The notes beneath the pieces were generated by a model. The model had not been told where the DNA came from. It searched no databases and saw only the letters and a program-made list of their open reading frames with translations. 64,000 nucleotides of DNA from Parvularcula lutaonensis (lineage in GTDB: Bacteria; Pseudomonadota; Alphaproteobacteria; Caulobacterales; Parvularculaceae), in NCBI RefSeq assembly GCF_014651915.1, contig NZ_BMXU01000002.1:62001-126000 (forward strand). The letters are read 5' to 3'. The position numbers and the translations under genes were made by a program. This document shows, in pieces, positions 1 through 64,000 of the stretch (the first letter of the stretch is position 1; every line of letters starts with the position of its first letter).

Positions 1-47
1 TCAAGGACAAGATCAACGAGTGCATGCGCGAACGGGGCGGTGAATGA
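1..47 (+). CDS. ihfA: C-terminal tail, probably integration host factor alpha (partial)
   Basis: Only the last 14 codons are present, ending KDKINECMRERGGE and TGA at 45-47. The stop overlaps the start of the next gene by ATGA. A basic, helical tail of this kind, directly followed by a small MerR regulator and then tRNA-Pro, fits the fabH-ihfA-merR order common in alphaproteobacteria. IHF alpha would be a DNA-bending subunit of the nucleoid. The identification is mainly from context because no conserved core of the protein lies in the window. Confidence 0.5.
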   Translation, partial: KDKINECMRERGGE

Positions 48-442
48 CAAAGATCACGAAGGAACCTACGGCCTTCCGGACCATCTCGGAGGCTTCCGAG
101 GAGCTCGGCGTTGCCCAGCACGTGCTCCGGCACTGGGAGGACGTTTTCTCCCCGGTCAGGCCGATGCGCCGCGCGGGCGGACGCAGGCTCTACCGGGTGC
201 AGGACATCGAGCTGCTGCGGGGCATCAAGCGCCTGCTCCACGAAGAGGGCTACACCACCAAGGGCGTCCAGAAGATCCTGAAGTCCGACGGCGCCGACCA
301 CGTGGCGGCAATCGGCAGGGGTGACGTCGCGCCCTCCTCCGCCGGGACCGCAGACGCCAACACGTCCGAGCTCCTGAAGGAACTCGAAGGTCTCCTTGCC
401 GACGTGAAGAGCGCCCGGAACGTCATCAGCAAGCTGGTCTGA
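44..442 (+). CDS. MerR-family transcriptional regulator
   Basis: A 132-residue protein. An N-terminal winged helix-turn-helix at about residues 11-80 carries the MerR hallmarks: TISEASEELGVAQHVLRHWE, then the RRAGGRRLYR wing and a QDIELLRGIKRLLHEEGY helix. The C-terminal part is short and has no cysteine effector site, so it is not a metal- or redox-sensing MerR of the classical kind. Its ATG overlaps the preceding stop (ATGA), so it is translationally coupled to the presumed ihfA. The companion MerR of ihfA is conserved in alphaproteobacteria; its targets cannot be told from this sequence. Confidence 0.85.
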   Translation: MTKITKEPTAFRTISEASEELGVAQHVLRHWEDVFSPVRPMRRAGGRRLYRVQDIELLRGIKRLLHEEGYTTKGVQKILKSDGADHVAAIGRGDVAPSSAGTADANTSELLKELEGLLADVKSARNVISKLV

Positions 443-579
443 TCACGTCCGGCTGAGCGCCCTCGCTTTTTGTTCACGAGCGCTAAAGCGCACCGTTTCG
501 TGTGTTCCATTCCGGAACGCGCGCGGTGCCCTGTTCGTTTTCCTGTCAGACGTTGTTCCTCATGGAAGGAGCCTGACAA

Positions 580-1566
580 ATGAAGAACGGACGATTACTG
601 ACGCTTTCCATCCTCAGCAGCACCGCGCTCAGCGCCTGCGCAAGCGACTACGACCCGTACGGGCGCTACGGCGCAGAAATCCCCGTGACGCGTGCGGCAT
701 CGGTCCAGACCTATGACCGCTACAGCCGCTACGACGATGTGAGCCCGTATGAAGTGGCGAACGTCCGGGACGATTATCGCGGCATTGCGGGAGCGCGGTA
801 TGCCCACACCGTTTTCGACGATGTGACCGCCGAGCGTTTCGACGGCGATTGCGAGCCCGTCGTGACGGTGGCCTATGGCGACACGGTCAGCGACATTGCG
901 GAATATTGCGACACCACCGTCGCCGCGATCATGGCAGCGAATCCGTCGCTGTCCAACCCGCATGCCCTTCGTGTCGGCCAGACCCTCCGTATTCCGAATA
1001 TTCGCGGCTCTGTCTATGAAGGCCAGCGCTTCTCCCCCGCCCCTGCCCGTGTGGCTTCCGTCACACCGAGGGTTGAGACTTACGCCAGTCCGGCTGTGGC
1101 CCCGACCACCGACCGGCTGATCGACACACCGCCAATCACGACGGCGACGAATGTCGTCACCCGTGCCACGCCCCCGGCCAGCGCGCCTGTAGTCATCTAT
1201 ATCAACAGCAATCCCGCCCCTGCCAGCGCGCAGGGTACGGCCGTCATCACCGTCGACACCAATGCTCCGCATACGATCCGTCAGGATGACTACCGCGCGC
1301 CGACGGTCACGACCGGCGGCAGCTACCGCTTGGTCAGCGGCACGGGCCAACTCGAACAGCCCTTGGGAACGGTCCCGGCTGGCTCGACCGTCCATTACCG
1401 GACAAGCCTGCCCAAGGATGCGGCCTATGAAGACCTCGGCACGGCCTGCATGGAAGAGCGCCCTGATGGCGCGCGGATCTTCTCCGTGTCCACCAGCCTC
1501 GCAGGCCCTGCCTGCGGCAACGCCCGCCCGGTCAGGCTCTACAAATCGGCCAGCATTCCGAAGTAG
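580..1566 (+). CDS. LysM-domain outer-membrane or periplasmic lipoprotein
   Basis: A 328-residue protein with a lipoprotein signal: charged MKNGR, a hydrophobic stretch, and lipobox LSAC with Cys20 as the lipidated residue. A tyrosine- and arginine-rich segment follows. A LysM peptidoglycan-binding domain spans about residues 93-139 (VTVAYGDTVSDIAEYC...LRVGQTLRIPN). Residues 140-240 are low-complexity Thr/Pro/Ala, probably a linker, and the C-terminal 90 residues are unrecognised. The start is supported by GGAAGGAG eight bases upstream. It is probably a cell-wall-anchored lipoprotein; no hydrolase domain is recognisable, so an enzymatic role cannot be claimed. Confidence 0.85.
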   Translation: MKNGRLLTLSILSSTALSACASDYDPYGRYGAEIPVTRAASVQTYDRYSRYDDVSPYEVANVRDDYRGIAGARYAHTVFDDVTAERFDGDCEPVVTVAYGDTVSDIAEYCDTTVAAIMAANPSLSNPHALRVGQTLRIPNIRGSVYEGQRFSPAPARVASVTPRVETYASPAVAPTTDRLIDTPPITTATNVVTRATPPASAPVVIYINSNPAPASAQGTAVITVDTNAPHTIRQDDYRAPTVTTGGSYRLVSGTGQLEQPLGTVPAGSTVHYRTSLPKDAAYEDLGTACMEERPDGARIFSVSTSLAGPACGNARPVRLYKSASIPK

Positions 1567-1630
1567 CGAGAACGACCTTGCCGCCTCGGGAACAGGGTGT
1601 TATTGCCCTGCTCCCGCCTAGGCGGACGGT

Positions 1631-1707
1631 CGGAGTGTAGCGCAGCCTGGTAGCGCACTTTACTGGGGGTGAAGGGGTCGTCGGTTCGAATCCGGCCACT
1701 CCGACCA
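1631..1707 (+). tRNA. tRNA-Pro (anticodon GGG)
   Basis: A complete 77-nt cloverleaf. The acceptor stem CGGAGTG/CACTCCG is fully paired, the D stem is GCGC/GCGC, the anticodon stem CTTTA/TGAAG holds loop CTGGGGG with anticodon GGG, the T stem is GTCGG/CCGGC with TTCGAAT loop, and the 3' ACCA is encoded. It sits between the LysM lipoprotein and the convergent DUF177 gene. Confidence 0.97.
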
Positions 1708-1741
1708 TTTTCTCGCCGCGCGGCGAAATCCTTCTTCAGCC

Positions 1742-2248
1742 CTATTCCTTCAGCCCCTTGAGCACGTCGAAGGGTGAGCTTTCCTTGCCTGCTCCCGGAT
1801 CCTTCGGCGCCTCGGCGCCTTCCTTCCTCGGGTGCGGGTCCATGGCCAACACGAGCTGTTCGAGCAGCACATCGCCAAGGTCGATGTGATCGCCCTTCAA
1901 AGGCTCCGGCGCGTCGAGATCGGCCTCGACCTCCTCTTCTTCGGTTTCCGAGAACTCGGTGGTGAAATCGACCGCGAAGTTCTCGGCGATGGTTTCGCGC
2001 ATCGGCTCGAGGCTGACGACGCAGGTCCGCCCAAGCTCCGCTTCGATGCTCCCCGCCACGCGCACCAGCGAGCCATGGCGCGTCACATCCATATCGCCCT
2101 TCAAGGCGATGACATCGGTGACGTCGTAGCGCTCGGCCAGCAGCCTGCGGTCAGCCTCACTGGCCGTGATCGAGACATGCTTCGCGTCACTGTCGAGATC
2201 CGAGAGCGCGATGGGGTGGTGGATGCTTTCGAGTTCGTCCGTGGTCAT
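1742..2248 (-). CDS. DUF177 (YceD-like) protein
   Basis: A 168-residue acidic protein of the YceD/DUF177 family. The family is linked in other bacteria to large-subunit rRNA processing and to expression of the neighbouring rpmF-plsX-fabH genes; that function is known from elsewhere and not shown here. Visible features are a central TCVVSLEPMRETIAENFAVDF region and an acidic ETEEEEVEADLDAPEPL stretch followed by IDLGDVLLEQLVLAMDPHPR, the typical family C-terminus. The ATG lies one base after the upstream Cbp3 stop, so the pair is an operon. The frame is open further upstream, but that part is shadow of Cbp3. No CXXC zinc site is present. Confidence 0.85.
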   Translation of the reverse strand: MTTDELESIHHPIALSDLDSDAKHVSITASEADRRLLAERYDVTDVIALKGDMDVTRHGSLVRVAGSIEAELGRTCVVSLEPMRETIAENFAVDFTTEFSETEEEEVEADLDAPEPLKGDHIDLGDVLLEQLVLAMDPHPRKEGAEAPKDPGAGKESSPFDVLKGLKE

Positions 2249-2249
2249 T

Positions 2250-2804
2250 TCATTCTTCCGTGTTCTGGACGGGCGGGAAATGCACCTGTCCCGACATGAT
2301 GTCGCTGATCGGCTGCGCGTCCAGCGCGGCATCAGCTCGGCGCACATAATCGGCCAGTCTCGGCGCCGCCGGCGCTTCAGGATCGCCATAGACGTTGCGT
2401 CCCAGCGCCGTCTCCAGCGGCTCCTCGCCATCGAGCGCCTTTTCATAGGCCAAAGCGCGACCGAAGAACGCTTCGGCATACTCCCGGACCTTCTTGCCGA
2501 CCTTGAGGTCGCCAACGCCCATCTCGCGCAGCGTGTCATCCACATCGCGGAACATGACATCGAACAGGAGCTGCGCAAACTTCGCCGTCCCCTGTTTTTC
2601 GGTCTTCAGGCGGCGCAGCACCATGATGACGTGCAGGCTGAGAAGGTCATAGCGGCCTTCCGGTGTATCTGGGACATCGAGATCCGCGTAGAATTCGGGC
2701 CGTCGCGCAGCCTCCGCGACCGCGACATAGAGTTCGTGCGCCCTGCGTCGCGGGGTATCCTGCCCGAAAAACCGGCTCGCCAGCTCTTTTGCGCGTTCAA
2801 ACAT
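2250..2804 (-). CDS. Ubiquinol-cytochrome c chaperone (Cbp3-type)
   Basis: A 184-residue protein matching the ubiquinol-cytochrome c chaperone family: YDLLSLHVIMVLRRLK, then FAQLLFDVMFRDVDDTLREMGVGDL and KKVREYAEAFFGRALAYEKAL. In mitochondria Cbp3 helps make cytochrome b of complex III; the bacterial homologue is presumed to assist bc1 assembly. It is a soluble all-helical protein of the usual length. It forms a two-gene minus-strand unit with the DUF177 gene, one base apart, the usual alphaproteobacterial pairing. A divergent lipoprotein gene begins 145 bp away. Confidence 0.88.
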   Translation of the reverse strand: MFERAKELASRFFGQDTPRRRAHELYVAVAEAARRPEFYADLDVPDTPEGRYDLLSLHVIMVLRRLKTEKQGTAKFAQLLFDVMFRDVDDTLREMGVGDLKVGKKVREYAEAFFGRALAYEKALDGEEPLETALGRNVYGDPEAPAAPRLADYVRRADAALDAQPISDIMSGQVHFPPVQNTEE

Positions 2805-2949
2805 AGAAAACCGCCAGTTCCGAAGGGCCTTGGCCCATAGGCGAAGCCCGGGGCGCGGGAAAGGTTCCCGGCGAGGTTTTCAAGCTTCTCATCAGGCAGA
2901 TCCATTTGGGAGATTGACCGCTGGCAGGGTTCTGGCAATCAAGAAGGCC

Positions 2950-3423
2950 ATGAAACGTGTCATTGTCCCAGCTCTCATCGCTGCCATGGTCTTGTCCGGC
3001 TGCGTCTCGACCCGCTCCCAGCACGGCTACATCGTGGAACTCGGTGAAAGCGGTCTGGATGCGATTCCCGGTATCGACAGCAAGGAGTCGGTCCTGGCGC
3101 GCTTCGGCGAACCGTCCGTCCGGCCTCCGCTGAACGACGACACTTGGTACTACATCAGCCACAAGACCAATGCCCGCGCCTTTTTCCGGACGCAGGTCTA
3201 CGAACGGAACATCGTGGCGTTCAAGTTCGATGAGGACGGCATGGTTTCCGAGGTCGAGAGCTTCAACCTTGCAGACGGGACCGATATTGACATTGTCGAC
3301 CGCGTGACCGCGACCCGCGGCAAGGAGCTGAACTTCTTCGAACAGCTCCTCGGCGGCGTCGGGCAGGTTGGCGTGCCCGGACAGCAGGGTGGCCCTGGGA
3401 CCCCAGGCCAAGGACCTCAATAA
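2950..3423 (+). CDS. bamE: BamE/SmpA-OmlA family outer-membrane lipoprotein
   Basis: A 157-residue lipoprotein starting MKRVIVPALIAAMVLSGC, with lipobox LSGC and lipidated Cys18. The SmpA/OmlA fold follows: GIDSKESVLARFGEPSVR, TWYYISH, then IVAFKFDEDGMVSEVESF. BamE is an accessory subunit of the BAM complex that folds outer-membrane proteins. The frame is open further upstream, but the lipoprotein signal fixes the ATG at 2950. The C-terminus is an unusual Gly/Pro/Gln-rich tail (VGVPGQQGGPGTPGQGPQ). The last seven bases overlap the end of the convergent gene. Confidence 0.85.
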   Translation: MKRVIVPALIAAMVLSGCVSTRSQHGYIVELGESGLDAIPGIDSKESVLARFGEPSVRPPLNDDTWYYISHKTNARAFFRTQVYERNIVAFKFDEDGMVSEVESFNLADGTDIDIVDRVTATRGKELNFFEQLLGGVGQVGVPGQQGGPGTPGQGPQ

Positions 3424-4127
3424 GGCGCCGTCGGCTCCTCGGCTTCATCGAGGTCATCGATCGGCACGACAATGATCGCCTCCGGTCCGTCGTCAGCGTC
3501 CGGCTCTTCGACCACGATCACCTCGTCCACGGCCGGAACAGCGTTCTGCTGCACGAGCGAGCCTGCCTCCTCGGTCATCTTCGCTTTGCGCGCAGCTTCT
3601 AGCAGCTCCCGCTCGGCTTCACTGGCACGCTCGGCGGCACGGCGCGCCTCGAGTTTCGACTTCTCGACGCTCGCAACCATCATCGCCGCTTCCTCGGCTT
3701 CTTCGGCAAGGCGCTCGGCTTCACGCAGCCGCGCCTTCAGCTCCGCGGCGTAGCTCCGCATCAGGGCCGCGGTGCGCTCGGCATTCTGCGCGGCGATCAC
3801 CGTGGTCGCGCGGGAGGCGGCGGCGGCAGAGTTCGTGGCGACGAGGGTAGAAACAGTCCCGGCAGCTTTGTAGGCCCGGTCTGATGCCCGTTCGAGTTCG
3901 GCAGCCAACTCTTCGGCCCTCTTGGCATTTCTCAGCGCGTCATCAAGCACTGCATCAAGATTTCGGACGGCATCGGCACCTGTGTCCGCCACCTTCGCAC
4001 TGCCTGCCAGGCCGTCCGGTACGCCGCTGTCCACGAACACGTCGCGGCCGCTCACCGAGTTGAGTATGAGCCATCCCACGAAACCAAGGACACCGAAGAA
4101 CAACAGGCTTCCAAAGAGCTTTCCCAT
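3417..4127 (-). CDS. Membrane-anchored coiled-coil protein of unknown function
   Basis: I do not recognise this 236-residue protein. It has one N-terminal transmembrane segment (about residues 5-24, LFGSLLFFGVLGFVGWLIL). A long Ala/Glu/Arg-rich helix follows at about residues 60-190, predicted to be a coiled coil, with several NAERTAAL- and REAERLAEEAEEAA-like heptads. An acidic Val/Asp/Glu tail (VIVVEEPDADDGPEAI) ends it. AAGGAG seven bases upstream supports the ATG. The layout suggests a periplasmic or cytoplasmic spacer or scaffold tethered to the inner membrane. It converges with and overlaps the bamE-like gene by seven bases, so the two messages are antisense at their ends. Confidence 0.7.
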   Translation of the reverse strand: MGKLFGSLLFFGVLGFVGWLILNSVSGRDVFVDSGVPDGLAGSAKVADTGADAVRNLDAVLDDALRNAKRAEELAAELERASDRAYKAAGTVSTLVATNSAAAASRATTVIAAQNAERTAALMRSYAAELKARLREAERLAEEAEEAAMMVASVEKSKLEARRAAERASEAERELLEAARKAKMTEEAGSLVQQNAVPAVDEVIVVEEPDADDGPEAIIVVPIDDLDEAEEPTAPY

Positions 4128-4221
4128 GATCGCACTCCTTCTGCGACACCTGGAAAAGAAACGGCGGGGCGAGAGGGTTCGTTCCTCCGCTCCGCCGCGC
4201 GCTAAGCTCTTGGGATAATTG

Positions 4222-4707
4222 TTACGAGCTCATGGTGCCCGGGTTGTCGCCCGTCGTGGTCGCCGCCGCCCTGCTGGTCTCCCAGGCGCGCTTGAAGTTG
4301 TCGAACTCCTCGCGGTCTTTCGCCATGCGCAGGTCCCTCATGTGCTGCTCGAAGGCATCGCGCGCTTCGTCCAGCTTGCGTTTCTCTTCCCGGAGACGTT
4401 CGAGTTCCGCGTCACGCCACTCGTCAAAGGCCATGTTGCCGGAGCTCGACGTCCGGCTCGAACGCCACTTGCAGCCATGGCTGGCGCGGCGGACACTCGA
4501 TTTCGCCTTGCCCCAGTTAGAGAAGTCGAGGCCCATCTCACGGCCGTACATCATGTATACAATGGCAGCGAGACCAAGCGGCCAAAGACCGACCGCAAAG
4601 AAAAGGATCATCAGACCAATATTAACTGGCGTCCACGCAGGACGCAGCTGGTGCTGGAAAGTCTTCTCGTCGAACATCTTGTCCGCAGTTGTCGTTCGGT
4701 CAGTCAA
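4222..4707 (-). CDS. DUF2852 membrane protein (TTG start)
   Basis: A 161-residue protein of the DUF2852 family, widespread in alphaproteobacteria and without known function. Motifs are RPAWTPVNIGLMILFFAVGLWPLGLAAIVYM, one or two membrane passes at residues 28-50, and then YGREMGLDFSNWGKAK. The C-terminal half is a charged helix with ELERLREEKRKLDEARDAFEQH. An AGGAGG five bases upstream of a TTG at 4707 favours that start; the next ATG at 4677 has no comparable ribosome site and would remove ten residues. Confidence 0.8.
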   Translation of the reverse strand: MTDRTTTADKMFDEKTFQHQLRPAWTPVNIGLMILFFAVGLWPLGLAAIVYMMYGREMGLDFSNWGKAKSSVRRASHGCKWRSSRTSSSGNMAFDEWRDAELERLREEKRKLDEARDAFEQHMRDLRMAKDREEFDNFKRAWETSRAAATTTGDNPGTMSS

Positions 4708-4822
4708 AGTCGCCTCCTCGTCTGGTGAGGCCCATTCGCCTCAGCCATTAACAGATGGGTACGTTATCGAGGAACGGCAAGGGAACGTTCGTCGTTTTTC
4801 GACAAAATTCCCGGAAAGCGTG

Positions 4823-5275
4823 TTAAGAGACAGGCTCGTAGCGCTCGTGCGCCTCGTCGATGAAGGCACCTGACAGCTTCTTGAACCCATGGTCCACGAA
4901 GCGCGACGCCGCAGCCTGCATCAGCCTGTTCCTGAAGGCGAATGTCAGCTTGAAATCGACCACGCAGCCCTTCGGGTGCTCCTCGAACTTCCAATTGTTG
5001 GTCAGGTCTTGGAGCGGGCCCTTGATGTAGCGGACATCGATCGTCTTCGCCGCCCGGTCCGCCGTCACCCGCGAGCGGAACGTTTCGCGAAACACCGCAT
5101 ATTTCACCGCCATATCCGCGACCAGCACGCCCGAACCATCGGTCGTGTGGTCCTCCCGCACCCGCAGCGCCTCCACCCAGGGGATGAACTTCGGATAGTC
5201 CTCCACCCGCATGACCAGGTCGAACATCTGCTCAGGCCGGAACGGAACAACGACACGCTCGTGGTGCTGGTTCAT
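4823..5275 (-). CDS. COQ10/RatA-type START-domain protein (ubiquinone-binding)
   Basis: A 150-residue single-domain protein of the polyketide cyclase/START fold in the COQ10/RatA group: VVVPFRPEQMFDLVMRVEDYPKFIPW at the N-terminus, DVRYIKGPLQDLTNNWKFEE in the middle, and FAFRNRLMQAAASRFVDHGFKK at the end. The eukaryotic relative binds coenzyme Q and is needed for efficient respiration; the bacterial 'RatA toxin' label is an alternative name for the same family. The start overlaps the upstream membrane gene by ATGA. It lies downstream of lipA as in many alphaproteobacteria, with one gene inserted between. Confidence 0.88.
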   Translation of the reverse strand: MNQHHERVVVPFRPEQMFDLVMRVEDYPKFIPWVEALRVREDHTTDGSGVLVADMAVKYAVFRETFRSRVTADRAAKTIDVRYIKGPLQDLTNNWKFEEHPKGCVVDFKLTFAFRNRLMQAAASRFVDHGFKKLSGAFIDEAHERYEPVS

Positions 5276-5670
5276 TCTTCGAGCACCTTTGCGGAAATCG
5301 TCGGGGTACCCAGCCTCACCGCGGCATACGCCATGACCAGGGGCATCGCTAAGAAACCAAGCGGGAAGCCACCCAAGAAGAAAACGACCATGCCAATGGC
5401 GATAGCAATTACAGGATGGAGCTCAGCGATAAGACTCAACCCCCTCGGAGAATTGAGGCGGCCCGCCAGTTTGACGGTTTGTTCTCCCGGGGGGAGCTTT
5501 ACGCTCTCCGACCGGCCCTCGAACGTTATAAACGACACTTTATCCATGCCAGCCGGAAGGGTCACCTGAACCGAGGGTGCCGTCTGAGCGATCATCTGGT
5601 CCGCTCCGGTCAGCATCACTGTCTCGGAAAGCATGAAATGGCTGGCGGACGAGCCGCGCTTGATCCGCAT
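5272..5670 (-). CDS. Small membrane protein of unknown function between lipA and coq10-like gene
   Basis: About 132 residues, not recognised. The N-terminal half is polar, with a beta-rich SVQVTLPAGMDKVSFITFEGRS and SVKLPPGEQTVKLAGRL. The C-terminal half contains two hydrophobic segments, IAIAIGMVVFFLGGFPLGFLAMPLVMAYAA, that could form a hairpin. Its stop overlaps the coq10-like start by four bases, and its start lies about ten bases after lipA, so all three are probably co-transcribed. Two starts are possible: ATG at 5670 (chosen) or TTG at 5676. No strong ribosome site distinguishes them. Confidence 0.65.
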   Translation of the reverse strand: MRIKRGSSASHFMLSETVMLTGADQMIAQTAPSVQVTLPAGMDKVSFITFEGRSESVKLPPGEQTVKLAGRLNSPRGLSLIAELHPVIAIAIGMVVFFLGGFPLGFLAMPLVMAYAAVRLGTPTISAKVLEE

Positions 5671-5680
5671 AAACAATTTC

Positions 5681-6646
5681 TCAGCCCCGCTTCGCCTCGC
5701 GCGCGGCCTTCATCTCGGCGAAGTCGGCGTCGGCGTGATAGCTGGAGCGGGTGAGCGGGCTGGCGGAGACCATCAGGAAGCCCTTCGCGCGCGCGAGGAC
5801 CTCATAGCTCTTGAACTCCTCGGGCGTGACGAAACGTTCGACCGGGGCGTGCTTGCGGGTCGGCTGGAGATACTGACCGATCGTCAGGAAATCGATGCCG
5901 GCCGAACGCATGTCGTCCATGACCTGCATCACCTCTTCCTTGCTCTCGCCGAGGCCGACCATCAGGCCGGACTTGGTGAACTGATGAGGTGCGCGCTCCT
6001 TTACCCGCTCGAGCAGGCGCATGGAGTGGTAGTACCGCGCGCCGGGGCGGATCGAGAGGTAAAGCCGCGGCACGGTCTCGAGGTTGTGGTTGAAGACGTC
6101 AGGCCCCGCGTCGATCACCTTGTCGAGGGCCCAGGCAGGCTTCCGCAAGAAGTCCGGCGTCAGGATCTCGATCGTCGTCCCCGGCGAGGCCGCACGGATC
6201 GCTTCGATCACATCGACAAAATGCTGCGCACCGCCATCTTCGAGATCGTCACGGTCCACCGACGTGATGACCACGTGGTTGAGGCCCATCTCGGCCACGG
6301 CCTCGGCCACCCGGCGCGGCTCGTCGGTATCGACCGCTCCCGGCAGGCCCGTCCGCACATTGCAGAAGGCGCAGGCGCGGGTGCAGATCTCTCCCAAGAT
6401 CATCATCGTCGCGTGCTTCTTGTCCCAGCACTCGCCGATATTCGGACAGGCCGCCTCTTCGCAGACGGTGACCAGCCCCTTGGATTTCACGATCTCACGG
6501 GTCTCGGCATAGCCTTTCGACACCGGCGCCTTGACGCGGATCCACTCCGGCTTGCGCTGGATGGGGCTGTCAGGGCGCTTCTGCTTCTCCGGGTGGCGGA
6601 GCGCAGGGCGGTTTTCGATGTCGATTAGCGTGGCCATAGCCGGCAT
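5681..6646 (-). CDS. lipA: Lipoyl synthase
   Basis: A 321-residue radical-SAM enzyme that inserts two sulfur atoms into octanoyl groups on lipoyl domains of pyruvate and related dehydrogenases. Visible sites are the auxiliary cluster motif [12 protein letters not shown], the radical-SAM cluster motif CTRACAFC, and the C-terminal RSSYHA with the conserved serine ligand. The length is normal. Two ATGs are possible, at 6646 or three codons inside at 6637 (MATLIDIEN). It is the first gene of a minus-strand unit with the unknown membrane gene and the COQ10-like gene. Confidence 0.97.
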
Positions 6647-6700
6647 CTAATGGCCGAAAGCCCAAGGCTCAACAAGAGTTCAGGCCGTGCGACCGAATAA

Positions 6701-7087
6701 TCAGGCGCCCTGGTTCTCAAGAAGCGCCACGGCGATGAGGTTGGTGAGCTCCGCTTCGTGGCTGACCTCGATCGCGGCGACTGCATCAAGCTCGCCGACG
6801 GCGATCCGGTACTCGCCCGGACGCATGTGCCCGAGGTTCGCGCGGACGCTCTCTTCCAGCAGGTCTTCGTCGAGCGACTCCAGCTCCAGCCGGTCGGCCC
6901 GCTCTTCGAGACGTGCCTGCTCGACCATCAGCCCCGCCACCACCATCGCCTGCTCTGCCCGCACCTCTGCCAGCTGCTCGGCACGTTTCAGGCCGTCAGG
7001 ACCGTTAAGACCCATGAGCGCCTGGTAAGCGGCAGCAACGAGAAGCGCGGCGGGCACAACCGAAGTGACAAGGATCGAACGGATCAT
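6701..7087 (-). CDS. FtsB/DivIC-like septum formation initiator family protein
   Basis: About 128 residues. An N-terminal transmembrane segment (ILVTSVVPAALLVAAAYQA) is followed by a predicted coiled coil at about residues 32-70 (GLKRAEQLAEVRAEQAMVVAGLMVEQARLEERADRLE). A short conserved end ESLDEDLLEESVRANLGHMRPGEYRI matches the FtsB family, whose members form the FtsQBL divisome complex. FtsB next to eno is the usual bacterial order. Starts at 7087 (MIRS) and 7093 (MQMIRS) are equally likely; the longer open frame to 7213 has no signal-like character and is probably not translated. Confidence 0.78.
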   Translation of the reverse strand: MIRSILVTSVVPAALLVAAAYQALMGLNGPDGLKRAEQLAEVRAEQAMVVAGLMVEQARLEERADRLELESLDEDLLEESVRANLGHMRPGEYRIAVGELDAVAAIEVSHEAELTNLIAVALLENQGA

Positions 7088-7234
7088 CTGCATAAGGAAA
7101 GAAACTCTGAAGGACCCCGCAAGCTTTTGCGAAACAGAGTTACCGCGCGGTGAATCAATTCTGGGATTCTTCAGCACAGCGGAAAGATTCTTCGCCCAGA
7201 GGTTAATATCCACAGGAACAAATAGAGTCTACGC

Positions 7235-7252
7235 GGAGGACTTAGGTCCTCC
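7235..7252. repeat. Short perfect inverted repeat (7-bp stem)
   Basis: GGAGGAC-TTAG-GTCCTCC forms a perfect seven-base-pair hairpin in the gene-free stretch between eno and the ftsB-like gene. A second, longer hairpin starts eight bases further on. No U tract follows on either strand, so it is not a classical terminator. Confidence 0.6.
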
Positions 7253-7259
7253 CCTCTCT

Positions 7260-7294
7260 CATTCCGGGCGCGAGGCTTGGCCTGCCCCGGAATG
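7260..7294. repeat. REP-like palindrome CATTCCGGG...CCCGGAATG
   Basis: A 35-nt near-perfect palindrome. Outer arms CATTCCGGG and CCCGGAATG pair fully, and inner arms AGGC and GCCT close a three-base loop. The outline TCATTCCGGG...CCCGGAATGACA resembles extragenic palindromes that are common in alphaproteobacterial genomes. The rest of the 320-bp gap between 7088 and 7407 holds the hairpin at 7235, the eno terminator at 7358-7384 and presumed promoter sequence for the ftsB-like gene; I see no gene in it. Confidence 0.65.
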
Positions 7295-7357
7295 ACAGGA
7301 AAGCGCGAGCAGCGCGCCTACGCCTTCGAAGACGCCTCAGAGAACGCAGCGCCGCTC

Positions 7358-7384
7358 AAAAAAAGAGCGCCCCGCAGGGCGCTC
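7358..7384 (-). terminator. Intrinsic terminator of eno
   Basis: On the minus strand a perfect eight-bp stem GAGCGCCC/GGGCGCTC with a four-base loop is followed by seven U residues (A7 at 7358-7364 on the plus strand). It starts 24 bases after the eno stop and is oriented to end that message. Confidence 0.93.
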
Positions 7385-7407
7385 CCATCGCTCCGCAGGT
7401 AAGCCCT

Positions 7408-9020
<1,613 letters not shown>

Positions 9021-9206
9021 TTGAGCTCACTCCAATGTTCGTAAGGCGCGGCGGATAGCCGAACTTCCCGGCCCTGTCCACCGCCTTCAGGCCTTAAATT
9101 CATGGCCCTCAGAGTTAATTCACACCGCTCGATTGCAATCAAATGCGCTGAGCGATCCTGAACCCCTCACCGTTATACCAGAACAACAAAACACGGGGGT
9201 GTTGGT

Positions 9207-9497
9207 ATGACGACTTTGATCAAGGCGGCTGCTGTCGCCTTTCTGGTAGCAACAACGGCGGGCGCAGGCGCTGGCGAGCGGCACTATGTGAGCATGTCCG
9301 CAGCATGGGCATCACTGACGCCTGACCAGCGCCAGATGATCGACCTCGTCGCTGCCGACATCTGGGAGACCGAGCGGGACAACCGCGCGATCTCTTACGA
9401 TGCTCTGGGCGAGCGCCGGAAAGGTGCCCTGCGCGAGCAAGCCATGGATCGCCTTGGCTTCGAACCGCGCCGCAGGGTCCGCGGCGTCGAAGCCTAG
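9207..9497 (+). CDS. Small exported protein of unknown function
   Basis: A 96-residue protein, not recognised. A signal peptide is likely at residues 1-22 (KAAAVAFLVATTAGAGAGE). The mature part is helical and charged: SMSAAWASLTPDQRQMIDLVAADIWETERDNRAISYDALGERRKGALREQAMDRLGFEPRR. No cysteine or repeat is present. The upstream region contains a GGGGGTGTTGGT near the ATG. A strong hairpin follows at 9521-9556. Confidence 0.6.
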   Translation: MTTLIKAAAVAFLVATTAGAGAGERHYVSMSAAWASLTPDQRQMIDLVAADIWETERDNRAISYDALGERRKGALREQAMDRLGFEPRRRVRGVEA

Positions 9498-9520
9498 AAC
9501 ACCTCGGATCGGGGGAAGAT

Positions 9521-9556
9521 GACGGGGTCGGCCTTGGGGACAGGGCCGGCCCCGTC
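9521..9556 (+). terminator. Strong 13-bp hairpin after the small exported gene
   Basis: GACGGGGTCGGCC and GGCCGGCCCCGTC pair over 13 positions (one G-U) around a ten-base loop. Only a weak U run (GCTGTTTCC) follows, so it may be a terminator or an mRNA-stabilising structure. It lies in the 148-bp gap before the LpxR-like gene. Confidence 0.55.
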
Positions 9557-9645
9557 GCTGTTTCCGGCCACCCTTCCAAAGGGAAAAAGCAGGCGTCCCT
9601 TCGCGAGACAGGGGAATCTGGCGCGAATCTTGAAACGATCGACAC

Positions 9646-10629
9646 ATGTTGCGTCGTGTCCATATCCGTATCGCCAGCGTGTTGGCAGGAATCGCCTGTG
9701 CAGCACTGCTTTCCGCCGCGTTCGCAGAAGAAACCAAGGAACCCGGCACCCTCACCTTCACGGTCGAGAACGACGTCGTCTCGGGACAGGACCGCCACTA
9801 TACCAATGGCCTCCGCATCGCTTATGTGACCGCCCCGGTGACGCCCAATGCTCTTGAGCGCATGCTCTCCAAGGATGGCGACACCGTCCGCCGCAGCTTC
9901 TCGCTCAGCCAGCAGATCTACACGCCGGAAGATCTCTTCACGGATACTCCCGACCCCGATGACCACCCTTACAATGGCTACCTCTTCGGTGAGGCCTCCG
10001 TCCTGACCGAGCGGGATGGCCGCTGGGACCTCTATACGCTGGAGGTCGGCGTGGTCGGTGAAGGCGCCCTTGGCGAAGAGACACAGAATTGGTTCCACCG
10101 CACCTTCGATTTCTGGGAAGCCGAGGGCTGGGACACCCAGATGGACACTGAAGCCACGGTGAACGTCTCCTATGACTGGAAGGGTCGTCCCTGGGCTGAG
10201 GGCAAGATCGGCAGCCTCGATGCCGAGTTCACCCCGGTCGCAGGCTTCTCCGCCGGCACTGTCGCCATCAATGCCCGTGCAGGTGGCATGGTCCGCATCG
10301 GCCCGGAGCTGGTCCCGAACTTTGGTCCGGCCCGCATCCGCCCGTCCCTCACTGGCTCAGGCCACTTCTCGAAGGGCGGCAGCTGGTTCGTCTTCGCAGG
10401 CGTCCAGGGCCGCGCCGTCGCTCACGACCTCTTCCTCGAAGGCAGCTTCTTCCAGGACAGCGCCACCGTCGAAGCCGAAACCTTCGTCGCCGACTTCCAA
10501 GGCGGCATCGTCGCCGAAGTCGGCAAGGCTCAGCTCTCCTGGACCTACATCGCCCGCACCAAGCGCTACGCCACGCAGGACAATGGCGGGGACCAATTCG
10601 GCGCGTTCTCCGTGGGCTTCAAGCTCTAG
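9646..10629 (+). CDS. LpxR-family outer-membrane lipid A 3'-O-deacylase-like protein (DUF2219)
   Basis: A 327-residue protein with an N-terminal signal (IASVLAGIACAALLSAAFAEE) and a beta-barrel composition. The LpxR hallmark is TFTVENDVVSGQDRHYTNGL, holding the Asn/Asp and Tyr-Thr-Asn-Gly residues of the calcium-dependent active site. Further family blocks are SLSQQIYTPEDL and YNGYLFGEASV, and the protein ends with aromatic barrel strands and a terminal FSVGFKL. LpxR removes 3'-acyl groups from lipid A in Salmonella and Helicobacter; the same activity is inferred only by family. Confidence 0.85.
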   Translation: MLRRVHIRIASVLAGIACAALLSAAFAEETKEPGTLTFTVENDVVSGQDRHYTNGLRIAYVTAPVTPNALERMLSKDGDTVRRSFSLSQQIYTPEDLFTDTPDPDDHPYNGYLFGEASVLTERDGRWDLYTLEVGVVGEGALGEETQNWFHRTFDFWEAEGWDTQMDTEATVNVSYDWKGRPWAEGKIGSLDAEFTPVAGFSAGTVAINARAGGMVRIGPELVPNFGPARIRPSLTGSGHFSKGGSWFVFAGVQGRAVAHDLFLEGSFFQDSATVEAETFVADFQGGIVAEVGKAQLSWTYIARTKRYATQDNGGDQFGAFSVGFKL

Positions 10630-10632
10630 GGG

Positions 10633-10726
10633 CTGTCATGCCGCGGCAGCCAAAGCCTGAGCCCCGGACCCAAAAATTACCCGGCATGGATTCCGGGCTC
10701 GCTCTGCGAGTGCCGCGGAACGACAG
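10633..10726. repeat. REP-like imperfect palindromic element between lpxR-like gene and pyrG
   Basis: A 94-bp element. The outer arms CTGTCATGCCGCGGCA (10633-10648) and TGCCGCGGAACGACAG (10711-10726) pair in 14 of 16 positions. An inner pair, GAGCCCCGGA and TTCCGGGCTC, also fits. It fills the gap between two convergent genes and could act as a bidirectional terminator or be a mobile palindromic repeat. Its edges resemble those of the palindrome at 7260-7294. Confidence 0.6.
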
Positions 10727-10734
10727 CCGAGAGA

Positions 10735-12525
<1,791 letters not shown>

Positions 12526-12798
12526 TTAGTTGAGCGCGTCTTTCAGGCCTTTGCCGGCCGAGAATTTCGGCTGGATCGAGGCTTTGATCTGGATGGTTTC
12601 ACCGGTGCGCGGGTTGCGGCCCTCACGGGCTTCGCGCTTCGCCGACGAGAAGGTGCCGAAACCGACGAGGCGGACGTCGTCGCCCTTCTGCAGCGCTTCG
12701 GTGATCGCGTCGAAGACGGCGTCGACGGCTTTACCGGCTTGAGCCTTGCTCATATCAGCCTTGCGCGCGACTTCGTCGATGAATTCGTTTTTGTTCAT
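12526..12798 (-). CDS. hupB: DNA-binding protein HU (HupB-type)
   Basis: A 90-residue histone-like protein. It begins MNKNEFIDEVARKADMSKAQAGKAVDAVFDAI; the DNA-binding arm carries GFGTFSSAKREAREGRNPRTGE, and the end is PKFSAGKGLKDALN. HU bends and compacts DNA and is a dimer. The ATG at 12798 gives the canonical N-terminus; the frame runs 14 codons further upstream without support. HU following lon is typical of proteobacteria; here a chorismate mutase gene lies between them. Confidence 0.96.
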   Translation of the reverse strand: MNKNEFIDEVARKADMSKAQAGKAVDAVFDAITEALQKGDDVRLVGFGTFSSAKREAREGRNPRTGETIQIKASIQPKFSAGKGLKDALN

Positions 12799-12951
12799 GG
12801 CGTGAAAAACCCCTTTGATTATGCGGCCTCCAGGCCACACGCGGGAGGCTAATGAGGTTTCTCGACATGCGTCAAAGGAGAATTTCGCTCTGAAACCCGC
12901 ATAAAACCTAGGGTTTCTCTTATCTATCTGTTTTTAATGCGTTTTTCGCCC

Positions 12952-13260
12952 TCATTCCGAGCGCAGCTTTTTCCAGATTTCGCCCTCGTGATCGATGCAA
13001 CGCTCGATGAGTTCCCGCCAGACCGGCTCCGCGATTCGGGGGCTGAGCCCTTTTGTCTCCGCGGTTTGCAGGACTTTTTGCACCACGTCCTCGATGCGCC
13101 AAGGCACCCGGACATCTTCTGCACGCGGCTTGATCCGCGCCGCGGCCTCCATGTAGCCCTGCCTGATGGCGAGGAGATGGACGAGTTCGCGGTCGAGTTC
13201 ATCGACCCCTTCGCGGACCTCTTCCATGGTCGAGCAGGCGGCTGGCAGTTTCGCTTTCAT
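12952..13260 (-). CDS. Chorismate mutase (AroQ type)
   Basis: A 102-residue all-helical AroQ-class mutase converting chorismate to prephenate for phenylalanine and tyrosine synthesis. The pattern fits the fold: MEEVREGVDELDRELVHLLAIRQGYMEAAARIK with the catalytic Arg/Lys positions, VPWRIEDVVQKVLQTAETKGLSPRIAEPVWRELIERCIDHE in helices 2 and 3. It has no signal peptide, so it is cytosolic, and no fused dehydratase or dehydrogenase. It lies on the same strand between lon and HU. Confidence 0.88.
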   Translation of the reverse strand: MKAKLPAACSTMEEVREGVDELDRELVHLLAIRQGYMEAAARIKPRAEDVRVPWRIEDVVQKVLQTAETKGLSPRIAEPVWRELIERCIDHEGEIWKKLRSE

Positions 13261-13321
13261 GATGGCGAGCTAGGACGTGGGAACCGGTTTGGGAAGACGC
13301 TGCGCTCTTTTGCTGCGCATG

Positions 13322-13345
13322 AAAAAGGCGGGCCGAAGCCCGCCT
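13322..13345 (-). terminator. Intrinsic terminator of lon
   Basis: Minus-strand perfect stem AGGCGGGC/GCCCGCCT with a UUCG tetraloop followed by five U residues, 26 bases after the lon stop. Confidence 0.95.
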
Positions 13346-13370
13346 TCTTGTTTCGTGGTCCCGGAAGACC

Positions 13371-15782
13371 TCAATGCGTGACCAGCGTGCCGCCGTCGGA
13401 CGGGGTTTCCCCGGCCGGAGACTGCTTCTTCAGAGCCTCCTCTTCGGGGTCCCATTCGATCGGCGTCAGCGGCCCGGTCAGCGCAAGCTTCAAGACTTCG
13501 TCGACATGCCCGACAGGGATGATCTCGAGATGCTCCTTCACGCTGTCCGGGACGTCCGCGAGATCCTTCTCGTTCTCCTCGGGAATGAGGACCGTCTTGG
13601 TCCCTGCCCGCAGGGCGGCGAGAAGCTTCTCTTTCAGGCCGCCGATCGCCAGCACCCTGCCGCGGAGCGAGATCTCGCCGGTCATGGCGATATCCTTCCG
13701 CACTGGGATACCGGTCAGGGCAGAAACAATGGCCGTGGCCATCGCAACGCCCGCTGACGGTCCGTCCTTGGGGGTCGCACCCTCTGGTACGTGGATGTGG
13801 ATGTCGGTGGTCTCGAAGACCGTCGGCTTGATGCCGAACTCCACGGCGCGGCTGCGCACATAAGAGGCGGCGGCCGAGACCGACTCCTTCATCACGTCCT
13901 TCAGGTTCCCGGTCGGGGTCATGCGGCCCTTACCAGGCATGGTGACACCCTCGATCTTGAGGATATCTCCGCCCACGGAGGTCCAGGCGAGACCGGTGAC
14001 GACACCGACAGCGTCATCGCCTTCCACCTCGCCATAGCGATATTTCGAAACGCCGGCAAAATCGGACAGGTTGTCGACCGTGACCGTGACCTTGCCTTCG
14101 GCCTCGCCCTTCTCAAGCTGGGTCACAGCCTTCCGGGCCAGGTTGGCAAGCTCCCGTTCGAGGCTCCGCACACCGGCTTCGCGAGTGTAAAGACGGATGA
14201 GCTGGAGCAGCGCATCGTCCTCGATCACCCACTCGTCCTCTTTCAGGCCGTGCTCCTTGCGGAGGCGCGGCAGGATATGGCGGGTCGCGATCTCGACCTT
14301 CTCTTCCTCCGTGTAGCCCGGAATACGGATGATCTCCATCCGGTCGAGAAGCGGTTGCGGCATGTTCAGCGAGTTCGCCGTGGTGACGAACATCACATCG
14401 GACAGGTCGTAGTCGACTTCGAGGTAGTGATCCGAGAACGTATCGTTCTGCGCCGGGTCGAGCACCTCGAGAAGCGCCGAAGACGGATCACCGCGGAAGT
14501 CCTGGCCCATCTTGTCGATCTCGTCGAGCAGGAACAGCGGGTTCGACTTCTTCACCTTCTTCATCGACTGGATGATCTTGCCGGGCATCGAGCCGATATA
14601 GGTCCGGCGGTGACCGCGGATCTCGCTTTCGTCGCGCACGCCGCCAAGCGACACACGGACGAATTCGCGTCCGGTGGCTTCCGCGACCGACTTGCCGAGC
14701 GACGTCTTACCGACACCCGGAGGACCGACGAGGCACAGGATGGGTCCCTTGAGCTTGCCCGTCCGCTTCTGCACGGCGAGATACTCGATGATCCGTTCCT
14801 TGACCTTTTCGAGGCCGTAGTGGTCCCGGTCGAGCACTTCCTGAGCCTTGTCGAGGTCGGCCTTCAGCTTGTTCTTCGAACCCCAAGGGATCGACAGCAG
14901 CCAGTCGAGATAGTTGCGAACAACGGTGCTCTCAGCCGACATCGGTGACATCTGGCGAAGCTTCTTGAGCTCGGCCTCGGCCTTTGCCCTCGCTTCCTTC
15001 GAAAGCTTGGTCTTGGCAATGCGCTCCTCGAGCTCGGACAGTTCGTCCTTGCCATCGTCACCCTCGCCGAGCTCCTTCTGAATGGCCTTCATCTGCTCAT
15101 TCAGGTAGTACTCGCGCTGGGTCTTCTCCATCTGACGCTTGACACGTCCACGGATCTTTTTCTCCACCTGAAGGACCGACATCTCGCCTTCCATGAAGCC
15201 GTAGACGGCCTCGAGGCGCTGCGGGATCGAGGTGATCTCGAGCAGCTCCTGCTTCTCGGAGATCTTCAGGTTGAGGTGCGAAGCGACCGTGTCGGCGAGC
15301 TTCGACGCATCGTCGATCTGGCCGATCGATACGATGACTTCCGGGCTCACGCGCTTGTTGAGCTTCACATAGCTTTCGAACTGGGCGTTGACCGAACGGG
15401 CCAATGCCTCGACCTCGGCCTCGTCACCTTCGGCTTCATCGAGTTCGACGGCCTCGGCTTCGAAGTAATTCTCTTCATCAGTGTACTGCGTGATCTCGGC
15501 ACGGCGGACACCTTCGACCAGCACCTTCACGGTGCCATCAGGCAGCTTCAGGAGCTGCAGGACCTTGGCGACGACGCCTACGCGGTAGATGTCATCGGGG
15601 GTCGGGTCGTCATTACCCGCGTCTTTCTGGGCAACCAGAAGGATCTCGCGATCCGCTTCCATCACGGTTTCGAGGGCGCGCACGGATTTGTCGCGACCGA
15701 CGAACAGCGGCACGACCATGTGCGGGAAGACGACAATATCTCGGAGTGGGAGGACCGGATAGGTCCTGATCTCTTCACTCAT
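13371..15782 (-). CDS. lon: ATP-dependent protease Lon
   Basis: An 803-residue LonA protease of the cytosol. The N-terminal substrate domain starts [23 protein letters not shown]. The AAA+ module has Walker A GPPGVGKT at residues 353-360, Walker [11 protein letters not shown] and sensor motifs. The protease domain has the catalytic Ser676 in [13 protein letters not shown] and Lys719 in [15 protein letters not shown] seven bases upstream fixes the ATG at 15782. The gene is followed by a strong terminator, so chorismate mutase and HU downstream probably have their own promoters. Confidence 0.98.
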
Positions 15783-15944
15783 AGGAACTCCTCTCGGCAG
15801 TTTCCGGCGGCACCGCCCGCATCCGGCAGCGCGGCTCCGCCACAATCGCGCTCGGAAAACTAACTACGCGATAGCTCCAATTATTTCGGGAGCCACACCC
15901 TACGTTACAAGCTCTGGTTTAACTCAGTTCCCGTGAACGAACGG

Positions 15945-16172
15945 TCACACGATCGGCGGATTCTGAACGCGGAAAGAAGCGAGTTCTCCACCAAGCTTAG
16001 GGCTTCCTTCCCAGATCCGCTCATGCAGCGCGTAGGCACCCGTCTGGATGAACGGCTCGACGAGTCCAATCGCCGCCGCCGCCGTCCAGCTTCCCGTTAG
16101 CGCGTAGGCAACGGTGAAAGCGACCGCGAAATGCACCACGGCGTAGGTGGTCGTCTTGGCGGCGGTGCGCAT
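15945..16172 (-). CDS. DUF2061 small membrane protein
   Basis: A 75-residue protein of the DUF2061 family, with two hydrophobic segments: TTTYAVVHFAVAFTVAYALTGSWTAAAAIGLVEPFIQTGAYALHERIWE. Function is unknown. The start at 16172 (MRTAAKTTT) is preferred over an upstream ATG at 16232, which lies inside the preceding MFS gene. It follows that gene by 34 bases on the same strand and may be co-transcribed. Confidence 0.78.
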   Translation of the reverse strand: MRTAAKTTTYAVVHFAVAFTVAYALTGSWTAAAAIGLVEPFIQTGAYALHERIWEGSPKLGGELASFRVQNPPIV

Positions 16173-16206
16173 GGGCTTCCTTTTTGCGAATGACTCGCAA
16201 GACCAA

Positions 16207-17577
16207 CTAGGCCTGAGCGCCCTCCCCTGCAAGGGGTGATGGCTGCGCCGTCTCGGATTTGGCCCGTGCCCAGTCCCTTGGCAGCAGCTTGGCCGAGATC
16301 AAGAACATCACCACCGACAGGGCATAGGCGATGGAGAGGGCGAGGAGTGCGATCCTCAGTCCCTCAAGCTGGCTGCCCGTGGACAACGCGAAACGGTCAT
16401 AGAGGTAGCCCGTCACCGAAGGCCCGCCGCCGAGGGCGATGAGGTTGAGGACAAAGAAGAAGACAGCCGTCGAGGTCGCCCGGACCGAAACCTTGGCGAG
16501 GTTCTGCGCCACGGAGAAGCTCGGCCCGAGATAAAAGCCGAGGAAAAAAATGTAGACCGACAGCCCGGCAAAGAAGATGACCGGCGATGTCGTCAGCCAT
16601 GAGAAGGCAATGGCGACCGCTGCGATGGCGACGGTCACGGCCGGGACCAGGGCGTAAGCCGCCACGTTCTTCTTGCCGAAGTGATCCGCGACCACGCCGC
16701 CAAGATAGGTGCCTGTGGCATAGAAGATCGCGTTGCCGATCCCGAGACCGATCAGGAGCGGCTGCAGCGGAAGGGTGACAAAGGCCCCCGTCCATGCGCC
16801 GACTTCTGCCGTGGGTTCGCCGTAGATGTAGAGGGTGAGGAACGCATTCACGGCATAGGAGCCGAAGCTTGCGAAAGCGATGCCGAGGGCCATGGTCCAA
16901 TAGCTGGGGATGGTGGCGAGCTCGCCCAGCGCCTGCTTGAAAGGCAGCGGCGCGACCTTCGAACCGTCCATCCGGCCGCGCTCCGGCTCCGGCACGACCA
17001 TCTTCACGAGGATAGCGACAGGGATACCGAGCGCGCCGATAACAACGAAAGCGAGGCGCCAGTCGACCGTGCCTCCACCAGCGAAGAACGCTGCGGCGAA
17101 ATAGGCGATCATGATCCCGAAGGGGATGCCAAGCGCATAGGTCGCGAGCGCCCTCGCCCGCTCGTTCGGCGCGTAGAGGTCGGACAGCAGCGAATGGCTG
17201 GGCGGCGAGCAGCCCGCTTCGCCCACGGCGACGCCGATCCTGAGTATCGCCAGCGCGATGAAGCCGCCGGCGAAACCGGTGAGAAGCGTGAAGAAACTCC
17301 ATGTCGCGAGGCTAAGCGCGATGATGGTGACGCGGTCGAACTTCAGCCCACCGACGGTCTTGGTGTTGTCCACCATGGACGCGATGGGAATGCCGATGAT
17401 CGTGTAGAAGAGCGCGAAGACGAACCCCGTCAGAAGACCGATCTCCGTCCCGGAGAGGCCAAGGTCGGCCTTGATGAAGGGCGCGAGGACGCCGACGATC
17501 TGCCGGTCGATGAAGTTGAACACATAGACCAGGGTCAGGAGGCCAAGGATCGCCCCCCTGTTCTCAAGCTTCTTCAC
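16207..17577 (-). CDS. MFS transporter, spinster-like subfamily (GTG start)
   Basis: A 456-residue major facilitator with about twelve membrane segments. The N-terminus reads LTLVYVFNFIDRQIVGVLAPFIKADLGLSGTEIGLLTGFVFALFYTIIGIP, a pattern of the spinster-like group. The GEAGCSPPSHSLLSDLYAPNERARALATY block is the conserved loop region. Substrate is not predictable from sequence. The start is GTG with GGGGAAGAG upstream. It is divergent from the quinone oxidoreductase gene across an 81-bp gap. Confidence 0.88.
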   Translation of the reverse strand: MKKLENRGAILGLLTLVYVFNFIDRQIVGVLAPFIKADLGLSGTEIGLLTGFVFALFYTIIGIPIASMVDNTKTVGGLKFDRVTIIALSLATWSFFTLLTGFAGGFIALAILRIGVAVGEAGCSPPSHSLLSDLYAPNERARALATYALGIPFGIMIAYFAAAFFAGGGTVDWRLAFVVIGALGIPVAILVKMVVPEPERGRMDGSKVAPLPFKQALGELATIPSYWTMALGIAFASFGSYAVNAFLTLYIYGEPTAEVGAWTGAFVTLPLQPLLIGLGIGNAIFYATGTYLGGVVADHFGKKNVAAYALVPAVTVAIAAVAIAFSWLTTSPVIFFAGLSVYIFFLGFYLGPSFSVAQNLAKVSVRATSTAVFFFVLNLIALGGGPSVTGYLYDRFALSTGSQLEGLRIALLALSIAYALSVVMFLISAKLLPRDWARAKSETAQPSPLAGEGAQA

Positions 17578-17658
17578 GCGCGCTCTTCCCCGTGGTTATC
17601 GTTGTAATTCCCGCGACCGTGCCTAGTCTCGCGCCAACAGACAAGCGGGAGATGCGCC

Positions 17659-18654
17659 ATGAGAGCCTTGATGTCAGTGACACCGGGCGGACCCGAGACC
17701 CTTGAGATGGTCGAGAAGGAAACGCCCAAGCCGGGACGTGGAGAAGTGCTGATCGCGATCCATGCGGCGGGCTGCAACTTTCCCGATACGCTGATCATCA
17801 AGGACCTCTACCAGTTCAAGCCCGAGCGTCCGTTTGCGCCGGGCGGAGAGGTTGCGGGGGTGATCGAAGCCGTCGGGGAAGGCGTCGATGAAGCCCGGAT
17901 CGGCCAGCGGGTGGCCGCTGCCGTCGGTGCGTTCGGCGGCTATGCGAGCCACGCCGTCTGCGATGCCAACGCGGCCATGCCGATCCCCGACGAGATGAGC
18001 TTCGAGGTCGCTGCCGGGTTCATCATGACCTACGGCACGAGCTACTACGCGCTGAAGGACCGGGCGGATCTCAAGAGCGGCGAGAAGCTCGTCGTTCTGG
18101 GCGCGGCGGGCGGTGTCGGTTCTGCAGCAGTGGAACTCGGCAAGGCGATGGGTGCCCATGTTACCGCGTGCGTGAGTTCCGAGGATAAGGCGCAGTTCTG
18201 CAAGAACCTCGGTGCCGACGAGACCGTCGTCTATCCGCGCGAGCTCGACCGGGATGCGTCGAAAGCGCTGGCGGGCGCGATCAAGGAAAAAACCGGCGGC
18301 GGCGCGGATGTCCTCTACGATCCGGTCGGTGGCCCCTATTGCGAGCCGTCCCTGCGCGCCATGGCCTGGGAAGGCCGCTATCTCGTGGTGGGCTTCCCGG
18401 CAGGAATCCCGAAACCGCCGCTCAACCTGACACTGCTCAAGAGCAGCCAGATCATGGGTGTCTTCTGGGGCGCAGCCGTGATGCGCGATCCGAAGGGCCA
18501 CGCGTCGAACATGGCCGATATCGCGCGCATGATGAAGGAAGGCGCGCTCAACCCGCGGATCACCGCGACCTTCCCGCTCGAAGAAGGCGCGAAAGCCCTC
18601 GAGATGCTCGAGAACCGCGAGGCGCTGGGCAAGATCGTGCTGAAGGTCGCCTGA
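17659..18654 (+). CDS. NADPH:quinone oxidoreductase family protein (zinc-free MDR)
   Basis: A 331-residue medium-chain reductase of the quinone oxidoreductase (QOR) type. It has the GroES-like domain with GCNFPDTLIIKDLYQFKPERPFAPGGEVAGVI and the Rossmann motif VLGAAGGVGSAAVELGKAMG. The four structural-zinc cysteines of alcohol dehydrogenases are absent. It probably reduces quinones or enoyl/enone substrates with NADPH. GGGAG eight bases upstream supports the ATG. Its stop TGATG overlaps the start of the threonine synthase gene by one base. Confidence 0.87.
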   Translation: MRALMSVTPGGPETLEMVEKETPKPGRGEVLIAIHAAGCNFPDTLIIKDLYQFKPERPFAPGGEVAGVIEAVGEGVDEARIGQRVAAAVGAFGGYASHAVCDANAAMPIPDEMSFEVAAGFIMTYGTSYYALKDRADLKSGEKLVVLGAAGGVGSAAVELGKAMGAHVTACVSSEDKAQFCKNLGADETVVYPRELDRDASKALAGAIKEKTGGGADVLYDPVGGPYCEPSLRAMAWEGRYLVVGFPAGIPKPPLNLTLLKSSQIMGVFWGAAVMRDPKGHASNMADIARMMKEGALNPRITATFPLEEGAKALEMLENREALGKIVLKVA

Positions 18655-19868
18655 TGGGCTTTGTCACCCACCTCGAATGCGCGATGACCGGCGAGCACTA
18701 CGCCGCCGGTGAGCCGCACGGCCTGTCCCGGGTCGGACGGCCGATCGTCGTCCGGTATGACCTCGACCGGGTAAAGGATGCGCTGACCAAGGAGAAGCTC
18801 CGGGAGCGGACGGAAGGGTTCTGGCGCTACCGCGAGCTTCTTCCGGTGCAGGAAGCCGAGAACCGCATCTCCCTCGGCGAGGTGGTGACGCCCCTTCTCC
18901 GCTTCCAGCGCACGGAGAAGAAGCTTGGCGCCACGGGGACGCTGATGGTGAAGGACGAAGGCCGCCTGCCCACTGGGTCTTTCAAGGCGCGGGGCCTGGC
19001 CCTCGCTGTGTCCATGGCGAAGGAGTTCGGGATCGGGCACATGGCGATGCCCACCAATGGCAATGCCGGCGCGGCTCTGGCGGCTTATGCCACCGCCGCC
19101 GGGATCAAGACGACGGTCTTCTGTCCCGACGACACGCCTCAAGTGAACATTGACGAAATCGCCTTCCAGGGGGCCGATGTCTACGTCGTCAACGGCCTTA
19201 TCAATGATTGCGGCAAGATCGTCGGCGACGGCAAGGAGGCTGTCGGCTGGTTCGATGTGAGCACGCTGAAGGAGCCCTACCGCATCGAAGGAAAGAAGAC
19301 GATGGGCCTCGAGCTGGCCGAGCAGCTTGGCTGGGAGCTGCCGGACGTCATCTTCTACCCGACCGGTGGCGGCACCGGCCTGATCGGCATGTGGAAGGCG
19401 TTCGACGAGCTCGAGCAGATGGGCTTCATCGGCTCGCACCGTCCACGGATGGTCGCCGTGCAGGCCACGGGCTGCGCCCCGATCGTCAAGGCCTTCGAAG
19501 AAGGTGAAGAGCACGCGCCGCTCTGGGAGAACGCGCATACGGCGGCGGCGGGCATCCGTGTGCCTGTGGCTGTGGGCGATTTCATGATCCTCCGTGCGGT
19601 GAGGGAATCGGATGGCTTCGCCATCGCCGTCGAGGAGCAGGATATCTTCGACAGCTGGGCGGAGTTCGCAAAGGAGGAAGGCTTCCTGCTCTGCCCCGAG
19701 GGTGCGGCGACCTATGCCGCCTACAAGAAGGCGCTGAGCGATGGCCGGATCGGCAAGGACGACCGGGCGGTGCTCTTCAACTGCGCCACGGGGCTTAAGT
19801 ACCCGATGACGGCTGAGGTCGGGTCCGTCGACCGGACGCAGCCAATCGATTATGGACGGTTCTCCTGA
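18654..19868 (+). CDS. thrC: Threonine synthase (PLP-dependent, short form)
   Basis: A 404-residue fold-type II PLP enzyme. The PLP lysine is K111 in GRLPTGSFKARG, and the phosphate-binding loop is PTGGGTGLIGMWKAF. The asparagine loop PTNGNAGAALAAYA matches threonine synthases. An N-terminal extension carries two cysteines in the first 20 residues region (ECAMTGEHY), a reduced version of the zinc-like start in archaeal-type ThrC. It overlaps the quinone oxidoreductase stop (TGATG). The family includes threonine dehydratases and diaminopropionate lyases; ThrC is the best fit. Confidence 0.82.
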   Translation: MGFVTHLECAMTGEHYAAGEPHGLSRVGRPIVVRYDLDRVKDALTKEKLRERTEGFWRYRELLPVQEAENRISLGEVVTPLLRFQRTEKKLGATGTLMVKDEGRLPTGSFKARGLALAVSMAKEFGIGHMAMPTNGNAGAALAAYATAAGIKTTVFCPDDTPQVNIDEIAFQGADVYVVNGLINDCGKIVGDGKEAVGWFDVSTLKEPYRIEGKKTMGLELAEQLGWELPDVIFYPTGGGTGLIGMWKAFDELEQMGFIGSHRPRMVAVQATGCAPIVKAFEEGEEHAPLWENAHTAAAGIRVPVAVGDFMILRAVRESDGFAIAVEEQDIFDSWAEFAKEEGFLLCPEGAATYAAYKKALSDGRIGKDDRAVLFNCATGLKYPMTAEVGSVDRTQPIDYGRFS

Positions 19869-19873
19869 CGGAA

Positions 19874-19898
19874 AGCGGGCGGCGCGAAACCGCCTGCT
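19874..19898. terminator. Hairpin between convergent thrC and maoC-like genes
   Basis: AGCGGGCGG and CCGCCTGCT pair over nine positions (one G-U) around a seven-base loop, six bases after the thrC stop. No clear U tract follows, so its role as terminator is only likely from position. Confidence 0.45.
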
Positions 19899-19967
19899 GC
19901 CACTGCCGTCGCCTTCTCCGGCTAGACAGGGTCCCCCGGACTTTTTCTCCTCGGTTCGCGAGACCGC

Positions 19968-20426
19968 CTATGAAGTCATCTGCATCGTGACCCATTCGGC
20001 GACGAGAGCGGCCTTTTCTTCGCCCTCGATCTCGACCTCGACATTGTAGGTGAGGACATGGGTGCCCTCGCGAGGCTGCTTGTAGTCGGCGAGGACAAAC
20101 TTGCCGCGGATGCGCTTGCCGGCACGGACAGGGTTAATGAACCGGACCTTGTTGAATCCGTAGTTGACCCCCGCGGTGATGCCTTCGAGCACGTAGACCG
20201 TCTCCGCACCGAGCTTGGACAGCATCGAGAGCGTCAGGAATCCATGCGCGATCGTGCCGCCGAAGGGCGTCTTTTTCGCTGCTTCTTCATCGACATGGAT
20301 GAACTGGTGGTCCTCGGTCACGTCGGCGAAGGCGTTGATCCGGTCCTGGTCGATCGTGACCCAATCCGAAACCAGCGGACTGTTGCCGATCTGCGACAGG
20401 ATGGCGTCCTGTGTGATCCTGTTCAT
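19968..20426 (-). CDS. MaoC-family enoyl-CoA hydratase
   Basis: A 152-residue hot-dog fold hydratase. The R-hydratase signature is visible as FADVTEDHQFIHVDEEAAKKTPFGGTIAHGF, with catalytic Asp and His. It would hydrate trans-2-enoyl-CoA to R-3-hydroxyacyl-CoA, a link between beta-oxidation and PHA or fatty-acid metabolism. Its ATG follows AAAGGG. It is divergent from the TonB-dependent receptor across a 181-bp gap that must hold both promoters. Confidence 0.88.
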   Translation of the reverse strand: MNRITQDAILSQIGNSPLVSDWVTIDQDRINAFADVTEDHQFIHVDEEAAKKTPFGGTIAHGFLTLSMLSKLGAETVYVLEGITAGVNYGFNKVRFINPVRAGKRIRGKFVLADYKQPREGTHVLTYNVEVEIEGEEKAALVAEWVTMQMTS

Positions 20427-20607
20427 TACAAAACCCTTTCAACAAGTTCGGTTTAGGCTAAGCCTTCGGACAATGGCAGCAGTCCGTGCGGGGCTTTCTA
20501 AGGCGCATTGAGACTGGTGGCGCAACCACGAAGCGTCCTGCTTGTTAAGAGCCCTTAATGGGCCGGGCGTACGTAATCTGTCCCCAAACGGGACTAGGGA
20601 GGATCTA

Positions 20608-23343
20608 GTGAAGCGAACTCTACTCTTTGCCACGACCGCGCTTGTCGGTACGTCCGTGGCTCTTCCGGCGGCCGCGCAGGTCGACGAAATCGTCGTCACC
20701 GCGACCAAGCGTGAGCAAACCCTGCAGGAAGTGCCGATCGCCGTCTCCGTCGTCCAGGAAGAGACGATCGAAGACGCACAAATCGTCGACGCCCTCGACC
20801 TGCAATCGATCGTGCCCTCGCTGCGCGTCAGCCAGCTCGAGCGCACCTCGAACACCACCTTCTCTATCCGTGGCTTCGGCTCGGGCGCGAACAACCCGGG
20901 CATCGAGCCCTCGGTCGCCGTGTTCATCGACGGCGTGTTCCGGACCCGTGCGGGTTCGGCCCTCGATGACCTGCTCGACCTCGAGCGCGTCGAAGTCCTG
21001 AAGGGTCCGCAGTCGACCCTCTTTGGCAAGAACGCCGCCGCAGGCGTCGTCTCGCTCGTCACCAAAAAGCCGGAATACACCTGGGGCGGCACGCTCGAAG
21101 CGACCGTCGGCAACTACGACTCGCGGATCCTTCGCGGTGTCGTCACCGGCCCGATCAACGACGTCTTCGCCTTCTCGCTCTCGGGCGCCTACAACAAGCG
21201 CGACGGCTATTTCGACAACCAGGGCTTCACCGAAGACTACAACAACCGCGACCGCTACTCGCTCCGCGGCCAGCTTCTCGCCCAGCCGACCGACACGCTC
21301 GAGCTGCGCCTGATCGCTGATTACTCCGAGATCGAAGAGCGTTGCTGCGGCACGGCCCGCGTCACCGATGGCTCGACCGGTCCGATCATCCGCGACATTC
21401 TGGGCGGCGAAACCCCGAACCCGGGCGCGTTCGACTACGTGATCGCCAACGATTTCGAGAACAACAACGAGATCACCAACACCGGCCTGTCGCTGCAGGC
21501 TGACTGGGACCTCACTGCTGACAGCACGCTGACCTATATCGGTGCCGTCCGCCGCTATGACGACTTTGTCGATTACGAAGGCGACTTCACCACGCTCGCG
21601 CTCCTCGGCGAAAACGTCCGCGGCGTCGACAGCGACACGATCACCCAGGAACTCCGCCTGGTCGGTTCGAAAGATCGCTTCAGCTACCTGCTTGGCGGCT
21701 ACTATTTCTACGAAGACGTCGACATCAAGGACAGCCGCCTCTACGGCTCGGATGCCCGCGCCTATGTGGACAACCTGTCGGCTGCCGCAGCCGGTGCCTT
21801 CGTCCAGGTCGCTCCGGGCGTCTTCGTTCCGGATACGTCGCAGAGCCCGATCAGCGGTCTCGAAGCCGCTCTGTTCGGCCCGGCGAGCGTCGGCACGGTG
21901 TTCTGGCAGGAAGGCGGCGGCACGTCGTTCAATGCCACGCAAAAAGACCAGCAATGGCAGCTCTTCGGTCAGTTCGACTTCGAAGTCACCGACCGCCTGA
22001 CGCTGACCGCCGGTCTTGCGTATTTCAACGCTGACAAGGAAGTCGACTTCACCGACGTCACGCGGACAAACCCGTTCTCGGACCTCAACTTTGTCGAGAT
22101 CGGCTTCGGCTCGCTGTTCCAAGGCGTGACGAGCCTCGCACCGACGCCGACCAACATCGCGACCTTTGCAGGCTCCAGCCCGACAAACGCTGCGATCGTC
22201 CAGGCTCTTCAGTCCGCTTCGATCACGCGTAACGAAGACGCCCTGGCCAGTGGCGGGGTTCTCGTGAATGGCGTTGTCGTCGATCCGAATACGGGTCTCC
22301 CGATCGCCAACCCGCTGCTCGGCCTCTTCCCGGACCTGCAGCCGCTTGGCCCGCTGACCCCGTTCCCGAACGCGGTCGAAGACGGCAAGAGCTCGGACAG
22401 CGATACGCCGTTCACGCTCCGCGCCGCTTACGATCTCACCGACCGGACCAACATCTACCTCAGCTACGCGACGGGCTTCAAAGCCACCTCGTGGAACCTG
22501 ACGCCGGATACCCGTCCGGTCGCCGGTGACATCCAGGCCCTTCTGGCCGCAGGCGATCTCGCAGCAGACGGCGCCTTCGGTGCTGGCAACGTGGTGCCGA
22601 CCGGCCTTGCTCTCGAGCTGGCAGGCATTCCGAACCAGTATTCGGGCACCCGCTTCGCCGGTCCAGAGACGAACAAGGTTCTCGAGTTCGGTCTCAAGAC
22701 CCGCTTCGGCTGGGGTTCGCTCAACGCAGCGGTCTTCAACCAGATCGTCGAGGACCTCCAGACCTCGATCTTCCAAGGCACCGGCTTCGTCGTTTCGAAC
22801 GCTGGCGAGCAGGAAGTGAATGGTCTCGAGTTTGACGCGGTCATCCAGCCGCCGGCGATTCCGGGCCTGACCATCAATCTTGCCGGTATGTATCTCGACG
22901 CGCAGTTCAACGACTTCCCGAACGCTTCGGTGCTTCGCGGCAGTGACGCTGACCTGGCTGACGGTACGGTCGACGGCATCGGCAACCTCGATGGTGAGCG
23001 TCCGGCCGGTGTTCCGGAGTTCTCTGGCTCGTTCGGTTTCGACTACCGCAATGCGTTCGGTGACGTAGGCGAGTGGTTCATCCGTGCGGACTACCAATAC
23101 GAGAGCGATGTCCAGGTCGTTCAAAACGTGCCGGAAGACATCCTGTCGCGTGAAATCGGCATGTTGAACGCCTCGCTCGGCATCAACTTCGACAATGGTC
23201 TCGAAGCGATGATCTGGGGCCGGAACCTGAATGAAGACGAGTTCTTCACCTCCGGCTTCCCGACCACGCTGCAGGCGGGTTCGATCTCGGCTTATCCGAA
23301 CATCCCGCGGACCTACGGCCTCACCGTCCGGAAGCGCTTCTAA
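20608..23343 (+). CDS. TonB-dependent outer-membrane receptor (GTG start)
   Basis: A 911-residue receptor. A signal peptide (KRTLLFATTALVGTSVALPAAAQ) is followed by DEIVVTATKREQTLQEVPIAVSVV, the start of the plug. Plug blocks VEVLKGPQSTLFGKNAAAGVVSLVTKKP are typical of the iron-complex and carbohydrate receptor group. The 22-strand barrel ends in the family terminal strand YGLTVRKRF. The GTG start at 20608 is supported by GGGAGG and by the signal peptide; the frame extends 22 codons upstream without it. The substrate is unknown and no siderophore or sugar genes are adjacent. Confidence 0.92.
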   Translation: MKRTLLFATTALVGTSVALPAAAQVDEIVVTATKREQTLQEVPIAVSVVQEETIEDAQIVDALDLQSIVPSLRVSQLERTSNTTFSIRGFGSGANNPGIEPSVAVFIDGVFRTRAGSALDDLLDLERVEVLKGPQSTLFGKNAAAGVVSLVTKKPEYTWGGTLEATVGNYDSRILRGVVTGPINDVFAFSLSGAYNKRDGYFDNQGFTEDYNNRDRYSLRGQLLAQPTDTLELRLIADYSEIEERCCGTARVTDGSTGPIIRDILGGETPNPGAFDYVIANDFENNNEITNTGLSLQADWDLTADSTLTYIGAVRRYDDFVDYEGDFTTLALLGENVRGVDSDTITQELRLVGSKDRFSYLLGGYYFYEDVDIKDSRLYGSDARAYVDNLSAAAAGAFVQVAPGVFVPDTSQSPISGLEAALFGPASVGTVFWQEGGGTSFNATQKDQQWQLFGQFDFEVTDRLTLTAGLAYFNADKEVDFTDVTRTNPFSDLNFVEIGFGSLFQGVTSLAPTPTNIATFAGSSPTNAAIVQALQSASITRNEDALASGGVLVNGVVVDPNTGLPIANPLLGLFPDLQPLGPLTPFPNAVEDGKSSDSDTPFTLRAAYDLTDRTNIYLSYATGFKATSWNLTPDTRPVAGDIQALLAAGDLAADGAFGAGNVVPTGLALELAGIPNQYSGTRFAGPETNKVLEFGLKTRFGWGSLNAAVFNQIVEDLQTSIFQGTGFVVSNAGEQEVNGLEFDAVIQPPAIPGLTINLAGMYLDAQFNDFPNASVLRGSDADLADGTVDGIGNLDGERPAGVPEFSGSFGFDYRNAFGDVGEWFIRADYQYESDVQVVQNVPEDILSREIGMLNASLGINFDNGLEAMIWGRNLNEDEFFTSGFPTTLQAGSISAYPNIPRTYGLTVRKRF

Positions 23344-23371
23344 GCTTCCGGCGACAGCCAGAACCAAGAAA

Positions 23372-23398
23372 CCCCGCCGAGCGATCGGCGGGGTTTTT
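23372..23398. terminator. Bidirectional intrinsic terminator after the TonB receptor
   Basis: Perfect nine-bp stem CCCCGCCGA/TCGGCGGGG with a GCGA loop, followed by TTTTT. An AAGAAA run precedes it, so it can also act in the reverse direction for the convergent VOC gene. Confidence 0.96.
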
Positions 23399-23448
23399 CT
23401 TTGTGCCAACGGCTGACGACGCCGACTGGCCGGGGCAAGCAGGACCGA

Positions 23449-23817
23449 TCAGGCCATGGCGAAGAAAGCCAGCTTGTTGCCGTCAAGATCGCGGGCATAA
23501 GCCATGTAGAACTGCTCGCCACGCAAGCCTGGCGCGCCCTCGTCCTTGCCGCCGAGTTCCAGCGCCTTGGCGTGAAGCCTTTCAACATTCTCCTTCGATC
23601 CTGCGGCAAGGGCGACCATCACCCCATTGCCCACCGTCGCGGGCTTGCCGTCGAAGGGCTTACCCACGACGAGGAGCGGCTGGTCGAAGTTCCTGCCGAA
23701 GCCGCAGGTGCGCTCGCTATCCATCAGCGGCTTGGCGTCGATGATCCCGAGGAGATCCGTGTAGAACGCCTTGGCCTTGGCGAGGTCGTTGGTTCCGATA
23801 GTGACGTAGGCGATCAT
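23449..23817 (-). CDS. VOC (glyoxalase/bleomycin resistance) family protein
   Basis: A 122-residue single VOC domain: MIAYVTIGTNDLAKAKAFYTDLLGI at the start, then GNGVMVALAAGSKENVERLHAKALELGGKDEGAPGLRG, and YMAYARDLDGNKLAFF at the end. Metal-ligand residues are likely His/Glu in these blocks but the substrate is not predictable. It lies 38 bases downstream of nrdJ on the same strand and may be read through from it. Confidence 0.85.
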   Translation of the reverse strand: MIAYVTIGTNDLAKAKAFYTDLLGIIDAKPLMDSERTCGFGRNFDQPLLVVGKPFDGKPATVGNGVMVALAAGSKENVERLHAKALELGGKDEGAPGLRGEQFYMAYARDLDGNKLAFFAMA

Positions 23818-23855
23818 GGTGCACTCCCTTTTGCGGGAGCGCCTTTGCGGTCCCG

Positions 23856-26800
23856 TCAGCTACAGCCTGTCGTCGCGCCGCAGCTCTCGCAGCGCAGGCA
23901 GGTTCCATTCCTTACCAATGTGAACTGTCCGCACTCCGTGCAAGCGTCGCCTTCATATCCTTTGAGGCGCGCCTCCTCGCGGCCGTCTTCGTCGCCGACG
24001 GCGCGCAAGGGCACTGGCTTTTCTTCGGCTGGAGGATGAGGTTCGGGATCGGTGTCATCGCGTGCCTCGGCTTCGGGTTCTTCGTCCTTCTTGCGGAAGC
24101 GGTCGAAGTCGCCGCCGCGCAAGACCACGAGGTTGTCGATCTTCTGCGACCGGGTCAGGCCCTTTGAGATGAAGCGCTGGGCTTCCTTTTCGACGCCTTC
24201 TTTCTCACCGCCTTGCCCGACGCCGAAGGTGTCTTCGTTCTGGGGCACATGGCCAAGGTCCGAGCGACCCAGATAGGAGATCGCCAGCTCACGGAAGATG
24301 TAATCGAGGATTGAGGTGGCGTTCTTGATTCGGTCATTGCCGGTCACAGGCCCTGCCGGTTCGAAGCGCGTGAAGAGATAGGCATCGACGAATTCCTCGA
24401 GCGGCACGCCGTACTGGAGCCCGAGGGAGATCGCGATCGCGAAGTTGTTCATCAGCGAACGGAAGGCTGCTCCCTCCTTGTGCATGTCGATGAAGATCTC
24501 GCCAAGCTCACCATCGTCGAACTCGCCTGTGTGAAGGTAGACCTTGTGGCCGCCAACGGCGGCTTTCTGGATATAGCCCTTGCGACGGTCAGGCAGCTTG
24601 CGGCGACCGGGCGCGCGCTCGACGATTTTCTCGATGACACGCTCGGCAAAGACGCGGCCGCGTTCGCCCTGCGGCAGGTCGGCCAGATCGTCCGTTTCCA
24701 GCTCGTCCGCGGCGGTGAGCGCGCTGGTCAGCGGCTGGCTGAGCTTCGAGCCATCTCGGTAGAGCGCCACGGCCTTGAGCCCCTGCGCATGGGCGGAGGC
24801 GTAGGCGGTCAGGCAATCGTGGACCGTTGCGGCGGCGGGCAGGTTGACGGTCTTGGAGATCGCTCCGGACACGAATGGCTGGACGGCAGCCATCATGTCG
24901 ATATGGGCCGGCACGGAAAGCGCACGGCTGCCAACGCGGCCGCAGGGTGCGGCGCAGTCGAAAACGGCGAGATGCTCGCGCTTCAGGTGCGGTGCGCCTT
25001 CGACGGTCATGGTGCCGCAGCAGTAAAGATTGGCGCGGTGAACGTCTTCGTCCGAGAAGCCGAGATCGCGGAGCGTCCTGTACCCGGATTGACCGAGCTG
25101 CTCGTCGCTGAAGCCCAGGGTGCCGCGCAGGAAGCTTTCGCCCAGGACATCCTTGGTGAAGACGTATGTGACGTCGAAGGCGGTCTTGAGCGCGTTTTCG
25201 ATGGCCTCGATCTGGCGCTCGCCAAACCCTTCGTCGCGGAGGTCGTCGAAGGAGATCACGGGTGCGCCCTCAAGGGTGCCGCGACCAAGGGCGTAGGTCT
25301 TGATGTCTGCGATCTCGGCGTCGGAATAGCCGAGCTTCTTCAATGCTCTGGGGACGGACTGGTTGATGATCTTGACCGTGCCGCCACCGACGAGCTGCTT
25401 GAACTTGACGAGTGCGTAGTCGGGCTCGATCCCCGTTGTGTCGCAATCCATCAGCAGGCCGATGGTCCCGGTGGGAGCGATGGCCGAAACCTGCGCGTTG
25501 CGGACGCCGTGGTCTTCGGCCTCCTTCACCGCATCAGTCAACGCAGCGGAGGCTGCGTCGCCAAGGCCTGGGAACGGCACTGCTGACTGATCAAGGACCA
25601 CAGGCTGCACACGGAGCTTCTCGAAGGGTGCGCCCCCCAGACCTGCGCGGTGGTTGCGCAGGACCCGCAGGACGTGCTCGCGGTTGGCTTCGAAGCGCGG
25701 GAACGGTCCGACCTTCGCGGCCATCTCGGCCGAGGTCTGCCACGCAACGCCCTGCATCAGCGCGGTGATCGCGCCAGCGGCGGCGCGGCCCTCGTCACTG
25801 TCGTACGGAATGCCGGAGGACATGAGGAGGCCGCCGAGATTGGCGAAACCGAGGCCAAGAGTGCGGTAGAGATGGCTGCGCTCGGCCACTGCCCGCGAGG
25901 GATAGCTGGCCATGCCGACAGAAATCTCGAGCGCGATGGTCATGATGCGCGACGCCGCAGCAAGGCCATCGGTGTCGAAAGAGCCATCATCCTTCAGGAA
26001 CTTCAAGAGGTTGACCGAAGCCAGGTTGCACGCCGTATCGTCAAGGAACATGTATTCCGAGCACGGATTGGACGCATTGATCGTCCCGTCCTCAGGACAG
26101 GTGTGCCAGTCATTGATCGTGTCGTGGAACTGGAGTCCCGGATCCGCCGATGCCCAGGCGGCCTCACCGATCTGCTGCCAGAGCGCGCGCGCCGGCACGG
26201 TACGGACCTTCTTGCCATCGACCCGGCGGTAGAGAGCCCATTCGTCGCCTGCTTCCACCGCGTCGAGGAAAGCATCGGTGACGCGGACGGAAAGGTTGGC
26301 ATTCTGGCCGCTCACGGTGCGGTAGGCTTCTGAATCCCAGTCCACCGAGAAGCGCGGGATGGTCAGCGCCGCGCCGCTCTCGACCAACATGCGCAGCGCC
26401 CGGTCGATCAGCCCGGACGGGACGCCATCACGCCGCGCGGCGGCGACAGCGCGTTTCAAACGCTCATTGGCCTTGACGTCGAAGCGGGAGCTTTCCGGGG
26501 CATCTTCCGTGGCCTTCGCGATGCGGCGGAGGTGACGTTCGATGACAACCGAACCCGCAGCGAGGCAGGCGACTTTTTCCTCCTCCTGGCGCTTCCAAGC
26601 GATGAAGTCCTCGATATCCGGGTGGTCGGCGTTGAGGACCACCATCTTGGCAGCACGGCGGGTGGTGCCGCCGGACTTGATGGCCCCGGCGGCGCTGTCC
26701 GCGACCTTGAGGAAACTGATGAGGCCAGAACTCGAACCGCCGCCGGACAGGGGTTCTCCTGCCGAGCGCAGAGCGGAGAAGTTCGAGCCTGAGCCCGAGC

Positions 26801-27422
26801 CGTATTTGAAGAGCTTTGCTTCGCGCGCGATCAGGTCGAAGACGCCGTTCTCGCCCACGAGAGTGTCTTCCACGGACTGGATGAAACAGGCGTGGGGCTG
26901 GGGATTGGCGTAGACGTCGGCAACCTCGACCACCTCACCCTGTTCGGGATCGAAGCGGAAGTGGCCCTTGCCGTCCGCCGAGAGTCCATAAGCCCAGTGA
27001 AGGCCTGTCGAAAACCATTGCGGGGAGTTCGGCGCGGCGACCTGCTGCTCGAGGAGCGCGACGACCTCGTCGCGAAAAAGCTCCGCCTGCGAACCATCGG
27101 CGAAAAGCCCCTGTTTCAGGCCGTGATAGGCCCATGCGGAGGCAATCCTGCCAAAAGCCTGGCGGGCGTCGGTCTCTCCACCGAAGCTGGCATCCGCCGC
27201 CGGGACCCGCGGGCAGAGGCTTTCCGGAATCCCCTCTTCCAGCCTCACGTCTACGGCATCTGGCACGCCGCGCTTGCGGAAATACTTCCTCGCAAGGATA
27301 TCGGCGGCTAGCTGAGAAAAATGTTCCGGGACGGAGACGGACAGCGTCTCTCCATCGACCAGGACCTCGCGCTTTTCATAGCGGGGTTTCGGGGCTTGCG
27401 AAAAATGCGGTGCAATGCGCAT
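23856..27422 (-). CDS. nrdJ: Cobalamin-dependent (class II) ribonucleotide reductase
   Basis: A 1188-residue NrdJ that reduces ribonucleotides to deoxyribonucleotides using adenosylcobalamin, independent of oxygen. Motifs are [16 protein letters not shown], the first active-site cysteine region [33 protein letters not shown], and the finger-loop [21 protein letters not shown]. The C-terminus carries a zinc-ribbon-like [22 protein letters not shown], as in alphaproteobacterial NrdJ. No N-terminal ATP-cone is obvious. The length is normal for this subfamily and I see no intein. No cobalamin riboswitch is evident in the 216-bp upstream gap. Confidence 0.97.
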
Positions 27423-27638
27423 GGCGGCGGGCTTCTCCTTGCCGAATCAGCCCTTAGCACTCCTCGGGGTCCTGCGCGAAGAGGCTTCGATATTTGCGCG
27501 AAATCAACTCTGTATAGGTCTTTTTAGCTCAAAACTCAGTGAAAGAGAGTTGTAACGGCACTGCGCAAAGAACCGTATGGTTGATGACAAACTGCAGGTC
27601 ACGATCTACACTTGGTCTATGGCTTGGGAGTTGTGACC

Positions 27639-28175
27639 ATGACCGACAGTGCGGACCCCCGCCAGTCGTCGAATGTAGAGCCTGAGACTCCGACGCGTGA
27701 AGTCCACGGGGTTGTAAAGTGGTTTGATCAGACAAAGGGCTACGGTTTCATCACGCCGGATGACGGCTCGTCGGATGTGATGCTCCATTCGTCGTGCCTT
27801 CGCCTCAGCGGTGTCTCCGCCCCCGTCGAAGGGGCCGAGATCACCTGCGAAGCGGTCGAACGGGCCAAGGGGCTCCAGGCCGTTCGCGTGATCAAGATCG
27901 CTGGTGGCCCGCCCCGCGCACCTTCTCGTGAGCCATCGCCAGACCAGGAACTGGCTGGCCCCTTGCGCATGGTCACGGTCAAGTGGTTCAGCCGCGCCAA
28001 GGGCTATGGCTTCCTGCAGGAAGACGGCAGCAATGAAGACATCTTCGTCCATATGGAGACCGTCCGCGCCGGGGGCTTTGCCGAGCTGGAAACCGGGCAG
28101 CGCCTGATGGCAAGCATGATCCGGGGGCCGAAAGGGCTTCTGGCCAAGGCGATCGCGCCGCACCGCGCGCATTGA
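27639..28175 (+). CDS. Protein with two cold-shock domains
   Basis: A 178-residue protein with two cold-shock domains, at about residues 18-85 and 108-175. Both carry RNP1-like [34 protein letters not shown] and [20 protein letters not shown]. The aromatic RNP2 (VMLHSS) in the first domain is weaker than in the second (IFVHME). Double-CSD proteins are a hallmark of alphaproteobacteria and bind single-stranded RNA or DNA. A GGGAG eight bases upstream favours the ATG at 27639; a TTG at 27612 is also open. Confidence 0.9.
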
Positions 28176-28220
28176 TCGCCGGGGTGCCGCCACGCCACAG
28201 CTGTGCTAGCGGCGCCGGCT

Positions 28221-28988
28221 ATGAACGACACCACCCGAGAAGAGACGCAACCCCTGCAGCCACTGATCGTCCTCGTGCGCCCGCAAATGGGAGAGAATAT
28301 CGGCGCCGCGGCGCGCGCCATGCTCAATTTCGGCCTCACCGGGATGCGTATCGTCGCGCCGCGCGATGGCTGGCCCAACCCGAAGGCGGTGGCGATGGCA
28401 GCCGGCGCAGGCCGCGTGCTCGATGACGCGCGTCTTTTCGACACCGTGGAGGAGGCCGTCGCGGACTGCAGCTACGTCGTGGCAACCACGGCGCGGCAGC
28501 GCGGACTGTTCCTGCCTGTGCATGACGCGGAGGGTGCCGTGAAGGAGATCCGTACACGGCAGGCCGGGGGCGAGCGCTGCGCGATCCTTTTCGGCGGCGA
28601 GAAATCCGGGCTGGCCACGGAGGATGTCGCCCGTGCCAATGCCATCCTGACCCTGCCGGTGAACCCCGAATTTTCTTCGCTGAACCTCGCCCAGGCCGTG
28701 CTCCTGACCGCCTATGAATGGCGCAGGTCCGTGGACGCCTCGCTGCCCTTTGACAGCCCCTATGACGACACGCCCGCGCCGAGGCAGGAACTCGATGGAA
28801 TGCTCGCGCATTTGAATGGCGTGCTCGAAGAGGCGGGCTACTTCTATCCTGAAGACAAGCGAATCACGATGGAGAGGAATCTGCGCACCATGTTCACCCA
28901 TGCGCGGTTCACCGAGGCGGAAATCCGCCTCTTCCGCGGTATGATAAGGCAGCTTGCCTATTGGGGACGTGGCGGTTCAGACTCCTGA
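28221..28988 (+). CDS. trmJ: tRNA/rRNA 2'-O-methyltransferase of the TrmJ/SpoU family
   Basis: A 255-residue SPOUT methyltransferase. The family motifs are VLVRPQMGENIGAAARAMLNFG, then ILFGGEKSGLATEDV and the knot region LTLPVNPEFSSLNLAQAVLLTAYEW. A C-terminal helical extension (MLAHLNGVLEEAGYFYPEDK) is typical of TrmJ. TrmJ methylates the 2'-OH of residue 32 in tRNA; other SpoU members act on rRNA. The gene starts 45 bases after the cold-shock gene. The ATG at 28221 is preferred over an upstream one at 28203. Confidence 0.9.
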   Translation: MNDTTREETQPLQPLIVLVRPQMGENIGAAARAMLNFGLTGMRIVAPRDGWPNPKAVAMAAGAGRVLDDARLFDTVEEAVADCSYVVATTARQRGLFLPVHDAEGAVKEIRTRQAGGERCAILFGGEKSGLATEDVARANAILTLPVNPEFSSLNLAQAVLLTAYEWRRSVDASLPFDSPYDDTPAPRQELDGMLAHLNGVLEEAGYFYPEDKRITMERNLRTMFTHARFTEAEIRLFRGMIRQLAYWGRGGSDS

Positions 28989-29028
28989 TGCAGGACACGC
29001 TCCTCTCGCGGAGCAGACAGGACGGACG

Positions 29029-30432
29029 ATGAAACGACTGGTCGGCGTCAGCAACAGGACAGCCGCAGGCGGGCCCAAGGCCGGGGGCCTCGCCGTCGCG
29101 CTGTGGGATGCCCTAGTGCAGCGCAAGGGCCTCTGGTTCGGATGGTCTGGCGAAGTTGCCGGGACCGCCCGCCGCGGGGTCGAACTCTTCGAGGAAGAAG
29201 GCGTCGAGTTCGCCGTCACGGACCTCACCGAAGCCGAGCATGAAGGCTATTACCTTGGCTATGCCAACCGCGCCCTCTGGCCGGTGCTTCATTACCGGGT
29301 GGACCTCGCCAATTTCGACGAGGAGCAGTACGACTGCTACAGGGACGTGAACCGGCGTTTCGCGAAGCTGCTTTATCCGAGGCTGCGTGAGGACGACCTC
29401 GTCTGGATCCATGACTACCACTTCTTCCCCATGGCGCAGGACTTGCGCGATCTCGGCTGGACAGGCCGGACGGGGTTCTTCCTCCACGTGCCCTTCCCGC
29501 CGCCGGAAATCTTCAAGTCGGTGCCTGACCACCGCGCGCTGGCCAAAGGTGTGTGTGCGAATGATGTAATCGGGTTCCAGACCGTCAGCGACCGGGACAA
29601 TTTTGCGAAATACTCCGTCGCTGAACTGGGCGCCAAGCAGCTCGATGATGAGGCGCTGTCGCTCGATGGGCGTAGAATCGCCATTCGCGCTTACCCGATC
29701 GGTATCGACGCGGTGGAGTTCCAGAAGCTCTCCCACAGTGAAGAGGCCAAGGCTGCGATCGAGCGGATCGAACCGTTCCTTGGCGATAGTCGCGCACTGA
29801 TCCTGGGCGTCGACCGAATGGACTATTCCAAGGGCATCCCCAACCGCTTCCAGGCCGTGGGTCGGCTTCTCGACAATGCGCCGGAGCTGCACGGCAAGAT
29901 TGCCTATACCCAGATCGCGCCGCCCTCACGCACCAAGGTCGAGGAGTATGCGGAGCTTCGTGAGCAGCTCGACAGCCTCGCGGGCCGAATCAACGGGGAC
30001 TATGGGGACCTCGACTGGATTCCGATCCGCTATCTTGCGCGAAGCTACAACCGGGACCAGCTCGCGGGGCTTTACCGCATTGCGAGGGTGGGGCTGGTGA
30101 CGCCTCTCCATGACGGGATGAACCTTGTCGCCAAGGAATATGTCGCTGCGCAGGACCCGGAGGACCCGGGCGTCCTCGTTCTCTCCCAGTTCGCGGGCGC
30201 GGCGGAGCAGCTCAAGGACGGCGCGTTGCTCGTCAATCCCCACGATACGGCAGGCACGGCGGATGCCATCCACGAAGCGCTGACGATGCCCCTGGCCGAA
30301 CGCAAACGGCGGCACGAAGCACTGGCGGAAGTCGTGTTCGGGCAGGATATCGCCTGGTGGCGCGAGGCCTTTCTCGCCGATCTCGACCCGTCGGGAAACG
30401 GCTCGGGTTCCGTTGTCTCCCTTCGCGGCTGA
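29029..30432 (+). CDS. otsA: Trehalose-6-phosphate synthase
   Basis: A 467-residue GT20 enzyme making trehalose-6-phosphate from UDP-glucose and glucose-6-phosphate. Motifs are LVGVSNRT, WIHDYHFFPMAQDLR, FFLHVPFPPPEIF and GVDRMDYSKGIPNRFQA, with the UDP-glucose site VTPLHDGMNLVAKEYVA. The length is typical. It is followed closely by otsB and a GH15 gene; trehalose is a compatible solute and this trio is probably one operon. The start is chosen at MKRLVG. Confidence 0.97.
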   Translation: MKRLVGVSNRTAAGGPKAGGLAVALWDALVQRKGLWFGWSGEVAGTARRGVELFEEEGVEFAVTDLTEAEHEGYYLGYANRALWPVLHYRVDLANFDEEQYDCYRDVNRRFAKLLYPRLREDDLVWIHDYHFFPMAQDLRDLGWTGRTGFFLHVPFPPPEIFKSVPDHRALAKGVCANDVIGFQTVSDRDNFAKYSVAELGAKQLDDEALSLDGRRIAIRAYPIGIDAVEFQKLSHSEEAKAAIERIEPFLGDSRALILGVDRMDYSKGIPNRFQAVGRLLDNAPELHGKIAYTQIAPPSRTKVEEYAELREQLDSLAGRINGDYGDLDWIPIRYLARSYNRDQLAGLYRIARVGLVTPLHDGMNLVAKEYVAAQDPEDPGVLVLSQFAGAAEQLKDGALLVNPHDTAGTADAIHEALTMPLAERKRRHEALAEVVFGQDIAWWREAFLADLDPSGNGSGSVVSLRG

Positions 30433-30453
30433 ACACCGGCGGGGCGGTTGCGT

Positions 30454-31173
30454 ATGCGCGGTATACTGAACAGAGAAACGGCGCTGTTTCTCGATTTTGA
30501 CGGAACACTCGTTCCGATCCAGGACGACCCGGATGCGGTGCACCTGCCTGACGGAGGCGCGGCTATCATAGAGAGTCTTGCCGAGCGCTTGTCCGGTGCC
30601 CTTGCGATGGTGTCGGGGCGGGATGGCCGCGACCTCTCGAAGCGCGTGCCGACCAGCGTCTGGCGTGCCGGTAATCACGGTGACATGCTCCTGCCCCCAG
30701 GCTCCACCAAGCCATCGCATGTGGAAGGTCCGACAGCGGAGCTTCTCGAGCGCGCACGGCAGATCGCAGCGACCCATGAGGGTGTTGTCCTCGAGGAAAA
30801 AGCGCGCGTCCTGACCCTGCACACCCGCCAATGCCGGCAGCACGAGGCCAGCGTCGCGAAGGCGCTCGAAGAGCTTGTCGCCGGGATCGACGGGTACAAG
30901 CTGCAACGGGGCAAGGACGTGGCCGAACTGAAACCCGCAGGCGTGCACAAGGGGATCGCCATCGAACGGCTCCTCGACGAGGATGCCTTTCGAGGACGCA
31001 AGCCCCTGTTTCTGGGCGACGATACGACGGATGAAGACGGATTTCGCGTCTGCCTCGATCGCGGCGGCTCGGCGATCAAGGTCGGTGACGGCGAAACCCT
31101 TGCCCCGCACCGCCTTGCGGACCACCATGACGTCTGGCGCTTTTTGAAGGAGGCCCTCGATGACCTCTCTTGA
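30454..31173 (+). CDS. otsB: Trehalose-6-phosphate phosphatase
   Basis: A 239-residue HAD-superfamily phosphatase releasing trehalose. The nucleophile motif is FLDFDGTLVP, motif II is AMVSGRDG, and motif III/IV is FLGDDTTDEDGF. It starts 21 bases after otsA; an alternative TTG at 30448 would add two residues. Its last 14 bases overlap the GH15 start. Confidence 0.95.
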   Translation: MRGILNRETALFLDFDGTLVPIQDDPDAVHLPDGGAAIIESLAERLSGALAMVSGRDGRDLSKRVPTSVWRAGNHGDMLLPPGSTKPSHVEGPTAELLERARQIAATHEGVVLEEKARVLTLHTRQCRQHEASVAKALEELVAGIDGYKLQRGKDVAELKPAGVHKGIAIERLLDEDAFRGRKPLFLGDDTTDEDGFRVCLDRGGSAIKVGDGETLAPHRLADHHDVWRFLKEALDDLS

Positions 31174-32929
31174 ACTCGGCATTATCGGCAACGGCTCCAT
31201 CGCTGGCCTGATCGACGATCAGGGTGCGTATCAATGGATGTGCCTGCCACGCTTCGACGGCCAGCCGGTCTTCAACGAACTCCTCGGCGGACTTGGCGAG
31301 TTCCGGTGCGAGCTGGTTGGCCTCAAGTCCAGCCACCAAGAGTACATTCGCAACACGGCGGTCCTGAAGACGACACTGACCACGCATGATGACTGCGAGG
31401 TCGACATCATCGACTTCTGCCCGCGCTTCACGGCCAAGGGGCGGACATTCCGACCCATGAGCTTCGTGCGCAGGATCATTCCCCGCTGCGGCAATGCGCG
31501 GATCGTTCTCAAGATCACGCCGAGTGAAGGCTGGACCAACAAGCCGATGAGCACCGAGCGCGGCACGAGCCATATCCGTTTCCGCTCGGAGGAGAATAGC
31601 TTCCGCATGACCACGGACGCGCCGATCTCCTACGTCATGACGCAGACCGCCTTCACCCTCGACCGCCCGATCAACATCATCTGTACGCCTGACGAAAGCC
31701 TATCGGATGCGCCGGAGCAGCTTGCGCGGGACTGGGAAGAGCGGACCGTCGACTACTGGCAGGAATGGTCGCGTCGGCTCGCCGTTCCCTTCGATTACCA
31801 GGACGCCGTGATCCGCGCGGCGATCACGCTAAAGCTCTGCGTTTTCGAGGAAACCGGCGGGATCGTCGCGGCACTGACGACGTCGATCCCCGAGCACGAA
31901 GGCTCGCAGAGGAACTGGGACTACCGGTTTTGCTGGATCAGGGATGCCTATTTCACCGTCACGGCGCTCAACCGCCTGTCGTCTGTCTCGACCCTCGAAT
32001 ACTACTTGCGTTATTTGAGAAACGTTGCTGCGCACACGGATGGTGGCCACATCCAGCCGGTCTATGGCGTAGGGCTCGAAGCCCAGCTTGTCGAGGACAT
32101 CATCGAAGAACTCCCCGGCTACAGGGGACACAAACCGGTCCGCCGGGGCAACCAGGCCTCCGAGCATGTCCAGCATGACGTCTACGGACAGGTCATCCTC
32201 GGCGCGGCGCAGGCGTTCTTTGACCACCGCCTCCGCGCTCCGGCGGGCGAGCAGGACTTCCGCGACCTGGAAAAGATCGGGGAACGCGCCTTCGAGATGC
32301 ATGACAAGCCCGATGCAGGGATATGGGAATACCGAACAATAGCCAGCGTGCACACCTCGAGTGCACTCATGTGCTGGGCTGCCTGTGACCGGCTTTCCAA
32401 GATCGCTGACCACCTCGGTCATGCGGAACGCGGCGAGCACTGGGCCAAGCGCGCAAGGATCATCCGTGAAAAGATCGAGAAAGAGGCTTGGAGCGAGAAG
32501 AAGCAAGCCTATGCCGGCGCCTTCGGCGGCGATGACCTCGACGCTTCGGTCCTTCTCATGATCGAAGTCGGATTCGTCGATGGCAGCGACGAGCGCTTCC
32601 GCAAGACGGTTGACGCCATCGACCGGGAGCTGCGCGTCGGCAACGCCGTCTACCGCTATCGGCATGCGGATGATTTCGGCAAACCGGAGACAGCCTTCAC
32701 CGCCTGCACGTTCTGGCACATCGATGCACTGGCCATGACCGGCCGCCGTGAAGAAGCGAAAGAGCTGTTCGAATTCGTTCTAGCCAACCGGACCAAGCTC
32801 GGCCTCCTGTCTGAAGACATGGTGCCGGAGACGGGCGAACTCTGGGGCAACTTTCCCCAAACCTACTCGATGGTCGGCATCATCAATTCTGCGACAAGGC
32901 TGTCACGAAGCTGGGCTTCGGTCTGTTGA
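31160..32929 (+). CDS. Glycoside hydrolase family 15 (glucoamylase/trehalase-like)
   Basis: A 589-residue GH15 protein. Conserved blocks are LGIIGNGSIAGLIDDQGAYQWMCLPRFD at the N-terminus, the catalytic-site region NWDYRFCWIRDAYFTV, and ETGELWGNFPQTYSMVGIINSA at the end, carrying the general acid and base glutamates. Bacterial GH15 enzymes of this type act on maltooligosaccharides or trehalose. It overlaps otsB by 14 bases, so it belongs to the trehalose operon, and could degrade or recycle trehalose or glucan. The exact substrate is unproven. Confidence 0.9.
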   Translation: MTSLELGIIGNGSIAGLIDDQGAYQWMCLPRFDGQPVFNELLGGLGEFRCELVGLKSSHQEYIRNTAVLKTTLTTHDDCEVDIIDFCPRFTAKGRTFRPMSFVRRIIPRCGNARIVLKITPSEGWTNKPMSTERGTSHIRFRSEENSFRMTTDAPISYVMTQTAFTLDRPINIICTPDESLSDAPEQLARDWEERTVDYWQEWSRRLAVPFDYQDAVIRAAITLKLCVFEETGGIVAALTTSIPEHEGSQRNWDYRFCWIRDAYFTVTALNRLSSVSTLEYYLRYLRNVAAHTDGGHIQPVYGVGLEAQLVEDIIEELPGYRGHKPVRRGNQASEHVQHDVYGQVILGAAQAFFDHRLRAPAGEQDFRDLEKIGERAFEMHDKPDAGIWEYRTIASVHTSSALMCWAACDRLSKIADHLGHAERGEHWAKRARIIREKIEKEAWSEKKQAYAGAFGGDDLDASVLLMIEVGFVDGSDERFRKTVDAIDRELRVGNAVYRYRHADDFGKPETAFTACTFWHIDALAMTGRREEAKELFEFVLANRTKLGLLSEDMVPETGELWGNFPQTYSMVGIINSATRLSRSWASVC

Positions 32930-32955
32930 TGGGACGAGCAACGTCGGAGGTTCCC

Positions 32956-33423
32956 ATGAAGCATCTTCCTATCGCGTTCGGAGCTCTCGCCCTCGCCGCC
33001 TGCGGCGGAACGCCGGTGCTGGACGACCCCTCGACCCTGCCCCCGGTCGAAGAGACGAAAGACTGGGAGGACTGGGGCAAGGAGGAGAACATTGCGCGCC
33101 GCGTGGAGGGCGTGCCGTTGAGCGGCAATGCCATCACCGCCCGGCTCGTGGGGACCGAGCTCACCGGCTGCTATCCAAGCGGCGAAAGCTTTGCCGAGCG
33201 CCTGACCGAGAACGGCGATGTGGTGGAGCCGGGAACCGGCCGTCTACTCGCCAAATACAAGGTCCAGAATGACTATCTCTGCTTCCAATACCCGAACCAG
33301 CAGCCCGCCTGTTATACAGTGACGGACAAGGGCGGCACGCTCTATTTCTACACTGCCGGAGGCTACCGCCTCGTCGCAGCGAGCACCTGTCCGATCCCTC
33401 CTGGCACCAGGGGCTTGGACTAA
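32956..33423 (+). CDS. Small lipoprotein of unknown function
   Basis: A 155-residue lipoprotein: MKHLPIAFGALALAACGG, lipobox LAAC. The mature part has DWEDWGKEENIARRVEGV and GTELTGCYPSGESFAERL, then CFQYPNQQPACYTV and YFYTAGGYRLVAAS; four cysteines remain. The family is not recognised. GGAGG five bases upstream fixes the ATG at 32956. It begins 26 bases after the GH15 gene. Confidence 0.75.
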   Translation: MKHLPIAFGALALAACGGTPVLDDPSTLPPVEETKDWEDWGKEENIARRVEGVPLSGNAITARLVGTELTGCYPSGESFAERLTENGDVVEPGTGRLLAKYKVQNDYLCFQYPNQQPACYTVTDKGGTLYFYTAGGYRLVAASTCPIPPGTRGLD

Positions 33424-33488
33424 ACTCGGAACAAATTGTCCATCCGCCCTTGGGGTGGGGGTAACGCGCGCGCGATAAGATCGGCCGC

Positions 33489-34118
33489 ATGGACCTGTCA
33501 GCGATCAATCCCGCGAATGCCCGCCAGCAGCCGGTCTTCGACACCGGACGCTTCGCTGCGGCGCCACAGGGTGCCGTCGATGGCTCCCGCACTGAGACGG
33601 CGGACGCCATCCAGCAGACCACACGGTCCGAAAGGATCGGCGACCGCCGGAACGAGCGCCAGGCTGGCGAACTGACCGACGAGGAACAGCGCGTGGTCCA
33701 GAAGCTCAAGGCGCGGGATCGCGAGGTCCGCGCCCATGAGCAGGCGCACAAGCTGGTTGGCGGGCAATATGCCGGGGCCATCAGCTACGACCTGCAACGC
33801 GGCCCGGACGGACAGGATTATGCCATTGGCGGCTCGGTCCCGATCGACGTGTCAAAAGAGGGCAGCCCCGAGGAAACCGCGGCGAAGATGCGAATTGTCA
33901 TCAGGGCGGCTCTCGCCCCTGCCGAACCCTCGGCAGCGGACCGAGCCGTTGCGGCAGCCGCGCAGGCCAAGCTGCTCGAAGCGCAGGCCGAAATCTCCCA
34001 ACAGAAGGCGGCAGAGCGCCGGGGCGAGGCCCCCGAGAGCCAGTTCGGCAGCGTCCTCGCCGCCTATGCCGCCGACCAGGACCGCAATGCCGACCCGGTT
34101 TTTGCGGTTGTTGCGTAA
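33489..34118 (+). CDS. SprA-related / putative metalloprotease-domain protein
   Basis: A 209-residue protein. A conserved core EVRAHEQAHKLVGGQYAGAISYDLQRGPDGQDYAIGGSVPIDVS matches the SprA-related family. Residues 83-87 read HEQAH, an HExxH zinc-metalloprotease motif. The N-terminal 60 residues are polar and repeat-free, and the C-terminus is an Ala/Glu-rich helix. There is no signal peptide, so location is cytosolic unless exported by another route. Substrate unknown. The gene is monocistronic and directly precedes tRNA-Ser. Confidence 0.75.
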   Translation: MDLSAINPANARQQPVFDTGRFAAAPQGAVDGSRTETADAIQQTTRSERIGDRRNERQAGELTDEEQRVVQKLKARDREVRAHEQAHKLVGGQYAGAISYDLQRGPDGQDYAIGGSVPIDVSKEGSPEETAAKMRIVIRAALAPAEPSAADRAVAAAAQAKLLEAQAEISQQKAAERRGEAPESQFGSVLAAYAADQDRNADPVFAVVA

Positions 34119-34182
34119 TTCCCGCGCTTTGGGGACATTCTCTGGCTTGAAATGCCGGGGACACTCCTGCAAACCCGCCGAC

Positions 34183-34275
34183 GGAGACGTGGCCGAGTGG
34201 TCGAAGGCGCTCCCCTGCTAAGGGAGTAGGCGGTTTGTAGCCGTCTCGAGGGTTCGAATCCCTTCGTCTCCGCCA
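34183..34275 (+). tRNA. tRNA-Ser (anticodon GCT)
   Basis: A 93-nt class II tRNA. The acceptor stem GGAGACG/CGTCTCC pairs fully, the anticodon stem CTCCC/GGGAG holds CTGCTAA with anticodon GCT, a long variable arm follows, and the T loop is GGTTCGAATCC; CCA is encoded. It marks the left edge of the sulfide block. I found no second copy of its 3' end downstream. Confidence 0.96.
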
Positions 34276-34389
34276 GATCCTTTATCCTAAGCGCTGAGGG
34301 GTCGCTTAGGCCGGTGAGCGTCACCTTTGCCGATTCCGATCGTGCTGACTTCGGGTGCTGTGAAAGGGCGTCACGCAAGGTGCGCCAGA

Positions 34390-34800
34390 TCAGGCGGTAA
34401 GCTGCGCGCTTCGTTCAAGCCGGGGGTGCAGTAGCGCCAGGTCGAAGCCTGCGTTCGCGGCAATCTCCGAAATATCGTCCACGGACAATTCCCCGCCCTT
34501 GCGAGGGTCCGGAGAGTGATGGACCGCATGCCTGACCGGCAAAACACCAGCGTCAACCGAAGCAACTCCCGCAGAGCCTTTGCGAACGTTTCGATATCGG
34601 CTTCTTCGATTGTGTTGGGCGAGACGACGGGAATGAAGCGCACCCCAATGCCAGATTCTTGAGGTCCGCGAGCTGGAGCCATGACGAGATACTGCGTGTT
34701 TGATCGATAGGGCAGCAAGCCACGGAACATCTCGTCTGATTGGACGTAGAATTGAGCTGCTCTTCTGCCAGTATCGTCAATCGTTATCCGGCGTCACGTA
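34390..34800 (-). pseudogene. Decayed DUF442 (Blh-type phosphatase/sulfurtransferase) gene
   Basis: A broken relative of the DUF442 domain that fronts the SQR gene next door. Residual matches in order are YVTPDND, then IGVRFIPVVSPNTIEEADIE, then LTLVFCRSGMRSITL with the CX5R active-site motif, then GELSVDDISEIAANAGFDLA in another frame, and HPRLERSAQLTA before a stop at 34390. At least two frameshifts, one in a G run near 34490, break the frame and the N-terminus is incomplete. The 650-bp stretch from 34276 to 34929 holds this remnant and nothing else I can support. Confidence 0.75.
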
Positions 34801-34929
34801 GCCAAAAAACGGGGCGGCCTGTCTCGGCCGATGCTTGATTACTGACTTGCCTGATCCGGATGCCGAGCAATCAGCATCAGGAAAAGCATGCCAATTGTAT
34901 CACGGCGAGGGTGAGCGTAGCCTGGTGCC

Positions 34930-36663
34930 TCAGGCGACTTTCTTTGACGATGGATCCACGCAGGCTGCTTGCGCATCATGGGCGGTTGGCCGGTGGGGTA
35001 GCACCTTCGGCCCCGCGAGCCATTCGTGACCTTTCAGCATGCCGTCGAAATAGATGGCGGGCAGCAGTTTCTCCTTGAGAAGCCAAGCTGCCCGGGTCGG
35101 CTTCTTGCCATCGATCATCCATGCCGGGAAGCTGGGAGCCACTTTGCCGCCATAGAGGAACTCCGCGAGGACGACCTTCCCCCGCTCCACAGTCAGCGGA
35201 CACGATCCGTATCCGTCATACACGGCGTTCGGCGCTCTACCGTCGAGGACCTCAAGCACATTATGAGCAACAACAGGTGCTTGTTTGCGGACAGCCGCGG
35301 CCGTCTTCGCGTTCGGTGTCGAACAGCCGTCGCCCAGACCGAAAACGTTGCCGTAGTCCTTATGCTGAAGGGTCTGATCATCGACTTTGACCCAGCCGGC
35401 TTCGTTTGTTAGAGGACTTTTCTTCATGAAGTCATGCCCCGTTTGAGGCGGACAGACGTGCAACATGTCGAAATCGCGAACCTCCTCCCGTGTCTCATCG
35501 CCATCCGCCACGCGGAAAGTCGCTTTGCGGGAGGCACCATCGACTGCAATGAGGTTCTCGTTGAACTTGAGATTGATCCCATACTGATCGACATATTTCA
35601 TGAGTGCTGGAACGTAGTCGGCAACACCGAACAGGACTCCGCCCGCGTTGTGGAAATAGACTTCCATGTCGCTCAGGACACCGCGCCGCTTCCACTCATC
35701 ACATGAAAGATACATCGCTTTCTGGGGGGCGCCAGCGCACTTGATCGGCATCGGGGGCTGGGTGAAAAGCGCCCTGCCCCCACGCATGGTTGACGCCAGT
35801 TCCCATGTGTAAGGAGCGAGATCGAACTTGTAATTCGACGTGACCCCGTTTCGCCCGAGCGTTTCCTGAAGGCCATCGATCGCGTCCCAATCGAGCTTGA
35901 GCCCCGGCGCAACGACCAGGGTCTTGTAGTGAAGACGCGTGCCATCCTCGAGGATGACTTCGCTTCGTTCTGGAGCGAAACCTGCGCAGGCCGTCCGCAC
36001 CCACTCGACGCCTTTCGGTATGACCGAAGCCATCGAGCGTTCGGTCTCCTCGCGTTTGAAGACACCGCCCCCGACCAGCGTCCATCCGGGCTGGTAGTAG
36101 TGGTGGTTGCGCGGTTCTACGATGACGATGCCGAGACCGGGGCGTCGCTTCAGAAGACTTGAGGCCGTCGCGATACCTGCCGCCCCGCCGCCGATGATCA
36201 CCACATCCCGCGCTTTGGCCGGGGCAAGCCCCTCGTCCGCGCCCTTGGCCTTCGCCTCGAGCCGCGGCCGCAGGCCTTCGAGGTCGTAACCAGCATCGGA
36301 CGCAGTTTTCAGGATTGCGTCGACCGATAGGTGACCAGCTTGGCTCAGGGCCCACAGCGTCACCGACCTTGTCCCTGTGCGGCAGAATGCGAGGACCGGC
36401 GCAGGCAGTTCGAGCATCGCCGCCTTGAAGGCCGCGACGTCGGCATCGGTGACCTTGCCGCTTTCGACCGGAATGAAACGAGCCTCGATACCGTGGCGCT
36501 TTGCGGCTTCCATGAGCTGAGCGGATGTCGGCTGGTCGTTGCCCTCGCCATCGGGGCGGTTGATGATGATCGATTTGAAGCCTTGTGAAGCGGCAACGCC
36601 GACATCGCTCGGCGTGATTTGCGGGGAGACACTGAGATCAGGGGCGACGAAACGTAAATCCAC
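34930..36663 (-). CDS. sqr: DUF442-sulfide:quinone oxidoreductase fusion (type II SQR)
   Basis: A 577-residue fusion. Residues 1-135 are a DUF442/TIGR01244 phosphatase-like domain with the CX5R loop CRTGTRS (Cys94, Arg99). Residues 152-560 are a flavoprotein of the mitochondrial SQOR type: FAD motif VIIGGGAAGIATASSL, IKCAGAPQK with Cys309, and YDGYGSCPL with Cys488, which match the two redox cysteines of human SQOR. It would oxidise sulfide, pass electrons to quinone and yield a persulfide. It is the last gene of the minus-strand sulfide block, 92 bp after the methyltransferase gene. The residues 300-500 match human SQOR closely. Confidence 0.92.
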   Translation of the reverse strand: MDLRFVAPDLSVSPQITPSDVGVAASQGFKSIIINRPDGEGNDQPTSAQLMEAAKRHGIEARFIPVESGKVTDADVAAFKAAMLELPAPVLAFCRTGTRSVTLWALSQAGHLSVDAILKTASDAGYDLEGLRPRLEAKAKGADEGLAPAKARDVVIIGGGAAGIATASSLLKRRPGLGIVIVEPRNHHYYQPGWTLVGGGVFKREETERSMASVIPKGVEWVRTACAGFAPERSEVILEDGTRLHYKTLVVAPGLKLDWDAIDGLQETLGRNGVTSNYKFDLAPYTWELASTMRGGRALFTQPPMPIKCAGAPQKAMYLSCDEWKRRGVLSDMEVYFHNAGGVLFGVADYVPALMKYVDQYGINLKFNENLIAVDGASRKATFRVADGDETREEVRDFDMLHVCPPQTGHDFMKKSPLTNEAGWVKVDDQTLQHKDYGNVFGLGDGCSTPNAKTAAAVRKQAPVVAHNVLEVLDGRAPNAVYDGYGSCPLTVERGKVVLAEFLYGGKVAPSFPAWMIDGKKPTRAAWLLKEKLLPAIYFDGMLKGHEWLAGPKVLPHRPTAHDAQAACVDPSSKKVA

Positions 36664-36755
36664 GGAAAACCTCCAGGCCTCTTTCGTTTGCCCCCTTATA
36701 CTCTTCGCTTCCTACAACTGTCAACCAATCCACTGGGACCTACCCAGCATGGCGG

Positions 36756-37592
36756 CTATGCTTTGGCCGACACGAACCAGGCTTCGCCCAGAAGACTGAT
36801 TTTGCCATTCTGGCCTTCTGGTAGGGCCTCGCAAAGCTTGTCGATCAAGGCTTCGCGCGGAACGCCTGCCTCTTCCAGTGGACGCGCAAGCGGTCCCAAT
36901 TCCACCAAAAAGCCAGCTGCCTCGCGGGCATTGTTGCCAGGAATGGCAATCATCTTGACGAGCGGCTCAATGGCGACTGACCTCCAGCCCGCGTCGGAAA
37001 GAATTCCGCGCAGACGGTCTTCCATCGCGAAGGCAAAGGGACCGGGAGCCTCAGGGTCAGGCGTCCGAAGTTCGAGACCCAGATCCTCCCTTGCAATCCT
37101 TGCTGGGAGCGATGCCCACGGATTGCGTTTAGGCTCCCGCCAGCAAACGAAATGCATGGGCGCGCCGGACAACGCTGCCCGGCGTAGCTGGGAGAAGGCT
37201 GTCACACTGTCCTCGAAGAACATCACGCCGAAACGAGACACCAGCAGGTCGTGTTTTGTGTCCGGCGCATATTCCGCAGCATCGGCCAGAACGAAGCGCG
37301 CCGGGGAACGCGCATCCTCAGCACGCCGCCGGGCCAGCGTGATCAACGGAGAAGAAACATCAAGGCCGGTCGTACCGGGCGATCTTCGGGCGAGCTTAAG
37401 TGTCAAGGAACCAGCACCGGAGCCGATATCGAGCGGACATTCGAAGGACGAGGCCCCGATGGCTTCAAGCAAGGCATCGCTGAACGGCGCAAGCATGCCG
37501 TCCAGAAGGTCGGCATTGCGGACCCATTTCTCACCGGTCTCGCCGTCCCAGCGCTGCGCCTCGGATGACAAATGGCGCTCACCAGAGGTCAT
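36756..37592 (-). CDS. SAM-dependent class I methyltransferase coupled to the cyd genes
   Basis: About 278 residues, Rossmann-type methyltransferase. The SAM motif is LDIGSGAGSLTLKLARR, followed by GLDVSSPLITLAR, and a VSRFGVMFFED region. The WREPKRNPWASLP block is seen in a group of small-molecule methyltransferases. The substrate is unknown. The ATG at 37592 overlaps the preceding small gene by ATGA; an earlier in-frame start would run into that gene. Position in a cyd and sulfide operon could suggest a quinone, thiol or sulfide substrate, but nothing in the sequence decides this. Confidence 0.75.
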   Translation of the reverse strand: MTSGERHLSSEAQRWDGETGEKWVRNADLLDGMLAPFSDALLEAIGASSFECPLDIGSGAGSLTLKLARRSPGTTGLDVSSPLITLARRRAEDARSPARFVLADAAEYAPDTKHDLLVSRFGVMFFEDSVTAFSQLRRAALSGAPMHFVCWREPKRNPWASLPARIAREDLGLELRTPDPEAPGPFAFAMEDRLRGILSDAGWRSVAIEPLVKMIAIPGNNAREAAGFLVELGPLARPLEEAGVPREALIDKLCEALPEGQNGKISLLGEAWFVSAKA

Positions 37593-37729
37593 GCTTTCCA
37601 CCATGCGATCAGCAACGGAACCCACACCAGAGAAAGCGTCAGCGTACCCTTGATACTCTGATAGGCGATCCACGCCCAGAAAGCCTTCCGGCCACCCTGT
37701 GCCGCGCGTTTGAAAACAAGCCCCTTCAC
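37589..37729 (-). CDS. Unrecognised 46-residue membrane protein in the cyd operon
   Basis: A 46-residue protein with a GTG start. A basic, amphipathic N-terminus (VKGLVFKRAAQGGRKAFWAW) precedes one hydrophobic helix, about residues 27-44, rich in Leu, Val and Trp (TLTLSLVWVPLLIAWW). The GTG overlaps the DUF2474 stop by GTGA, and its own stop overlaps the methyltransferase ATG by ATGA, so it is tightly translation-coupled on both sides. That geometry makes a real gene likely, though I recognise no family. It could be an extra small subunit or assembly factor of the bd oxidase. Confidence 0.65.
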   Translation of the reverse strand: MKGLVFKRAAQGGRKAFWAWIAYQSIKGTLTLSLVWVPLLIAWWKA

Positions 37730-37851
37730 AGGATCATCGCCCTTATTCCGTAGGCGACGACCGCGACTGTCGCGACCCCCGCCGCCCACAGGCCGACAAA
37801 CCACAGCAACTGGCGCAATAGCTGGGGGAGCGAAGACCAGAACCGGGCCAT
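37726..37851 (-). CDS. DUF2474 (CydX-like) small subunit of bd oxidase
   Basis: A 41-residue single-pass membrane protein: MARFWSSLPQLLRQLLWFVG followed by LWAAGVATVAVVAYGIRAM. DUF2474 proteins follow cydAB in many proteobacteria and are analogues of CydX/CydH, small helices that stabilise the oxidase heme site. The ATG overlaps the cydB stop by one base (TGATG) and the stop overlaps the next gene by GTGA. Confidence 0.82.
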   Translation of the reverse strand: MARFWSSLPQLLRQLLWFVGLWAAGVATVAVVAYGIRAMIL

Positions 37852-38864
37852 CAGTGGTAGCCCTCGTTCGGATCCATCTTCCCACGGAACACCCAGTAGG
37901 CGTAGCCCGTATAGGCCAGGATGATAGGGATCAGGATGCAGGCGCCGACGAACATGAAGATCTGGCTGTAGAACGGCGTCGCCGCCTCGATGATCGTGAC
38001 CTCTGTCGGGATGATGTAGGGATACATCGAAATACCCAGCCCGACGAAACAGAGCGCGAAGAGAGCGAGGGCCAGCAGGAACGGCCGATACTCGTGCCTG
38101 TGAACGTTCAGCGATCGGAACATCGCGAATGCGATGGCTGCCACCGCCAGGGGAACAGGCGCGGCGAACAGAAGGCCCGGCATCGTGAACCAGCGCTCGT
38201 AATAGGCTGTCTCGAGATAGGGGGTAAACATCGAAACGATCACGATGAAGGCCAGGGTCCCGAGGCCAAAACCCCATGCAAGGCGCCGGGCGCGCTCCTG
38301 GATGTCGCCCTCAAGCTTCATCACCAGCCAGGTTGCACCCAGAAGCCCGTAGCCGGTCACCACGGCGAGGCCGCACAGGACGGAGAACGGCGACAGCCAG
38401 TCCCACCAGCCGCCGCCATAGACGCGGCCGTCGACCTCGATACCCTGAAGAAGCGCCCCGAGAGCAACACCCTGCGAGAACGCGGCCACGGTGGAGCCGC
38501 CGATGAAGGCACGGTCCCAGTACTTCATCCAGCGCTTGGTCCGCCAACGGTATTCGAAGGCCACGCCGCGGAAGATCAGGGCAAGGAGCATCGCGATGAT
38601 CGGAGCGTAGAGCGCCGACATGATGATGCCGTAGGCCATCGGGAAGGCTGCAAAGAGCCCGCCCCCGCCCAGGACCAGCCATGTCTCGTTGCCGTCCCAG
38701 ACCGGGGCGACGGAGTTCATCAGGAGATCACGGTCACGCTTCTCCGGGAAGAAGGGATAGAGGATCCCGATGCCGAGGTCGAAGCCGTCGAGGACGACGT
38801 AGATGAAGACCGCGACGGCGAGGAGGATGGCCCAGGAATTGGCGAGCCAGATCGAGACTTCCAT
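37851..38864 (-). CDS. cydB: Cytochrome bd-type quinol oxidase subunit II
   Basis: A 337-residue membrane protein with eight or nine helices. The N-terminus AVFIYVVLDGFDLGIGILYPFF and the block NSVAPVWDGNETWLVLGGGGLFAAFP are the CydB signature. It pairs with CydA, which holds the three hemes; CydB holds none but stabilises the complex. The length is slightly shorter than in enterobacteria. It starts three bases after the cydA stop. Confidence 0.95.
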   Translation of the reverse strand: MEVSIWLANSWAILLAVAVFIYVVLDGFDLGIGILYPFFPEKRDRDLLMNSVAPVWDGNETWLVLGGGGLFAAFPMAYGIIMSALYAPIIAMLLALIFRGVAFEYRWRTKRWMKYWDRAFIGGSTVAAFSQGVALGALLQGIEVDGRVYGGGWWDWLSPFSVLCGLAVVTGYGLLGATWLVMKLEGDIQERARRLAWGFGLGTLAFIVIVSMFTPYLETAYYERWFTMPGLLFAAPVPLAVAAIAFAMFRSLNVHRHEYRPFLLALALFALCFVGLGISMYPYIIPTEVTIIEAATPFYSQIFMFVGACILIPIILAYTGYAYWVFRGKMDPNEGYH

Positions 38865-38867
38865 GAC

Positions 38868-40295
38868 TTACTCCGCAGGCTTCAGGAAGGTATCGGGACG
38901 GAGCTGGTCCGCGGGCGTGATGCCCGCGGTCCTGATCGGCGGTTCCCCGGACTTGCGGAGCCCCTTCTCCCCTTCCTCCGGGGCGTGTTTCATGAGGCGG
39001 AGAATGTAGAAGACGCCTGCGCCGAAGACGAAGAAATAGACAATGATGAACGCAAGGAGCGACGCGCCGACGGCAGGCGCATCAAGCGGGCTGACGCTGT
39101 CGACCGTGCGAAGGGCGCCATAGACGGTGTAGGGCTGACGGCCGACCTCCGTCGTGATCCATCCCGCGATCACGGCGACAAGGCCTGCCGGGCTCATCAC
39201 GAGGGCCGCCCGGTGCAGCCATTTGTTCGTATACAGCGTCTTCCGGTAGCGCGCCCAGAGCGAGAAGAGGCCGACGCCGAGCATGGCAAAGCCGAGGCCG
39301 ACCATGATGCGGAACGACCAGAAGACGATCCCCACCGGCGGCTGCTCTTCATCGGGAATGGTATCGAGACCAGCGAGAGGCGCGTTCGGGTCGTGCTTGA
39401 GGATCAGGGAGCTCAGCTTCGGGATGCCGACAGCGTATTTGAGCTCCTGCTCCTCGTCATCGGGGATGCCGAAGAGATAGAGTGGCGCGCCGTCGGGATG
39501 GCTCTCATAGTGCCCCTCCATCGCCATGACTTTGGCCGGCTGGTGCTCCAGCGTGTTAAGGCCGTGCATGTCACCGAGCACGATCTGCAGCGGCGCGACG
39601 ATCGCGGCCATCCACATGGCCATGGAGAACATCGTCCTGACGCCAGGATTGTCGCCGCGCCCCTTCAACAGGTGCCACGCACCGACGCCGCCAACGATAA
39701 AAGCGGTCGTCAGGTAGGCCGCCGTCAGCGTATGCGCGAGGCGGAACGGAAAGCTGGGGTTGAAGATCACTTCGAGCCAGTTGGTCGGGATGAACTGGCC
39801 GGCTTCATTGACCGTGTAGCCCGCTGGCGTATGCATCCAGCTGTTCACGGACAGAATCCATGTGGCTGACAGGGCCGTGCCGAAAGCCACGGCGAGACAG
39901 GCGACCATATGCAGCCTGTCGCCTACACGCTCGCGGCCGAAGAGCATGATGCCGAGGAAGCCTGCTTCGAGGAAGAAGGCAGTGAGAACCTCGTAAGCCA
40001 TCAGCGGACCGATGACCGGTCCGGCGATATCGCTGAACACGGACCAGTTCGTGCCGAACTGGTAGCTCATGGTGATGCCGGAGACGACGCCCATGGCGAA
40101 GGCGATGGCGAAAATCTTGATCCAGAACTTGAAGAGCCGGAGATACTTCTCGTTGCGGGTCTTCAGGTACAGCCCGTTGAGGACCGCAAGGTAGCTCGCA
40201 AGACCGATCGAAAAGGCCGGGAAGATGAAGTGAAACGCAACGGTGAACGCGAACTGGATCCTGGCAAGGATCACGGGATCGAAACTAGCGAACAT
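38868..40295 (-). CDS. cydA: Cytochrome bd-type quinol oxidase subunit I (CIO-like)
   Basis: A 475-residue membrane protein with nine helices. FASFDPVILARIQFAFTVAFHFIFPAFSIG holds the heme b595 histidine, and MAYEVLTAFFLEAGFLG, SVNSWMHTPAGY and GWITTEVGRQPYTVYG are the quinol and heme motifs. The loop between helices 6 and 7 is short, as in cyanide-insensitive oxidases. bd oxidases resist sulfide inhibition, which fits the sulfide genes around it. The ATG at 40295 overlaps the SulP stop by 11 bases. Confidence 0.96.
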   Translation of the reverse strand: MFASFDPVILARIQFAFTVAFHFIFPAFSIGLASYLAVLNGLYLKTRNEKYLRLFKFWIKIFAIAFAMGVVSGITMSYQFGTNWSVFSDIAGPVIGPLMAYEVLTAFFLEAGFLGIMLFGRERVGDRLHMVACLAVAFGTALSATWILSVNSWMHTPAGYTVNEAGQFIPTNWLEVIFNPSFPFRLAHTLTAAYLTTAFIVGGVGAWHLLKGRGDNPGVRTMFSMAMWMAAIVAPLQIVLGDMHGLNTLEHQPAKVMAMEGHYESHPDGAPLYLFGIPDDEEQELKYAVGIPKLSSLILKHDPNAPLAGLDTIPDEEQPPVGIVFWSFRIMVGLGFAMLGVGLFSLWARYRKTLYTNKWLHRAALVMSPAGLVAVIAGWITTEVGRQPYTVYGALRTVDSVSPLDAPAVGASLLAFIIVYFFVFGAGVFYILRLMKHAPEEGEKGLRKSGEPPIRTAGITPADQLRPDTFLKPAE

Positions 40296-42090
40296 GCGTC
40301 GTGACCTCTTTCTCTCTTTGTTGCTCCACGCGGTCGCAGAGTGCGTCGACTGCTGACTGTGAGATAATCTCCGGGTCCAGCGCACGCAAAGCGTCATATT
40401 GACTGAGGAACACCTTGCCAGTGAGGTCATCGAGGAAATGTGACCGCTTGAGACGGTCCATCACAGGACCCTTCACTTCGGACAGGTGGAAGGTCACGCC
40501 CGCGTCCTTCAGGCGGGCATTGATCGCCTCGAGACTCTCGAGCGCACTGGCGTCGATCGTGTTCACAGCCGGGCACATGAGGACGAAGTGCTCCGCTTTC
40601 GGATTGGCTGCAACGAGATCATACACTGTATCCTCGAGGCCACGGGCATTGGCAAAATAGAGACTCTCGTCGACCCTGAGTGTGATCACTTTATCACCCG
40701 TGAGGACCTGATGTCGGTCGATGTTGCGGAAATGCTCCGTTCCCGGAACCAGCCCGACGACAGCCATGTGTGGCCGTGAGGTTTTCAGGAGGAAAAGGAG
40801 TAGCGACAGGGCAACACCCGTCACGACGCCTGCCTCGACACCGAAACCGAGCGTCACGAGAATTGTGGCGATCATCGCCAGGCCGTCAGACTTCGAATAG
40901 CGCACGGTCTCGACCACGGACCTGAAATTCACGAGCGAAAGCACGGCGACGATGATCGTCGCGGCCAGCGTGGCCTTGGGCAGGTAGGTGAGGAGCGGCG
41001 TCAGGAACAGCGCAGCGATGGCAATGCCGATGGCGGTGAATGCACCCGCCGCGGGGGTCTCGGCCCCGGCGTCGAAATTGACGGCGGACCGGGCGAAGCC
41101 GCCAGTCACCGGAAAGCCGCTCGAGAACCCTGCGGCGAGGTTGGAGGCGCCGAGGGCGATCAGCTCCTGGTCGGGGTCAATGCGCTGGCGGCGTTTCGCC
41201 GCGAGCGTCTGGGCGACGGAGATCGACTCCACGAAGCCAATGATCGAGATCAGGAGGGCCGGGACGAACAGCGCCTCTATTAGCCCGAGGTCGAAGCTCG
41301 GTATGCTGAGCGGTGGCAGGCTGCCATCCACCTCACCGACAATCGCGACGCCCTGCTGATCGAGACGCAGGAGCGAGGTTACCGCGACGGTCACGGCGAT
41401 GGCGAGGACCGGACCGGCCTTCGCGATCATACTCGCCGGCTTTGCGGGCAAGCCTATGGCGGTCAGGAGGGGCGCGAGTCCCTTCCGGACCCAGAAGAGG
41501 AAAAGGGTGGCGCAAGCGCCTATGATGAGCGTCGGGACGTTGAGGTCACCGATATGACGGACAAGCGAGGAGACAAGGAGGAAGAGATTCTCCCCATGCG
41601 CATCAATTCCGAAAATGTGCTTGAGCTGGCTTGCCGCGATGATGAGTCCTGACGCGGTGATGAAGCCCGAAATGACGGGATGGCTGAGGAAGTTGGCGAG
41701 GAAGCCCAGCCGGAAGAGGCCCATCAGGAGGAGAATGCCCCCCGAGAGAACCGCGAGCAACACTGCCGCGGAGAGATACTCGGCCGTCCCCTGCTCCGCC
41801 ACTTGACCGACCGCTGCAGCGGTCAGCAGCGAAACGACGGCCACGGGGCCGACAGCGAGCGTGCGCGATGTTCCGAATACGGCGTAGGCGACGAGCGGCA
41901 GGATCGAGGCATAAAGACCGACCTCAGGCGGAAGCCCCGCCAGCATCGCGTAGGCCAATGACTGCGGGATCAGCATGATTGTCACGATCAATGCCGCGAG
42001 AGCATCGCTCACGAACGTCTCGCCGCGATAGGTCCTGGCCCAGGAAAGGATCGGCAGCCACTCGCGCCGCCGTGACTGCCTGATGGTCAT
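40285..42090 (-). CDS. SulP-family inorganic anion transporter with STAS domain
   Basis: A 601-residue carrier. The transporter core begins LIVTIMLIPQSLAYAMLAGLPPEVGLYASILPL and includes GLIIAASQLKHIFGI and the FPVTGGFARSAVNFDAGAETPAAG family signature. About residues 440-560 form a STAS domain (ITLRVDESLYFANARGLEDTV, VLMCPAVNTIDASALESLEAI). SulP proteins carry sulfate, bicarbonate, nitrate or other anions; sulfate or sulfite export is an inference from the neighbouring persulfide dioxygenase. It lies 13 bases after that gene. Confidence 0.88.
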   Translation of the reverse strand: MTIRQSRRREWLPILSWARTYRGETFVSDALAALIVTIMLIPQSLAYAMLAGLPPEVGLYASILPLVAYAVFGTSRTLAVGPVAVVSLLTAAAVGQVAEQGTAEYLSAAVLLAVLSGGILLLMGLFRLGFLANFLSHPVISGFITASGLIIAASQLKHIFGIDAHGENLFLLVSSLVRHIGDLNVPTLIIGACATLFLFWVRKGLAPLLTAIGLPAKPASMIAKAGPVLAIAVTVAVTSLLRLDQQGVAIVGEVDGSLPPLSIPSFDLGLIEALFVPALLISIIGFVESISVAQTLAAKRRQRIDPDQELIALGASNLAAGFSSGFPVTGGFARSAVNFDAGAETPAAGAFTAIGIAIAALFLTPLLTYLPKATLAATIIVAVLSLVNFRSVVETVRYSKSDGLAMIATILVTLGFGVEAGVVTGVALSLLLFLLKTSRPHMAVVGLVPGTEHFRNIDRHQVLTGDKVITLRVDESLYFANARGLEDTVYDLVAANPKAEHFVLMCPAVNTIDASALESLEAINARLKDAGVTFHLSEVKGPVMDRLKRSHFLDDLTGKVFLSQYDALRALDPEIISQSAVDALCDRVEQQREKEVTTHVR

Positions 42091-42103
42091 GCCAAAAGCC
42101 CCT

Positions 42104-43021
42104 TCACAAGACGTTCAGCGGGATCTTGAGGTATTGCACGCCGTTATCCTCCGGCTCTGGAAGGTTGCCGGCATTCATGTTCACCTGAACCGAAGGAATG
42201 ATCAGTGTGGGCATGTCGAGCGTCGCGTCGCGCTCCGTCCGCATCTTGACGAACGCCTCCTCGGAGACGCCCTCGTGGATATGGACGTTCTCCTTCCGCT
42301 GGGTCCCGACTGTCGTCTCCCACGCGAAATGGTCCCGAACCGGCGACTTGTAGTCGTGGCACAGGAACATCCGGGTTTCGTCCGGGAACTGGAAAAGGCG
42401 GTGAATGGACCGATAAAGTGTCGCCGCGTCGCCGCCGGGGAAATCGCAGCGCGCCGTGCCGTAGTCAGGCATGAACAGGGTGTCGCCGACGAAGAGCGCA
42501 TCGCCGATCAGGTAGCTCATGCAGGCTGGCGTGTGGCCAGGGGTGTGAACCGCGATACCTTCGAACCGTCCGAACGCGAACGTATCACCATCCTCGAAAA
42601 GGATGTCGAACTGCGAACCGTCACGCTGGAAAGCACTGCCTTTGTTGAAGATCTTTCCGAAGACATCCTGCACGGTCGTGATCCGGGCGCCGATCGCGAG
42701 CCTGCCGCCGAGCTTCTCCTTGAGATAAGGCGCCGCCGAAAGGTGATCGGCATGAACGTGCGTCTCTAGGATGAGATCGATGGTCAGGCCCTTCTCCTCG
42801 ATGAAAGCGATGAGGCGGTCAGCGCTATGCGTCGCGGTCCGGCCCGACTTGTGATCGAAGTCGAGAAGGCTGTCGATGACCACGCCGACCTTCGCCTCAT
42901 CATCATAGACGACATATGAAACGGTGTTGGTGGGCTCGTCGAAGAACGCTCTCACGACAGGGGCGTCGTAGCGGTGATTCTCGACGGCCTTGGGCAGCGG
43001 GGGAATGCCCTGTTCAGACAT
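42104..43021 (-). CDS. blh: MBL-fold persulfide dioxygenase (ETHE1/Blh type)
   Basis: A 305-residue metallo-beta-lactamase fold protein. The metal motif is THVHADH at residues 87-93, with the distal ligands in VHTPGHTPACMSY and LFMPDYGTARCDFPGG; the last His is in MFLCHDYKSP. It is the ETHE1-like group that oxidises glutathione persulfide to sulfite and uses a single iron. In Agrobacterium and Xylella Blh carries an N-terminal DUF442 domain; here that domain is missing and sits instead on SQR. The gene starts 12 bases after the ArsR stop. Confidence 0.9.
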   Translation of the reverse strand: MSEQGIPPLPKAVENHRYDAPVVRAFFDEPTNTVSYVVYDDEAKVGVVIDSLLDFDHKSGRTATHSADRLIAFIEEKGLTIDLILETHVHADHLSAAPYLKEKLGGRLAIGARITTVQDVFGKIFNKGSAFQRDGSQFDILFEDGDTFAFGRFEGIAVHTPGHTPACMSYLIGDALFVGDTLFMPDYGTARCDFPGGDAATLYRSIHRLFQFPDETRMFLCHDYKSPVRDHFAWETTVGTQRKENVHIHEGVSEEAFVKMRTERDATLDMPTLIIPSVQVNMNAGNLPEPEDNGVQYLKIPLNVL

Positions 43022-43033
43022 GATGGACTCCTT

Positions 43034-43423
43034 CTATTGGTCTGAAGACGGAATAATACGGGCGAATACACTTCCGCCGCCGCGGGGTTTCCCTGCAGGA
43101 GCCGCGGCAGCGCTCATCGGGTACTGGCCGCAGAGGACGGCGACGATGTTGGCCGCGCGGGGCTCGACGAGCCGGTAGAAGACTGCTTTCGACTCCCGGC
43201 GGCCTTCGATCACGCCTGCTTCGCGGAGCTTGCCGAGCTCCTTGGAAAGGGCGGGCTGGCGGATACCGGTCAGCTCTTCGAGCTCTCCGACACCGCGTTC
43301 GCCTGCCATCAGCTCACAGACGAGCCGCAGGCGCTGGGGGTGGGCCAGCGCGCGAAGGAGAAACGCCGCGCCCTCCGCGCGCCTCTCCATCTCTTCGGGA
43401 TGAACGAGGACATCCGTGCTCAT
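43034..43423 (-). CDS. sqrR: SqrR/BigR-like ArsR-family persulfide-sensing repressor
   Basis: A 129-residue winged-helix protein: ALAHPQRLRLVCELMAGERGV, then ELTGIRQPALSKELGKLREAGVIEGRRESKAVFYRL. It has exactly two cysteines, Cys36 and Cys98, at spots matching the pair in SqrR and BigR that form a tetrasulfide bridge under persulfide stress and release DNA. That mechanism is known for the family. Its ATG overlaps the peroxiredoxin stop (ATGA). It would control this operon and the divergent YeeE/YedE genes. Confidence 0.88.
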   Translation of the reverse strand: MSTDVLVHPEEMERRAEGAAFLLRALAHPQRLRLVCELMAGERGVGELEELTGIRQPALSKELGKLREAGVIEGRRESKAVFYRLVEPRAANIVAVLCGQYPMSAAAAPAGKPRGGGSVFARIIPSSDQ

Positions 43424-44046
43424 CGAACACCTCCCGCGTACCAGGCAGGGCCAGCCGCAACGGATTCTTCATCCGTGCCCGGAGCGGAGGCGAGAAGCGG
43501 CTCCCCCTCGCGCCAGTCCGCCGGGGCGACGCCGTCGTTCCCGGCGGTATCCCGTAGCGCCGAAACGAGGCGCAAGAGTTCGTCTACGGAGCGGCCGACT
43601 TCCATCGGATAGTGCACCATGGCTTTCAGGATACCCTGAGGGTCGATCACGAAGACCGAGCGCACCGTCGCCGTCGAACTCGCGCCGGGATGGATCATGC
43701 CGTAGCTTGTCGCAATTGCCAGCGATGGGTCTTCCAGAAGCGGAAACTGAGGACGGATACCGAAATCGGCCTCGATCCGGTCGAACCAGGCAATATGGGA
43801 ATAGACGCTGTCGGCCGAGAGACCGATCAGCGCGCAATCGAGTGCCTCGAAGCGCTCCGATGCTCGGGCCAAAGCGACAAATTCGGACGTGCAAACCGGC
43901 GTGAAATCAGCCGGGTGGGCGAACAGAAGAACCCAGCGCCCTGCAAAATCGGACAAGCGAACGGTTCCCTTGGTGGAACGGGCCTCGAACAGAGGAGCAG
44001 GCTCATCGAGCCGGGCGACAGGTATTTTGGGTGCGTCGTCGGACAT
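43420..44046 (-). CDS. 1-Cys peroxiredoxin (Prx6-type)
   Basis: A 208-residue peroxiredoxin. The peroxidatic motif is PADFTPVCTSEF with Cys52, and the C-terminal VAPADWREGEP block is that of the Prx6 group. A second cysteine (Cys71) is not in the resolving position. It would reduce peroxides or persulfides. It is the first gene on the minus strand and its stop overlaps the ArsR start. Its presence in a sulfide operon suggests a role against sulfane sulfur or peroxide. Confidence 0.87.
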   Translation of the reverse strand: MSDDAPKIPVARLDEPAPLFEARSTKGTVRLSDFAGRWVLLFAHPADFTPVCTSEFVALARASERFEALDCALIGLSADSVYSHIAWFDRIEADFGIRPQFPLLEDPSLAIATSYGMIHPGASSTATVRSVFVIDPQGILKAMVHYPMEVGRSVDELLRLVSALRDTAGNDGVAPADWREGEPLLASAPGTDEESVAAGPAWYAGGVR

Positions 44047-44076
44047 GAGGCTTTTTCCCTGGATATCTTGCGCCCT

Positions 44077-44094
44077 CATATTATCCGGTATATG
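44077..44094. promoter_or_regulatory. Candidate SqrR/BigR operator in the divergent promoter
   Basis: CATAT-N8-ATATG, an inverted repeat of five bases each side, in the 113-bp gap between the peroxiredoxin gene and the divergent YeeE-like gene. SqrR of Rhodobacter binds an inverted repeat with an eight-base spacer (ATTC-N8-GAAT). The half-sites differ, so only spacing and location support this. Confidence 0.4.
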
Positions 44095-44159
44095 TAATTG
44101 TCAACTACTGGCAGCCGTTCGGCCTGTAGACCCAATGCGACGATCCGACGGAGTTCTCG

Positions 44160-44594
44160 ATGGCACCCGAAACGTCTTTCACACCCCTTTCCGCCCTGAT
44201 TGGCGGCGGCATGATCGGCCTCGCGGCCACCTTGCTGATGCTGTCGCTTGGCAGGATCGCCGGGATCAGCGGAATTCTCGCCGGCGCAATAACACCCGCA
44301 GGTACCGACCGAGGCTGGCGCATCGCCTTCCTGGCGGGATTGCTCGCGCCCGGCCTGGTGCTCGCGGCGATAGGCAAGGCGCCCCCGGTCAGTTTTGTCG
44401 CGGGCACACAGCTCCTCATCCTTGCCGGACTGCTTGTCGGCTTTGGCACACGGCTCGGTTCCGGCTGCACCAGCGGGCATGGCGTCTGCGGACTCGCTCG
44501 ACTCTCTCCGCGATCGCTTGTCGCCGTGGTGTCGTTCATGGCGGCTGGGTTCGTCACCGTCGGCATTCTCCGCCACGTGGCAGGAGGCTTCTGA
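44160..44594 (+). CDS. YeeE/YedE-family sulfur transport protein, first half (PmpA-like)
   Basis: A 144-residue membrane protein with about four helices. The sulfur-transport signature GSGCTSGHGVCGLARLSPRS, with two conserved cysteines, is present. In YeeE-type transporters such cysteines pass thiosulfate; half-size pairs next to BigR genes are thought to move sulfur compounds or persulfide. TGATG links its stop to the next gene by a one-base overlap. It is divergent from the sqrR operon. Confidence 0.85.
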   Translation: MAPETSFTPLSALIGGGMIGLAATLLMLSLGRIAGISGILAGAITPAGTDRGWRIAFLAGLLAPGLVLAAIGKAPPVSFVAGTQLLILAGLLVGFGTRLGSGCTSGHGVCGLARLSPRSLVAVVSFMAAGFVTVGILRHVAGGF

Positions 44595-45013
44595 TGCGCA
44601 AGCTCCTCGCTGCATTCCTTATCGGCAGCCTGTTCGGTGGCGGGCTCATCATTTCAGGCATGACGAACCCGGCGAAGGTCCAGAACTTCCTCGACCTCTT
44701 CGGCCAGTGGGACCCCAGCCTCGCCTTCGTGATGGGCGGCGCGCTGGCGGTGACCCTGATCGGCTTCCGGTTGGTCCTGCGCAGGCCAGCACCGCTGGAT
44801 GCCGACAGGTTCGAGCTTCCGGGAACGAAAGAATTGACGCCAAGCCTCGTGATCGGATCGGTGCTGTTCGGCATCGGCTGGGGCTTGGCCGGACTGTGCC
44901 CAGGGCCGGCGCTTGCCGTGATCCCGCTCGCGCCAGGACCAGCGGCGGTGTTCCTTGTCGGTCTCCTCGGCGGTGTTCTCGGTCACGACGCATGGCAAAG
45001 GCGGCGCGGCTGA
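44594..45013 (+). CDS. YeeE/YedE-family (DUF6691) protein, second half (PmpB-like)
   Basis: A 139-residue membrane protein: KLLAAFLIGSLFGGGLIISGMTNPAKVQNFLDLFGQWDPSLAFVMGGAL, and later SVLFGIGWGLAGLCPGPAL with the single cysteine of the second half-transporter. It starts within the stop of the first half and the two would form a complete YeeE-like carrier. Confidence 0.85.
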   Translation: MRKLLAAFLIGSLFGGGLIISGMTNPAKVQNFLDLFGQWDPSLAFVMGGALAVTLIGFRLVLRRPAPLDADRFELPGTKELTPSLVIGSVLFGIGWGLAGLCPGPALAVIPLAPGPAAVFLVGLLGGVLGHDAWQRRRG

Positions 45014-45080
45014 GACTGCTACGGAGGGTCGCGGTGGCGCGGCGCTTCCCAGCCTTTGCTGGCTCGCCTAAAGCGCGGCC

Positions 45081-45674
45081 ATGTCAGAACCGACCGGGAT
45101 AAGGCCACCCAAGGGCCCGCTCTACGAAGCACGGCGCGCAGTTGCCCTGTGGCTCTTCGGGTTGGCCGGGTGGAAGGTGGAAGGCACGGCGCCGGAAGAG
45201 GACAGGTTCGTCGTCATCGCGGCGCCACACACATCGAACTGGGACCTGCCCTACATGCTGGCGGTTGCGTTCAAGTTCCGCATCAAGCTGCGCTGGATGG
45301 GCAAGGACAGCCTCTTCAAGCCGCCCTTCGGCTGGCTGATGAAGGCCATGGGCGGCATTCCGATCGACCGATCGAAGGCGAACAACGTCGTCACCCAGAT
45401 GGTCGAGATCTATCGCGATGCGGACATTCTCGCCGTGGCGATCCCTCCCGAGGGCACCCGCGCGAATGTCCGTGTATGGAAGACCGGCTTCTATAACATT
45501 GCCCATGGCGCGGGCGTTCCGATCGCGCTCGGCTTCCTCGATTATCAGCGCAAGGTCGGCGGCATCGGCGGGGTTTTCCACACGACCGGCGACTACGAGA
45601 AAGACCTCGGTGAGATCCAGGCCTTTTATGCCAAGGTCGTCGGAAAGCACGACAGCCGATCAGAGAAGGCCTGA
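45081..45674 (+). CDS. 1-acyl-glycerol-3-phosphate acyltransferase family protein
   Basis: A 197-residue PlsC-type acyltransferase. The HX4D motif is HTSNWD (His50, Asp55); the second motif is AIPPEGTRA and GGIPIDRSK precedes it. There is no transmembrane segment beyond a weak hydrophobic VALWLFGLAG region. It would acylate lysophosphatidate or a related lipid. The stop is only two bases from that of the convergent cyanophycinase gene. Confidence 0.85.
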   Translation: MSEPTGIRPPKGPLYEARRAVALWLFGLAGWKVEGTAPEEDRFVVIAAPHTSNWDLPYMLAVAFKFRIKLRWMGKDSLFKPPFGWLMKAMGGIPIDRSKANNVVTQMVEIYRDADILAVAIPPEGTRANVRVWKTGFYNIAHGAGVPIALGFLDYQRKVGGIGGVFHTTGDYEKDLGEIQAFYAKVVGKHDSRSEKA

Positions 45675-45676
45675 GG

Positions 45677-47881
45677 TCAGTCGTCGAACTCCTCGCGCGA
45701 GCATTCGAGGTCAAGGGTCGCCGTCACCGGATCGTCTCGCTTCAGCCGGACACGGATTGCATGGCGTGCCGTGGGCACCGCTGCGTGTTCCTCCATGCGC
45801 TCGAGATCGACGCCTTCACGCAGCAGGTCGGCGATCATCCGGTCGAACGATTCGGCTGCAGCCCGATCTGACGAAAGCCTGTCGATATGCCCTGTGTTCA
45901 GGTTGACCCTGTCACCGGGGCCGAACATCCTGATACGGACATGTCGCGCGACGAAGCCATCCTGGCCATTGCGGGTATCGCTGTCCCGCGTGTCCACGAG
46001 GACGAAGCCGTGACGGCCTGCAGCGGTCAGCTCGAGGCCGGACTTGGTGGCGATGACAGCGCTTTCATCGCAGACGCCAATGCCGAAATCCTCGTTCTCT
46101 TCAGCACACGCAATGATCAGGCGACCGAGCCTGCGGCCCGAGATCAGGTTCTGGTCGGCAACGCCCGCCGCCAGCAGGCCAATGCCTTCATGGATCACGA
46201 GGCCCTGGTGGCCGAGGTCCGAAGCCACACCGTAGCGCATCGCTTCATAAGACGAGCCGCCTGCAATCATCAGGCGTGAGAGCGCGGAGACGGCACCGCT
46301 GGCGGCGACGATGGTCGCTCCGTGGGCGTAGGCCTTCGCGATGGCGCGAAGGACGGCACTCTCCTCGCCCCGGTGCAGCAGGGTTTCGACAAGCCGGATC
46401 TGGTTCCCGCCACAAAGGAAGATCGCCTTCATGTCCTCGATGCGGTGGAGGAGGTCCGGGTCTTTTTCGGCGTAGTCGACATTGTCGATGGTCACGCCGA
46501 GATCGACAGCCTCAACACCGTGGTCGCGGAAGAAATCGACATGCTCCCGCGCCGTGCGCCGCGCCTCTGACGAGGCCGCGGCGAAGATCCCGACGGGACC
46601 CTGGCCGATCAGGCTGATGAATTCCTGCTGCTCGCGGGGTTCGGCGTAGATGGGCGACGAACCGAGAAGCACGATGCTCGAACGTTCGTTGAGGTCCATA
46701 CCGAAAGTCCGGACGCCGCGCTTCTCGCGTCTTTCGACGAGCTCGCGGGTGACCCTTTCAAGGTTCAGCGAAACGCGCAGGTTCAGCGCGGTGATGCGCA
46801 GGCCGTCCCCCGGCGTGGAGATCAGGCAGCGCGAGACGCCCTTGCGGCGGGTCACAGTGGTGATCGCCATGGTGTTCGTTCGCGGATCGACCACCGAGAG
46901 GGCGTCGGAGGAATAGGTCTTCTGGTCACCAAGGACGAGACGGGCGATCAGGTCATAGATGGCGTAGGCGCCGAAAGCATTTCGCTGGGACCTGGCAGGC
47001 GCGCGGTAAGCGATCTCCCGCTTGCGAACGTGCCGCTTGCTCTCGGATGGCTGGACCACGAACCCCGGCAGGGAAAAACTGTCGCCGTCATCGACATAGC
47101 TCAGCCTGACATTCTCGTAACGGCTGGCCTCGGGTTCGAGCGTCGCGTCGCGCGTATCAACGAAAAAGACGCCATACTCGCCGACAACCTGGCCTTCCTT
47201 GCCGTCGATGATCATCGCCGTGTTCTCGTCGACACCGAACGACCGCTTGACCCCTGCATGGCTCATCGCGACGATCATCCGTGCCAGGCGACCGCGCTTG
47301 ATCGCGTGCTGATCGACGAGGCCATGACCAAAAAAGCCGAGGCCATCCCCGAGCAGCAGACCGGGCTCGTCAGGGTCGTCGGTAAGCCCGTAAAACATCG
47401 CTTCATAGGACGTTCCGCCGACGATCATCGGATCGGACATCATCGCCGCACCTGCGCTCGAGCCGGCGAGGAGCCCGCCATTCCTGTGCGCATCCCGGAT
47501 CGCCTGCAGGAGCGGCGTCTCGACACCGCCGGGCTTGAGCGCGTTGAGAAGCTTCGACTGGTCACCGCCCGTGAAATAGACGCTTCCGAACTCGCGCACC
47601 TTTTCGATCAGGCCCGCGTCGTGCGCTGTCATCGGGGCGTTGTCCTCGGTGACGTGAGCCACTTCGGCCTTGAAGCCGTGCATCTCGAAGGCAGCGAGGG
47701 TCTCCTCACCCACTTCCATCGGTTCCGACGAAGCGGTCGGGAAGATCAGGATGCGGCCACCGCAAAGCCGCCGCATCTCGCGGTAGACCCTCCGGTTATC
47801 ATCCTCGAGACGTCCGCCGATGATGGCGAATTTCAAATCAAGGTTGGGACGACCTCGCCTCGAGGTGCGTTTGGAAGCCAT
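45677..47881 (-). CDS. Double-length cyanophycinase-like protein (S51 family, second half degenerate)
   Basis: A 734-residue protein made of two cyanophycinase-type domains, about residues 15-275 and 400-640, each with a beta-rich C-terminal part. The first half keeps GGDQ (105-108), the nucleophile elbow GSSAG with Ser142, His192 in DQHAIKRGR and Glu219 in GVDEN. The second half has GGNQ (491-494), AASGA with Ser528, Asn578 where His would be (DQNLISGRR) and Glu606. So one half is probably active and the other not. Cyanophycinase cuts the Asp-Arg polymer to beta-Asp-Arg. It lies 17 bases downstream of cphA on the same strand. Confidence 0.85.
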   Translation of the reverse strand: MASKRTSRRGRPNLDLKFAIIGGRLEDDNRRVYREMRRLCGGRILIFPTASSEPMEVGEETLAAFEMHGFKAEVAHVTEDNAPMTAHDAGLIEKVREFGSVYFTGGDQSKLLNALKPGGVETPLLQAIRDAHRNGGLLAGSSAGAAMMSDPMIVGGTSYEAMFYGLTDDPDEPGLLLGDGLGFFGHGLVDQHAIKRGRLARMIVAMSHAGVKRSFGVDENTAMIIDGKEGQVVGEYGVFFVDTRDATLEPEASRYENVRLSYVDDGDSFSLPGFVVQPSESKRHVRKREIAYRAPARSQRNAFGAYAIYDLIARLVLGDQKTYSSDALSVVDPRTNTMAITTVTRRKGVSRCLISTPGDGLRITALNLRVSLNLERVTRELVERREKRGVRTFGMDLNERSSIVLLGSSPIYAEPREQQEFISLIGQGPVGIFAAASSEARRTAREHVDFFRDHGVEAVDLGVTIDNVDYAEKDPDLLHRIEDMKAIFLCGGNQIRLVETLLHRGEESAVLRAIAKAYAHGATIVAASGAVSALSRLMIAGGSSYEAMRYGVASDLGHQGLVIHEGIGLLAAGVADQNLISGRRLGRLIIACAEENEDFGIGVCDESAVIATKSGLELTAAGRHGFVLVDTRDSDTRNGQDGFVARHVRIRMFGPGDRVNLNTGHIDRLSSDRAAAESFDRMIADLLREGVDLERMEEHAAVPTARHAIRVRLKRDDPVTATLDLECSREEFDD

Positions 47882-47898
47882 GGAGCGGGAACCTCATG

Positions 47899-50640
47899 TC
47901 AGGAGCGCGGTGCCAGCCAGACGCCGCGGTCATCCGAAACTATGGTATATCCCTCTGGAACATCAATTTCCGCCTCGAGGTTTTTTTGCTCAGCCTCGGC
48001 AGGATCCGCCGGCGGGCGGTGTTCCGGCTCGAACCGGACGATCTGCTTCCATGCCCGGGTGACGCCTGCGCAGAACATGAGGACGAGATCGTCGGGTCCT
48101 GCGCGCCGGAGCGCCTCGTCCACCGATTCAGCCTCGCTCTTCATGACCTCGATCCTGGTGGGATCGACGCCCTGCTTCTTCAGCTCGTCGACCATGATCT
48201 GCTGCACCTCGCCCTCGGCACGGCCGCGGAGATCGTCATCGGTGTGGCAGAGATAGAGGTCGAACTGGTTCGCGATGGCGCGGGCGATGGCGCGGATGTC
48301 CTCGTCCCGCCTGTCGCCCGGACAGGTCGCGCAGACGATCCGCTTGCCCTTGGTATCGAGCTGGTTGACCAGGTTCACCATCGACTGGATGGCCGCTTCG
48401 TTATGGCCGTAATCGAGGATGACGCGGAAGCCGTGCTCGTCAAAGACGTTCATCCGGCCCGGTGACTGGTAGAACGAATTGTTGAAGGTCCGCAGCCCGC
48501 TGCGGATCTGGTCGAGGCTGAGGCCCATCGAATACGCCATGGCGGCGGCAAACATCGCGTTCTCGACATTGTGCCGCGCCTTGCCTTCAAGGGTCGCCGG
48601 GATCAGGTGTGTCCACATCAACGGTGTCTGGCCCTCGCGGTCATAGAGCATGATCTGCTCGCCGTTGACGCCCTGTTCGAGAACGAGGGCACGCTTGCCC
48701 TTCTTGATGTGTTCACGGACGATCTTGTTGTCAGGGTTGCGGGTAATGTAGCAGAGGTTTTCCGCCTTGGTGTGCGCCGCCATCTTGAGCGTGTAGATAT
48801 TATCCGCATTCAGAACGGCGGTGTCGCGGGCAACCTCGACGACGAGGCGCTTGACCCGCGCCAGCTCGTCCAGGGTTTCCACCTCGCCTAGGCCGAGATG
48901 GTCGGAACTGATATTCAGCACGGCCCCCACATCGCAGTAGCGATAGCCCAGTCCGGCCCGGACGATGCCGCCGCGGGCGGTTTCCATCACCGCGACATCC
49001 ACGTCGGGGTCCCGCAGAACCATGCGGGCCGAGGTCGGCCCGGTCATGTCACCCTTCACCGACACATTGCCATCGATCATCACCGCGTCGGTGCTGGTCT
49101 GGCCAACCGTGAAGCCTGCCATCTTCAGGATATGCGCCAACATGCGGGCCGTCGTGGTCTTGCCGTTAGTGCCCGTCAGCGCAGCGATCGGGATCCGGCT
49201 CGGCGTGCCCGCCGGGAACAGCATGTCCATGACCGCGCCACCGACATCCCGCGGCTCGCCTTCGGAAGGCGCTATGTGCATCCTGATGCCTGGCCCTGCA
49301 TTGATCTCGCAGATCGCGCCGCCGGTCTCGCGATAGCTGCGGGTGATGTCCGTGGTCAGGAAATCGACGCCGCCGATGTCGAGGCCCACGGCCTTGATGG
49401 CGCGTTCGGCCATGCGCTGGTTGTCCGGGTGGATGGTATCGGTGCAGTCGATCGCCGTGCCGCCGGTAGAGAGATTGGCCGTTTTCCGCAGCAAGACCAC
49501 CTCGCCTTCGGCAGGCACCGAGTCAGGACGGTATCCCTTCTCCGCGAGCACTTCGAGCTCCCGGTCGCCCAGCTCGAGCCGGGTCAGCATGTTTTCATGC
49601 CCGACCCCGCGGCGGGGGTCGCGGTTCTCGATTTCGATCAGTTCACGGATTGTCGAGTGGCCATCGCCCGTCACATGCGCTGGCATGCGGCGGGCTGCGG
49701 CGACGAGCTTGCCATCGACGACGAGGATGCGGTGGTCGTCGCCCTGGATCATCGATTCCACGAGCACGCCGCTGCCGTTCGACGCGGCAATCGGGAACGC
49801 CTCGCGCACATCGTCCGCATTCTTGAGATTCACCGAAACGCCTCGGCCGTGATTGCCGTCCGACGGCTTCACGACGACCGGAAAGCCGATCGTTTCGGCG
49901 GCCCGCGCGGCACTTTCGGCATCGCGGGCGTAGATCTGCTCCGGCACCGGAAGGCCGAGATCGCTCAAGAGCTGGGTGCAGGCCTCCTTGTCCTTGGCGA
50001 TGTCGACAGCGATGCAACTCGTCTCGCTGGTCAGCGCAGCCTCGATACGCTTCTGGTACTTGCCCTGGCCGAGCTGGATCAGGCTCGCTTCGTTGAGCCG
50101 CAGCCAGGGTATATCGCGCCGGTCCGCAGCCTCGACCAGTGCCTGCGCCGAGGGACCAAGCACCCGGCGGCTGGCGAAGGAGACATAGTCGGCAATCTCC
50201 TCGCGGATCGGGAACGGCTTGCCCGGTATGGGGTCAATCAGCTCAAGGAGGATCAGTCGCGCAAGGTCCCCGGCTTCGAGCCCCGTCGAGCGGGAGAGGT
50301 ACCCGAACAGGACATCGCCCGTCTGGCCATCTCCCTTCGGCTCAAACCGAGCCAGTTCGCACCGGGCGCCAGCTTGGCGCTGAAGGCCGAGCGCTATCCA
50401 GGCGAGGACCTCTCCGAGGTGGCAGTCCCCTTCCCGCAGCACATCGCCCAGCATCCGGCCGTCGGTATGGGGCCGCGTCTCAAGACCCGGAAGCACCTCC
50501 AGCAGCCTCTCCGCTACGTCCCTGCCGTAGGCCCGCAGGGTGAGGTCGCGATGTGCGCTGAAATCGACCGCCAGCCGGATCAATGGCTCGTGGTCATAGA
50601 TGTTCGGGCCGACATAAACGCGGGTTCGAAGAATCTTCAT
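47899..50640 (-). CDS. cphA: Cyanophycin synthetase
   Basis: A 913-residue CphA that polymerises aspartate and arginine into cyanophycin. It has an N-terminal domain, an ATP-grasp domain at about residues 220-475 (PVVVKPSDGNHGRGVSVNL, then AICEINAGPGIRMH), and a Mur-ligase-like domain with P-loop GTNGKTTT at 490-497 and LDYGHNEAAI near the C-terminus. The two halves add the two amino acids. The length and motifs are standard. The start at 50640 gives MKILRTRVY; the frame extends 22 codons upstream without support. CphA outside cyanobacteria is known and indicates nitrogen storage. Confidence 0.96.
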   Translation of the reverse strand: MKILRTRVYVGPNIYDHEPLIRLAVDFSAHRDLTLRAYGRDVAERLLEVLPGLETRPHTDGRMLGDVLREGDCHLGEVLAWIALGLQRQAGARCELARFEPKGDGQTGDVLFGYLSRSTGLEAGDLARLILLELIDPIPGKPFPIREEIADYVSFASRRVLGPSAQALVEAADRRDIPWLRLNEASLIQLGQGKYQKRIEAALTSETSCIAVDIAKDKEACTQLLSDLGLPVPEQIYARDAESAARAAETIGFPVVVKPSDGNHGRGVSVNLKNADDVREAFPIAASNGSGVLVESMIQGDDHRILVVDGKLVAAARRMPAHVTGDGHSTIRELIEIENRDPRRGVGHENMLTRLELGDRELEVLAEKGYRPDSVPAEGEVVLLRKTANLSTGGTAIDCTDTIHPDNQRMAERAIKAVGLDIGGVDFLTTDITRSYRETGGAICEINAGPGIRMHIAPSEGEPRDVGGAVMDMLFPAGTPSRIPIAALTGTNGKTTTARMLAHILKMAGFTVGQTSTDAVMIDGNVSVKGDMTGPTSARMVLRDPDVDVAVMETARGGIVRAGLGYRYCDVGAVLNISSDHLGLGEVETLDELARVKRLVVEVARDTAVLNADNIYTLKMAAHTKAENLCYITRNPDNKIVREHIKKGKRALVLEQGVNGEQIMLYDREGQTPLMWTHLIPATLEGKARHNVENAMFAAAMAYSMGLSLDQIRSGLRTFNNSFYQSPGRMNVFDEHGFRVILDYGHNEAAIQSMVNLVNQLDTKGKRIVCATCPGDRRDEDIRAIARAIANQFDLYLCHTDDDLRGRAEGEVQQIMVDELKKQGVDPTRIEVMKSEAESVDEALRRAGPDDLVLMFCAGVTRAWKQIVRFEPEHRPPADPAEAEQKNLEAEIDVPEGYTIVSDDRGVWLAPRS

Positions 50641-50836
50641 GGGACGGTCCCTATCTCGTGCCGGTGTTCTCAGGCGCAAAGAAGCGACGCAGGGGCATCC
50701 AAACACGCGCCTTGCTGCGCGAGAAAATGCTTCTCTATCTAACTGACGAGGTCAATTGCGTTTGTGTCAGATTTTGTGCACCCGCTGCGTATCATTGCCG
50801 AAACGTCTGCTCAAAAACAGCGCCCGGAGCGAGTAA

Positions 50837-51997
50837 ATGATTGAGATTGTTGAAAGGGAACAGCTTTCGGACTGTGTCACGAGGGAGCTGGTCAAGCTTC
50901 CGCCAGCTGGGAGCAGGACTTACGCGCCGATCGAGATCTTTCGCTTCGGGACCCCCGGCGCACGGCCCAAAGCGTATTTGCAGGCCGGACTCCACGCCGA
51001 CGAACTCCCCGGCATGCTGGTCCTGCGGAAGCTGCGCGAGACGCTGGCGGACCATGCTGGCCGCGGCGAGATCCTCGGGGAGATCGTCCTCATCCCGGTG
51101 TGCAACCCGATCGGGCTGTCCCAGGTGAAGGGCGGCTATCTTGTCGGGCGCGTGGAGCAAGAGACCGACAGGAACTTCAATCGCGGCTTCCCGGACCTTT
51201 GCGCTCTCGTCAAAGAGAAGGTCGAAGGAAAGCTCGGCGACGACCCAGTGGCCAATGTCGACACGATCCGGCACGCGATGCGGAAGAAGACTGCGAAGCT
51301 TGAACCCGACGGTGCTTTCGGCACGATGCAGCAGCTCCTGATCCATGAAGCCTGTGATGCCGACATCGTTCTCGACGTCCATGCCGACAACGAGGCCTTG
51401 CTGCACCTCTACACCGGTCTCGCCAATTGGCCGGATGCGGAAGACCTGGCGGCGGAGCTCGATGCCCGTGCGGTGCTCCTGAGTGACGAGTCCGGCGGCG
51501 AGCCCTTTGATGAGGCCTGCGGCTATGCCTGGGTCAAGCTGCAGAAGGCCTTCCCCGATGTCCCAATCCCGCAGGGCTGCCTTTCGGCGACGGTGGAGCT
51601 GCGTTCCAACAATCACGTCACCCACGAGGACAGCGATCGGGACATGCGCGCCCTCACCCGCTTCCTGATGCGTCGGGGGCTCATCAAGGGCGAAGCGGGC
51701 AGCCTGCCGCGCCTGCTCTGCGAGGCGACACCGCTCCGGGCGATGCAGCAGCTGCGCGCGCCTGCGGAGGGGCTGGTGGTCTACCGCGCGCGCCTCGGGG
51801 ACACGGTGCGCAAGGGCGATATCCTCGCCGAAATCGTCCCGCCCAAGGGCGGAGAGCCTGCCTTTGTCGAGGCGGTAACGGACGGGATCCTCTTCGCTCG
51901 CCATGACCAGCGCTGGGCTTGGGAGAACAAGGTGATCGGCAAGGTTGCAGGCTCGGCTTTGCTCGAAGAACGCAAGGGCAACCTTCTTACCGACTAG
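50837..51997 (+). CDS. M14-type aspartoacylase/succinylglutamate desuccinylase family amidohydrolase
   Basis: A 386-residue zinc hydrolase. Zinc ligands are in GLHADELPG (His53, Glu56) and DVHADNE (His182), and the catalytic Glu254 is in ATVELRSNN. A C-terminal beta domain with VYRARLGDTVRKGDILAEIVPP resembles a barrel-sandwich fold. The family removes acyl groups from amino acids. The gene is divergent from cphA across 196 bp and so may share regulation; hydrolysis of beta-Asp-Arg or an acyl-aspartate would fit but is inference. CGGAGCGAG precedes the ATG. Confidence 0.82.
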   Translation: MIEIVEREQLSDCVTRELVKLPPAGSRTYAPIEIFRFGTPGARPKAYLQAGLHADELPGMLVLRKLRETLADHAGRGEILGEIVLIPVCNPIGLSQVKGGYLVGRVEQETDRNFNRGFPDLCALVKEKVEGKLGDDPVANVDTIRHAMRKKTAKLEPDGAFGTMQQLLIHEACDADIVLDVHADNEALLHLYTGLANWPDAEDLAAELDARAVLLSDESGGEPFDEACGYAWVKLQKAFPDVPIPQGCLSATVELRSNNHVTHEDSDRDMRALTRFLMRRGLIKGEAGSLPRLLCEATPLRAMQQLRAPAEGLVVYRARLGDTVRKGDILAEIVPPKGGEPAFVEAVTDGILFARHDQRWAWENKVIGKVAGSALLEERKGNLLTD

Positions 51998-52111
51998 CGG
52001 CCTTCCGCGGCGAAGAAGCGCGGTTGGCGCCTGCGCCGCGTGCTCGACGTTTGTCTGCCGTTCATGTTTCCCTACCGGAATTCTGCCAAGATGTCGGCGC
52101 GGAGTGGGGAG

Positions 52112-54040
52112 ATGGCTGCGGCGATGGGAAACGCCCAGAGTGTCAGGTTCTGGATCGCATGCGCCGTGGGATTGCTGGGATATGTGATCCTCGCGGCCTG
52201 GGTCCCCACCCTTCTGCCTGTCGATACCAGCCAGCCCAACGCCGCCGCGCGTCAGGGCTACCATATCGGCTCCCTCTTCCCGATCATCGCGGGGTGGTCA
52301 GCGGTCCTTGCTGGCGCGGTGTTCCTTGCCTCGAGAAGTGGCTTGCTCGCACTCCCCGGCGGCCAGCAGCCTGGCCGGAAAGCGGGGGCGCCCCCGTCCC
52401 TGCGCGGACGTCTGGTGGAAGTCGCCATCTTGGTGGCGGCAGTGTTCGCCCTCTATTTCCCGCCGATCATCGTCAGGAACGGACCCTATACGGAAGATGC
52501 CTATTTCCTGCACACCGCACTTCGCGTTCTGTGCGGCCAGGATCCCTATGCCGATTTCAGCTTCCTCTACGGTCCGCTGATGATCTCTCTACAGAGTTTT
52601 TGGCTGGAACTGACAGGCTATACCCTCGAGAACTATTACTGGCTTGTCGCCATCCTGAACGCCGCGTTTTTCGGCGGTTTTCTCTGGTGGATGCAATCTG
52701 CTGTCCCCGAAAGGCGTGAGCGGATCATCCTGTTCCTCCTGCTGCTTCCCGCACTGGCTGACCTTCTCATGGGGCTCAACTACCTGCCCTGGCGGCGGAT
52801 GCTGCCGGTCATTGCCCTGCTCGTGATCTGCGCGGGACCGTTCGATTGGCGACGTATCGCGGTCACAGCAGGCATCCTGGCGGTTTCGGGGGCGCTTTCC
52901 TACGAATTCAAAGCAGTCGGTCTCATCTCTGTCGGGGGTGTCTATGCAGCTCTGCTGCTTTCGCCAGCATGGCGAGAAAGCCTTGTGAAAGGACCGGTCC
53001 TCGCTGCGGCCTCCCTGCTAGGAACGACGGCTCTCGTATTTATACTGACGAATGACAACTCCCTGAGCTATGTCAACTCGGTGGCCCACGTCTCGACGCG
53101 GGCCTCGGAGCTGGGACTTGGCGCCTTCAGGTTTTACTGGACAGCACACTCCCTCGCGGTTTTCGCGCTTTTTGCCCTCGGCTTGGTGGTTGTGGGCGCA
53201 GGTCTAGGCAGGCTGGCCAAGGTCGAGCCGACGCCGCGCGATCTCTTCCTCGTCGGCGCTGTCGTCTTCGCTGTTTTCAGCACGAGGATCGCTGTGCAGA
53301 GGGCTGACCTCTGGCATATGACCTTCCCCGCCATCGCCCTGACCCTCGCAGTCCTGCTTCCCGGCGAGCGTCGCTGGTTCCCGATCGACAGAAACATTCG
53401 AAGGTCCGCCTACGGCGCAGTCGCCTCCGCTTCAGTGTTTGCTGCTATCGGGCTTTTTCCAACAGCGGACCGCCTTGTTCGCGCTTATGCCGATGGCGCG
53501 CGGGATGTCCTCGGCGGTGAAGATCGCGGGGTGGTAAACGCGCGGCTGCATACTGTCCTTAATGAGATCTCCGACCCTGACGAGGCGATAGCTGCCCTTG
53601 CCGAATTTCTCGCAGCGCCTGAATACGCGAGGCGCGAGGTCTATCTCTACTCCTCTGCTTGGGAGGCTGCATCGGCGCTTGGCGCATGCCCTGCCGGCTA
53701 CACTTTCTATGATATTCCGTATAGCGAGGGTATGCGCAACGCCCGCGATGATCTCGAAGCGCTGAGCGACCCGCTGGTCATCATGCGTGCGCGTGACTTC
53801 GAAGCCCTGATGACTGGCGAATATCCTGAACGTCGCCGGCGGCGCTGGCGCAAACGGGACCATCTGGCCGACCGTCTGTCCACGGTCCACCTCCGTCAGC
53901 GCGAGATTGAGAACCAAATCGAGCATGAGATGTGGCGCGATGCTGTTGGCCAGCATATCGCTGACAGTTATCAGGAGGTGACGCGGATCGGCGAATTTGT
54001 CATTCTCGAACGCCGGGACCGCAGGGGGGACGCGGAGTGA
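52112..54040 (+). CDS. Polytopic membrane protein, GT-C-like glycosyltransferase candidate
   Basis: About 642 residues with roughly eleven transmembrane segments and a C-terminal soluble domain of about 180 residues. A large first periplasmic loop has TEDAYF and YADFSFLYGP, the acidic pair and YGP turn of GT-C enzymes such as ArnT. Similarity is only at motif level, so the family is tentative. The start is uncertain: ATG at 52112 with CGGAG seven bases upstream is chosen over 52040, 52091 and 52124. It heads a plus-strand run, with the next gene overlapping by GTGA. Confidence 0.65.
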   Translation: MAAAMGNAQSVRFWIACAVGLLGYVILAAWVPTLLPVDTSQPNAAARQGYHIGSLFPIIAGWSAVLAGAVFLASRSGLLALPGGQQPGRKAGAPPSLRGRLVEVAILVAAVFALYFPPIIVRNGPYTEDAYFLHTALRVLCGQDPYADFSFLYGPLMISLQSFWLELTGYTLENYYWLVAILNAAFFGGFLWWMQSAVPERRERIILFLLLLPALADLLMGLNYLPWRRMLPVIALLVICAGPFDWRRIAVTAGILAVSGALSYEFKAVGLISVGGVYAALLLSPAWRESLVKGPVLAAASLLGTTALVFILTNDNSLSYVNSVAHVSTRASELGLGAFRFYWTAHSLAVFALFALGLVVVGAGLGRLAKVEPTPRDLFLVGAVVFAVFSTRIAVQRADLWHMTFPAIALTLAVLLPGERRWFPIDRNIRRSAYGAVASASVFAAIGLFPTADRLVRAYADGARDVLGGEDRGVVNARLHTVLNEISDPDEAIAALAEFLAAPEYARREVYLYSSAWEAASALGACPAGYTFYDIPYSEGMRNARDDLEALSDPLVIMRARDFEALMTGEYPERRRRRWRKRDHLADRLSTVHLRQREIENQIEHEMWRDAVGQHIADSYQEVTRIGEFVILERRDRRGDAE

Positions 54041-54804
54041 GCGACGCACTCATCGGATACACAGGCTTTGTCGGCGGCAACCTCGATCGCCAGCACGCCT
54101 TCGCCGCCCGCTACAACTCGGCCAACATAAGCGACATCGCCGGGACCGAGATCGATACCCTCGTCTTCGCCGGGGCGCAGGGCAAGAAATGGTGGGCCAA
54201 CCAGAACCCGGACGAGGACTGGAGGAGCATCGAGAAGGCGCTCGCCCCGCTGCGACAGGCTTCGGTCCGCAGGCTGATCCTGATCTCCACCATCGACGTG
54301 CTGCCGCCCGGCCCCGGCCATGACGAGACGACCGATTGCAGCAAGCCTCAACATGCCTATGGCCGCAACCGCTTCCGGCTCGAGGAAGAGCTGAAGGCAA
54401 TGATCCCGGACACGACGGTTGTCCGGCTGCCTGGCCTCTTCGGCGAGGGCTTGAAGAAAAACGTCATCTACGATCTTCTTACGGACAATATGCTGGAGAA
54501 GATCAACCCGGCAAGCTCGTTCCAATATTACGATCTCACCCGGCTCTGGCAGGACATCTGCACGACGCTCGATGCCGGGATCCGGCTTATCCATTTCTTC
54601 CCAGAGCCCCTGGGCACGCAGGCCATCCTCGATGCGTTCTTCCCTGACAAAGCCGTGGGCTCCGCCCCCTATCCCGAGGCGCATTACGACTATCGCACGA
54701 TCCATGACGGGTTTTTCGGTGGGCGAGACGGCTATATGCTGGACACTGATGAAGTCCTCGAAGATCTTAGCCATTTCATAGAAACCGCGCGGGCGAAGAC
54801 ATGA
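54037..54804 (+). CDS. NAD-dependent epimerase/dehydratase-like protein (GTG start)
   Basis: A 255-residue SDR-like protein. The Rossmann start is LIGYTGFVGGNLDRQHAF, and a STIDVLPPGPG segment plus PQHAYGRNRFRLEEEL hold the Ser and Tyr-x-x-x-Arg (instead of Lys) residues; replacement of the usual lysine suggests atypical or lost activity. The substrate is presumably a nucleotide sugar. GTG overlaps the preceding stop by GTGA; its own stop overlaps the next ATG by ATGA. Confidence 0.75.
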   Translation: MSDALIGYTGFVGGNLDRQHAFAARYNSANISDIAGTEIDTLVFAGAQGKKWWANQNPDEDWRSIEKALAPLRQASVRRLILISTIDVLPPGPGHDETTDCSKPQHAYGRNRFRLEEELKAMIPDTTVVRLPGLFGEGLKKNVIYDLLTDNMLEKINPASSFQYYDLTRLWQDICTTLDAGIRLIHFFPEPLGTQAILDAFFPDKAVGSAPYPEAHYDYRTIHDGFFGGRDGYMLDTDEVLEDLSHFIETARAKT

Positions 54805-55607
54805 AGCTGGCAGTCTCGAACATCGCCTGGGAGCAGGATGACGAAGCTGCGGTTCTCGAGGCGCTCCGCCGCCATGGCACGAGCGGGGTCGAGGTTGCAC
54901 CCTCGAAGATCTGGCCAGAGTGGGAAGGCGCGACCCCCGCAGCCGCGACGGCCCAGGCCGCTCGTTATGCGGATCTCGGTTTCTCCGTACCTGCTCTGCA
55001 GGCGATCCTGTTCGGCAAACCTGATCTCCAAGTGTTCGGGGACGGGGCATCGCGTGCTGCCCTGCTCGACCACCTTGAATTCGTGTCCGAACTGGCCGGG
55101 TCCTTCGGGGCGAAAGTGCTGGTGTTCGGCTCTCCCAGGAACCGTGATCCGGGCGACATGCCTGCACATGAAGCTTTCGAACGGGGGGCTGATTTCTTCC
55201 GGGCTGCAGCCGAACGTGCACACGCACACGGAACGATCATTGGTCTCGAGCCCAATCCCCGGACCTATGCCTGCCGTTTCCTGACGAGCTGGCGCGACGT
55301 GAAACGCATGGTGGAGGCGGTTGGCCATGATGCCCTCGGCACACATCTCGATGTTGCGTGCATCAAGCTGGAGGATGACGAGCCGGCGGAGGCCGTGAGA
55401 GAATGCGGCGAGGCCATCGCGCATTTCCATATCACCGAGCCGGATCTCGGAGGATTTTCCGAGCCCTCAATGCCGCACGCCGAGGTCGCCATCGCTCTTC
55501 GCGAGGTCCAGTACGACCGCTGGCTTTCAGTCGAGATGCGTCCAGCCCCGGACCCTGTTTCGGCCGTCGATACCGCACTTCAATTCGTGACCCGGCACTA
55601 TGGCTGA
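54801..55607 (+). CDS. Xylose-isomerase-like TIM-barrel protein (sugar phosphate isomerase/epimerase)
   Basis: A 268-residue TIM barrel of the AP endonuclease 2/xylose isomerase-like family: MKLAVSNIAWEQDDEAAVLEAL at the start, VLVFGSPRNRDPGDMP, IIGLEPNPRTYACRFLTS with a metal-binding Glu, LGTHLDVACIKLEDDEP with a metal-binding Asp, and IAHFHITEPDLGGFSEPSM. It may isomerise or epimerise a sugar. It is coupled to its neighbours by overlaps of four and eight bases. Confidence 0.8.
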   Translation: MKLAVSNIAWEQDDEAAVLEALRRHGTSGVEVAPSKIWPEWEGATPAAATAQAARYADLGFSVPALQAILFGKPDLQVFGDGASRAALLDHLEFVSELAGSFGAKVLVFGSPRNRDPGDMPAHEAFERGADFFRAAAERAHAHGTIIGLEPNPRTYACRFLTSWRDVKRMVEAVGHDALGTHLDVACIKLEDDEPAEAVRECGEAIAHFHITEPDLGGFSEPSMPHAEVAIALREVQYDRWLSVEMRPAPDPVSAVDTALQFVTRHYG

Positions 55608-56352
55608 ACCAGCAACCCCCGACGGCGGTCTTTTTTTCTCGGTGGTCATGCCGGCCTACAACGAGGAAGCGGTCATCGAGAAAACGCTTCTCGACCTAAC
55701 GGATTATCTCGATAAGGAAGGCTTCCACTACGAGGTGATCGTCGTCGATGACGGAAGCGCCGACCGGACTGGTGCTATCGTCGCTTCCGTATCGGAGCAG
55801 CGGCCACAGGTGCGCTGCGTCAGAAATGAGGGACCCGGAGGGTTCGGCTTCGCCATCCGCAAGGGCCTTGAAAGCTATCAGGGCGAAGCCGTGGTCATCG
55901 TGACTGCTGACGGGGCCGATGCACCGAAAGATGTCGCAGCCTATTTCCGCAAGATCGAAGAAGGTTTCGATGCCTGCTTCGGCTCGCGCTTCTCCGGCGG
56001 GGCCGTGGTCAAGGACTATCCCAAGCTCAAGCTCCTGATGAACAGGGCATCGAACATGTTCCTGTCACTGGTGCTCCGTAGGCGGTACGATGATTTCACG
56101 AACGGCTTCAAATGCTACCGCCGCGAAGTCATCGACGCCATCTCGCCGATCGTATCGGGCCAGTTCAACATCACGATCGAACTCTCCGTCAAGACGATCC
56201 TCGGAGGCTGGAAATATGCGGTCGTTCCGAACGATTGGTCCGAGCGCGAAGGCGGTGCGTCGAGCTTCAACGTCGTCAAGCTCATACGTCCCTATTTCGT
56301 CACGCTGATCTATTGCATGTCCGAAAGCTACATCAAGAGGGTTCGCCGCTGA
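55600..56352 (+). CDS. Glycosyltransferase family 2 (dolichol-phosphate-mannose-synthase-like)
   Basis: A 250-residue GT2 domain. FSVVMPAYNEEAVIEKTL, IVVDDGSADRTGAI, then VIVTADGADAPKDVAAYF and FGSRFSGGAVV are the DPM1-like motifs, and the C-terminal WSEREGGASSF is the lipid-carrier region. It probably transfers a sugar to a polyprenyl phosphate. The last 20 bases overlap the stop end of a convergent GT2 gene. Confidence 0.85.
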   Translation: MAEPATPDGGLFFSVVMPAYNEEAVIEKTLLDLTDYLDKEGFHYEVIVVDDGSADRTGAIVASVSEQRPQVRCVRNEGPGGFGFAIRKGLESYQGEAVVIVTADGADAPKDVAAYFRKIEEGFDACFGSRFSGGAVVKDYPKLKLLMNRASNMFLSLVLRRRYDDFTNGFKCYRREVIDAISPIVSGQFNITIELSVKTILGGWKYAVVPNDWSEREGGASSFNVVKLIRPYFVTLIYCMSESYIKRVRR

Positions 56353-57364
56353 CCTTCTCGGACGTAGGTTGTTCTTCCGCCATCTGAACGTTCGGCCCGC
56401 GGTCGTAGTCCATGACAGTGCTATGGGCCTCACGGGCAATATTGAAGACCGGGCGCCTGTTGGTGGTTTCGAGGACCTGCAGCAGGTACTCGCACATGAT
56501 GGCGATGACGACGCTGATGACAAAGAACGAGATCGAAACCTGTAGTGACAGGGACGTCCAGCCTTCCGCGATGTCGTTCATCAAGAGCTTCGCTGCGAGA
56601 ACATAGGCAGCGTAGAGAACACTGAGAAAGCTCATGCCCACCGCCAGGATCGTTACCAGGCGGAGAGGTTTGACCGAAGACGAAAATACGAGATCGAGCG
56701 CCTTGAACACCGCACGCAAACCAGAGCGGCGCTGGCGGTAGGCGACCTCGTCACGCTCATAGGTGAACGTCTTGAAAGGATAGCCGGAGAACGCCGGAGC
56801 GAGCGGCAGCGTCCTGTGGTAATTCTCCGATCCCAGAATATACGTCAGGACATCGCGCGTGAACGCACGACATGTCGACATGGCTGCAGGGGCCGTCACA
56901 CCGTTGAACCGGGCTACTGATCGAAGAAAATAGCGGGCAAGCCGGTCATAGAACCTTCCGCCCTGTTCCCTGCCCGACGGTAGCCCGTAGACGATCTCGG
57001 TCCCGTCGTGCAGCATATTGATCATCTCGGGAATGGCTTCCGCCGGATCGGTCATCAGGTCGAGAAGCACGATCCGGTCCCCGATTGCCCTATGCAACCC
57101 CGCGGCAATCGCAGCGCTTTCAGCAGCGCGCGCAGACAGGACGTAGACCTGGATGTTCTTGTGGCGATCGAGAACCTTAGCGATGCGGGCGGCCGATCCG
57201 TCCCGCGACGCGTTGTCGACGAGAATGATCTCATAGTACCGGTATCGGCTTGCCATTTCGTTCGCCAACTGATCGATCTTTTGCGTCAGCGTCGGGCCCG
57301 GATCAGTGACCACGCAGACGACCGAAGGGAAGACGTCGGTCCGCAGAACTTCGCCGCTGTTCAT
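56333..57364 (-). CDS. GtrB-like glycosyltransferase family 2 with two C-terminal membrane helices
   Basis: A 343-residue GT2: IILVDNASRDGSAARIAKVL, then GDRIVLLDLMTDPAEAIPEMI and REQGGRFYDRLARYFLRSV. Two hydrophobic segments at about 234-258 and 275-298 (VTILAVGMSFLSVLYAAYVL and LSLQVSISFFVISVVIAIMC) match the GtrB/DPM type that loads bactoprenol phosphate. The usual DXD is DLMTD here. The start overlaps the FAD oxidoreductase stop by ATGA. Confidence 0.82.
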   Translation of the reverse strand: MNSGEVLRTDVFPSVVCVVTDPGPTLTQKIDQLANEMASRYRYYEIILVDNASRDGSAARIAKVLDRHKNIQVYVLSARAAESAAIAAGLHRAIGDRIVLLDLMTDPAEAIPEMINMLHDGTEIVYGLPSGREQGGRFYDRLARYFLRSVARFNGVTAPAAMSTCRAFTRDVLTYILGSENYHRTLPLAPAFSGYPFKTFTYERDEVAYRQRRSGLRAVFKALDLVFSSSVKPLRLVTILAVGMSFLSVLYAAYVLAAKLLMNDIAEGWTSLSLQVSISFFVISVVIAIMCEYLLQVLETTNRRPVFNIAREAHSTVMDYDRGPNVQMAEEQPTSEKVSGEPS

Positions 57365-58488
57365 CCGATCACTCCTTCGGATTCAAACATCTGATCGATG
57401 ACATCAAGAATGTCGAAGATGTTGTCGATCTTGCCGCCGAGGATGGAAATAAGGCGGCCATCGGCGCCCACGCGGCGAAACGCGATAGGACGCCCGTCGT
57501 CACGCGCGCTATCCTGAAGCGTGGTCTTGATCTCGAAGAGGCTGCGGTCATGCCGTAATCCTGCAAGGGCCGGCATGTAGCGCCTGGCATCGGCGCGCAT
57601 CCATTCGAACCGTGTTGCGGGTCTGCACTGCGCTATCATTCCATCTGGAGACGGATCTTCGCACGACCTCTCGATCCAAGTGGTATGCGGCGTGTAGCGC
57701 ACATGGGTCAGTGAGTGGCGCCCCGCCGCAGGGAATGGCATGACCGAAAAGAACGGCCCGTCCATCACCGTGATGCCAAGCCCTGCCACCGATTCAGGCA
57801 CTTGCGTCAGGCAGACCTCGGTAAGCTGGTGGCGTAGGGTTGCACTGCCGATAGACAGTCCACGGATCGCATTCAGGTTGGCGTAGGTCGTGTTGAACAC
57901 CCAGTCGGCGGAGATTTCGTCCTCGCCAGCGGCTCCTGCGTAGCGGACATGTGCCATACGGTCTGCGCCCTGGGTCACGCCTAGGACCTCGGCTCCTGTG
58001 ATGGTGACAACGCCGCTCTCGTCAAGCTCTTGCGTCATCCGCTTCCGGAGGACATTGGCATCGAAGGCGAACTCTTCACACTGATAGACTTCCGCGATGA
58101 GGCGGGGGTCGAAGAGCTCTCGGTCGGCATCGCTCGCTTCGCGCAGCGGAAGGTCGAGATGTTCACAGAAGCGCCTGAAATAGGCCGGTGCTACGCGCGA
58201 GCCGCTGCGCGCAATCGCGTAGAGCTTGGTGAAACGCCGGTCGACGGCTTCTTCAAAGAGCTCTGTGAACCGGCGTTGATTGAGCCGGCTGCTGGCCGCT
58301 GTCTGGAAGGAACGGGGATAGTGGTAGCCTGTGTGGACGCGGGCCTGGTTCACGTAGGAGGCGCGACGGAGCAGCTCGCCCTCCCGCTCGACCAGCACAA
58401 CGCGGTCGAGATGCCGCGACAGCGCAACAGCGATTGCGCAGCCGAAAAAGCCGCCCCCGATCACAAGCGCTGATGCAGGCTGTGCCAT
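57361..58488 (-). CDS. FAD-dependent oxidoreductase (DAO family)
   Basis: A 375-residue flavoprotein of the DAO type. The FAD motif is ALVIGGGFFGCAIAVALSRH (residues 7-26), followed by VNQARVHTGYHYPRS, ADWVFNTTYANLNAI, and a C-terminal LISILGGKIDNIFDILDV instead of the usual GHG. The substrate is unknown; relatives occur in surface-polysaccharide clusters. It begins a two-gene minus-strand unit with the GtrB-like gene. Confidence 0.78.
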   Translation of the reverse strand: MAQPASALVIGGGFFGCAIAVALSRHLDRVVLVEREGELLRRASYVNQARVHTGYHYPRSFQTAASSRLNQRRFTELFEEAVDRRFTKLYAIARSGSRVAPAYFRRFCEHLDLPLREASDADRELFDPRLIAEVYQCEEFAFDANVLRKRMTQELDESGVVTITGAEVLGVTQGADRMAHVRYAGAAGEDEISADWVFNTTYANLNAIRGLSIGSATLRHQLTEVCLTQVPESVAGLGITVMDGPFFSVMPFPAAGRHSLTHVRYTPHTTWIERSCEDPSPDGMIAQCRPATRFEWMRADARRYMPALAGLRHDRSLFEIKTTLQDSARDDGRPIAFRRVGADGRLISILGGKIDNIFDILDVIDQMFESEGVIG

Positions 58489-58612
58489 TTCAGGCCACTC
58501 CCCTCCTCGACCGCCATTTCCGGCGGATACCCTGCAACCGCAATGCTAACACTTTGAGCGATCGGCGCGGGAAAGGGGTGCAGCAACCTGAAGTTGCCGG
58601 ATCGGATTGCCC

Positions 58613-59785
58613 TCAGATCGCCCGGGCGATCCGCGTCGCCGCGCTGGCGAGTTGGTCCTCGGGGGCGACCAAGGCGATACGAATGTGCCCCGTGCCGCCT
58701 TCGCCGAAGCCCACGCCCGGACTCAGCGCAACACCGGCTTCCCGCACCATCCGTTTGCAGAATGAGACGCTATCGGTCTCGCCCTTCGGGAGCGGTGCCC
58801 AGATGAACATGCTGGCATCAGGCTTCGGCAGGTCCCATCCGGCCGCGGAGGCGGCTTCGAGGAAGGCGTCGCGGCGAGCACGGTACTGGATCCTGACGTC
58901 GGCGGTAATCGCTTCAGCATTGTCCAGCGCCAGCGCTGTGGCGTGCTGGATCGGCGCGAAGCTGCCATAGTCGAGGTAGGATTTAACACGGGTCAGGGCC
59001 TGGATCAGCCGTTCATTGCCAACGGTGAAGCCGACACGCCAGCCTGCCATGTTGAAGCTCTTGGAAGCGGAAGTGAACTCGACGGCAAGGTCACGGGCGC
59101 CCGGCACTTCGAGGATGCTGTGCGGCGGCTCATCATAATAGATTTCCGCATACGCCAGATCCGACAGGATGAAGAGCTCGTGCTTGCGGGCGAAGCGGAC
59201 AGCTTCTTCGAAGAACGCGAAGTCGGCGGTCTTGGTCGTCGGGTTCGCCGGGTAATTCAGCACCATGGCGATGGGCTTCGGCGTCGAGTAGCGGATCGCC
59301 CATTCAGCCTGGCGAAAGAGGTTATCGTTAGGCTCCACCGGGTACGGACGGACGACGCCGCCTGCGAGGATGAACCCGAAAGTATGGATCGGATAAGAAG
59401 GGTTCGGGACAAGCACGACGTCGCCGGGCGCCGTGATCGCCGTCGCGAGATTGGCAAAGGCGTTCTTCGAACCAAGGGTTGAGACGACGTGCAGATCCGG
59501 GTCGAGGCGCACTCCGAAACGGCGACCGTAATAGTCAGCACACGCCTTGCGCAGCTTTTCGACCCCGGCACTGGCGGAGTAGCGGCTGGCATCGGGGGCA
59601 TCGACGGCATCCTTCAGCGCATCGATAACGATCTGCGGTGCCCGCATGTCCGGGCTGCCCATGGAGAGGTCAAGGACCTCTTTGCCTTCTGCGCGCGCTG
59701 CCGCGACGATCTCTGCCACCTGGGCGAAGACGTAAGGGGGCAGGCGTCGGACCGTGTGAAACTGGTCTGGGCGCAGGTCGAACAT
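58613..59785 (-). CDS. Aminotransferase class I/II, AlaC or LL-diaminopimelate type
   Basis: A 390-residue PLP enzyme. Blocks are LDLSMGSPDMRAPQIVIDAL, then VLVPNPSYPIHTFGFILAGG, LNYPANPTTKTAD, LSDLAYAEIYYDEP and the PLP lysine in SASKSFNMAGWRVGF. AlaC-type alanine transaminases and LL-DAP aminotransferases share this pattern; AlaC is the more common alphaproteobacterial case. GGAGG some 12 bases upstream of the ATG at 59785 gives modest support. Confidence 0.87.
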   Translation of the reverse strand: MFDLRPDQFHTVRRLPPYVFAQVAEIVAAARAEGKEVLDLSMGSPDMRAPQIVIDALKDAVDAPDASRYSASAGVEKLRKACADYYGRRFGVRLDPDLHVVSTLGSKNAFANLATAITAPGDVVLVPNPSYPIHTFGFILAGGVVRPYPVEPNDNLFRQAEWAIRYSTPKPIAMVLNYPANPTTKTADFAFFEEAVRFARKHELFILSDLAYAEIYYDEPPHSILEVPGARDLAVEFTSASKSFNMAGWRVGFTVGNERLIQALTRVKSYLDYGSFAPIQHATALALDNAEAITADVRIQYRARRDAFLEAASAAGWDLPKPDASMFIWAPLPKGETDSVSFCKRMVREAGVALSPGVGFGEGGTGHIRIALVAPEDQLASAATRIARAI

Positions 59786-59901
59786 GGGCTCGTGAGCTCC
59801 TCCGGCTGATGGCGCACGGCGCATCCGTGCGTTATGATCGAGGGAGCTTGAAGAACGCAGCGGGCGCAGACAAGGAAAATGCTGCGCCGCAGCGCAAGAG
59901 A

Positions 59902-60579
59902 TCAGTACTCTCGGATGAGCCCGGCAAGGCGGCCCTGCACCTTGACCTGGTTTGGGCCGAAGATGCGGGTCTCGTAAGCCGGGTTCGCCGCTTCGAGGGC
60001 GATGGAATTGCCTTTCTTTCGGATACGCTTGAGCGTCGCCTCTTCGTCTTCGACAAGAGCGACGACGATCTCTCCATTCGGAGCGTCGTCACAGCGACGG
60101 ATAATGACGGTGTCGCCGTCGAGAATCCCGGCGTCGATCATTGAGTCCCCGTGGACCTCGAGCGCAAAATGCTCACCGCCACGCAGCATGGACGGCGGAA
60201 CCTTCACCCGCGCCTGTTCGTGCTGGATGGCGGCAATGGGCGTGCCGGCAGCGATACGGCCGAGGACGGGTACACCTTCCTCTTCCATGCCGGTCGGCTC
60301 GCTCTTGTAGGAGTGGTTCTCAATCACCGCAGGCTTGAAAGGCTCACGCCGCGGCGGTGTCGCAGCCTCGGGCAGGCGCAGGACTTCGAGCGCCCGGGCC
60401 TTGTGCGGCAAGCGCTTGAGGAAGCCGCGCTCTTCGAGGGCGGTGATAAGACGGTGGATTCCCGACTTCGACTTGAGGTCGAGAGCGGTCTTCATTTCCT
60501 CGAAAGACGGCGACACGCCGGTCTCCTCGAGACGCTGATGGATGAACATCAGCAGCGTGCGCTGTTTGGCCGTGAGCAT
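59902..60579 (-). CDS. lexA: LexA repressor
   Basis: A 225-residue SOS repressor. The winged helix is at residues 1-65 ([34 protein letters not shown]). The RecA-stimulated self-cleavage site is Ala111-Gly112 in RIAAGTP, with catalytic Ser146 in HGDSMID and Lys184 in ATLKRI. A linker near 85-100 is longer than in E. coli, as usual for alphaproteobacteria. A LexA box at 60606-60620 lies 27 bases upstream and implies self-regulation. Confidence 0.97.
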
Positions 60580-60605
60580 GGAACCCTCTAGAACAGATCG
60601 TGACC

Positions 60606-60620
60606 GTTCTAAGGTTGTTC
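60606..60620. promoter_or_regulatory. LexA (SOS) box, GTTC-N7-GTTC
   Basis: GTTCTAAGGTTGTTC fits the alphaproteobacterial LexA consensus. It lies in the 44-bp gap between trpC and lexA, 27 bases from the lexA ATG, three bases after the trpC stop. It supports autoregulation of lexA. Confidence 0.88.
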
Positions 60621-60623
60621 CAC

Positions 60624-61415
60624 CTACCCGTCAACAGCCTGGACGAGTTCCTTCAGCGCAGCGCCCGGATCAGGTGCACGCATCAGGTGCTCCCCGATGA
60701 GGAAACGGCGAATCCCGGCGCTGACGAGGGTGCGCATGGCCTCGGCCCCATCGACCCCCGATTCGCTCACGATCGGTGTGCCGCCGGCCTTCGCAGCGAG
60801 GCGCGGCGTGGTCTCTATATCGGTTTCGAAGGTCTTGAGATTGCGGTTGTTGACGCCGAGGAGGTCGGGTTCGAGCGCCAGGGCTCTTTCGAGTTCCTCT
60901 TCATTATGCACCTCGGCGAGGACGTCGAGGTTCCAGCGCGCCGCCTCTTCGCGCAGCTCTGCGGCGAGCGCGTCGTCGAGGGCGGCGAGGATCAGGAGGA
61001 TCGCGTCCGCGCCCCGCGCGCGTGCTTCGACCACCTGATAGCGGTCGACCATGAAGTCCTTGCGCAGGAGGGGGATCGAGGTGGCGGCCCGCGCCTCCAT
61101 CAGGAAGTCGATGTGACCTTTGAAGCTCGGCTCGTCCGTCAGCACCGAGAGACAAGACGCGCCACCGCGTTGGAGGCTGGCGGCAAGCTCGGCAGAATGA
61201 AAGTCCTCGCGGATGAGACCCTTGGAGGGGCTTGCGCGCTTGACTTCTGCGATGATCCCGAGGCCGTGCTCCGCGCCTTTGTGCAGCGACGCAGCGAAGC
61301 CGCGAGGGGTGATCTCCTGCGCCCGCTCGGCCAGTTCGTCCACAGACGTTACTGCCTTCGCAGCGGCGACTTCGTCTTTCTTGTAGGCGATGATCCTGTC
61401 GAGGACGGTGGTCAT
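60624..61415 (-). CDS. trpC: Indole-3-glycerol phosphate synthase
   Basis: A 263-residue TIM-barrel enzyme of tryptophan synthesis. Motifs are [59 protein letters not shown] and IVSESGV with the active-site Lys and Glu. Its ATG overlaps the trpD stop (ATGA). lexA follows. Confidence 0.97.
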
Positions 61416-62419
61416 GCTTTCTTCTCCGTCATCAGGCGGAGCTTTTCTTTCGCCGCGCCCGAGTCGATGGACTCGGCGGCGAGCGCCGCGCCTTCGGCCA
61501 GGTCTTCGGTCCGTCCAGCGACGATCATGCATGCGGCGGTGTTGAGGAGGACGGCATCGCGATAGGCGCCTTTCTCTCCCTCCAGAAGCGCCCGAAGGGC
61601 AGCTGCGTTTTCCTCGGGAGTGCCTCCAACCAGGGTCTCGTTGCCGCGGCGATTGAGGCCGGCATCTTCGGGCGTGACGACGAATTGGCGAATTTCGCCG
61701 TCCTTGAGCTCGGTCACTTCATTGCCACCAGCGAGGGAGATCTCGTCCATGCCACCCGCGCCGTGGACGACCCATGCGCGCTTCGACCCCTCCGCACGAA
61801 GAACTTCCGCGAACCGCGGCGCCAGCTTGTTGTCGAAGACGCCGAGAAGCTGGTAGCGGGCCTGCGCCGGGTTCATCATCGGGCCGAGGATATTGAACAT
61901 CGTCCGGAAGTTCAGCGTCTTCCGGAGGGGCGCGACCTTGGCAAGGATCGGGTGATGGTTCGGCGCGAAGAGGAAGGTGATGCCGTCTTCGGCCAGGCGC
62001 TTCTCCTGCGTCTCGATGCTCTCGGTCAGATCGACGCCGAGCTGGGCGAGGACCTCTGACGAGCCGGACTTTGACGTCACGGCGCGGCTGCCATGCTTGG
62101 CCATGACCAGGCCCGCGCCTGCGCCGACGATCGCCACGGCCGTCGAGATGTTCACGGTGCTGATTCCGTCGCCGCCTGTGCCGCAGCAATCGATCGCACC
62201 TTCTGGCGAAGCGATGTTCTTTGCACGGAGCTTCAGGAAGCGGATCGCGGCGAGCAGCTCCTCCGTCGTCTCGCCGCGCACGCGGAGGGCCGTCAGGAAG
62301 GCTGCTGCCTGTTCGTCAGGGACACCTTCGTCAAAGATCGCCGTCAGGGCCGCTTCCATTTCGCGGGGGCGAAGTTCCTCGCCATCAACGGCTGCGCGGA
62401 GGATATCGAGAAAGCTCAT
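61412..62419 (-). CDS. trpD: Anthranilate phosphoribosyltransferase
   Basis: A 335-residue enzyme transferring phosphoribose from PRPP to anthranilate. The GTGGDG motif is in IDCCGTGGDGISTVNIST, followed by MAKHGSRAVTSKSGSSEVLAQLGV and FAPNHHPILAKVAPLRKTLNFRTMFNILGPMMNP. Its ATG overlaps the trpG stop by four bases and its stop overlaps trpC. Confidence 0.97.
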   Translation of the reverse strand: MSFLDILRAAVDGEELRPREMEAALTAIFDEGVPDEQAAAFLTALRVRGETTEELLAAIRFLKLRAKNIASPEGAIDCCGTGGDGISTVNISTAVAIVGAGAGLVMAKHGSRAVTSKSGSSEVLAQLGVDLTESIETQEKRLAEDGITFLFAPNHHPILAKVAPLRKTLNFRTMFNILGPMMNPAQARYQLLGVFDNKLAPRFAEVLRAEGSKRAWVVHGAGGMDEISLAGGNEVTELKDGEIRQFVVTPEDAGLNRRGNETLVGGTPEENAAALRALLEGEKGAYRDAVLLNTAACMIVAGRTEDLAEGAALAAESIDSGAAKEKLRLMTEKKA

Positions 62420-63009
62420 GCTACTTCTGCCTTGATCCCGGCGAGGGCCAGGAAGTTGCCGAGCATCGTCGCGCCTGCAGGGGACAGATAGCTCTCAGGG
62501 TGGAACTGGACGCCGTAGATCTCCTTGCCGATCACCTTCAGCGCCATGATCTCGCCGTCATCCTCCGCATGCGCCAGAACGTCGATGGTGTCAGGCACCG
62601 ATGAAGGGTCAACGGTCAGGGAGTGGTAGCGGGTAGCCTCGAAGCGCTCGCCGATACCGGTGAAGAGCGGGTCGGCCTTGGCCGTCACGGTGCTGACCTT
62701 GCCGTGCATCGGCTTGCGGGCACGGATGATCTTGGCGCCATGGGCCTGGGCGATCGACTGGTGACCGAGGCATACGCCGAAGAGCGGCACGTCCCTCTCC
62801 GCTGCCAGCGCCACCATGTCGAGGCAGATGCCCGCCTGGTCGGGGTCACACGGTCCGGGCGACAGGATCACCGCCCGTGGGCGCAAGTCCATCGCCTGCT
62901 CTGCAGACAACTCATCGTTGCGAATGACCTTGGACCGCCCGCCGAACGGGGCCAAAAGCTGGACGAGATTATAGGTGAAGCTGTCGTAGTTATCGACGAT
63001 CAGGATCAT
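62416..63009 (-). CDS. trpG: Anthranilate synthase glutaminase subunit
   Basis: A 197-residue class I amidotransferase. MILIVDNYDSFTYNLVQLL, ILSPGPCDPDQAG, and the nucleophile elbow GVCLGHQSIAQA are visible, with the His-Glu pair in QFHPESYLSPAG. It supplies ammonia to TrpE. Its ATG (63009-63007) overlaps the ATG of the opposite-strand gene through the palindrome CATG, so no space is left between the two starts. Confidence 0.97.
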   Translation of the reverse strand: MILIVDNYDSFTYNLVQLLAPFGGRSKVIRNDELSAEQAMDLRPRAVILSPGPCDPDQAGICLDMVALAAERDVPLFGVCLGHQSIAQAHGAKIIRARKPMHGKVSTVTAKADPLFTGIGERFEATRYHSLTVDPSSVPDTIDVLAHAEDDGEIMALKVIGKEIYGVQFHPESYLSPAGATMLGNFLALAGIKAEVA

Positions 63010-63820
63010 GGTGCGAGGCCGGCGTAAAATCTGGGTGTTAGCAGCCGCAGCGCTGAGCGCAATTGCGCCTGCCCGCGCGGACGACCTTGACGCAGGCCGC
63101 GCGCCGATGCGGCTCGCAGCGGTGAGGGATGAGAGGCCCAAGGTCGCGATCGTCATCGATGATGTCGGCCTTGACTGGCGGCGCTTCCAGGCCGTGAACC
63201 GCCTGCCCATGCCGGTGACGATCGGGTTCCTGCCCTATGGCCCGGATGCCCAGGCGATGCTCGATTCCAAGGACCCGCGGCACGATGCGATCCTGCACCT
63301 TCCGATGGAGCCGCATCGCCGTAAGGAGGATGCGGGGCCTGACATGGTGCCGACCGGCGCGCCTGATGCCGTACGCGCGGCGCTCCACGCCAACCTTGCG
63401 AAGCTGACCGGTTTTTCGGGGGTCAACAACCACACCGGGAGCAAGACGACGGCCGACGAAACCGCCATGCGCATCGTCCTTTCGGAGCTCGAGGCCCGGG
63501 GGCTGTACTTCCTCGACAGCATGACGACACCGCGGACCAAGGCGAAACGGGTGAGTGCGACGACGGGGGCCACGGTGATCGAAGGCGATCTCTTTCTGGA
63601 TGGCGACTTCGGCAAGGGTGGCGAAAAGCATGTGCGGCGGCAGCTCAGGCGGCTGGAGAAGATTGCGGAGAAGCACGGCGAGGTGATCGCCATCGGGCAT
63701 CCCTACCCGGCCACCATTTCCGTGCTGAACGAATGGGCACTGGAGCGCGGCGCGGACCTGCAATTCGTCCGTGCGAAGGACCTCGCGGCAGAGGTGGAGC
63801 AGCGAGGGACCGGCTCCTAG
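63008..63820 (+). CDS. Divergent polysaccharide deacetylase (YibQ-like), antisense within the trp operon
   Basis: A 270-residue exported protein. A signal peptide is likely at residues 1-24 (RRKIWVLAAAALSAIAPARA). The divergent polysaccharide deacetylase core is VAIVIDDVGLDWRRFQAV, TIGFLPYGPDAQAML, DAILHLPMEPH, SGVNNHTGSKTT and GLYFLDSMTTP. It ends AIGHPYPATISVL. The family is periplasmic, function unclear. The start ATG shares CATG with trpG; a GTG one codon later is possible. Its stop overlaps the trpE stop on the other strand. Thus it sits exactly between trpE and trpG. Confidence 0.88.
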   Translation: MVRGRRKIWVLAAAALSAIAPARADDLDAGRAPMRLAAVRDERPKVAIVIDDVGLDWRRFQAVNRLPMPVTIGFLPYGPDAQAMLDSKDPRHDAILHLPMEPHRRKEDAGPDMVPTGAPDAVRAALHANLAKLTGFSGVNNHTGSKTTADETAMRIVLSELEARGLYFLDSMTTPRTKAKRVSATTGATVIEGDLFLDGDFGKGGEKHVRRQLRRLEKIAEKHGEVIAIGHPYPATISVLNEWALERGADLQFVRAKDLAAEVEQRGTGS

Positions 63821-64000
63821 AGTTCGGCTTCGGCGGCCTTGATGAAGGCTTCCTTGATCGCGCGGCTCTTGGCTTCACACTCGGCAAGCTCCGCCAGCGG
63901 ATCGCTGTCATGGACGACGCCAGCGCCCGCCTGGATGTGGACCTCTCCGTCCTTCACCACCGCCATGCGCAAGCCGATGCAGCTGTCGAATTCTCCGTCC
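63817..64000 (-). CDS. trpE: Anthranilate synthase component I, C-terminal end (partial)
   Basis: The last 60 codons run off the right edge of the window. They read DGEFDSCIGLRMAVVKDGE, then VHIQAGAGVVHDSDPLAELA, the chorismate-binding C-terminus of TrpE with the QAGAG motif, then a helix ending EAEL. The stop TAG at 63817-63819 overlaps the stop of the opposite-strand deacetylase gene by two to three bases. It is the first gene of the trp unit interrupted by that gene. Confidence 0.93.
   Translation of the reverse strand, partial: DGEFDSCIGLRMAVVKDGEVHIQAGAGVVHDSDPLAELAECEAKSRAIKEAFIKAAEAEL

Follow-up and report, generated by a model that had tools for sequence, protein, structure and literature searches.

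Towards the right-hand end of the window (the whole stretch of DNA analysed, 64 kb in length), the trp genes lie on the minus strand in two parts, the 3′ end of trpE and a run of trpG, trpD and trpC headed by trpG, and the space between them is filled by a gene of the opposite strand (Table 1). The first-pass annotation had described the locus in these terms, and its minus-strand coordinates, 63817 for the end of trpE and 63009 for the start of trpG, are correct. The complete deacetylase gene that it had placed between them is real (PF04748, 63008-63820, plus strand), as are the shared CATG at the starts (63007-63010) and the overlap of the stops (63817-63820). The trpG ATG occupies 63009-63007 (minus) and the predicted ATG of the deacetylase begins at 63008 (plus), and within CTAG the deacetylase ends at 63820 and trpE at 63817 (minus). 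The full trpE (502 aa) extends past the window edge (63817-65325, minus, on the window scale; L009:7817-9325), and its start overlaps a ppiD-like gene by 4 nt. As read from the sequence, ppiD-trpE would form one transcription unit and trpG-trpD-trpC another.

Table 1. Genes and sequence elements of the split trp locus, in window coordinates
Feature	Positions	Strand	Support and remarks
lexA	59902..60579	-	TIGR00498 over cut-off; next gene downstream of trpC
trpC	60624..61415	-	PF00218; 4-nt overlap with trpD
trpD	61412..62419	-	TIGR01245 over cut-off; 4-nt overlap with trpG
trpG, anthranilate synthase glutamine amidotransferase, 197 aa	62416..63009	-	PF00117, E 9.2e-54; TIGR00566 over cut-off
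CATG, common to the trpG start and the predicted deacetylase start	63007..63010		2-nt overlap
PF04748 (YibQ-type) divergent polysaccharide deacetylase (predicted), 270 aa	63008..63820	+	PF04748, E 1.7e-60; antisense to the trp genes
Candidate -10 of trpG promoter, GCTAAC	63037..63042	-	Opposite deacetylase codons 10-12 (codons 11-12 are TTA GCA); TGCTA invariant in 4/4 clade genomes
Candidate -35 of trpG promoter, TTGCGC	63057..63062	-	Opposite deacetylase codons 17-19; ATTGC invariant in 4/4 clade genomes
CTAG, common to the trpE and deacetylase stop codons	63817..63820		4-nt overlap
trpE, 3′ end	63817..64000	-	TIGR00564 over cut-off

The product of the intervening gene is a predicted divergent polysaccharide deacetylase, with a PF04748 score of 204.2 bits against a curated cut-off of 27.5 and with Asp51, Asp52, His97 and His142 invariant among 11 aligned sequences. 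The solved structures nearest to it by sequence are 2qv5 (Atu2773) and 2nly, and its N-terminus resembles a signal peptide.

The background for the two junctions comes from a 464-kb sample of this genome, made up of the window and twenty 20-kb stretches, with genes called by a home-made caller. An overlap of exactly 4 nt is found in 16 of the 73 convergent pairs, and a gap of zero or less in 26, so the overlap of the trpE and deacetylase stops is ordinary. Divergent pairs show a median gap of 179 nt (n=64) and a single overlapping case besides deacetylase/trpG, and the start junction is rare in this genome. RNA folding at the trpE/deacetylase junction showed nothing unusual (z of -0.19 and -0.40), and a search of the trp strand between 62000 and 64000 gave no intrinsic-terminator-like site, so that read-through from trpE would be possible. 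Finally, an Rfam scan of 8 loci at gathering thresholds returned one tRNA, and neither a trp leader nor a riboswitch.

Recurrence of the layout and the position of trpE

Loci ordered ppiD-trpE, antisense deacetylase, trpG-trpD-trpC are found repeatedly in Parvularculaceae and in other Alphaproteobacteria, always with the deacetylase antiparallel, which bears out the conservation that the first-pass annotation had proposed to check. In the family set of 37 Parvularculaceae loci (this genome counted, and L076, from another family of the order, left out), the deacetylase is antiparallel to trpG in 34/34 and to trpE in 25/25 of the loci with the respective gene nearby. The wider neighbourhood of tpiA, ppiD, often lexA and an antiparallel deacetylase matches that of relatives, in which lexA is also a common neighbour. 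Among the named loci, which are the best 80 matches to the deacetylase listed and include Sneathiella, Kordiimonas, Thalassospira, Stella, Azospirillum and Iodidimonas, 54 have trp genes near the deacetylase. Once L080, L081, L082 and L134 are dropped as repeats of G003, G013, G012 and G019, 76 of the 80 listed remain, with trpE antiparallel in 41/41 and trpG in 37/37. In all 31 named loci with both genes, again from the best 80 listed, the deacetylase sits between them, a sample that was drawn through the deacetylase and therefore gives no frequency of Alphaproteobacteria without the layout. The layout is old and widespread in Alphaproteobacteria.

In 10/10 Parvularcula genomes the deacetylase and trpG stand side by side in divergent orientation, whereas trpE abuts the deacetylase in only two of them (G000, the genome analysed here, and G009). 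In seven genomes trpE is not adjacent: it lies 0.6 kb (G004), 1.2 kb (G006), 2.4 kb (G005), about 8.7 kb (G001) or about 64 kb (G002) away, or else on a different contig (G003 and G008, the deacetylase being contig-internal in both), and in one more (G007) it was not placed. At the level of the family, trpE and the deacetylase stop are no more than 105 nt apart in 14 of the 25 loci with both genes, and 0.6-4.4 kb separate the two in the other 11, nine of which have inserts whose longest open frame runs on the trpE strand. The inserts of L049, L057, L067, L070 and L073 encode exported-looking proteins of 591-617 aa, and that of L044 holds frames of 434, 158 and 129 aa, Tad-like by eye only.

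Two genomes of another genus, G021 and G035, lack trpE and trpG at the conserved site. In G035 the two genes adjoin each other elsewhere in the genome, and in G021 a 747-aa open frame elsewhere matches both. In all, trpE and trpG were not detected at the conserved site of four loci, L060 (G021), L074 (G035), L093 and L137, which keep some of the neighbours (ppiD, trpD or lexA, varying by locus). In these four loci, the genes at the site have probably been replaced by a fused or contiguous trpEG.

These data bear on the possibility that the locus is a non-contiguous operon, in which a single message would run from trpE across the antisense deacetylase into trpG-D-C, the deacetylase mRNA acting as a full-length antisense, and polymerase collision and RNase III providing reciprocal control. 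The lack of spare bases between the genes, the trp strand without a terminator-like site after trpE, the unremarkable fold of the junction and a layout like that of menE-menC-MW1733-ytkD-MW1731 in S. aureus, as described in the accessible text of PMC7154746, would all agree with it. However, trpE is not adjacent in 7/10 Parvularcula genomes, including two of the four in which no gap separates the deacetylase from trpG (G001, and G003, which is P. maris), kilobases can separate it from the deacetylase in the family, as noted above, and trpG is immediately preceded by a promoter-like dyad (see below). Such an operon is unlikely here. A single trpE-G-D-C message, one of the two options given in the first-pass annotation, finds no support as a mechanism of general validity, since trpE is away in those seven genomes and the deacetylase and trpG stay together in all ten. 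In G001 and G003, trpG is unlikely to depend on trpE, because trpE is not adjacent there.

The compacted clade and a candidate trpG promoter

The four zero-gap genomes (G000, G009, G003 and G001) form a clade with 100/100 support in a trpE tree of 16 rows. From the Asp-Asp motif of the deacetylase to the trpG ATG there are 133 nt in G000, 142 in G009, 130 in G003 and 190 in G001. Of the 30 other loci measured, 29 have 277-654 nt there, and one has 2,582 nt. The shrunken deacetylase N-terminus and spacer mark out this 4-genome clade, and the simplest history would be one loss, on the clade branch, of the N-terminal extension of the deacetylase and most of the spacer. With this shrinkage, the trpG promoter would have come to lie among the codons for the deacetylase signal peptide. 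A second deacetylase homologue, mostly a longer frame (about 370-640 aa), is present in 31/37 family genomes, and a single homologue at E 0.001 was found in the four zero-gap genomes and in G024 and G025.

The favoured start of the deacetylase is ATG 63008, because the n-region that it would give is positively charged (MVRGRRK... here, MAARKSKNR... in G009) and no stop interrupts the frame that begins at the shared CATG in any of the four clade genomes. By itself, the CATG does not argue for shared starts, since a C precedes the trpG ATG in 10/10 Parvularcula genomes, even those with a clear spacer; the conservation of CATG in relatives, which the first-pass annotation had wished to see checked, does exist, but extends to genomes in which the starts lie apart. 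It is rather unlikely that the start codons do not overlap, the deacetylase being translated from an internal start that leaves a short conventional divergent spacer. The home-made gene caller preferred such a start, an in-frame GTG at 63035 with a 25-nt gap to trpG, an ATG in G001 lies 22 nt from trpG and is followed by a lipoprotein-like signal, and the CATG next to clear spacers fits this possibility as well. Against it, the charged n-region would be lost in G000, and throughout the clade the frame starting at the CATG stays open.

Within the putative signal-peptide codons of the deacetylase, 53 nt upstream of trpG, all four clade genomes carry the dyad TTGC-N16-GCTAR, which would be the trpG promoter. 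In the form TTGC-N16-[GC][CGT]TA[AG], a pattern picked by eye after viewing the sequences, the -53 site is the sole match on both strands of the 64-kb window, and there are 54 matches in the 2.95-Mb genome. The backwards-read control gives 213 matches genome-wide in G000, so the rarer dyad shows no sign of being a general promoter of this genome. Upstream of trpG, 21 of 90 columns do not vary within the clade, and ATTGC, the spacer AGCG and TGCTA account for 14 of these; at the fourfold sites of trpG, only 11/55 are invariant across the same genomes. The four genomes are related, so that their agreement does not amount to four independent draws. Outside the clade, 12 relatives have a comparable dyad ahead of trpG. 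The matrix made from them, with training rows that were chosen by the same spacing rule and include some close relatives of each other, ranks the clade sites 2nd of 39,948, 1st of 25,750, 3rd of 25,550 and 1st of 25,470 positions. A looser pattern occurs upstream of trpG in 17/34 family loci, the four of the clade included, against 1.7 expected by resampling, and is not enriched in other Alphaproteobacteria (5/35 against 2.5 expected).

The deacetylase codons opposite the dyad would bear its mark. Leu codon 11 is TTA, TTA, TTA and CTA across the clade, two codons that are rare in the sample from this genome (together 23/899 Leu codons at positions 2-20, and 172/11,784 beyond), and Ala is encoded by GCA at codons 12 and 18 in 4/4, GCA accounting for 14% of Ala codons at positions 2-25. 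The enrichment of AT-rich codons near N-termini was considered as a cause of the TTA, and with TTA+CTA at 2.6% against 1.5% further in, it makes such a codon more likely but hardly accounts for 4/4.

The spacing of the -35 and -10 elements in Caulobacter RpoD promoters is similar to that of the candidate. The consensus of those promoters, as given in the accessible part of PMC8144410, is TTGaCgS / GCtANAWC, and shares with the candidate a GCTA-type -10 and a TTG -35. The site matches it at 3/6 and 4/5 of the defined positions, a moderate agreement because the -35 here is TTGC rather than TTGA (PMC8144410). In a scan with the consensus, as far as the excerpted source defines it, the -53 site comes first on the trpG strand in only 2/4 clade genomes, and equally high scores occur on the opposite strand. 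An E. coli-type promoter scan did not return the -53 site and lists another minus-strand site, within trpG (62996-62968). A search for the own promoter of the deacetylase inside trpG singled out no site; conservation is high over the opening codons of trpG, but the protein is conserved there too. In other Parvularcula (L041, L043, L045, L046 and L047), a TAGGG-type element is found roughly 20-40 nt upstream of trpG, and in L041, L046 and L047 it constitutes the second half of the looser pattern; these elements suggest a promoter change within the genus.

Transcription of the locus

Taken together, it is quite probable that an old split locus has been compacted, and that trpG would start from its own candidate promoter within the deacetylase signal-peptide codons. 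RNA polymerase would begin within the deacetylase gene, some 20 nt ahead of trpG, and read trpG-D-C, whereas the deacetylase would be transcribed the other way from a promoter inside trpG. A trpG promoter inside the antisense gene, the other option of the first-pass annotation, is the better supported one, because the dyad is present in 4/4 clade genomes, has a counterpart in 12 relatives and coincides with the rare Leu codon 11. The annotation had also held that a separate trpG promoter, or relatives with contiguous trpEG, would speak against a single operon. The promoter exists as a sequence prediction only, and relatives of this kind do occur, side by side in G035 and as one frame matched by both genes in G021.

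A mixed situation would be compatible with an own trpG promoter: where trpE abuts the deacetylase, transcripts of ppiD-trpE may in addition read through, antisense to the deacetylase. The overlap of the convergent stops and the trp strand without a terminator-like site speak for it, but Rho-dependent ends are invisible in sequence, and the 4-nt overlap seen in 16/73 convergent pairs does not mark this junction out. Such an addition is possible and somewhat doubtful. Rather unlikely is a complete merging of the control regions of the divergent genes in this clade, in which the promoter and 5′ end of each would be inside the coding sequence of the other. Their mutually exclusive starts would then make a minimal switch that couples an envelope enzyme to the synthesis of tryptophan, and read-through from trpE could optionally add a full-length antisense.

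The compacted locus with an own trpG promoter would carry two lessons. What looks in the raw sequence like a split operon can be a long-standing arrangement of separate transcription units. Moreover, the dyad is a clean candidate for a promoter conserved within the codons of another gene, with TTA/CTA at codon 11 and GCA at codons 12 and 18 as its footprint, and if this is true, synonymous recoding of the deacetylase should silence trpGDC. No printed account of such an embedded trpG promoter was found in the open-licence literature searched.

Comparison with known systems

Mackenzie, Simmons and Kaplan (Genetics, 1999) are said to have described a trpE-yibQ-trpGDC locus in Rhodobacter sphaeroides. 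That locus reportedly resembles the present one in gene order, with the yibQ gene between trpE and trpGDC. YibQ is a PF04748 protein, and a PF04748 gene lies in this place here. The new element is apparently the zero-gap variant, with a promoter that seems to be written into the signal-peptide codons, and it would be a modest variant of an old layout.

In the S. aureus menE-menC-MW1733-ytkD-MW1731 locus, a non-contiguous operon is defined by joint transcription, according to the accessible text of PMC7154746. Both loci have an opposite-strand gene between genes that are otherwise co-directional, but the adjacency of trpE is not kept within the genus and trpG has its own promoter-like element here, differences that refer to the system as presented in that text (PMC7154746). 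Divergent overlaps represent 1% (457) of the well-characterised overlaps in the portion of PMC2478687 available, which adds that the 75 divergent overlaps of >60 bp examined were all judged to be misannotations. With the divergent overlapping pairs of PMC2478687 and PMC2174442, as far as the excerpts of both describe them, the deacetylase/trpG pair has the head-to-head overlap in common, whereas its own overlap would be of 2 nt, is conserved in a clade and seems to be coupled to a candidate promoter in the codons of the partner.
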